A stretch of DNA of 36,832 nt from Chlorobaculum sp. Lineage in GTDB: Bacteria; Bacteroidota; Chlorobiia; Chlorobiales; Chlorobiaceae. The notes beneath the pieces are model-generated. The model did not search any database and was not told where the DNA came from. It was given only the letters and a program-made list of their open reading frames with translations. The DNA is taken from the NCBI GenBank assembly GCA_013334655.1, contig JAAXXD010000015.1:1-36832 (forward strand), read 5' to 3'. The position numbers and the translations under genes were made by a program. Below are positions 1 through 36,832 of this stretch, one piece after another; within the stretch, counting starts at the first letter, position 1; each line of letters opens with the position of its first letter.

Positions 1-337
<337 letters not shown>

Positions 338-382
338 CAGAAAAAGAGATAGTGAAAAAAACCTTGTCGAATGCCGGTCAAA

Positions 383-931
383 TCAATGAAACGGCTTGTA
401 ACTGAACTTCTGACCGCCGACGGTGAGTTCGCCCATCAGGCCCGCGTTGGGCATGACGAAAACAGCCACGCCGTTCGAGTAGTCGGTATTGGTGGCCATG
501 CCCGCCTTGACGATCACGACGCCAAACTGTGCGCTCAGCTCGTAATTTCCTTTGGTGAAATCGGCCAGCGCGGCTTGATCCTTGAAGAAAATGATCTCGG
601 AAAATGATTGTCCGCCAAGCTGTGGCCCCACATTGAGCATCGTTATCGTCGACTGGCCGATGGGCCGTCCCTGTTCGTACACGACGCCTTTTCCGTGTCC
701 GCCGCCGAGGAGCATGAACCCGCCCTTGTAAATATCGGAAAAGACCGCGTAACCGTAAGCCCTTGAAAAGAAACGCTCAAGGGATGGATCGGCTTGTTTG
801 AACTTTCCGATCGTCTGCTCGGAATTCTGCTCGTCCGCCGGATCCCAGCCAGCGCGAGCCGTTCCAAAAAACATCGTCACCGCCGCCAATGCAATCAGCA
901 GCGCCCGCATCAAGTGTACTCTCTTCATCAT
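383..931 (-). CDS. SYLF (Ysc84-type) domain exported protein
   Basis: A 182-residue protein with an N-terminal signal peptide (MMKRVHLMRALLIALAAVTMFFGTARA) and a SYLF/Ysc84 domain. Typical features are the glycine-rich GGFMLLGGGHGKGVVYE stretch and the C-terminal block VGPQLGGQSFSEIIFFKD and SNGVAVFVMPNAGLMGELTVGGQKFSY. SYLF domains bind phosphoinositides in eukaryotes; the bacterial exported versions have no settled role and are annotated as lipid-binding. The ORF track extends this frame 38 codons upstream, but the hydrophobic signal peptide argues for the double Met at 931/928. There is no strong Shine-Dalgarno sequence, so the choice between these two Mets is open. It is followed by gatB on the same strand and faces away from the TIR gene across a 411-bp gap. 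Confidence 0.88.
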   Translation of the reverse strand: MMKRVHLMRALLIALAAVTMFFGTARAGWDPADEQNSEQTIGKFKQADPSLERFFSRAYGYAVFSDIYKGGFMLLGGGHGKGVVYEQGRPIGQSTITMLNVGPQLGGQSFSEIIFFKDQAALADFTKGNYELSAQFGVVIVKAGMATNTDYSNGVAVFVMPNAGLMGELTVGGQKFSYKPFH

Positions 932-1342
932 GGCAACCGTTTTTTCGTTGGACAATAAAATCAAACCGGCAATAAGTTGCAACGCAACGCCAGCTTGCAA
1001 TGTACGATTTTCCAGTCTGAAAACCCGGAGCGCGTTACGGCGCAAAAAGCTGGAATATCAAGGGATTGGACGCCAAACGGAGGCGATTCTTTCGGATGGG
1101 CCTCTTCCGCGCTTCCACAATGTTTGCGGCCGTTATTGCGAGGAGCGGCGCGACGCGGCACGCCATCTCACATTATGTGCGTCTGGATTCCTTCGCTACG
1201 CTCGCGATGGCGTTGTATCCATGGAAATAACAGGTTCATTCGCAATTTGTTTCGATATATTACAAGAGTTTCACTGACTTGCGCTCCCCTGATTTTTCGA
1301 GACTCTGCATTTGCCGCTTTTGCAACCTCTTACGAGTTATCG
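932..1342. other. Divergent intergenic region with degraded dispersed repeat
   Basis: This 411-bp stretch separates the minus-strand SYLF gene from the plus-strand TIR gene. The frame of the TIR gene happens to be open throughout, which is why the ORF track starts it at 977, but the extra 122 codons show no protein-like features. The stretch holds an imperfect inverted repeat at about 1131-1212, listed separately. No convincing promoter for either gene could be fixed, though the AT-rich piece just after 1240 (TTTCGATATATTACAAG) is a candidate for the TIR gene. Confidence 0.6.
1131..1212. repeat. Imperfect dispersed inverted repeat (ATTGCGAGGAGCG type)
   Basis: The left arm reads cgttattgcgaggagcggcg and the right arm reads ccttcgctacgctcgcgatggcg, so the right arm is close to the reverse complement of the left. 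The consensus of this type (attgcgaggagcgaagcgac ... cgctacgctcgcaatgac) is one I know as a scattered intergenic element in bacterial genomes, including green sulfur bacteria. Here it sits upstream of the TIR gene. The arms are degenerate, so this is probably an old copy with no protein of its own. Confidence 0.55.
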
Positions 1343-4300
1343 ATGAGCACTGCGTTTCAATACGATGTTTTCCTGAGCCACAACAGGGCTGACAAGCCGC
1401 GCGTGCGGGCGCTGGCCGGGTGGTTGCGTTCGGCGGAGTTGCGGGTGTGGTTCGACGAGTGGATCATCAAACCCGGCGACGACATCTACCTCGCCATTGA
1501 GCGCGGGCTGGAGACGGCGCGCGTGCAGGTGCTCTGCCTGTCGCCCGATGCGCTGGGGTCGGAGTGGGTCGCGCTCGAACGCAGCACGGTGCTTTTCCGC
1601 GACCCGACGAACAAAGGCCGGCGCTTCGTCCCGCTGCTGCTGGCTGATTGCGTTTTGCCCGACACGCTGAGGCGGTACAAGTACGTGGATTTCCGGGATG
1701 ATTCGCAAGGCGCGTTCGACGAACTGGTGGAGGCGTGCCGGGAAGAGGCGGAAGCAGTTCAGATACCTGAACCGAAAAAGGAAACGACGAAGTCGAAAGG
1801 CAAACCCAAAAAAACACGGAAGAAAGCGGAACCGATTGCAGTGTTGGAACGCAAGCTATCGGGACATACAGGTTTGGTCAAAAGCGTGGCAGTTAGCCCG
1901 GATGGAACTTGGGCAGTGTCAGGTTCTCGGGACAAGGCAGTCAAGATTTGGGACTTGGAAACCGCCCAATGCAGGGCGACACTGGAAGGGCATACGAATG
2001 ATGTGAACTCCGTTGCTATCACGCCGAATGGAAAACGGATTTTGTCGGGGTCTTTTGATGGTACAGTTCGGCTTTGGGATGTGGAATTATATCGGGAAAT
2101 GAAGAAAATTGAACATTACAGCAGCAAAGTATGGCCTGTGGTTGCATTCGGTGATAACAAACGAGCATTTTCAGGTGGTTCAGATGGTATAATTCGCTTT
2201 TGGGAGTTGGTTTCAGGTCGGTGTGAGAAGATGTTTTATAACGAAGATCGTCTTTCCTCAGTTTTTAGTATCGCTATAAATCATGCATGGACGCATGTTT
2301 TATCGGGACACGCGAATGGTGAAATTCTTTTATGGGATATTGATACAGGCCAGCGCTTAGCAAGCTTGAAAGGTCATTCAGGGGTCGTGAACTCCATGCA
2401 GGTCACGATGGATGAAAAGTATGCTGTTTCTGGATCGAACGATAATACCCTCAAAGTTTGGGACTTGGAGGCAGGAATATGCATTGGAACGCTTGAAGGC
2501 CATGTGATAGCTGTACTTTCTGTCGCCATTTCCCCTGATGGTGTTTTAATTGCCTCTACAGGTTTCACAGATGAAACGGTTCGGCTGTGGGATTTGAAAT
2601 CGGGGGTGTGTTTGCAAGTAATCAAACACAAGGGCAAGCCTTCGCCGATTTCGGTTGCATTCAGTCCCGATGGTTCGCGGCTTGTGGTTGGCACCGCAAA
2701 TGGCCTCATTTACGTTTATCGCCTCACCGGTGTCCGCGCCACTCCGTCCGCAGAAGCTACACGCCGTTACGTCAACGCCAAGGTCGTCCTGCTTGGCGAA
2801 GGGACTGTGGGGAAGACTTCGTTGGCGCATCGGTTGATCGAGGACAAATACGTCGTCAAGGATCGTACGCATGGCATGAATGTGTGGCCGCTGCCGTTGC
2901 CGCCGTCGCCGGATACCTCCATCGACCGCGAGGCGTTGCTTTGGGATTTGGCGGGGCAGGAGGATTACCGGTTGATCCACCGGCTGTTCCTCGACGAAAC
3001 GGCGCTGGCGCTGCTGCTCATCAATCCGCAGAAGGACGATCCGTTTGCCGAGGCGGGCGACTGGCTCAAGGCGCTCGATACGGCTGCCGACAATCACGAA
3101 GCGAAACGCGCCGCCGAAAAGCTGCTTCTCTTTTCGCAGATCGATGTTGGCGGCATGAAGGTCGGCAACGCCAAGATCGACCGTTTCATTCAGGAGCATG
3201 GCTTCAAAGCGTGGCTCGAAACCAGCGCCAAGAGTGGCGAGAACTGTTCGGACGGGGCCTGTGGCGGCAATCCGTCGAAGCTGAAGCAGCTCATCGCAGA
3301 GAGCATTCCGTGGGACAAACTGCCGTGGACGGCCACGCCGCGCCTGCTCGCCGAGCTGAAAAGCGCCCTCTTGAAAATGCGCGACACGGCGGACATCCGG
3401 CTGATGCGCTTTGCCGAGCTGGCACAACGGCTCGAACAGGCGTTGCCGGGCGAAAAGTTCGGCGAATCCGAGGCGCGAACGGCGGTGACGCTCTTGGCGA
3501 ACCACGGCCTCGCGCGGGCGCTAAAGTTCGGCGACCTCGTGCTGTTGCAGCCGGAGCTGCTGAACGGCTACGCCGGGGCGATCATCCGCGCGGCCCGCGC
3601 CCACCGGGACGAGATCGGCTGCGTGCTGGAAGCAAGCATCTACGATCTGGCGTTCGACTTCACCGGTGTTGACCGGTTGCCGCGACCGGACGAAGAGTTG
3701 CTCCTGCGGGCGATGGTGCAGACCTTTCTCGACCACTCCCTCTGCATCGCCGAAGAGACGCCGCTGGGTCGCCAACTGGTGTTTCCCTCGCAGTACCGGC
3801 GCGAGCGGGACATTCCAAAGGAGCCGGACGTGTTCGTCTCCTACACCTTCAACGGCGAATGGCAAACCATCTGGACGACGCTCGTGGTGCGCCTCTGGTA
3901 CGGCAACGAGTTTTCACACAGGGAGTTATGGCGCAACGCCGCCGAGTTCTCATCCAGCCGCGGCCATCTGCTCGGGCTGAAGATCAGCAACCACCAGGGC
4001 GAAGGCGAAGCGACCATCAGCCTCTTCTTCGACGTGGCGACGCCGGACGACCTGAAGGTGATCTTCATCGAATACGTGCATCGCCACCTCGCCCGCTACG
4101 GCAGCAACGTCACCCGCGACCGGCGATATATCTGCGCTTGCGGCAAACCGGTTCTGGATCACGAGCAAGTTCGCGAGCGCCTCGCGTCCGGCAAGACTTA
4201 TATCATTTGTCAGAAATGCGAAGAGAGAGTCGAACTGATCGACTTCATCGAACAGCGCCTGAAAAGCGACCCCGTCGCGAAGAAGATTCTTGCGATGGAG

Positions 4301-4780
4301 GAGCGGGCGACGCGGGAACTCGACAACCAGGCGCTGGAGCAGATTCTCATCGGCCACATGATGGCGACCTGCGGCGAGGCGAATCAGGTGTTTCGTCCCA
4401 CGATCATGTTCGATTTCGGCATCGACGGCGAAGTGGAGTTCAGGGACGACGACGGCAGGCCGAGCGGCAAGAAAATCTACGTGCAGCTCAAGAGCGGCAA
4501 TTCGTATCTGCGCAAGCGCCGGAGCGACGGCTGCGAAATATTCGACGTGAAAAACGACCGCCATCTCGACTACTGGCTCACCCAGCCGGTGGATGTCTGG
4601 CTCGTTATCCGCCAGACGGACGAGCGCACCGGCGAGCAAACCATCCGCTGGATGAACGTCACGAACTACCTGAAAAATCGTAAATACAATCAAAGCCGCC
4701 AGATCGTCTTCGACGGCGAAGCGCTCACGATGAAAGCGGTCTGGCAGCTCCGCGACAACTATTTCCCGAGGAAATATTGA
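1343..4780 (+). CDS. TIR-WD40-Roc/COR-zinc ribbon-DUF4365 multidomain protein (putative NLR-like defence protein)
   Basis: A 1145-residue cytoplasmic protein. The TIR domain (about 5-135) begins FQYDVFLSHNRAD and has SEWVALE, whose W75 and E79 match the WxxxE glutamate of TIR NADases. A Lys-rich linker (about 144-163) leads to seven WD40 blades (172-464, each ending near WDL), enough for a closed propeller. A Roc-type GTPase follows: P-loop GEGTVGKT (485-492), G3 WDLAGQEDY (D535) and SQID (598-601) in place of NKxD. Next come a COR/winged-helix-like part (about 660-920) with LVLLQPELLNGYA, a CxC/CxxC zinc ribbon (C931, C933, C956, C959) and a C-terminal DUF4365 domain (about 995-1120) with GIDGEVEF and YVQLKSG (D1028, Q1048, K1050), a PD-(D/E)xK-like signature. 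The ATG at 1343 directly precedes the TIR fold; the upstream in-frame extension has no homology-like content. The WD40 part (about 2050-2620) is much more AT-rich than the ends. Defence is inferred from architecture. Confidence 0.9.
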   Translation: MSTAFQYDVFLSHNRADKPRVRALAGWLRSAELRVWFDEWIIKPGDDIYLAIERGLETARVQVLCLSPDALGSEWVALERSTVLFRDPTNKGRRFVPLLLADCVLPDTLRRYKYVDFRDDSQGAFDELVEACREEAEAVQIPEPKKETTKSKGKPKKTRKKAEPIAVLERKLSGHTGLVKSVAVSPDGTWAVSGSRDKAVKIWDLETAQCRATLEGHTNDVNSVAITPNGKRILSGSFDGTVRLWDVELYREMKKIEHYSSKVWPVVAFGDNKRAFSGGSDGIIRFWELVSGRCEKMFYNEDRLSSVFSIAINHAWTHVLSGHANGEILLWDIDTGQRLASLKGHSGVVNSMQVTMDEKYAVSGSNDNTLKVWDLEAGICIGTLEGHVIAVLSVAISPDGVLIASTGFTDETVRLWDLKSGVCLQVIKHKGKPSPISVAFSPDGSRLVVGTANGLIYVYRLTGVRATPSAEATRRYVNAKVVLLGEGTVGKTSLAHRLIEDKYVVKDRTHGMNVWPLPLPPSPDTSIDREALLWDLAGQEDYRLIHRLFLDETALALLLINPQKDDPFAEAGDWLKALDTAADNHEAKRAAEKLLLFSQIDVGGMKVGNAKIDRFIQEHGFKAWLETSAKSGENCSDGACGGNPSKLKQLIAESIPWDKLPWTATPRLLAELKSALLKMRDTADIRLMRFAELAQRLEQALPGEKFGESEARTAVTLLANHGLARALKFGDLVLLQPELLNGYAGAIIRAARAHRDEIGCVLEASIYDLAFDFTGVDRLPRPDEELLLRAMVQTFLDHSLCIAEETPLGRQLVFPSQYRRERDIPKEPDVFVSYTFNGEWQTIWTTLVVRLWYGNEFSHRELWRNAAEFSSSRGHLLGLKISNHQGEGEATISLFFDVATPDDLKVIFIEYVHRHLARYGSNVTRDRRYICACGKPVLDHEQVRERLASGKTYIICQKCEERVELIDFIEQRLKSDPVAKKILAMEERATRELDNQALEQILIGHMMATCGEANQVFRPTIMFDFGIDGEVEFRDDDGRPSGKKIYVQLKSGNSYLRKRRSDGCEIFDVKNDRHLDYWLTQPVDVWLVIRQTDERTGEQTIRWMNVTNYLKNRKYNQSRQIVFDGEALTMKAVWQLRDNYFPRKY

Positions 4781-4792
4781 TCGTCCGCTAAT

Positions 4793-5237
4793 TTATCCGG
4801 CGCTTAACGCCTTGCGGTAGACTTCGAGGTCATGCTCCGAAAAGCAGCAGAAGATCACCTCTTCGATGCCGGATTCATCTGTGAGTATTTCTCGCACGGT
4901 CGCCACGGCGATGGCGGCGGCGAGCTTCAGCGAGTTGCGGTAGCACGAGGCGAGCAACTCCGCTTCGCCGTGGCTGCCGCCGCTCCAGACCGGGCCGACG
5001 GCGTGGATGACGTACTTCGCGGGCAGTTGGTACCCGTTCGTGATCTTCGCCTCGCCGGTGTGGCATCCGCCGAGAGCGCGGCACGCATAGAGCAGTTCCA
5101 GCCCCGCCGCCCGTTTAATCGCGCCGTCAACGCCCCCCGCCCCCCAGCAGCGACGAGTTCGCCGCATTAACGATAGCATCGACCTTGAGCGTGGTGATGT
5201 CCGCCCTGATGGCTCGAATCTTCGCTGGTTGGAACAT
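4793..5237 (-). pseudogene. Macrodomain (ADP-ribose-binding, O-acetyl-ADP-ribose deacetylase-like) protein, frameshifted and internally deleted
   Basis: The start codon at 5237 opens [35 protein letters not shown], a standard macrodomain N-terminus with the NAAN motif. The frame then breaks in a run of Cs (5133-5145 on the plus strand): one G too many on the coding strand turns the expected GGGGVDGAI into GGGGR-stop. In the next frame the protein continues [10 protein letters not shown]...[27 protein letters not shown]...CYRNSLKLA and then jumps to [12 protein letters not shown]...[18 protein letters not shown]. About 20 residues that normally carry the loop FPxISTGxYGYP, which holds the diphosphate, are missing without loss of frame. 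The frameshift could be a sequencing error in a homopolymer, but the in-frame deletion would still remove the ligand loop. It converges on the TIR gene with 12 bp between stops. Confidence 0.85.
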
Positions 5238-5301
5238 GGTATTGCTTGATTCTGTTTGCTTCCTCTCTTGTCCAGTGAGTCCACACGGCACAAGACCTCG
5301 C

Positions 5302-5460
5302 TCAAGAAACCTCTTCAAACTCGGCATCGACCACGCGGGGAATTGATTCAGCGGAATTCTGCGCGGCGCTTTTCTCCCATTCGAGGAAGGCGGTGAGGTC
5401 GTGGTTGATCGAAGCGAGCACGGCGGCGTCATCGAAGAAGCATTCCGTTTGGGCTGGTCG
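5302..5460 (-). pseudogene. 3-prime end of an unidentified truncated gene
   Basis: On the minus strand a frame without a start codon reads [23 protein letters not shown]...[14 protein letters not shown] and ends with TGA at 5304-5302. The composition is protein-like and GC-rich like the surrounding chromosome. Upstream (above about 5460) the frame hits a stop at once, so only some 50 C-terminal codons remain. The parent family is not recognised. The TGA lies 65 bp upstream of the macrodomain start, so the two could once have formed an operon. The ORF track shows this stretch in the wrong frame (5127-5432). Confidence 0.4.
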
Positions 5461-5623
5461 CTACCCCATTCCGATTGAATATCTCAAAATCACTCCCACC
5501 GAGGCTTTCTCGGACGGTGAAGAGGGACTAATCACATGGAGTTCAAAACAGGAGGCACTATTGATAGACAATTTCATCTCACGTTTATTTTATGATCTTG
5601 GTTTTGTGCTCGAGACGTAACGT
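5438..5623 (+). pseudogene. Possible 3-prime fragment of a small unidentified gene (HEPN-like ending?)
   Basis: The end of the 5393 plus-strand ORF reads [21 protein letters not shown]...WSSKQEALLIDNFISRLFYDLGFVLET and then stops with TAA. The base composition here is AT-rich, unlike the first part of the same ORF, which is antisense to the minus-strand scrap. The W-x-GRYPIP pattern resembles C-terminal ends of some HEPN-type proteins that I remember, but this is a weak impression only. No start codon or ribosome site is present at the junction, so it is best treated as a fragment. Confidence 0.3.
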
Positions 5624-5741
5624 GAGACTTCGGAGACGTTTCTGAAAGTATGAATTAAGCGATAGTTCCTGCTTGTCCGGCAATCAAAGTGGGTTAGCTA
5701 ACGATCCGCGTTAAATTGTTCAGATAACTATGTTCAAACAC

Positions 5742-5772
5742 AAAGGGCCGCCTTTTCGGGCAGCCCTTTTTT
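5742..5772. terminator. Rho-independent terminator at the end of hemL
   Basis: The sequence aaagggccgccttttcgggcagccctttttt forms a GC-rich hairpin (AAAGGGC...GCCCTTT with an inner GCC/GGC pairing). It lies about 26 bp downstream of the hemL stop codon. The T-run is on the plus-strand side; the minus-strand reading ends CCCTTTGTGTTT, so it may act in both directions. Confidence 0.75.
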
Positions 5773-5797
5773 CGTATCTGTCGTTCTTCCTCGCAGC

Positions 5798-7093
5798 TTA
5801 CTGGTGCGCGGCGACGAGAGCGTTGTAGTTCGCGGCGACGGTTTTCTCCAGATCGGCGTCGGTGTGGACGAAGCTGGTGAACATGGCCTCGAACTGCGAC
5901 GGGGCAAGGTAGATGCCCTGGTCGAGCATCGAGTGGAAGTACTTACCGTACTTTGCCGAATCGGCGGTGATGGCGCTCTTGTAGTCCACGACCGGGGTCT
6001 CGGTGAAGAAGAGGCAGGCCATTGAGCCGACGCGGTTCTGCACGTAGTTCAGGCCGAGCTTCTCCATATTGGCCTTGAAGCCTGCTTCGAGGAACGCAGC
6101 CTTCCTTTCGAGTTCCGGATAGGGATTCTCTTCGATGAGGATCTTCAGGGTTTCGAGACCTGCGGTGAGGGCCAGCGGGTTGCCCGAGAGGGTGCCTGCC
6201 TGGTAGACCGCGCCGAGCGGAGCGACGTTCTGCATGATTTCGCGCTTGCCGCCGAATGCGCCGACCGGCAGACCGCCGCCGATGATCTTGCCCATCGTGG
6301 TGAGGTCAGGGGTGACGCCGTACAACTCCTGTGCGCCGCCGAGAGCCACGCGGAAGCCGCACATCACCTCGTCGAAAATCAGCACGATACCTTCAGCGTC
6401 GCAAAGCTCGCGAAGGGCCTGGAGGAACTCCTTCTTGGCCGGGATGACGCCGGTGTTGCCCGCGACCGGCTCGATGATGATCGCGGCGACCTCGCCCTTG
6501 TTCTCGTTGACCAGCACCTTGACCGACTCGATGTCGTTGTAGGTGGCGTTGAGCGTGTCGTTGGCGGTGCCTTTGGTGACGCCGGGGCTGTCGGGAGCGC
6601 CGAGGGTGAGCACGCCAGAGCCGGCCTTGATGAGGAAGCTGTCGCCGTGGCCGTGGTAGCAGCCTTCGAACTTGATGATTTTATCCTTGCCGGTGTAGCC
6701 GCGGGCGAGGCGGACGGCGGACATGGTGGCTTCGGTGCCGCTGTTGACCATGCGCACCATTTCGAGCGACGGCACGACCTTGCAGAGCAGCTCGGCGATC
6801 TCGATCTCGATTTCGATCGGCGTGCCGAAGCTGGTGCCGATGTTGCGGAGGGTGTATTCAATCGCGGCGGTCAGGCGGGGGTGCATGCTGCCGAGAATGA
6901 ACGGCCCCCACGATCCGACATAGTCCAGGTAGGTGTTGCCGTCAACATCGGTCATGTAAGCGCCGTTACCGGTCGCCATATAGATGGGCGTGCCGCCTAC
7001 GGATTTGAATGCGCGAACCGGGGAGTTGACGCCACCGGGGATGAACTTTTTGGCTTTTTCAAAAAGCTCGGCAGAACGGGTGAGTACAGGCAT
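5798..7093 (-). CDS. hemL: Glutamate-1-semialdehyde 2,1-aminomutase
   Basis: This 431-residue PLP enzyme moves the amino group of glutamate-1-semialdehyde to give 5-aminolevulinate, the precursor of haem and bacteriochlorophyll, by the C5 pathway. It is full length for the family. Visible motifs are FIPGGVNSPVRAF near the start, the substrate-gating region YVGSWGPFILGSMHP, the PLP-phosphate motif VNSGTEA (residues 116-122), IFDEVMCGFR (D241) and the PLP lysine in TTMGKIIGGGLPVGAFGG (K269). The start MPVLTRSAELFEKAKK is the usual HemL start. It is the second gene of a minus-strand pair with recO, 105 bp downstream of it, and ends in a hairpin terminator. A large ALA supply fits a phototroph with chlorosomes. 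Confidence 0.97.
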   Translation of the reverse strand: MPVLTRSAELFEKAKKFIPGGVNSPVRAFKSVGGTPIYMATGNGAYMTDVDGNTYLDYVGSWGPFILGSMHPRLTAAIEYTLRNIGTSFGTPIEIEIEIAELLCKVVPSLEMVRMVNSGTEATMSAVRLARGYTGKDKIIKFEGCYHGHGDSFLIKAGSGVLTLGAPDSPGVTKGTANDTLNATYNDIESVKVLVNENKGEVAAIIIEPVAGNTGVIPAKKEFLQALRELCDAEGIVLIFDEVMCGFRVALGGAQELYGVTPDLTTMGKIIGGGLPVGAFGGKREIMQNVAPLGAVYQAGTLSGNPLALTAGLETLKILIEENPYPELERKAAFLEAGFKANMEKLGLNYVQNRVGSMACLFFTETPVVDYKSAITADSAKYGKYFHSMLDQGIYLAPSQFEAMFTSFVHTDADLEKTVAANYNALVAAHQ

Positions 7094-7198
7094 GTCGAAT
7101 CGTTCGGTTTGAATTAGTCGATGAGTGATGTAATGAAATGACTGGTCAAGATAGAAAATAGATGCGAAGATTGAAAGCAGCCTTCCCGCTTGACGATC

Positions 7199-7978
7199 TC
7201 ACGCCGAGGCGAGCCGCGAGAGGATGTCGAGATGCTTGCGATGCGGCATCCGGTCGAGGTGGCGGGAGCAGTACTCCTGCAAAAGGTTGCAGACGGCGAC
7301 GACCTCGTCCGGCGGCGCTTCGGGGCAGGGTGCGTTGCCCGTGGCGGCAAGGGCGCGAATGAAGCGGTAGCGGCTAACCGGAACAGTCTGAATCGACACG
7401 TTATTGACGAAGGCCGTGCCCGGCAGGGCGAATCCGCCCGGATCGTGCACGAAGAGCAACTCGCGGAGCTTCATCTCCTCGATGCCAACGGCGAGGTCGT
7501 GGTTGCTGAAGACGCAACGGTCGAGCGAAGGCGCGAAGCCGAGCACGCCGACGAGGCGCAACAGGAACCAGGCGAGAATCGGCTGAAAATCTCGCCCCGC
7601 GTGGCAAAGCCGCCAGATTGCCGCGTGGACGATGGTGAAGAGCGGTACGTTTTTTTCTTCGTGTGTGGAGGCGTACCGCACGAGGTCGAGCACGCGGTAG
7701 AGCACGCTGAAGCGTTCGAGGTCGGGCGACTCGGCGAGCGGGCTGAGCACGAGACTGGCGTCGCTCAGGAGCTGAATGTCGCGATTGCCCTTTTTGTAGA
7801 GCACCGCGTCGATCACGTTACCCGGCGAAAAGAGCGGCCCGGTGCGGCTTTTCGCGCTTCGTCCGCCCTTGAGGATCACCGACACCTGCCCGTACTCCCT
7901 GGTCAGCAGCAGGCAGATTTTGGACTGATCCCGGTACTTGATGTCGCGGAGCACCACCGCCCGGGTTTTTACGATCAC
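7199..7978 (-). CDS. recO: DNA repair protein RecO
   Basis: A 259-residue RecO. RecO works with RecR (and RecF) to load RecA onto SSB-coated single-stranded gaps and can anneal DNA strands. The N-terminal OB-fold (about 1-80) is clear: [41 protein letters not shown], where the KGGRSAKSR stretch is the usual basic segment. The C-terminal helical half includes [19 protein letters not shown]. The four-cysteine zinc module found in some RecO proteins is not present as a clean set. The start directly opens the OB strand. It is divergent from the FmdB gene (122-bp gap) and precedes hemL on the same strand. Confidence 0.93.
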
Positions 7979-8100
7979 CGGTGAAACTTTTTTTTCAGAT
8001 TAAATATAGTTATATACAGCGTCCAACATTGCAGGGTTCACGCGACCCGAAGATACCAAAACAACATACACAGAATAGATTCCCAACGGAGGAAAAGAAT

Positions 8101-8352
8101 ATGCCAACCTATCATTACCGCTGCAACAGCTGTGGATTTGAAGAAGAGGTCTTTCAGCGCATGACCGACAACGCCCTGACTACCTGCTCCAAGTGCGGCA
8201 CCGAGTCGTACGAGCGCGTCATCAGCGCCGAAGGCGGCTTCGTGCTCAAAGGATCCGGCTTCTACAGCACCGACTACTGCGGCAGCAAATCGTCGAAAGG
8301 CTCCGAGTCTGGCGGCGGATGCGCCTCAGGTAACTGCCCTCTGGCGAAATAA
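8101..8352 (+). CDS. FmdB-family zinc ribbon protein
   Basis: An 83-residue protein that starts [21 protein letters not shown] and has a second pair TCSKCG, so two CxxC knuckles form a zinc ribbon (about residues 8-40). It continues with [15 protein letters not shown], the standard FmdB/CxxC_CxxC_SSSS signature, and ends in a Gly/Ser/Cys-rich tail [13 protein letters not shown]. The ORF track starts 40 codons earlier, but the ATG at 8101 follows a good ribosome site (CGGAGGAAAAG) and gives the family N-terminus. The function of the family is not settled; a regulatory role is commonly assumed. It is followed by a strong terminator, so it is probably monocistronic. Confidence 0.93.
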
Positions 8353-8379
8353 GCGGACGGTGATTTCATAGAACAGCAT

Positions 8380-8412
8380 AAAGCCTTCTCGACCAACGGG
8401 AAGGCTTTTTGC
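8380..8412 (+). terminator. Rho-independent terminator of the FmdB gene
   Basis: AAAGCCTTC (8380-8388) pairs with GAAGGCTTT (8400-8408), followed by TT. The loop is 11 nt. It starts 28 bp after the FmdB stop codon. Confidence 0.85.
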
Positions 8413-8449
8413 GTTGGCGGTATTGTTTTCCCCGGAGGTTGTCTCGAAA

Positions 8450-8604
8450 GCCGGGAGCGCCGAGCGCCTGCTCGGCAATGGAGCCGAAGGCTCCACAGGA
8501 TTTAGGTTCAAAGTCTTTCAGGTATCGAGAGATAACGTTAATCTGAAGTAGATAAGGGATTTAATCGCCAAAAGGATGCCGAGCAGGCGCTCGGCGCTCC
8601 CGGC
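8450..8604. repeat. Perfect 28-bp inverted repeat flanking 99 bp
   Basis: The left arm 8450-8477 starts gccgggagcgccgagcgcct and the right arm 8577-8604 is its exact reverse complement (tgccgagcaggcgctcggcg at its start). Each arm also holds an inner GC-rich inverted repeat (gccgag/ctcggc). The inner 99 bp has a small hairpin ggagccgaaggctcc and no ORF. The size and exactness suggest a dispersed element or a MITE-like unit rather than a terminator. No target-site duplication is obvious. Confidence 0.8.
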
Positions 8605-8665
8605 GTTTGAAGTAGCCCCAACGCAATGCCACGGTTTAACGACCTTTGCCTCGCAACAGTCCGAC

Positions 8666-9595
8666 TCACGGCTCGAAAGTCGGCATCTCCTTGTCCCGCA
8701 GGCGGAAGCCGGGAAGGTTTATCTCCGGATCGTTGCGCATGGCGTTCGGATACTCTTTGCCGAGCGCTCCGCCGGTGACGAGAATCCGGTCGAGCTTGCC
8801 TTCGGCGAAGATCATGCGGATTTTGTCGCCCGAGGTGAAGTTCACGCCCGAGGGCTGATTCTTGTCGTCGTAGATATGGTAGAGGCTTCGGGCGTTCCTT
8901 GTCGCCGTGACCCTCTTCAGGCGGGAGCGGTCGTCCATGTTAGCCGTCATCTGTTTGCCGGAGAGCTGGTCATAGAGCGTCGGCGATTTCGAAAGGGAGT
9001 CCCTGGCGGCAAGGTAGGCGTGACCGAAGATATGGATTTCATCCACCTTCTTTTTCCCGGCGACTTCACGCAAATGCACCCGGATCGAGTCGCCGCTGAG
9101 CTGCCGACCGCGTTGCCACGCCACCGCGTCGTTGAAAAGCCATAGCTCGTTGCGGTTCCGGTCGAAGGTCGCCCGCGCCGATTTCACCGTCAGGCTGTCG
9201 TCGCTCACGCGCCCGCGAACGTTGCCCGACAGCTCGCCGGTTTCCTGGTCGGTGTGGTACACGCCGTTGTCGGCTCGCGTTTCAACGGTTTTGTCTTTGA
9301 TGATGATATGCCCCGTAAGGTCGATTCGTTCGCTCTCGGGCCAGTCGGTTGCGCGGTCGCACTGCAAGGTTGTTTCGCCGTGCAGGAACCTGACGTTGCC
9401 GACTGCCGAGCGGTATGGTATGGTCGTCCCTGATGGGCCGGGATTTTCGCCGCCCTCAATCAGGTCGGCGTGTTCGAGTACCGTTTTCTTATTTTCCGCG
9501 GAGAGCGTATTATCAGGCAGGGATGTTCCCCACAGGGCCAGCGACAGCATCACGCGCCATGCGGTTTTTGAGATCGATTGTCGTCTGCTGGTCAT
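8666..9595 (-). CDS. OstA/LptA-like periplasmic protein
   Basis: A 309-residue exported protein of the OstA-like (LptA/LptC/LptD N-domain) beta-jellyroll group. After an N-terminal hydrophobic stretch (AWRVMLSLALWGTSLPDNTLSA) it has the typical repeats: AVGNVRFLHGETTLQCDRATDW, IDLTGHIIIKDKTVETRADNGVYHTDQETGELSGNVRGRVSDDSLTVKSARATFDRNRNELWLFNDAVAWQRGRQLSGDSIRVHLRE. These are the strand patterns of proteins that carry lipopolysaccharide across the periplasm. The ATG at 9595 precedes the signal peptide; the ORF track runs 171 codons further upstream, but that part is antisense to the epimerase-like gene. It is divergent from that gene with a 63-bp gap. LPS transport is the likely role; the precise Lpt name cannot be fixed. 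Confidence 0.8.
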   Translation of the reverse strand: MTSRRQSISKTAWRVMLSLALWGTSLPDNTLSAENKKTVLEHADLIEGGENPGPSGTTIPYRSAVGNVRFLHGETTLQCDRATDWPESERIDLTGHIIIKDKTVETRADNGVYHTDQETGELSGNVRGRVSDDSLTVKSARATFDRNRNELWLFNDAVAWQRGRQLSGDSIRVHLREVAGKKKVDEIHIFGHAYLAARDSLSKSPTLYDQLSGKQMTANMDDRSRLKRVTATRNARSLYHIYDDKNQPSGVNFTSGDKIRMIFAEGKLDRILVTGGALGKEYPNAMRNDPEINLPGFRLRDKEMPTFEP

Positions 9596-9658
9596 GCTGC
9601 CGGGTTCTCTGAGTTGTGTGTTATCGTTTCGATTTTTAATGTAATAAAGCTTTCCGGT

Positions 9659-10717
9659 GTGAAAAAAATAGTCTTGATTGCCCAGGATCGTGCGGCATTT
9701 CTCCATGTTGCCCCGCTTGTCAGTGCCTTCAGAAAAAACAGCGTGTTCCAGCCGGTGCTTGTCCGGGTGCTCACGCCCGGCAGCCGCGCCGAGCACGACA
9801 AGCTTGCCGCCGCCTTCGGCTTCGGGGACGCGCTTCGCGTCATCGAAGCCGAGCCGGACACGCCGGTTGGCGAAACCGCATCGTTCATGCTCACCTTCGA
9901 GCAAATCTTCAACGAACTCGCGCCCGATTTCGTCATCCCCGGCGGCCACGACAGCGCCAGCCTCGCCGGAGCGCTTGCCGCCGCAAAAATGGGCATCCCG
10001 GTCATCAGCCTCGACGCCGGCCTGCGCAGCTACGACCGCGCTGAAGCGAGCGAGATCACTCGCCTCGTCATCGACTCGGTGGCCGCGCTGCACTTCGTCA
10101 GCGAGCACAGCGGCGTGTACAACCTCATCAATGAGGGCTTCGCCGACGAGCGCATCCTTTTCGTCGGCAACACGGCCATCGATAGCCTCGTGACGCTGAT
10201 GGCGCAGGCCAACGCATCCAGCGTGCTCGATTCACTCTCGCTCGCCCCGAAAAAGTTCGTCACCGTCCTGCTCAAGCCGGAAAGCTCCGTAAATCGCGAA
10301 CTCTTCTGCAAAGTGCTCGAATCGCTCGCCGCCACCACGGCCGTGTTGCTGCCGGGAACCCAGTCGTCCGATGAGGCGCTGAACAGCGTTGCGGGTCTGC
10401 GGATGATCGACATGCCGGACTACATCGATATGCTGCGCCTGCTCAAGGAGTCGGCGTTCGTGCTTACCGACAGCGCCGAGTTCGAGGCTGAACTGACCGT
10501 GATGAACGTCCCCTGCCTCACCATGCGCCAGAGTACCGCGCGCCCCTCGACCGTCGAACTCGGCACCAACGTGCTGATTGCTCCCGATGAGCAGGAGATA
10601 CTCGAACGCGCCTCGGTCATCCTCTCCAGAAAAAAGAGGGAGAAAACGCTGATTCCTGAAAAATGGGACGGCGCGGCGGCCACGCGCATCGTCGAAGTGC
10701 TGGAACGGGCAGAGTGA
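9659..10717 (+). CDS. UDP-N-acetylglucosamine 2-epimerase (WecB)-like protein with altered active site
   Basis: A 352-residue GT-B-fold protein of the WecB/NeuC superfamily. The layout fits: KKIVLIAQDRAAFLHVAPLVSAF at the start, PDFVIPGGHDSASLAGALAAAKMGIPVISLDAGLRSYDRAEASEITRLVIDSVAALHFV in the middle, VGNTAIDSL, and TDSAEFEAELTVMNVPCLTMRQSTARPSTVELGTN near the end. Key positions differ from WecB: the HVEAGLR glutamate is Asp (D119), the HRREN histidine is replaced (VTVLLKPES), and SGGxQEE reads SAEFEAE. It may act on another substrate or bind without catalysis. The start is a GTG at 9659 that puts the first beta strand at the N-terminus; upstream codons (MSSAGHAAG...) look unlike the family and overlap the divergent OstA-like gene. 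No clear ribosome site is seen. Confidence 0.75.
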   Translation: MKKIVLIAQDRAAFLHVAPLVSAFRKNSVFQPVLVRVLTPGSRAEHDKLAAAFGFGDALRVIEAEPDTPVGETASFMLTFEQIFNELAPDFVIPGGHDSASLAGALAAAKMGIPVISLDAGLRSYDRAEASEITRLVIDSVAALHFVSEHSGVYNLINEGFADERILFVGNTAIDSLVTLMAQANASSVLDSLSLAPKKFVTVLLKPESSVNRELFCKVLESLAATTAVLLPGTQSSDEALNSVAGLRMIDMPDYIDMLRLLKESAFVLTDSAEFEAELTVMNVPCLTMRQSTARPSTVELGTNVLIAPDEQEILERASVILSRKKREKTLIPEKWDGAAATRIVEVLERAE

Positions 10718-10770
10718 GAGTGAAGTGATCGAGCGAAAAGGCTCCTCGCGGCTTTGATTTCAGAGCATTG

Positions 10771-10809
10771 GAGAGCCAGATCGATAGTCCGATCCAGGAA
10801 AAGGCTCTC
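10771..10809 (+). other. Nested hairpin after the epimerase-like gene
   Basis: The sequence gagagcc (10771-10777) pairs with ggctctc (10803-10809), and inside it gatcg pairs with cgatc around a short loop. It sits in the 237-bp gap between the epimerase-like gene and the membrane protein gene. There is no T-run, so it is not a typical terminator. It may be a structured leader or only chance. The rest of the gap shows nothing I can name. Confidence 0.3.
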
Positions 10810-10954
10810 ATGTAACGGTTCAAGCTGACAGATTACTTCTCAAATCTCGATTGTTTCCTGAGGCTCATTTCGGCCAGCCGTTTCAAACCGCCGGGCTGGT
10901 CAGGAAGGAATCGATGCAATCAACGACAACCTGTACGGAAACATCATTGCACCT

Positions 10955-11683
10955 ATGGACGATACCCATACTCACGACCCGTACGACCTCAGCCGGATCA
11001 TTTCGCAAGGCTGGAGGCTTTATCGCTTCAACTTCCTTGCCATTGCGTCGGCCGTTCTGCTGGTTTCCGTTCCGGTAAACGCCGCGTTGTCGGTCATTCC
11101 GCCATACTTCATCTCTGGGCAAGGCGCTTACGATGCGTGGATCATCCGGCTGCTCTCCGCGGCAAAGCTGCTCGTGTTCAACGGCCTGATTGCCATGGCC
11201 GTGGCCAGAATCATCGACGCATCGTCAAAGGGAGCCACCATCACAGGGAGCGCCGCTCTTCGTCACGCCCTGAGTCGCATGGGCGCGGCCCTTTCCCTTG
11301 GGCCGATTCTGGCGCTTTTCGCCATCGGACTGCTTTTACTTATGCTCGTGCCCCGTCTGGGCGAAGCGGTCTATTACGCCATCTTCATCTTCTACTTCTT
11401 TGCCGTATCGCTACGCAACTGTTCCGGGATGGCGGCCATCGACTATTCCCGGGCGCTTTTCAAGCAACAGTTTGGCCAGGTATTCTGGTGCCAGTTCGTC
11501 TTTTTCCTCTTCTCGGCAGTCTTTACCGCCGGAATGCTACCGATCCTCTTGGTCTTTCCGCGAATCCCGGCAGTCGCCATCGCCTTCAACGCAATCCTCG
11601 ATCTCTTCCTTGCCTACCCCTTCACGATGTCAACCCTGTTTTTTCTGGAACTCGATGCGAATGACGGGGTTGATAGATGCTAA
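10955..11683 (+). CDS. Integral membrane protein of unknown function
   Basis: A 242-residue protein with about six hydrophobic segments: FNFLAIASAVLLVSVPVNAAL (about 28-48), one around residues 65-85, LGPILALFAIGLLLLMLV (about 112-130), AVYYAIFIFYFFAVSL (about 137-152), QVFWCQFVFFLFSAVFTAGML (about 175-195) and one near the C-terminus. The N-terminus MDDTHTHDPYDLSRIISQGWRLYRFNF, a short polar stretch then W-x-LY-x-xNF, resembles membrane proteins with a glycerophosphodiesterase-type membrane domain, but no catalytic residues are seen. The start is the ATG at 10955; no strong ribosome site precedes it. It stands alone between the epimerase-like gene and the transposase remnant. Confidence 0.8.
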   Translation: MDDTHTHDPYDLSRIISQGWRLYRFNFLAIASAVLLVSVPVNAALSVIPPYFISGQGAYDAWIIRLLSAAKLLVFNGLIAMAVARIIDASSKGATITGSAALRHALSRMGAALSLGPILALFAIGLLLLMLVPRLGEAVYYAIFIFYFFAVSLRNCSGMAAIDYSRALFKQQFGQVFWCQFVFFLFSAVFTAGMLPILLVFPRIPAVAIAFNAILDLFLAYPFTMSTLFFLELDANDGVDRC

Positions 11684-11838
11684 CTTCATGATAGGTAATA
11701 TCTTAAAGGGATAGGTGCTGAATGCTGTTTCGGCGTTTTGTGGGTTTTCGCAAGAAAATATCAGAAAACGTTTTCTTACAACGCAGTTCCAGAAACGAAC
11801 AAACGAGAAATCCCTGTATCTGTCAATAGGAATGTTAG

Positions 11839-12462
11839 TTAAGGGATTTTGAGAGGTTCTTTCTTGTGACTTCTTCGATGTTTCTGGCTTCGAGTACCTC
11901 CGGCAGTCTTGCCTCCATCGCCTCCAGCAGGGCTTGGGCGGCTTGCGTCGGTTCCGGGATTTTCAGGCAGCTCGTTTCGTTGAGCGTGACGATCATGCTG
12001 CTGATCGCTCTGAGTTCGTCGATGCCTTCCGGTACTGCGCATTCAGCGTATTATCAGTATTTTTCGATCAGTCGCTCCATCTTGCAGGCCAGCATCACGC
12101 TGAACACATGGCCGCGTGTGCTGGCTTGGTTGCGCACTCAGACCACCGGCCTGATCTCCAGATGCCCCTGCTTGAAAGGTGCGAAACGCTCGCGCCAAGT
12201 TGGCCAGATATTTGTACCGGTTGCGCAGCTCTTCCGCCGAAAGTGTCTGCTTTTTTACGCCGCTCCTGATGACGTAATAGCCGTCAAGCAACGCTTTTTG
12301 CTGCAGGGCCAGCCTGATCGCCTCGATCTCGGCAAACGAGCAGTGCGACAAACTGGCGATGGTGCGATTCTTGACCTTGCCATCTTCCCGATAGGACTCG
12401 CGAAGCAGGTGCCGCTGGTAGGTCTTGCCGTTGATGGCGGTTTTGCTTGAGTCGAGATACAT
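11839..12462 (-). pseudogene. IS1634-type transposase remnant (internal deletion, frameshift, stops)
   Basis: The N-terminus MYLDSSKTAINGKTYQRHLLRESYREDGKVKNRTIASLSHCSFAEIEAIRLAL is typical of IS1634-family (IS4-like DDE) transposases. It jumps directly to the C-terminal part DGYYVIRSGVKKQTLSAEELRNRYKYLANLARAFRTFQAG, so the central part with most of the DDE active site is gone. After QAG an extra G shifts the frame; the next frame reads HLEIRPVV-stop-VRNQASTRGHVFSVMLACKMERLIEKY-stop and then VPEGIDELRAISSMIVTLNETSCLKIPEPTQAAQALLEAMEARLPEVLEARNIEEVTRKNLSKSLN with a natural TAA at 11841-11839. Two in-frame stops, one frameshift and a large deletion show that it is dead. Terminal inverted repeats were not identified. 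Confidence 0.85.
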
Positions 12463-12798
12463 GGTGACGGCGAGACGGGTTTATACAATGCTGTGCTATA
12501 TGCAATATTGCCATGATACGCTAATGATTAGTGACTATATGCGTGGCGGCATTTATCAGATAAGTGACGGTATATCTATTGCTTCTAAAATGAAGATGCC
12601 GTTTTTTTATAATGAGAGTGAATACAGTGTACTGAAGGGTGCTGTCGCAAAGTCGCGAAAGGCAACATGGAGAGGCAATGCCGACAGAAACGCTCCCATA
12701 CACCGGCACGTTAAATCCTCGGCGTTTGTTATATTTGCGGTTTGTGCCCTGCCCGATGGGTGGGTGACGCCATATTTTTCAAACTCAGAGTCCGAACG
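12463..12798. other. AT-rich intergenic region upstream of glyS
   Basis: This 336-bp stretch separates the transposase start from the glycyl-tRNA synthetase gene. It is noticeably more AT-rich than its surroundings between about 12485 and 12620, as expected for sequence left behind by an insertion element. The phrase gctgtcgcaaagtcgcgaaaggc near 12642 could be a worn IS end but has no partner that I can find. The track ORF at 12425-12802 has no protein-like features. A promoter-like TATATTTG lies at 12730. Confidence 0.5.
12730..12737 (+). promoter_or_regulatory. TAnnTTTG-like -7 motif upstream of glyS
   Basis: TATATTTG lies 61 bp before the glyS ATG. TAnnTTTG is the -7 consensus of the housekeeping sigma factor in the related Bacteroidetes; its use in Chlorobi is assumed here. 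No matching upstream TTTG box at the right distance is clear. Confidence 0.3.
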
Positions 12799-14268
12799 AT
12801 GAGCAATTCCGATCAGTCGCGGGTGCAGACGCAGAGTCTGTCGCCCGATAAGGTGATGCATAAACTGGTTTCGCTGGCAAAGAGGCGAGGCTTCATTTTC
12901 CCGTCGTCCGAAATATACGGCGGCTTGTCGTCGTGCTTCGATTACGGCCCGCTTGGCAGCGAGATGAAGAAGAATATCAAGGATTTGTGGTGGAACTCGA
13001 TGACGCGCCGCCACCAGAATATCGTGGGCATCGATGCGTCGATCATGATGAATCCGACCGTGTGGGAGGCTTCGGGCCATGTGGCGAGCTTCAACGATCC
13101 GATGATCGACGACCGGACGACCAAGCGCCGTTACCGCGCCGACCACCTGATCGAGAACCATATCGGCAAGCTCGTGCGCGATGGCAAGGAGGCCGATGCC
13201 GCCGCTCTCAAGGTTGCCTACGAGGCCGCCGCCGGTACGGAAGACCCGAATCGCACGCTTTATAATATCATTATCGAAGCGGGAATCAAGGCTCCCGATA
13301 CCGGTTCGGCTGACTGGACGGAGGTTCGGCAGTTCAACCTGATGTTCCAGTGCAACATGGGCGCTGTGGCCGAGTCGGCGGGCGTGGTCTACCTGCGTCC
13401 CGAAACCGCGCAGGGTATCTTCGTGAACTTCCACAACGTTCGCGAGTCGTCGCGCATGAAGGTGCCGTTCGGCATCGCGCAGATCGGCAAGGCGTTCCGC
13501 AACGAAATCGTCAAGGGCAACTTCATCTTCCGCATGGTGGAGTTCGAGCAGATGGAGATGCAGTATTTCCTCAAGCCGGGCACGCAGCTCGAAGCGTTCG
13601 AGGCGTGGCGCGAGGAGCGCTTCCGCTGGTACCACGAAACGCTCGGCGTGACGAAGGAGAAGCTTCACTGGTACAAGCACGACAAGCTGGCCCACTACGC
13701 CGACCTGGCGTACGACATCAAGTTCGAGTTTCCGTTCGGCATCGAGGAGATCGAGGGCATCCACTCGCGCACCGATTTCGACCTCAGCCAGCATCAGCAG
13801 TACTCCGGCAAGAGCATGGAGTATATCGACCAGACCACCAACGAGCGCTTCATTCCCTACGTGGTGGAGACTTCGTCGGGCTGCGACCGCACCTTCCTCG
13901 CGCTGCTTTCGGACGCCTATCAGGAGGATGTGGTCGATGGCGAGCCGCGCGTGATGCTGAAGCTCGCGCCGAGGGTCGCGCCGGTGAAGGCCGCCGTGCT
14001 GCCGCTGATGAAAAAGGGCGAGATGGGCGAAAAGGCAGACAGGCTCTGCCGCGACCTCTCGGAGCACTTCATGGTGCAGTACGACGACGCCGCGTCCATC
14101 GGCAAACGCTACCGCCGCCAGGACGAGATCGGCACGCCCTTCTGCTTCACGGTGGATCACCAGACGCTCGAAGATGGCACGATCACCGTGCGCTACCGCG
14201 ACACCGCCGCGCAGGAGCGGATCGATATGTCGAAAGCCGCTGAGTTCCTGGCTGCAAAGCTGGTTTAA
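12799..14268 (+). CDS. glyS: Glycine--tRNA ligase (dimeric, class II)
   Basis: A 489-residue alpha2-type glycyl-tRNA synthetase, the form shared with archaea and eukaryotes, not the alpha2beta2 form of E. coli. Class II landmarks are visible: SCFDYGPLGSEMKKNIKDLWW (46-65), YLRPETAQGIFVNF (198-211), motif 2 FRNEIVKGNFIFRMVEFEQMEMQYF (233-257), motif 3 SSGCDRTFLALLSDAY (359-374), and an anticodon-binding domain from about 385 (LKLAPRVAPVKAAVLPL) to the end. It charges tRNA-Gly in the cytoplasm. The ORF track adds 19 upstream codons; the ATG at 12799 gives the usual short polar N-terminus before the first helix. It is flanked by repeat-containing gaps and is probably transcribed alone. Confidence 0.96.
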   Translation: MSNSDQSRVQTQSLSPDKVMHKLVSLAKRRGFIFPSSEIYGGLSSCFDYGPLGSEMKKNIKDLWWNSMTRRHQNIVGIDASIMMNPTVWEASGHVASFNDPMIDDRTTKRRYRADHLIENHIGKLVRDGKEADAAALKVAYEAAAGTEDPNRTLYNIIIEAGIKAPDTGSADWTEVRQFNLMFQCNMGAVAESAGVVYLRPETAQGIFVNFHNVRESSRMKVPFGIAQIGKAFRNEIVKGNFIFRMVEFEQMEMQYFLKPGTQLEAFEAWREERFRWYHETLGVTKEKLHWYKHDKLAHYADLAYDIKFEFPFGIEEIEGIHSRTDFDLSQHQQYSGKSMEYIDQTTNERFIPYVVETSSGCDRTFLALLSDAYQEDVVDGEPRVMLKLAPRVAPVKAAVLPLMKKGEMGEKADRLCRDLSEHFMVQYDDAASIGKRYRRQDEIGTPFCFTVDHQTLEDGTITVRYRDTAAQERIDMSKAAEFLAAKLV

Positions 14269-14307
14269 CTATTTTGAGGCTGAGACAAGTCGAGTTTTGC
14301 TTTGATT

Positions 14308-14429
14308 GTCATTCTGAACGAAGTGAAGAATCCAGTTCTTTTTTGAGCAGCACCATATTTGAATGATCTGAAATACTTTACGTGACTATTCTGGATTCTT
14401 CGCCCGACTGCGTCGGACTCAGAATGACA
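14308..14429. repeat. Dispersed inverted repeat (CATTCTGAACGAAGTGAAGAATCC type)
   Basis: The left arm gtcattctgaacgaagtgaagaatcca (14308-14334) is mirrored on the right by ctggattcttcgcccgactgcgtcggactcagaatgac (14391-14428). The outer 7-8 bp and the inner ggattcttc are complementary; the middle is diverged. The motif is a familiar scattered intergenic repeat in green sulfur and other bacteria. It lies between glyS and bchP, in the 253-bp gap, and holds no ORF. Confidence 0.65.
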
Positions 14430-14521
14430 GATAAAATTGGAAACAAATTCTTGAGCGAGCCCATTTGAGGCCACTTCCAATTATCAAGAACCTTTATTAC
14501 TTGGACTAAGAAGTCGAAGAA

Positions 14522-15673
14522 ATGTTATACGATGTCGCAATCATAGGAGGAGGGCCGTCGGGAGCCGCCGCCGCCGAGATTCTCGCTCGCGCGGGCCACT
14601 CGACCATCCTCATCGAACGCAATCTTGCCAACGTTAAGCCGTGTGGTGGCGCGATACCGCTCGGCCTGATCGAGGAGTTCCAGATTCCCGACGAGCTGGT
14701 CGAAAAGAAGCTGACCCGCATGAGCGTGCGCTCGCCGCAGGGCAAAACCATCTTCATGCACATGCCGAACGGCTACGTCGGCATGGTTCGCCGCGAGCGC
14801 TTTGACCGCTATCTCCGCGAGAAGGCGCAGAAGGCGGGCGCGGAGCTGGTCGAAGCGCTGGTCAAAAAGATCGACCGCTCCGCCGACCGCTTCACGATCC
14901 ACCTCTTCAACAAGGAGGGAAACGAGCTGCCGCCGGTCGAGGCGTCGTATGTCATCGGCGCGGATGGCGCGAACTCCAGGACCGCCGACGAACTCGGCTT
15001 TCCGCCGAACGACCTGAAGGTGATCGCCATGCAGCAGCGCTTCCACTACTGCAACGAGCTGAAGCCTTACGAGGAGCTGGTGGAGATATGGTTCGACGGC
15101 GAGGTCTCGCCCGATTTTTACGGCTGGATATTCCCGAAGACCGACCACATTGCTATCGGCACAGGCACGGAGGAACACCGCAACGACATCAAGCAGTTGC
15201 AGCACCGCTTCGTCGAGAAGATCGGCATCACCGAAAAGCCTTACCTCAACGAGGCGGCGAAGATTCCGATGAAGCCCCGTCGCTCCTTCTCTCAGGAGCG
15301 GGCGATTCTCGTGGGCGACGCGGCGGGCCTCGTGACCCCGGCCAACGGCGAAGGTATCTTCTTCGCGATGCGCTCCGGCAAGCTCGGCGCGCTGGCGATG
15401 ATCGAGCGCATCCGCAACAAGAGGCCGCTCGCCAGCTACGAGAAGGAGTTCCGCAGGCTCTACTCGCCTATCTTCTTTGGATTGCAGGTGTTGCAGTCGG
15501 TTTACTACAAGAGCGACCGCCTGCGCGAGAGCTTCGTGGCGATCTGCCGCGACAAGCATGTGCAGGAGATCACCTTCGACTCCTACCTCTACAAAAAGAT
15601 GGTTCCCGCGCCGTGGAGCGTGCAGATGAAGATCATGGGCAAGAATATCTACCATCTCGCCAAAGGAAGTTGA
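14522..15673 (+). CDS. bchP: Geranylgeranyl reductase (bacteriochlorophyll/chlorophyll tail)
   Basis: A 383-residue flavoprotein of the ChlP/BchP geranylgeranyl reductase family. It reduces three double bonds of the geranylgeranyl tail of (bacterio)chlorophyll a, or of GGPP, to phytyl at the membrane, using NADPH. The FAD-binding Rossmann motif is [23 protein letters not shown] (3-25, GGGPSG), followed by [13 protein letters not shown] (38-49), [27 protein letters not shown] (145-155), [17 protein letters not shown] (200-216) and the second FAD motif [26 protein letters not shown] (261-286). All are typical. The start codon lies directly before the dinucleotide fold. The next gene starts immediately after its TGA, which indicates one operon. 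Confidence 0.93.
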
Positions 15674-16372
15674 ATGCTGCTTTCCCCGCTGAACTGGATC
15701 ATCCATATTTCCTCGTCGCTCGAATGGGGCGTAGCGCTCGTCATGATGTACCATTACGGGCGTCTCGTCGGTCGCAAAGACATCCGGCGATTCGCGCTCT
15801 TCATGCTGCCGCACTGGATCGGGAGCTGGTTCGTGCTGGCTTACCACATCACCGGCGACGCGATCATGCTGCTCCTCGAACTCTCCGAAGCGATCAACCT
15901 GGTCGGCAGCTTTGCGCTGCTTTACGCGACGCTGAAGATTCTGAAGGGGGACGAAAAGCGCGAGGCCAAGCCGCGCACGGCGCTGATGGGAGCGCTCTTC
16001 GGCGGCATGACGATGGCGGCAGGAGGCGCGCCGGGCTACTCGTTTTTGATGGGTAAAAGCTGGTTCGACGCTGTGTTACAGGTGTCGAGCTTCGTCTACC
16101 TGACCTTTCTCGTGCTGCTCCTGAGGGTGCGCAAGCAAGACCCCGAAGCATTCTCGTTTCTGACCGTAGCGGGCTTCTGGTTCGTGCTCGTCTTCATTTC
16201 GGTAACAGTCTGCTGCATGTACGTCGCCATCCATGTGCTGGGCTACAAGTCGCTGTCACACAACGACTTTTTGCACGGCCTGGCCGAAAGCCTCCTGAGC
16301 GCGAGCAACCTCATGATCGCCATTGGTATCCACAAACAGCACAAGCTCGCCGCAGAGCGGCTCAGGGCCTGA
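15674..16372 (+). CDS. DUF2499-DUF3593 fused membrane protein next to bchP
   Basis: A 232-residue membrane protein that starts on the base after the bchP stop (TGAATG) with ribosome site AAAGGAAG inside bchP. The N-terminal half, LSPLNWIIHISSSLEWGVALVMMYHYGRLVGRKDIRRFALFMLPHWIGSWFVLAYH...LVGSFALLYATLKIL (about 3-93), resembles DUF2499 (Ycf49-like). The C-terminal half, VAGFWFVLVFISVTVCCMYVAIHVLGYKSLSHNDFLHGLAESLLSASNLMIAIGIHKQ (about 165-224), resembles DUF3593. In cyanobacteria and plants, as far as I recall, these are two separate proteins; here they are one chain. About six membrane segments are seen. The role is unknown; translational coupling to bchP suggests a partner or membrane anchor in phytylation. 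Its last 11 bp overlap convergent ctpA. Confidence 0.82.
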   Translation: MLLSPLNWIIHISSSLEWGVALVMMYHYGRLVGRKDIRRFALFMLPHWIGSWFVLAYHITGDAIMLLLELSEAINLVGSFALLYATLKILKGDEKREAKPRTALMGALFGGMTMAAGGAPGYSFLMGKSWFDAVLQVSSFVYLTFLVLLLRVRKQDPEAFSFLTVAGFWFVLVFISVTVCCMYVAIHVLGYKSLSHNDFLHGLAESLLSASNLMIAIGIHKQHKLAAERLRA

Positions 16373-18077
16373 GCAGCGCCTGGTAGCGCTTCGGATCGGC
16401 AAGCAGAGAAAATGCCTTCGCCGCAACCGGATCATCCTCGACCGACTTGCGCAGGGCCGCCCGCTCGTCGTAATGCCGCATTATCTCGCGATGCAAGGCG
16501 GCGGTGATGCGCAGCGAATCCCGCGAGAGGCTCCGTCGTGTCGAGGCGGCAAGAGACTTGTCGAGAGCGTCGAGCTGGCCGGATAGCGCTTTGTCCACTC
16601 CATCCTCCTTTTGAACGAGCGTTTTCAGGCTGTCGAGTTTTTTCTGCGCTCCAGACCGGAAGGTGAATTTCTCCTTTTCGAGAAAGCTGTTGAACTCGTC
16701 GTACACCGGTTCCGACGGGAGTCGCGTCAACTGAAACCCCGGATGTTTCAGATGAAAGCGCGAGGCGTATCTGAAAAGCAAACCATCTTTCTCCAGCGTG
16801 TGCTGGTATTCGGAGAGAGAGTCGGCTTTGGCGACCACATCCGGACGGATTCCGCCGCCGCCATAGACTTTGCGCCGGTTGCGCGTGAAGAAGACCTTCG
16901 TGGAGTCGGCGGCATCGGTGGAGAGCACGACTTTACGGCGAGCGTCATCGCGAACAATCGGCTTCTGGATGAGTCGTCCCGACGGCGTATAGTATTTCGC
17001 CGTCGTCAGTTTGAGGATGTGGTCGTAGGGCAGGGCGATGATCGACTGCACCAGCCCCTTGCCGTAGGAGCTTTCGCCGAGAATGACGCCGCGGTCGAGT
17101 TCCTGAATCGCGCCAGAAACAATCTCCGAAGCTGATGCGCTGTCGCCGTCGATCAAAACCACGAGAGGAAGTGCTGGCGCTTGAGGATCGGTATTGGTGG
17201 AGTAGAGCTGATCGCTGTCGGCGGTCCGGCCTTTGGTGGAGACGATCTTGCTGCCTTTTTCGACGAAGAGTCCCGCCACCTCAACTGCCGAGGTGAGCAG
17301 GCCGCCCGGATTGCCGCGCAAATCCAGCACGAGGCCATTCAGCGCGATCCGGTTTTTGGTGGCCTCTTCGTTGATCGTGCGGATCGCCGAACTCAGCTCC
17401 TCACGCGAGTGCTCGGCGAAGCTGTTCATCTGCACGTAACCCAACGAGCCGAATAGCCCGGCATAGGGCACGGTGCTGACCCTGATCTCCTGCCGCGTGA
17501 TGGCAATGACCTTCGGTGACCCGAGGCCATCTCGTTTAATCGTAAGCCTGACGACCGTGCCAGGCGACCCCTTGATGGCGTTCCTCACCTCGTCGATGGA
17601 CTTCTTGCTTGTGGGCACGCCATCGATGGCGATAACCTGGTCGCCGGTCTGCAAGCCCGCTTTCGCGGCGGGCTGGGCGTCGTTCACCGAGGTGACGAAC
17701 AGCTCTCCGGCAAATACGCCAATGGTGACGCCGATGCCGGTGTATTTGCCGGTGGTGATTTCATCGAGTTCGTCGGACTGGGCCTCATCGAGAAACGAGG
17801 TGAAGGGATCGAGCTGATCCATCATGCCGTCGATCCCCGAATACATGAATTCGCTCACATCGACGGGATCAACATAGTTTTGCGCCACATTCTTGAACAC
17901 CTCCCCGAGCAGGTCGATGCTTCTGGTCGCGGCGAAAAAGTTGTCGCCCGCGCTCGGCGCGCCATACGCCGCCGAGCCGGGTTGCGCGACAATCAGCATT
18001 GTCCCGGCTGAGAGCGCGGCGGCGGCGCGAGACCAGCGCCGGAGAGTCCCGAAAAAAGAGCGGCGACGCAAATTCAT
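16362..18077 (-). CDS. ctpA: Carboxyl-terminal processing protease (S41A family)
   Basis: A 571-residue periplasmic serine protease. An N-terminal signal segment (RWSRAAAALSAGTMLIVAQPGSAAYGA) is followed by a helical lead-in (SIDLLGEVFKNVAQNYVDPVD), a PDZ domain (about 110-190, with GIGVTIGVFAGELFVTSVNDAQPAAKAGLQTGDQVIAIDGVPT), and the S41 core LNGLVLDLRGNPGGLLTSAVEVAGLF. The catalytic Ser/Lys pair is DGDSASASEI (S315) and SSYGKGLVQ (K340), 25 residues apart as in tail-specific proteases. A long C-terminal domain (about 440-571) is charged and helical. It trims C-termini of envelope proteins or cuts damaged ones. The start is just 7 bp after the dapD stop, so dapD-ctpA is probably one operon. 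Confidence 0.95.
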   Translation of the reverse strand: MNLRRRSFFGTLRRWSRAAAALSAGTMLIVAQPGSAAYGAPSAGDNFFAATRSIDLLGEVFKNVAQNYVDPVDVSEFMYSGIDGMMDQLDPFTSFLDEAQSDELDEITTGKYTGIGVTIGVFAGELFVTSVNDAQPAAKAGLQTGDQVIAIDGVPTSKKSIDEVRNAIKGSPGTVVRLTIKRDGLGSPKVIAITRQEIRVSTVPYAGLFGSLGYVQMNSFAEHSREELSSAIRTINEEATKNRIALNGLVLDLRGNPGGLLTSAVEVAGLFVEKGSKIVSTKGRTADSDQLYSTNTDPQAPALPLVVLIDGDSASASEIVSGAIQELDRGVILGESSYGKGLVQSIIALPYDHILKLTTAKYYTPSGRLIQKPIVRDDARRKVVLSTDAADSTKVFFTRNRRKVYGGGGIRPDVVAKADSLSEYQHTLEKDGLLFRYASRFHLKHPGFQLTRLPSEPVYDEFNSFLEKEKFTFRSGAQKKLDSLKTLVQKEDGVDKALSGQLDALDKSLAASTRRSLSRDSLRITAALHREIMRHYDERAALRKSVEDDPVAAKAFSLLADPKRYQALLRP

Positions 18078-18084
18078 TGCAGGC

Positions 18085-18945
18085 TTACCGGAGTGCGCTT
18101 TCGAGCGCCGTGGCGCTGTCGGTGCGTTCGTCGCGATATTTGACGATGAGCGGCGTGTAGATCGAAAGTCCGTGCTCGACGGCGAACGCCCCCTTCACCT
18201 GGCGGGAACCCGCCACCACCACCGCGCCTTCGGGAATGACAAGCGGAGAATCGGCGGTTTTTCTCAGAATCGTACCGTTGACCAGATCGTAGACCGGCGT
18301 CGAGCCGTTGAGGATGACGCCCGTTCCGATGACCGCGCGTTTCTTGACGATGGTGCCTTCATAGATGCCGCAGTTGCCGCCAACCATCACCTCATCCTCG
18401 ATGATGACCGGCATCGCGCCGACCGGTTCGAGCACACCGCCAACCTGCACAGCGGCGGAGAGATGCACCTTCTTGCCGACCTGCGCGCAACTGCCGACCA
18501 GCGCGTGAGAATCGATCATCGAGCCTTCATCCACGTACGCGCCGACGTTGACGTACGAGGGTGGCATCATCACTACCGACGGCGCAAGATACGAACCGTC
18601 ACGCACCGACGAGCCGCCAGGCACGATCCTCACGCTGTCCGCCACGCTGAAACGATGCAAGGGGTAGGTGTCCTTGTCGATGTAGGAGAAGCGCTCGAAG
18701 CCGCCAAGCTCGACATGGTGCTCCACCAGCACGCCAAGCTTCATACCGACCAGAATCCCCTGCTTGACCCACTGGTTGACCGTCCATCCCTCTCCACAGG
18801 GTTCTGCGGCGCGGATTCTCCCGTCATTGAGCAGCGACTTGAACTGCTCGAAAACTTCGCGCACCCCGGCATCCTCCTGAAGCTGGCTGGCGGTAAGTGA
18901 AGACAATGCGATGATCTGATCCTTTATCTGCTGGTACTGTTCCAT
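18085..18945 (-). CDS. dapD: 2,3,4,5-Tetrahydropyridine-2,6-dicarboxylate N-succinyltransferase
   Basis: A 286-residue DapD, which succinylates tetrahydrodipicolinate from succinyl-CoA in the succinylase branch of lysine and diaminopimelate synthesis. The helical N-domain (1-about 95) has [19 protein letters not shown], and a left-handed beta-helix follows: [108 protein letters not shown]. The block [15 protein letters not shown] is diagnostic. The C-terminal cap ends [35 protein letters not shown]. It is full length and shares a transcript with ctpA (7-bp gap). A 28-bp palindrome lies upstream. Confidence 0.95.
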
Positions 18946-18992
18946 GTGTTGGTTTGGGTAATATTAGTCCGGCAAAAAACTCTTAAAAATTG

Positions 18993-19020
18993 CCCCGTCC
19001 CGAAAGCTTTCGGGACGGGG
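18993..19020. terminator. Perfect 28-bp palindrome downstream of rng
   Basis: ccccgtcccgaaagctttcgggacgggg is an exact palindrome (14-bp arms, no loop). Read on the minus strand it is followed by CAATTTTTAAGAG, so it could end rng transcripts. It lies between rng and dapD, which run in the same direction. The motif also looks like a dispersed element, so terminator function is only probable. Confidence 0.55.
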
Positions 19021-19036
19021 TTCATGGATAAAAAAA

Positions 19037-19055
19037 TAAATCCGGGCTTTAGCCC
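19037..19055 (-). terminator. Short hairpin terminator of rng
   Basis: On the minus strand GGGCTAAAGCCC (19055-19044) is followed by GGATTTATTTTTTTATCC, a T-rich tract. It lies 40 bp after the rng stop codon. The stem is only 4-5 bp with a small loop, so it is weak; the palindrome that follows may act with it. Confidence 0.45.
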
Positions 19056-19094
19056 AATCTCTCACCACCTCGGCCTGTTGTCGTCGAAGAGACG

Positions 19095-20792
19095 TCAGTT
19101 GAATTCCGTGGTGATGTCGTTGCTGTGCTTGCGGTTGTAGAAGCGGAAATCGTCGCTTCGCAGGCTCTCGTCCGGCGTGATCCTGACGAAGACGAGGTGC
19201 TGCAAAAACCACTTCAGCTCGGTTTTCATCTCGCTGTTGCGCATCGGTTCGAGCACCGTCGGGCTGACGTGCAGGTCGAGCTGCTGGAACGGCACCTTCT
19301 GCTGAAGCGCGAACTTGCGGAGCCAGCGCTCGATCTGGTGGATCGTCGTGAAGCGCGCCTGCACCACGCCGGTGCCGCCGCACGCCGGGCACTGGTCGCC
19401 CATGCGCTGCATGAGGCTCGGGCGGATGCGCTCGCGGGTTATCTGCATGATACCGAAGTCGGAGAGCGGCAGGATGTTCGACTTGGCGCGGTCGTTACGC
19501 AACTCAGTCTTCATGGCGTCAAAGACCTTCTTTGAATTCTTCGGGTCGATCATGTCGATGAAGTCCACCACGATGATGCCTCCGATGTCGCGCAGCCTGA
19601 GCTGGCGCACGATCTCTCGGGCGGCTTCGAGGTTGGTTTTGAGCGAGTTCTCCTCCTGCTCGCGCTTGGCCGCATACCGGCCGCTGTTGACATCGACCAC
19701 CACCATCGCCTCGGTGTGCTCGATGATGATATAGCCGCCTGACTTGAGCCACACCTTCCGCGAAAAGATCGACTCCACATCCTTGGCGATGCCGTACCCC
19801 TCGAAGAGCGGCAGCTTGCCCTGATGGAGCGAGACGTTTTTGACCATATCGGGCGCGGCCCACTGGATGTAGTTGAGCGTCTCGTTGTAGATCGAGTTCG
19901 AGTTGGCCACGATTTCGGTCACATCGCTGGTCAGCGAATCGCGCAGCACACTCGAAATGATGGTATCCTCCTTGAAGATGAGTTGCGGAGGCTGGGCATC
20001 CTGGAGCTTCTCCTCGATCTGCTTCCACTTCGTGAGCAGCTTTTCGAGATCCTGCTTCAGGAGCGACTCCTCCTGATCCTCGGCAACGGTACGGATAATC
20101 GCACCGAACCCTTCGGGAAGCATCGAGCGGACGAGCTTTTTGAGGCGTGAGCGCTCTTTGCGCGACACCACGCGGCGAGAGACGGCGATCTGGCCGCCGC
20201 CGAAGGGGAGCAGCACCATGAAGCGTCCGGCGATGGTGATGTCGGAGGTGAGGCGTGAGCCTTTCGTGCCAATCGGCTCCTTGATCACCTGCACGAGGAT
20301 TGAATCGTTCGGCTTGAGCTTCTGGGCGATCATCTGGGTGTAGGACTGCCGCCTTTCAGCAGCATCCGCTGGCGAGGATGGCTTCGACTCGGCTCTTGGC
20401 TGGCTGACGGGCCGGGCCGACTCTCTCGGCGGCGCTGCCGCTGATCCTGGCGCGACCCCGCTCTCCTCATCGCCATCCTCGTCGTCATCTTCCTCGTCGC
20501 CGCCGTTTTCGTCGTCGTCGTCATCCTCGACGAGTGCGCGATAATCCTCACTGGTGGTGCCAACATCGGAAAAATGCAGGAATCCATCTGACTTCTGCCC
20601 AATATCGACAAAGGCCGCCTTGAGTCCCTCGACCACCTTGTGCACCCTGCCGAGGTAAATATCGCCGATGCTTCTCATGCTCTCGGGGCGCTCTATGATC
20701 AGCTCGGCAAGCCGACCCTCCTCGACGAGCGCGACCTGGATTTCATCCCCGGTCTTGTTCATCAGGAGCTGTTTCTTAACATTTTTCTTCAT
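19095..20792 (-). CDS. rng: Ribonuclease G/E family endoribonuclease
   Basis: A 565-residue RNase G/E. It cleaves single-stranded A/U-rich RNA in rRNA maturation and mRNA decay. An S1 domain (about 38-185) holds [36 protein letters not shown] and, after an insertion, [32 protein letters not shown]. The insertion (about 85-150) has a run of Asp/Glu (89-110) and a Pro/Ser/Ala stretch absent from short RNase G proteins. The DNase-I-like catalytic core has [11 protein letters not shown] (D367) and [11 protein letters not shown] (D410), the two Mg-binding aspartates, and the zinc-link CPACGGTG (C468, C471). There is no long C-terminal degradosome tail. The start [22 protein letters not shown] fits Bacteroidetes/Chlorobi RNase G proteins. 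Confidence 0.94.
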
Positions 20793-20995
20793 TCAGAATC
20801 CATGATTTCAAGCATTTCTGCCGACCTTGCGCTGTCGCGGGTTCGGGAAACGCCTTTGTTGATCTCCACCGACCTTCTGCAATTCAGCAGTCTGCCGGAA
20901 TCCCTGTAATTGCTATTTTATTTGTCGAAAAATATAACACTTCGAGCGCTTGAAATGACGCCTTATTCATCGAACATTTTTACCGTGCAACCGCC

Positions 20996-21613
20996 ATGCT
21001 GACAACCGCTTTCGAAGCGCCGCTCTGGGAGAGGATGTCGCGGGTCTGCGGCATCGACGAAGCTGGCCGGGGGCCGCTGGCCGGGCCGGTGGTGGCGGCG
21101 GTGGTGGTTTTTCCGCGCCACTTCAAGCCAACGGGCATTCTCGAACGACTCGACGATTCGAAAAAGCTAACGGCGGAGCTTCGCGCGGCGCTTGCCCCGG
21201 CCATCCGCGAAGCCGCCGAAAGATGGGCGGTCGCGGTGGTGGACGCGGAGACCATCGACCGCATCAACATTTTGCAAGCGACGATGCACGCCATGAATCT
21301 CGCCGTCGAATCGCTCGGCGTAGCGCCGGAGCTTCTTCTGGTGGACGGCAACCGCTTCAGGCCGGTGCTGCCGATTCCATACGAAACCATCGTCAAGGGG
21401 GACTCGAAGGTCTTCTCCATCGCCGCCGCTTCGGTACTCGCCAAGACCCACCGGGACGAACTGATGACCGGCTACGCGGCGGAGTTCCCGGAATATGGCT
21501 TCGACCTGCACTTCGGCTACCCCACGGAGCGGCACGTCCAGGCCATCGCCACGCACGGGCGCTGCGCGATTCATCGGAAAAGCTTCAAGTTACGTAAATT
21601 GGGGGAAAAATAA
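20996..21613 (+). CDS. rnhB: Ribonuclease HII
   Basis: A 205-residue RNase HII, which nicks RNA in RNA-DNA hybrids and starts removal of misincorporated ribonucleotides. The family signature [23 protein letters not shown] is at residues 18-39 with acidic residues D21 and E22; [12 protein letters not shown] follows (52-63). Further active-site acids are seen in LLLVDGNRF (D117) and in KTHRDELM (D154). [21 protein letters not shown] is the usual conserved block. The ATG at 20996 leaves a short leader. It is divergent from rng (203-bp gap, in which only a weak promoter-like AT-rich stretch around 20910 is seen) and precedes yraN by 13 bp. Confidence 0.95.
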
Positions 21614-21626
21614 CCCTTCATATGCC

Positions 21627-22016
21627 ATGCATACCCCTCAATGGCTTGGAACCGAAGGCGAGACGATAGCGGCGCGGTATCTCGCCGCTCGCGGCTGCCG
21701 GATCGTCGCCCGAAACTACCGCTATCATCGCAACGAGATCGACATCATCGCCCTCGATGGCGAGGTGCTCTGCTTCATCGAGGTGAAGACCAGGGCGTCG
21801 CTCGGCAAAGGGCATCCCGCCGAATCGGTCACGCTCAAAAAGCGAAAGGAGATCATCCGCGCTGCCTCCGGTTATCTCGCTACCCGGCCCGATCCGTGGA
21901 TCACCTGCCGTTTCGATGTCATCGCGATTCACGCCCTCCGGCTCGATGAGCGGACGATTCTCGACTACCGGATCGAGCACATCAGGAGCGCCTTCATGAC
22001 GAGCGACGACCTCTGA
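21627..22016 (+). CDS. yraN: YraN/UPF0102 family nuclease-like protein
   Basis: A 129-residue protein of the YraN (UPF0102) family. It has the restriction-endonuclease-like core GETIAARYLAARGCRIVARNYRYHRNEIDIIALDGEVLCFIEVKTRAS, where D39, E52 and K54 form the PD-(D/E)xK pattern, and the follow-up VTLKKRKEIIRAASGYLA. The family is often next to rnhB and may be a Holliday-junction or structure-specific nuclease; this has not been shown in general. The ORF track begins 44 codons earlier inside rnhB, but the ATG at 21627 gives the family N-terminus (LGTEGETIAARYL). It is 13 bp after rnhB and probably co-transcribed. Confidence 0.92.
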   Translation: MHTPQWLGTEGETIAARYLAARGCRIVARNYRYHRNEIDIIALDGEVLCFIEVKTRASLGKGHPAESVTLKKRKEIIRAASGYLATRPDPWITCRFDVIAIHALRLDERTILDYRIEHIRSAFMTSDDL

Positions 22017-22040
22017 AATAGCATATCAGCGGATTTTTCT

Positions 22041-22048
22041 TATCTTTG
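22041..22048 (+). promoter_or_regulatory. TAnnTTTG-like -7 motif upstream of gyrB
   Basis: TATCTTTG lies 40 bp before the gyrB ATG, in the 72-bp gap after yraN. It fits the Bacteroidetes-type -7 consensus. No clear -33 TTTG box is found, so this is a candidate only. Confidence 0.3.
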
Positions 22049-22049
22049 A

Positions 22050-25337
<3,288 letters not shown>

Positions 25338-25594
25338 GGGATCGGGTTTTCTTGTGGGGACAGGTTCCGTCGGGCGCATGTCCATCGTGATGATCCGGCT
25401 CGACGAGGTAAATTCGTCCTCCGGGAATTCTTGAACGCGCGACTGACCATGGTTGCAACGGTCAACAAAGCTGCAACATACAGAGAATCTGCGTTACGGG
25501 CAAGAGGCTCTTCGGATACGCGGGGGAAAGGGGTGAATTTCAGGGTGCCTCCCCGGCCTGAACAGCAGTCGGGGAGAGCGGCGGAGGCGCGAAA

Positions 25595-26521
25595 TCAGGC
25601 GCCGCGGAACTTGATGGGACTCTTCGAGCGGGTCTGCCAGTCGAAAACGATTGGCGCGGCTACGAAGATCGACGAGTAGGTGCCGACCAGAATACCGGCG
25701 AACATCGCGAAGGCGAAGCTGCGAATGGCCGGGCCAGCGAAAATGAAGAGCACGATGACCGAGATCATGATGGTGCCGGAGGTGATGACGGTTCGGGAGA
25801 GCGTCTGGTTCATGCTCTCGTTGAATATCCGCTCATAATCGGAAGGCTTCTGCCCACGCAGCCGCTCGCGGATACGGTCGTACACTACGACGGTGTCAGT
25901 GATCGAATAACCGGCGATGGTGAGGAAGGCCGCGATGATGCTCTGGTCAACTTCAAGCGGCATGAAATCGATCAGTCCGCCGAGCAGGCTGAACAGGCCG
26001 AGCACGGTCAAAACGTCGTGGAAGATCGCCGCCACGCCCGCCGTGGCGAACTTGAACTCGAAGCGTACGCTCACGTAGAGCAGAATACCGGCAAGCGCCG
26101 CAGCGAGCGCTTTGATGGCCGACATTTTCATGTCAGCAGCGATGCTCGGCCCAACCGCCTGGATGCTGAGAATCTGCGAGGGATTGCCCGGCAGGCGCGA
26201 CGAAAGCGCATTTGTGATCAGCGCCTTCAGCCTGGTGGTATCGCCCTGATAATCGGTTTTGAGCAACAGGGAGCGGTCGAGGCCATACTGCTTGACCGAA
26301 CCATTTACTCCGGCCTGCTCCATGATCGAACGAACGTCACCCACATCGACCGCTTTGTCGAAACGGATGACCACCTCCGCGCCGCCCTTGAAATCGATGC
26401 CGTAGTTTAATCCTCTGACGAAAAGGGAGGCCATACCGACAACAAGCAGAATAGTCGAGACGGCGTAGGCGATCTTGCGATGCTTGATGAAATTGAAATT
26501 GGTCTTATGAAAAATGCGCAT
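25595..26521 (-). CDS. secF: Protein translocase subunit SecF
   Basis: A 308-residue inner-membrane protein of the Sec accessory complex, which uses the proton gradient to help release exported proteins. The N-terminus MRIFHKTNFNFIKHRKIAYAVSTILLVVGMASLFVRGLNYGIDFKGGAEVVIRFDKAVD is typical: a first membrane segment and the periplasmic P1 domain start with GIDFKGG. Five further membrane segments follow, with DVLTVLGLFSLLGGLIDF, AFLTIAGYSITDTVVVYDRIRERLRG (conserved SecF motif) and TLSRTVITSGTIMISVIVLFIF. The ORF track adds 12 codons; the Met at 26521 fits. It follows secD by 16 bp on the same strand. Confidence 0.96.
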   Translation of the reverse strand: MRIFHKTNFNFIKHRKIAYAVSTILLVVGMASLFVRGLNYGIDFKGGAEVVIRFDKAVDVGDVRSIMEQAGVNGSVKQYGLDRSLLLKTDYQGDTTRLKALITNALSSRLPGNPSQILSIQAVGPSIAADMKMSAIKALAAALAGILLYVSVRFEFKFATAGVAAIFHDVLTVLGLFSLLGGLIDFMPLEVDQSIIAAFLTIAGYSITDTVVVYDRIRERLRGQKPSDYERIFNESMNQTLSRTVITSGTIMISVIVLFIFAGPAIRSFAFAMFAGILVGTYSSIFVAAPIVFDWQTRSKSPIKFRGA

Positions 26522-26537
26522 TGCTGTGTCTTGTAAA

Positions 26538-28400
26538 TTATCCGAAACTCTTTTCATCCATGAACTTGCTGTCGATCAGCAGATCGAACAGCACCCTTGT
26601 CACCACGACAGCCGTAAAGAGACTTGCGCCCGTGCCGATCATCAGCGTGATGGCAAACCCCTGCACCGGGCCGACGCCGTACACATAGAGCAGAAAGGCC
26701 GCGGCAAGGGTTGTGACGTGCGAGTCGAGAATCGATGAAAACGCCCGTTTGTAGCCAGTGTCAACCGCCATGCGAAGGCTCTTGCCCTCTGCCAGCTCCT
26801 CGCGAATGCGCTCGTAAATCAGCACGTTGGCGTCAACGGCCATGCCCATCGTCAGCACGATACCGGCGATGCCCGGCAGGCTCAGCGATGCGCCGAATCC
26901 GGCCAGCACCGAGATGACGACCAGAATGTTGAGCACCAGCGCCAGGTCGGCGGCGATGCCTGCCTTGTTATAATAGATGACCATGAAGATGGCCACCGCC
27001 ACGAAGCCCCACATCATCGACAGCATACCGGCGCGGATGTAATCCGAGCCAAGCGAAGGGCCGACGGTGCGCTCTTCAAGGATATGCACCGGCGCGGGCA
27101 AAGCTCCTGCCTTCAGGATGATTTCGAGATCCTTGGCTTCGTTGAGATCGCCGATGCCGTTGATCACCGAGTTACCACTCGGAATCCTCGACTGCACGAC
27201 CGGAGCGCTGTAGATTGCGCCGTCGAGCACAATGGCGACCTGCTTGCCGATGTTGGCTCCGGTGATGCGCGCCCATTTCGATGTGCCCTCGTCATTCATC
27301 GACATGAGCACCTCGGGCTGATTGTCCTGCGCGCTGAAGGTCGCCTTCGCCTCGGTAATCACGCCGCCGGTCAGTTCGGGAGTTTTCTTGACGAGATAGA
27401 TCGGGAAGTACTTTTCACCATTGGCGGCAAGTTCGGGTTTGGCCGCCAGAAGCAACTGCGTATCCTGCGGCAGCAAGGCCTGCACATCGGGGCGGTCCAG
27501 CACCGCAGTGACCTGATCGCGGGCGTACGCCGGAGCGAACACCACGCCATTCGGCAACATACCGATCACATCCGAAAGCTTTTTGATGCCAGCAGCGGCA
27601 GGCGCTGGAGCGGTTGCGGGAGACGGTGCAGCGACAACAGGAGCGGCGGCCTTGGCGGAGTCGGACGGAGCCACGCTCTCAGTTGGAGCCGGTGCGACTG
27701 GAGCCGCGAGCGATACGCCGCTGATGCTCTGAACAGCTCTGAGCGTCGCTTGAGGATCCTTGACCAGCCTGAATTCGAGCTTGGCCGTACCCATCAGAAG
27801 CTTGCGAACCCTCGCCTCGTCGGTCACGCCCGACAGCTCGATAATCAGCCGTTGCGAACCCTGGGTCTGGATCACCGGTTCGGCGACGCCATACTGGTCG
27901 ATACGGTTGCGGATGATCTCCTTGGCTCTCGTCAGCGCATCCTTCGACTCGGCATTCAGCTTGTTGACGATATCCTGATCGGAATCGCGCATGTCATAGA
28001 AGTAGCGGCTGAGCTTGATGTTCTCTTTCTTGAACCCGGCAGCCACAAGCTCGACGATATTGACGTTGGACTCAGTAGCGGCCTGGCTCTTGACGCTCTC
28101 CATGACGCGGGTGAAGGTGGCGTCCTTGTTCCACGCTTTCTGCTCGACGAGGTCGAGTATATCGACCTCCATCACCAGGTGCATACCGCCCCTGAGGTCG
28201 AGGCCAAGCTTCAGGCTTTTGTCTTTGGCGTGCTCGATCGCCTCGCGATTATCGATGGCGAACTTCAGACTGTCTTCGGAAGAACGGAAACTCTTGAGTT
28301 TTTCGGAGAGGGCATGGTCACGCCAGGTAGGCCAGATCGACCATACCGAAACCATCGCGACCACGGCAATGAGAATGAGTTTAAAGCGGTTGTTTTTCAT
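26538..28400 (-). CDS. secD: Protein translocase subunit SecD
   Basis: A 620-residue inner-membrane partner of SecF. The first membrane segment is [26 protein letters not shown], followed by [19 protein letters not shown] (conserved D1) and a large periplasmic region with [34 protein letters not shown]. The P1 base then carries an unusual Ala/Pro/Ser-rich stretch (roughly residues 229-278, [42 protein letters not shown]). The export domain continues with [30 protein letters not shown], then membrane segments with [27 protein letters not shown]. The start MKNNRFK is preferred over the ORF-track start 22 codons upstream because it opens the membrane anchor. The operon order is secD-secF. Confidence 0.96.
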
Positions 28401-28793
28401 GAAAAAGGCCGTTACGCACGATTGATAAAGAAAAGCCAATATAAAGAACCGCCTCTGGATTAACAATCGTGGTTCCGGTGCCGCAACGACGGGCGGGAGT
28501 AAGGCGTAAGACGTAGGGTATCGGTTTCATTATAGCGTATTGCAATCCTGCCGCGACAACTTCAGGAAACTGCGGAAGTGGTTGTTTTACAAACATTTAT
28601 ACGCTGACATACACGTCGCATTCCGTACTTCTTGAATAAGTTGGACGAATATCGTCCTCTATTTCATCGATAATCAGTCACATTTTCTCCTTTTTTCTGG
28701 CACTTTACTTTGATTATCAATGTTACATTTTCGCGGCACGTTCCGATCAGTTGTTTGTGATGATGTAGAATACTTGTATACCGGAGGCGAAAC
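28401..28793. other. Divergent intergenic region between secD and the baeRF gene
   Basis: This 393-bp gap holds the promoters of two divergent transcripts, but no clear boxes could be fixed. A short perfect inverted repeat ggacgaatatcgtcc (28643-28657) is a possible operator. The second half, from about 28660, is AT-rich. The track ORF 28381-28596 on the minus strand has no protein-like features. Confidence 0.5.
28643..28657. promoter_or_regulatory. Short palindrome, possible operator
   Basis: GGACGA-ATA-TCGTCC has 6-bp arms and a 3-nt centre and lies about 137 bp before the baeRF ATG. It could be a regulator site; the match is short enough to be chance. Confidence 0.25.
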
Positions 28794-29945
28794 ATGATGA
28801 AAAGAGTGACACCCATACCCGCTGAACTTCTCGATGTTCATACCTCGCCCTGTATTTCAATTTACATGCGAACGGGCCGATCCTATCCCGAAAATGCGCA
28901 GGATTCGCTCAGGTTCAAGAATCTCGTTTCCAAGGCGGAAAACGACGCAAGACTCTCTATCGGCAAACGGGCTGTGGCTCCGCTGATCGAGCAGTTGCGG
29001 AAGCTTCAGGAGGAGCGGGATTTCTGGAAACATTCACTCGATGGCGTGGCAGTATTCATCTCTCCCGATTATTTCAGGGTATTCAGATTGCAGCAGCCGG
29101 TTTACGAGCAGGCGCATGTGTCGGATGTTTTTTTCATCAAGCCATTGCTCAGGATTTACCAGATGGCTGAGCGCTTTCAGGTGCTCGCGCTGACCAAAAC
29201 CGGGGTCAGACTCTTTGAAGGCAACCACTACCGGCTGGACGAGGTAGAGCTGGCGCGGGAGGTGCCCAGAACGATGCCCGATGCGCTCGGCACGGAGATC
29301 ACGCAACCGCACATGACCATCGCCACCTACGGCGGCGTAGGCTACGGCTCGTCAATGCGACATGGCCACAGTTCCAGAACGGATGAAGAGGAGATCGATG
29401 ACGAGCGTTATTTCCGGGCTGTCGATCACACGATCAACGAACATCACTCGAAACCATCGGGTCTGCCGCTGATTCTCGCGGCCCTTCCGCAGCACCAGAG
29501 CCTGTTCAGATCGATCAGTCACAATCCGCATCTGACCGAGGAGGGCATCTCCAGCGATCCTCGCCTGCTTGAAACCGATGCCTTGCGCGAGATGGCCTGG
29601 AAGGTGCGAGAGCCGTACTGGCAACGCAAGATCGATCACCTGCTGGCCTGGTACGAAGAGGCGCAGTCAAAATCCATAGGCTCGGACAATCCTTTCTACA
29701 TCACGAATGCCGCTTTGGCCGGGAATGTATCGGTGCTTCTGCTCGATCAGGAGAGAATCTATCCTGGCGGCATCGATACGGATTCGGGCGATATTTCGTT
29801 CAGCAAAGCGGCACCGGGCAAAGAGCACGATGTGTTCGAAGACCTTGCCATCACGGTGCTTGGCAAAGGAGGCGAAGTGGTGGTGCTGCCGTCTGAAAGG
29901 ATGCCATCCGAATCGGGCGTCGCGGCTATATTCCGGCACGAGTAG
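28794..29945 (+). CDS. baeRF-family protein (bacterial archaeo-eukaryotic release factor-like)
   Basis: A 383-residue cytoplasmic protein of the bacterial aeRF1-like group, probably baeRF family 3. The N-terminal half has LLDVHTSPCISIYMRTGRSYPENAQDSLRFKNLVSKAE and VAVFISPDYFRVFRLQQPVYEQAHVSDVFFIKPLLRIYQMAERFQVLALTKTGVRLFEGN, the standard opening of baeRF domains. The middle has a glycine-rich loop TYGGVGYGSSMRHGHSSRTDEEEIDDERYFRAVDHTINEHH, at the place where eRF1 has its GGQ-type loop. The C-terminal part (L7Ae/eRF1 domain 3-like) ends GKGGEVVVLPSERMPSESGVAAIFRHE. The start follows CCGGAGGCGAAAC, a good ribosome site. The role is unknown; a ribosome-related stress or rescue function has been proposed for the group. 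It stands alone. Confidence 0.85.
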   Translation: MMKRVTPIPAELLDVHTSPCISIYMRTGRSYPENAQDSLRFKNLVSKAENDARLSIGKRAVAPLIEQLRKLQEERDFWKHSLDGVAVFISPDYFRVFRLQQPVYEQAHVSDVFFIKPLLRIYQMAERFQVLALTKTGVRLFEGNHYRLDEVELAREVPRTMPDALGTEITQPHMTIATYGGVGYGSSMRHGHSSRTDEEEIDDERYFRAVDHTINEHHSKPSGLPLILAALPQHQSLFRSISHNPHLTEEGISSDPRLLETDALREMAWKVREPYWQRKIDHLLAWYEEAQSKSIGSDNPFYITNAALAGNVSVLLLDQERIYPGGIDTDSGDISFSKAAPGKEHDVFEDLAITVLGKGGEVVVLPSERMPSESGVAAIFRHE

Positions 29946-29993
29946 AGCAAGGCTGCTGCGCCGCTTCTTCCGGTTTACGCCTCTGACCACTAT

Positions 29994-30038
29994 ATTGCGG
30001 AGTCATGAATGCGCCTTGTCTATTCGTGACTCCGCAAT
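29994..30038 (+). other. Strong hairpin between the baeRF and Fe-S oxidoreductase genes
   Basis: attgcggagtcatgaat (29994-30010) pairs with attcgtgactccgcaat (30022-30038) over 17 positions with one T-G type mismatch and an 11-nt loop. It is followed by AATCTT, a poor T-run, and ends 28 bp before the next ATG. It may terminate the baeRF transcript, act in the leader of the next gene, or be a dispersed repeat. Confidence 0.55.
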
Positions 30039-30065
30039 AATCTTATCGATTCCTTCAGCATCAGC

Positions 30066-32051
30066 ATGGGCGCGACCCGCGAGATTTTCTGGAATACCGG
30101 GCACGGGGCGGTTGTCGTCATGTACCTGCTCGCGTTGGTCGCAATTGGCGCGATGGCGCAGGGATTCCGGTTGCGGCGCTCAATCTGGCGGCGCGGAAAG
30201 CCGCTCGATCGCGCTGATCATCCGCTCCGGCGGTTCACGCGATTTCTTGCCGATACCATCAGCCAGCGGAAAGTAGCGAGAGTTCAGGATGGCGGCTTGC
30301 CTCACGCGATGCTTTTCTGGGGCTTCCTGCTGCTCCTTGACGGTACGCTTCTCGTGATGCTGCAACGCGATCTCTTGACGCCCTTCTTCCGGTTCAATCT
30401 GCTCTCAGGCGATTTCTATAAAGTCTACTCCCTCGTGCTCGATCTTGCCGGTTTGCTGGCCTTGCTGGCGCTTGGCGTGCTGGCGGCGCGGCGCTACGTC
30501 ATCCGAACGCCGGGCTTGGAGAGCACTCCCGCCGACGCGGGCATTCATTTGCTGCTGCTGGCAATTCTCGTCACGGGCTTCATCGTCGAAGGGGTTCGCA
30601 TGGCCTCGACCGAACTCGGTGACAATCCCGGCCTTGCCCTCTGGTCTCCGGTCGGCTACCTTTTCGCCTCGTTGTTCGCAGGCATGGACGAACACGCGCA
30701 GCGAGCGGCGCATCAGGCGCTGTGGTGGTTGCACATGCTTCTGGCGTTTGGCTTCATCGCAATCATTCCGTGGACGAAGCTGCGTCACCTCGCCACCACC
30801 AGCGGCAACAGCTTTTTCGAGCCTCGCGAGCCGAAGGGCACGCTGCCTGCCGTCGATTTTGAAGACGAGACTCGCGAGCGGTTCGGGGCGTCGGAGATCG
30901 GCGATCTGACATGGAAAGATATTTTCGACGCAGATGCCTGCATGGCGTGCGGAAGGTGCCAGCAGCGCTGCCCGGCATATCTGACCGGCAAGCCGCTTTC
31001 GCCGATGAAGGTGATCAACGAGATCGGCTCGATTGCCGCATCGGCAGCGGAGAACGGGCTGATCGACGCCGTGTCGCGTGACGCGATCTGGTCGTGCACC
31101 ACCTGCGGGGCGTGCGAGGAGATTTGTCCGGCCAGCGTCGAGCATGTCGGCAAGATCATCGAAATGCGCCGCAGCCTCATGCTCATGGCGGGCGAGTTTC
31201 CCGGCGACGAGGCCCGACGCGCCTGCGACGCCATCGAAATCAACGGCAATCCGTTCGGTCTCTCCCACGCTTCGAGATGCGACTGGGCAAAGGGGTTGCC
31301 GGTCACAGTCGTCGATGGTGGAACCGAAGCGGAAATCCTTTATTTTACCGGATGTTACGCCTCGTACGATCCGCGTAACCGCAAGGTCGCCGAGAGCTTT
31401 GTCAAACTGTGCGCGGCGGCGGGCATAAGCGTCGCGACGCTCGGGAAGGCGGAGCGCTGCTGCGGCGAACCGGCGCGGAAGCTTGGCAATGAGTATCTCT
31501 ACCGGATGATGGCTGAGAGCAATATCGAGGCGTTCCGCTCTGCAAAAGCGCGGCGAATCGTGACCGCCTGCCCGCACTGCTTCAACACCCTCGCGCGGGA
31601 TTATCGCGAACTCGGATTTGATCTGCCGGTTGAGCACCATTCGACCTTCATACGGCGGCTCGTCAGCGAGGGGCGGCTGAAGCTGAATCCCCCGACATTC
31701 AGTGCGACGTATCACGACTCCTGCTATCTGGCGCGGTATCAGGATATTGTCGATGAACCTCGCCTGCTGGTACAGGCGGCGGGAGGTACGCTGACTGAAA
31801 TGGAGTGCTCCGGCAAAGATGGCTTATGCTGCGGCGCGGGCGGAGGACGCATTCTCGCCGAGGAGAAACTTGGGACGCCGATTGTAGACGAGCGCATCCG
31901 AATGGCCCGCAAAACCGGTGCATCCACGCTGGCAACCGCCTGTCCCTTTTGCCTGAGCATGTTCGAAGACGCTTTGAAACGCCAAGGCAACACGGAACTC
32001 AAAGCGCTCGATCTCGCGGAGATTGTCGCCCGGAGCATCGACCGACAGTAA
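30066..32051 (+). CDS. Membrane-bound Fe-S oxidoreductase (ETF:quinone-type, Hdr-like CCG protein)
   Basis: A 661-residue membrane iron-sulfur protein. The N-terminal 250 residues hold about six membrane segments, like a NarI/HdrE-type cytochrome domain (HGAVVVMYLLALVAIGAM, HAMLFWGFLLLLDGTLLVML, VLDLAGLLALLALGVLAARR, LLLLAILVTGFIVEGVRMA, WWLHMLLAFGFIAIIPWTK) with several candidate haem histidines. Two 4Fe-4S sites follow: CMACGRCQQRCPAY (C292-C302) and CTTCGACEEICPAS (C344-C354). Then there are two CCG domains: C430, C465-C466-G, C502/C505, and C553, C588-C589-G, C626/C629. This layout matches enzymes that take electrons from EtfAB into the quinone pool; the etfB-etfA genes lie 2 kb downstream. 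It is followed by an M24 peptidase gene after 33 bp. Confidence 0.88.
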   Translation: MGATREIFWNTGHGAVVVMYLLALVAIGAMAQGFRLRRSIWRRGKPLDRADHPLRRFTRFLADTISQRKVARVQDGGLPHAMLFWGFLLLLDGTLLVMLQRDLLTPFFRFNLLSGDFYKVYSLVLDLAGLLALLALGVLAARRYVIRTPGLESTPADAGIHLLLLAILVTGFIVEGVRMASTELGDNPGLALWSPVGYLFASLFAGMDEHAQRAAHQALWWLHMLLAFGFIAIIPWTKLRHLATTSGNSFFEPREPKGTLPAVDFEDETRERFGASEIGDLTWKDIFDADACMACGRCQQRCPAYLTGKPLSPMKVINEIGSIAASAAENGLIDAVSRDAIWSCTTCGACEEICPASVEHVGKIIEMRRSLMLMAGEFPGDEARRACDAIEINGNPFGLSHASRCDWAKGLPVTVVDGGTEAEILYFTGCYASYDPRNRKVAESFVKLCAAAGISVATLGKAERCCGEPARKLGNEYLYRMMAESNIEAFRSAKARRIVTACPHCFNTLARDYRELGFDLPVEHHSTFIRRLVSEGRLKLNPPTFSATYHDSCYLARYQDIVDEPRLLVQAAGGTLTEMECSGKDGLCCGAGGGRILAEEKLGTPIVDERIRMARKTGASTLATACPFCLSMFEDALKRQGNTELKALDLAEIVARSIDRQ

Positions 32052-32084
32052 ACCATAACACGTTCCATCCAAAAGGAGTATATC

Positions 32085-33254
32085 ATGATGCTGACGCGAA
32101 ACGAAATTCAGCAACGGGTAACGCGCCTCCAGGAGCGGCTCGCCGCCAATGGCGCGCAGGCGGCCCTGTTGCTCGTGCCCATCGATATTTATTACTTCAC
32201 CGGCACGCGCCAGAATTCGGCGCTCTGGATTCCTGCCAGCGGCGAACCGATGCTGCTCGTGCGCAAAAGCCTTGTCCGCGCCAGAGCGGAGGGGCTGATA
32301 AGCGACATCCGCCCGTTTCCGTCGAGCAAGGAGCTGACGGCGCTCTTCGGCAGCGAGGGCGACAGGGTCGGCATGACCTACGACGCCGTGCCTGTGGCGC
32401 AACATGGCTGGTACTCGAAGGTGTTGCCGGGGCGCAGTTTCGTCGATATCACCATGCTTGTGCGCGACCTGCGCTCGGTCAAGTTGCCTGCCGAGATCGA
32501 AATGCTTCGCTACAGCGCGGAGAAGCTGTGTTCGATCTTCAGTGAAGTGCCGACTTTTCTGAAGGCGGGGATGCGCGAACTCGATCTTGCCGCCGAGATG
32601 GAGTACCGTTTGCGCCGGATCGGCCACGAGGGATACGTGCGGATGCGGGCCTTCAACCAGGAGCTGTTCGGTGGCATGGCGGTTGCGGGTGGCGCGGCGA
32701 ACTACGGATTTTTTGATGGAGCCGTCACGGGCCAGGGGCTTTCAAGCGCGTCGCCGCAAGGGGCGTCGCTTGACGTGATTGGCGAAAACCAGCCGGTGCT
32801 GGTCGATTTCGCTGGCGTATTCAACGGCTACATCGTCGATATGACCCGTATGTTCGTCATCGGCACGCTCGATTCCGAATTGCAGCGAGCCTTCGATGTT
32901 TCGCTCGAAATCCAGGAGGCGGTGCGCAAGGCGATGGTGCCGGGGGCCATCTGCGAGGAGATTTATCGACAGGCTGCCGAAATGGCTGAAAACGCGGGGC
33001 TTGGCGGGAACTTCATGGGAATGCCCGGTGAGCAGTCCCGCTTCGTCGGCCACGGTGTGGGCCTCGAACTCGACGAACTCCCGGTGCTCGCGCAAGGCTT
33101 CGCCATGCCGTTGCAGGCGGGGCAGGTAGTCGCCGTCGAGCCGAAATTCGTCATCCCCGGCAAAGGCGCGATCGGCATCGAAAACACCTTCTTGGTGACG
33201 GAACATGGCGGCGAGAGGCTGACTGAATTATCCGATGAAATTGTAAGGATTTGA
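32085..33254 (+). CDS. M24 family metallopeptidase (Xaa-Pro aminopeptidase-like)
   Basis: A 389-residue peptidase of the creatinase/prolidase group. The N-terminal creatinase-like domain (1-about 135) has AALLLVPIDIYYFTGTRQNSALWIPASGEPMLLVRKS. The pita-bread catalytic domain follows with all five metal ligands visible: VLVDFAGVFNGYIVDMTR (D241, D252), GHGVGLELDELPVL (H323), VVAVEPKFV (E352) and GIENTFLV (E366). It should remove N-terminal residues next to proline, or cleave X-Pro dipeptides, with two metal ions. The start MMLTRNEIQQRV follows AAAAGGAGTATATC. It lies 33 bp after the Fe-S oxidoreductase gene and is probably co-transcribed with it, and ends in a strong terminator. Confidence 0.93.
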   Translation: MMLTRNEIQQRVTRLQERLAANGAQAALLLVPIDIYYFTGTRQNSALWIPASGEPMLLVRKSLVRARAEGLISDIRPFPSSKELTALFGSEGDRVGMTYDAVPVAQHGWYSKVLPGRSFVDITMLVRDLRSVKLPAEIEMLRYSAEKLCSIFSEVPTFLKAGMRELDLAAEMEYRLRRIGHEGYVRMRAFNQELFGGMAVAGGAANYGFFDGAVTGQGLSSASPQGASLDVIGENQPVLVDFAGVFNGYIVDMTRMFVIGTLDSELQRAFDVSLEIQEAVRKAMVPGAICEEIYRQAAEMAENAGLGGNFMGMPGEQSRFVGHGVGLELDELPVLAQGFAMPLQAGQVVAVEPKFVIPGKGAIGIENTFLVTEHGGERLTELSDEIVRI

Positions 33255-33266
33255 GAGGGGAAATAA

Positions 33267-33295
33267 AAAAGGCTCCGGTATCTCCGGAGCCTTTT
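33267..33295. terminator. Bidirectional rho-independent terminator
   Basis: AAAAGGCTCCGG pairs with CCGGAGCCTTTT around a TATCT loop (12-bp stem). The A-run and T-run on either side make it usable on both strands. It lies between the convergent M24 peptidase and outer-membrane protein genes. Confidence 0.9.
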
Positions 33296-33318
33296 GTGAA
33301 CGCAAAATCAGATATGTC

Positions 33319-33909
33319 TCAAAGATCAACTCTGATGCCTGCAAGGATTCCACTGCCCCCCAAGGTTACCTTGGTACCGCTAAAATCACCTTCAGATGGT
33401 TTCAGATAACGGTAGCCGAGATCAATAGTAACCTCGTTGGATGCTTTGATACCGATACCGGCTCCAAGCTGCCAGGCAAACTGACTTGAGCTGTCATCAG
33501 TAGCTAAATCTGGAATCTTTACATTAGCCCTTGAAAGACCAAGACCTCCCATGACGTACGGGGATACGCTGGAACCTTTCATGTCGAAATCATAGTAGGC
33601 ATTCGCCATGAACGTCCATAATGAAGCAGAAGCGTTTGTTGTAGGAGCGATTACAAATACCTTATCAATGGCGTTGTGGTGGTAACCAATCTCTGCCTCA
33701 ACGCGAACATTGTCCATTTTAAGACCGACCGCGCCATTTACTAGGTAGCCTGTTTTATATGTCATCCAATTACTTACGCCATCCACGGTAGAATTGTTCG
33801 CCAAGTTCAATCCAGTCGAGAGGCTGACATAAGGAGTGCTCGCTGCCTGTGCCATTGATGGGGCGGCAAATGCTCCTGCAACGAGGAGTGGGAGAATGAG
33901 CTTTTTCAT
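33319..33909 (-). CDS. Small outer-membrane beta-barrel protein
   Basis: A 196-residue exported protein. Signal peptide MKKLILPLLVAGAFAAPSMAQA is followed by alternating strands typical of an 8-stranded OmpA/OmpX-like barrel: TPYVSLSTGLNLANN, YLVNGAVGLKMDNVRVEAEIGYHHNAID, SLWTFMANAYYDFDMKGSSVSPYVMGGLGLSRANV, FAWQLGAGIGIKASNEVTIDLGYRYLKPSEGDF and a final strand GSGILAGIRVDL. No periplasmic peptidoglycan-binding domain follows. The ORF-track start (10 codons earlier) is replaced by the Met of the signal peptide at 33909. Codon use is less GC-rich than in its neighbours. The specific ligand is unknown. Confidence 0.88.
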   Translation of the reverse strand: MKKLILPLLVAGAFAAPSMAQAASTPYVSLSTGLNLANNSTVDGVSNWMTYKTGYLVNGAVGLKMDNVRVEAEIGYHHNAIDKVFVIAPTTNASASLWTFMANAYYDFDMKGSSVSPYVMGGLGLSRANVKIPDLATDDSSSQFAWQLGAGIGIKASNEVTIDLGYRYLKPSEGDFSGTKVTLGGSGILAGIRVDL

Positions 33910-34077
33910 GGTAGTGTGAATTTGGGGTTCTGCTAACATTACCGAAATCTGATGTACTGCTGGGCTAATTTAGGCGAAAAAAACTTCAGATGAAAGAGAA
34001 AAATCAAAGTTATTTTCACGTATATTCTGAAAGACTTTAAATGCCTTACGTTACCTTTATCAATCGATTCTGTACGT

Positions 34078-34085
34078 TAATTTTG
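34078..34085 (+). promoter_or_regulatory. TAnnTTTG-like -7 motif upstream of etfB
   Basis: TAATTTTG lies 46 bp before the etfB ATG within an AT-rich 222-bp gap. Same type of motif as before glyS and gyrB. No convincing upstream box is seen. Confidence 0.3.
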
Positions 34086-34131
34086 ATGCCTCTCTGTATA
34101 GTAAAATACAGGTAACACCGTTGAACTGTCC

Positions 34132-34923
34132 ATGAACATCCTTGTCTGCATAAAACAGGTGCCCGACATGGAGGACCATTTCGTGCCGAACGCAGCCGGG
34201 AGGTGGTTCGACGAGATCGGCCTCGTCTGGCGGATGAACGAGTACGACGCCTTCGCGGTCGAAGAGGCCGTGCGGCTGAAGGAGTCGCTTGGCGGCGAAG
34301 CGCGGGTGACGGCACTCTCCATTGGCCCGGTGCGGGTGGTTGAGACGATTCGCAAGGCGCTTTCCATGGGGTGCGACGAAGGCGTGCACATCGACGATCC
34401 GATGGCAACAGAACGCGATCCGTGGCAGATCGCCTCGATGATCGCCGGATTTGCCGCCGGGCGCGGGTTCGACCTCATTTTCACCGGCATGCAGTCCGAA
34501 GATCGAAGCTCGGCGCAGGTCGGCGTGCTGGTGGCCGAACGGCTTGGCATCGCCTCCGTGACGGGTATCACGGCGTTCGAGTGGCAGGATGGCTCGATGA
34601 CGGTCGAGCGCGAACTCGAAGGCGGGCGCAAATGCAGGCTCGGCTTGAAAGCTCCGGCGCTGCTGACCTGCCAGCTTGGCCTCAACACGCCACGCTACCC
34701 GACGCTGCCGAACATCATGAAATCGAAACGCGCCGCGCTGACCGTTCTCTCGCCGGAATCGGTCGGCCTTGAATCGCCGAAAGCGTCGTCCGAAAACTTC
34801 CGACCCCACGAACCCAACGCGGCTGGCGTGATTCTCGAAGGCGATGCCGAGACGCTTGCCGCGCAAGTGGTGTCGATTCTCGAATCACGGACCTCCGTGC
34901 TTGGCCCGGGAGGTGTGCGATGA
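34132..34923 (+). CDS. etfB: Electron transfer flavoprotein subunit beta
   Basis: A 263-residue EtfB, the AMP- or FAD-binding half of the soluble electron carrier ETF. MNILVCIKQVPDMEDHF at the start and RMNEYDAFAVEEAVRLKESLGGEARVTALSIGP (about 35-67) are typical; the usual NPYD motif reads NEYD here. Later parts include DLIFTGMQSEDRSSAQVGVLVAERLGIASVTGITAFEW (the family signature region) and NTPRYPTLPNIMKSKRAAL. The C-terminal part links to the alpha subunit. The start is the ATG directly before the first strand. It overlaps etfA by 4 bp (ATGA), a sign of coupled translation. Confidence 0.95.
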   Translation: MNILVCIKQVPDMEDHFVPNAAGRWFDEIGLVWRMNEYDAFAVEEAVRLKESLGGEARVTALSIGPVRVVETIRKALSMGCDEGVHIDDPMATERDPWQIASMIAGFAAGRGFDLIFTGMQSEDRSSAQVGVLVAERLGIASVTGITAFEWQDGSMTVERELEGGRKCRLGLKAPALLTCQLGLNTPRYPTLPNIMKSKRAALTVLSPESVGLESPKASSENFRPHEPNAAGVILEGDAETLAAQVVSILESRTSVLGPGGVR

Positions 34924-35828
34924 AGCTGCTGCTTGTTGGCGAGGTTCTCGATGGCGCGATTGTGCCGGAGGTTGCCGAGCTGTTTGGATTTGCAGCTCGT
35001 CTCGGCGCGGAAACGTCGATGGTGCTGACCGGAGCTTCAGGCAATCTGCCCGCTTTCGAAGGACGGCTCTATCGCGCGGATGCTGTCCACGAATTCGACA
35101 TGACTTATCACAAGCGCTTCGTGTTGGCCGCCATCGAGCGGGAGCAGCCGGATGCCGTGGTGTTTCTGCACTCGTCGTATGGCTGGGATTTGGCTCCGCG
35201 CGTGGCGTTCGCCATGCAGGCGGCGCTGATATCCGGGATCGTCGGTCTGGATGGCGGCGGTTACTTGGTCGAAAGCTGCAACGGCAAAATGCGCCGCACC
35301 GTCAGGCCGCTGACCGGCCGCGCCGTGCTGACGATCCAGCCGGGTGCGTTCGCCGTAGCGCCGATGCAGGGTTCGCCCGAGGTGATCGACATCGATGCAG
35401 AGCCGGACGCCGCCGTCGAGTTTCTCGGCTGCATCCAGCCGGAGCGCGGCGTCGATCTCTCACGAGCCAGCGTGATCGTGAGCGCCGGGCGTGGCGTCGG
35501 CAGCGCGGAGCGCGTCGAGCTGGTCAGGGCGCTCTCCGAGGCGCTCGGCGGCGAAGTCGGGGCGAGCCGCCCGGTGGTCGATGCCGGATGGCTCGAACGG
35601 GCGCGGCAGGTGGGGTCGAGCGGGCAGAACGTTTCGCCAGCGCTCTACGTGGCATGCGGCATTTCCGGCGCGATCCAGCATCTTGCCGGAATGAAAGGCT
35701 CCGGCTTCGTGCTCGCCGTCAACACCGACCGCGACGCACCAATCGCGAGCGTGGCGGACGTGCTCGTCGTGGCGGACGTGGCGGAGTTCCTGCCCGCACT
35801 GACGGCGGCAATTCAGGCACGGAAGTGA
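34920..35828 (+). CDS. etfA: Electron transfer flavoprotein subunit alpha
   Basis: A 302-residue EtfA. The N-terminal part (MKLLLVGEVLDGAIVPEVAELFGFAARLG...) is the alpha/beta domain; the C-terminal FAD domain has SRASVIVSAGRGVGSAERVELVRALSEALGGEVGASRPVVDAGWLERARQVGSSGQNVSPALYVACGISGAIQHLAGMKGSGFVLAVNTDRDAPIASVADVLVVADVAEFLPAL, which matches the family FAD signature (QVGxxGxxVxPxLYxAxGISGAIQHxAGM). With EtfB it carries electrons from acyl-CoA or similar dehydrogenases to a membrane oxidoreductase. The partner is probably the Fe-S protein at 30066. It starts inside the last codons of etfB and is followed 41 bp later by a thioesterase. Confidence 0.95.
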   Translation: MKLLLVGEVLDGAIVPEVAELFGFAARLGAETSMVLTGASGNLPAFEGRLYRADAVHEFDMTYHKRFVLAAIEREQPDAVVFLHSSYGWDLAPRVAFAMQAALISGIVGLDGGGYLVESCNGKMRRTVRPLTGRAVLTIQPGAFAVAPMQGSPEVIDIDAEPDAAVEFLGCIQPERGVDLSRASVIVSAGRGVGSAERVELVRALSEALGGEVGASRPVVDAGWLERARQVGSSGQNVSPALYVACGISGAIQHLAGMKGSGFVLAVNTDRDAPIASVADVLVVADVAEFLPALTAAIQARK

Positions 35829-35869
35829 GCGGAGCGCGACAAATTTTTTCAACGACAGCGAAACACCGG

Positions 35870-36283
35870 ATGATTCAGCAATCTTACGCCTTCACAATGG
35901 AGATGGAGGTGCGCGACTACGAGTGCGACATGCAGGGCATCGTCAACAACAGCGTCTATCAGAACTACCTCGAGCACGCGCGGCACGTGTACCTCAAGAC
36001 AGTCGGAATCGATTTCAAGGAGTTCACCGAGCGGGGCATCAACCTCGTGGTCGTCCGCGCCGAGCTGGATTACAAGTCCCCGCTGCAAAGCGGCGACCGA
36101 TTCTCGGTTGGCCTGACGATGGTGCGCGAGTCGCCACTCAAGTTCGCGTTTTATCAGGACATCCTGCGCCTGCCGGACATGAAGCTCGCGATCAAAGCCA
36201 AAATCATCGGCACGGCGCTCAACGGCCGTGGCCGTCCGCAGATTCCCGCCGAACTCGAAGCGCTGATGCAGCCGGGCGCGTGA
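35870..36283 (+). CDS. Hotdog-fold acyl-CoA thioesterase (YbgC/4HBT family)
   Basis: A 137-residue hotdog protein. The diagnostic block is EMEVRDYECDMQGIVNNSVYQNYLEHARHVYLKTVGIDFKEF (about 11-52), where D20 is the likely catalytic acid of the 4-hydroxybenzoyl-CoA thioesterase group. The central part has VVVRAELDYKSPLQSGDRFSVGLTMV. It should hydrolyse an acyl-CoA or acyl-ACP thioester. The ORF track runs this frame back to 34844 through the etf genes, but that part is a shadow; the ATG at 35870 gives the family N-terminus. It lies 41 bp after etfA and may belong to that transcript. It converges with the Fic gene, 4 bp between stops. Confidence 0.9.
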   Translation: MIQQSYAFTMEMEVRDYECDMQGIVNNSVYQNYLEHARHVYLKTVGIDFKEFTERGINLVVVRAELDYKSPLQSGDRFSVGLTMVRESPLKFAFYQDILRLPDMKLAIKAKIIGTALNGRGRPQIPAELEALMQPGA

Positions 36284-36287
36284 GCCG

Positions 36288-36832
36288 TCACGAATCGAAG
36301 CCGCGAAGGTTCAGCGAGTAACGGTTGTCGGCATCGACGGTAAGCAGCTTCCGTTCGAGCAAATTTTTCAGGTCGCGCCGAGCGGTCATCTCCGAGACTT
36401 TCCGGTACAGCATCGAGTAGGGCAACGCCTGTTGAAGCTCGTGCAGCGTGAACGGTTTGCCCGACGGATCGTCGAGCAGCAGCGTCAGCAAATCGTTTTG
36501 CCGCCTGGAAATCGCTTTGTTGCTGACAAGAAAATGGAGGTAATCCCGCATGGCCAGCACTCTGATGAAATCTGCGATGCGGTTTTTCATCTGCTGTAAC
36601 GATTCGATCACACCGTGCAGGTTGAACTCAAGAAACGGCGTGACATCCTTTTTGGCTTTGATGGTGTCGGAGAAGGCCCGATAATAGTCGTCCACATGCC
36701 TGTAGTAGTAATTCGAGAGCATTTTGGGGACGTAGCGTATGCCCGCCGACTGGAGGAGCAATGCTTCAAGAAGCCGGGCAACGCGCCCGTTACCGTCCCA
36801 GAAGGGGTGAATCAGCGAGAAGTGATAGTGAG
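36288..36832 (-). CDS. Fic-domain protein, C-terminal part (cut by window edge)
   Basis: The visible 181 codons start inside the Fic domain. The motif HYHFSLIHPFWDGNGRVARLLEALLLQ contains the complete Fic core HPFxxGNGRxxR near the right edge, before the Met used in the ORF track. After it come VPKMLSNYYYRHVDDYYRAFSDTIKAKKDVTPFLEFNLHGVIESLQ and a C-terminal winged-helix-like part (LHELQQALPYSMLYRKVSEMTARRDLKNLLERKLLTVDADNRYSLNL), common in stand-alone bacterial Fic proteins. The enzyme probably transfers AMP or another nucleotide monophosphate to a protein. Whether an inhibitory helix is present cannot be seen because the N-terminus lies outside the window. Confidence 0.9.
   Translation of the reverse strand, partial: HYHFSLIHPFWDGNGRVARLLEALLLQSAGIRYVPKMLSNYYYRHVDDYYRAFSDTIKAKKDVTPFLEFNLHGVIESLQQMKNRIADFIRVLAMRDYLHFLVSNKAISRRQNDLLTLLLDDPSGKPFTLHELQQALPYSMLYRKVSEMTARRDLKNLLERKLLTVDADNRYSLNLRGFDS

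Follow-up and report, generated by a model that had tools for sequence, protein, structure and literature searches.

A Roco-type protein of Chlorobaculum with a hypervariable, exchanged WD40 propeller and predicted effectors at both ends: a candidate NLR-like receptor

Comparison of a Chlorobaculum gene with its closest relatives indicated that the WD40 propeller of the encoded protein is a hypervariable, exchanged cassette amid conserved modules, as one would expect of an immune receptor. The gene occupies positions 1343..4780 (+ strand) of the window, by which we mean the whole analysed stretch of 36,832 nucleotides, equal to the entire contig C115 of a 2.43-Mb genome bin (G000, 84.5% complete), and its product is a single chain of 1145 residues with the order TIR-WD40-Roc-COR-zinc ribbon-DUF4365. 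We put at roughly 70% the probability that this protein is a single-chain intracellular NLR-like abortive-infection receptor with a Roco switch and two predicted effectors, its part in immunity being what we infer. The chances are about even for the fuller proposal of a bacterial Roco-type receptor whose WD40 propeller is exchanged as one unit through recombination and has diversified in the in-blade register of fungal NLR propellers, with the Ras-type switch and the two end effectors, a NADase and a nuclease, kept fixed. The diversity of the propeller could also serve some other recognition role.

The extent of the gene was established from the open reading frame, Pfam searches and orthologues (at 81, 77, 66 and 65%), to which the start methionine of the frame is common (MSTAFQYDVFLS). 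Pfam searches with the 1145-residue protein detected TIR_2 (E 1.5e-28), Roc (PF08477, E 1.1e-16) and DUF4365 (PF14280, E 1.1e-20), and the motifs GEGTVGKT, WDLAGQE, CxC and CxxC were located at residues 485, 534, 931 and 956, respectively. The preliminary description of this DNA had read the frame as a TIR domain with a likely NADase glutamate, a seven-bladed WD40 propeller, a Roc-type GTPase with intact P-loop and WDLAGQE, a COR-like region, a CxC/CxxC zinc ribbon and a C-terminal DUF4365 domain with a D...QxK signature; this order was borne out by Pfam, fold matches and homologues, and E79, K491 and K1050 were each found at the position it had given. All modules lay in one open frame in 18 of the 27 aligned homologues and the catalytic residues were invariant wherever the respective domain is present, which argues that the architecture did not come about by chance. 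In the residue counts given below, members missing from the alignment correspond to truncated or TIR-less rows.

The propeller (residues 164–461; 1832..2725, +), the putative sensor, comprises seven blades according to both manual tracing and its fold (TM-score 0.95 to 5yzv), five WD40 repeats being called by Pfam. It is preceded by a variable linker (residues 133–163; 1739..1831, +) with 13–35% identity among orthologues, in which the exchanged segment begins (edge near residue 130). When the window gene was compared with the two relatives nearest to it, from the genomes G010 and G014, identities of 86–90% in TIR, 95–97% in Roc, 95–97% in COR and 88–89% in DUF4365 were observed with dS of about 0.2–0.6. 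The propellers were 49–51% identical in these comparisons (45–51% over the whole set), with a saturated dS of approximately 3. For G000 and G010, the values were 90% (TIR), 95% (Roc), 97% (COR) and 89% (DUF4365), with dS of 0.19–0.36, as against 51% and a dS of 3.2 in the propeller, and the comparison of G000 with G014 likewise showed conserved modules around a divergent propeller. In 30-codon windows, the drop in identity started near residue 130 and stopped near residue 470. Since amino-acid selection alone cannot saturate the synonymous sites of one segment, propeller and linker were most likely replaced via recombination with a diverged source. The propeller tree of the Chlorobi trio was star-like and did not significantly reject a single clade (p 0.21), so that the replacement claim is founded on dS and the sharp edges, not on topology. 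No match of at least 60 nt above 85%, as a recent blade transfer would leave at the DNA level, was detected between the members compared. Many family members are metagenome bins (MAGs). In Streptomyces isolates belonging to the sister clade, the cores were 98–99% identical and the N-terminal parts 62–69%, with an N-terminal dN/dS about 10 times that of the core, a trend of the same direction as in Chlorobi and milder. As a separate observation, Chlorobium sp. L227-S-6D (locus L058) carries tandem full-length copies at 6615-10049 and 10830-14315 that differ in propeller and zinc ribbon and are nearly the same in the rest.

The zinc ribbon (residues 926–972; 4118..4258, +), anticipated from its CxC/CxxC pattern, retains Cys931, Cys933, Cys956 and Cys959 in 27 of 27 aligned family members. 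Residues of about 935–985 constitute a second, smaller exchanged segment, with 70% identity and saturated dS between the window gene and G014 as compared with 88–97% identity in the flanking modules. At least two sequence types of the ribbon (residues 935–985 of the window protein, 4145..4297), CGKPV... and CGRPFKDLELIRELL..., were found scattered over the tree (second copy of L058, L064, L067).

Within the blades, the variation was concentrated on the top face. As a mean over the six alignable blades, the in-blade positions 13, 14, 15, 17, 33 and 35 displayed an entropy of 2.81 bits, 2.08 times the value of 1.35 seen elsewhere. At the same positions, a control set of WD40 orthologues from the same Chlorobi genomes gave 0.31 versus 0.59 (ratio 0.52); being more conserved there than elsewhere, the control protein indicates that top-face variability is not general to propellers. 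In pairs with moderately different propellers, the differences were concentrated at these six positions with odds ratios of 2.7–10.5. The register consists of variable positions 15 and 17 flanking the conserved 16 and variable 33 and 35 flanking the conserved 34, with 16 residues between 17 and 33. In the repeats of fungal HET-D/E, the positively selected codons are 7/9 and 25/27 around 8 and 26, on the top, binding face (PMC1805685), and the variable register of the window family equals this positively selected register.

At the N-terminal end, the TIR domain (residues 6–132; 1358..1738, +), delimited by the Pfam TIR_2 match and PDB matches, had as its closest solved structures PdTIR (3h16), BtTIR and the AbTIR NAD+ hydrolase. 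Glu79 aligned with the conserved glutamate of the W..yE motif in all three, which we take to be the catalytic residue of TIR NADases, and was invariant in the 21 of 21 aligned family members having the domain. With this glutamate in the WxxxE helix, the domain is of the bacterial NADase type, and NAD+ hydrolysis is predicted for it. The whole-protein model was only fair (pLDDT 70), with a low-confidence TIR part, and was used for the propeller alone.

At the opposite end, the DUF4365 domain (residues 985–1145; 4295..4777, +), supported by Pfam, matched the DUF4365 protein 9qbq in the PDB (E 4.4e-5) with the QxK motif aligned, and D1028, E1030, E1032, Q1048 and K1050 were invariant in 26 of 26 aligned members. 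The domain thus shows the PD-(D/E)XK-like core with QxK of the nuclease family, and nuclease activity is predicted. A characterized DUF4365-APAZ protein was reported to be a QxK DNase, with Q and K proposed as active-site residues, and its inactive mutant was made by changing both (TmuRE Q62A/K64A) (PMC10810196). Both effector domains stay intact across a broad horizontal spread.

Between the putative sensor and the nuclease-like end lies the switch. The Roc domain (residues 476–660; 2768..3322, +), assigned by Pfam and fold, keeps the GTP-binding motifs GxxxxGKT (G1, GEGTVGKT) and WDLAGQE (G3) intact, K491 being present in 26 of 26 aligned members and WD.AGQE invariant, and a GTPase function is predicted. 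Pfam returned no match in the stretch between Roc and DUF4365 of the window protein, and COR-B was weakly detected in one of 77 homologues. Meanwhile, an AlphaFold2 model of the Roc-COR core built from 77 homologues (pLDDT 87, pTM 0.83) had as its best PDB matches Chlorobium tepidum RocCOR 3dpu (E 6.9e-20), LRR-Roc-COR 6hlu, LRRK2 and LRRK1, all spanning the full Roc-COR-A-COR-B length. Based on these matches, what had been called a COR-like region is a genuine COR-A (residues 661–824; 3323..3814, +) and, from the same alignments, COR-B (residues 825–925; 3815..4117, +), followed by the four-Cys ribbon. Roc is directly followed by COR-A and COR-B, which places the protein among the Roco proteins. 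Since its switch is a Ras-type Roc GTPase in place of the NACHT or NB-ARC ATPase of NLR/STAND proteins, the window protein would work like an NLR but is not one.

The core is shared by 26 relatives at 61–95% identity from about nine phyla, including Chlorobiota, Pseudomonadota, Thermodesulfobacteriota, Acidobacteriota, Verrucomicrobiota, Planctomycetota, Eiseniibacteriota, Aminicenantes and one archaeal bin; several are from metagenome bins and may be misbinned, and Magnetospirillum UT-4 is listed without a MAG label. The near relatives of the genome bin itself are Chlorobiaceae. In the core tree, a DUF4365 clade (27 proteins) was cleanly split from a clade of 50 WD40-Roc-COR-ribbon proteins, whose C-terminal parts were TIR in 10 of the 10 sampled. 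The Chlorobi members of the DUF4365 clade stood at two places, one of them among Geobacteraceae, indicating transfer, and from its distribution the gene moves horizontally on its own. Two members from Aminicenantes, placed next to the deep fork, lack the N-terminal TIR, so that the dual-effector form probably arose by TIR joining a DUF4365 form, or that TIR was lost in Aminicenantes. Within the same genus and family, the whole protein was found in four of the 36 relatives searched and only remnants in others, a patchy presence that fits the turnover of an accessory gene.

Several related genes were recorded besides. L070:1007-3514 encodes a family member in which TIR is fused directly to Roc without a propeller. 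Within G000, a second-copy remnant (L044:5958-6545, contig C78) has kept a DUF4365 end that looks intact and is 77% identical, the remainder of that copy having decayed, and L049:1018-4320 (C59) is an LRR-Roc-COR protein with a different C-terminal region, resembling the AP-GTPase architecture of 2021. The end of contig C35 (L003) and the start of C122 (L045) probably hold the halves of one WD40-Roc-COR-ribbon-TIR-TIR gene, the first of whose two TIR-like domains looks degenerate.

The preliminary description had also proposed a link of the homologues to defence islands. No such enrichment was found, the 109 neighbouring genes in 27 loci being mostly housekeeping, and among the 25 PADLOC families listed, none matched more than one neighbour. 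No copy was detected in phage records and viral contigs at the sensitivity used, and no plasmid record covered 80% of the query, the plasmid matches being WD40-type and distant ones only. Downstream of hemL, no simple empty site could be defined, as 21 relatives without the gene there had other sequence. Directly beside the TIR protein gene, a decayed macro-domain gene (4793-5305, − strand; of ADP-ribose-binding type by eye) looks frameshifted and shortened; it was absent beside hemL in 21 relatives. Of the earlier reading as an NLR-like defence system with two effectors, the anatomy stood, as given by the folds, the invariant active sites and the diversifying propeller; the link to defence islands did not, and immunity is the part that we infer.

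In the proposed mechanism, the top face of the propeller, judging from its variability, would bind a molecule of the invader or a host molecule that the invader has altered, and ligand binding would shift the GTP state or the assembly of the Roc-COR module, as its family suggests. This change would release the N-terminal TIR domain for NAD+ cleavage, as implied by fold and invariant Glu79, and the C-terminal DUF4365 nuclease, as implied by fold and the invariant D/E/QxK site, for cutting nucleic acid. Cleavage of NAD+ and nucleic acid may then lead to cell death or growth arrest, protecting kin. With switch and effectors fixed, the observed pattern of recombinational cassette replacement and ligand-facing diversification would serve to renew specificity.

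Self/non-self recognition of kin or plasmids, in which the propeller would recognize a cellular partner that is polymorphic, in the way HET-C is recognized by HET-E, and a mismatch would result in killing or arrest, is doubtful as a substitute for phage defence: the propeller is hypervariable in the same register as those of fungal allorecognition, cassettes are exchanged between close relatives and the loci lie outside defence islands, but lone-gene horizontal spread across many phyla with no constant partner fits a portable invader sensor better. WD40 and Roc-COR proteins frequently act as scaffolds, and TIR domains can serve as adaptors. It is nevertheless quite unlikely that TIR and DUF4365 are non-catalytic binding or adaptor modules on a propeller that assembles signalling complexes, given that the invariance of Glu79 and of the five DUF4365 residues is hard to explain without catalysis and that the part of the propeller that varies most is not where a conserved partner surface would be expected. 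That the propeller differences are artefactual or neutral, produced by short-read misassembly of repeats or by unequal recombination among WD40 units that is neutral and free of selection, is extremely improbable: most members are MAGs, and WD40 repeats are prone to recombination and difficult to assemble, as are those of fungal alleles (PMC12222747), but the reading frames remain open, the variation is focused at six ligand-facing positions unlike in the control family, and the Streptomyces isolate genomes show the same direction.

If the receptor reading is true, a Roco receptor with a swappable propeller would give bacteria an equivalent of an NLR whose recognition part can be exchanged, and hypervariable WD40 recognition, known in fungal allorecognition, would occur in bacteria as well, there linked to a GTPase and not to a STAND ATPase. 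Bacterial Roco proteins are related to LRRK2 and DAPK. The family would allow their role to be tested directly, being a portable single gene that comes with a natural series of sensor alleles while switch and effectors hardly vary.

Among known systems, the closest are the AP-GTPase (Roc)-COR proteins, which Kaur et al. 2021 (PMC8195603) predicted to be prokaryotic counter-invader systems; their leucine-rich repeats evolve rapidly, and their C-terminal effectors are of at least 24 types. They share with the window family the Roc-COR switch, an N-terminal repeat sensor, a variable C-terminal effector including TIR, and several paralogues per genome. Their definition by fast-evolving N-terminal repeats and variable C-terminal effectors applies to the window family, in which the propeller is far less conserved than the core and DUF4365 and TIR clades occur; the repeats are WD40 in place of leucine-rich, a zinc ribbon follows COR-B, effectors are at both ends and the C-terminal one is DUF4365. 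Sensor cassette exchange, seen in the window family, is not described in the passages of that account consulted. Since such conflict proteins were already predicted in 2021, the window protein is a variant and not an unknown kind. The literature searched, covering few subscription journals and preprints, does not describe the full domain order, nor does it report bacterial Roco proteins in phage defence.

The fungal HET-D/HET-E (HNWD) NLRs have in common a WD40 sensor in which hypervariable pairs flank conserved positions in the d-a loop and b-c turn with identical spacing (PMC1805685), but they use a NACHT STAND ATPase and a HET domain where the window family has Roc-COR, TIR and DUF4365, and their near-identical repeats undergo concerted evolution, in contrast to whole-cassette replacement. 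Chlorobium tepidum Roco and LRRK2/LRRK1 share the Roc-COR-A-COR-B fold, with LRR (and kinase) partners and without TIR, zinc ribbon or nuclease. The SPARDA and DUF4365-APAZ partners of short Argonautes share the DUF4365 nuclease with QxK, and a double-effector APAZ protein with TIR and REase reported among such partners gives TIR plus nuclease on one protein a precedent (PMC10810196); their sensor is a guide-RNA Argonaute with no GTPase, as opposed to propeller and Roc. The DGR-diversified bacterial conflict sensors (PMC10907252) are likewise conflict proteins with a diversified sensor domain, in their case a C-type lectin mutated by a retroelement, whereas the window family relies on WD40 replacement and point diversification, and no reverse transcriptase was seen among the open reading frames read for it. 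As read from the sequences, the window family departs from the known kind in its WD40 sensor, its zinc ribbon and a predicted effector at each end, and in that exchange of the sensor and diversification of its top face are directly evidenced.
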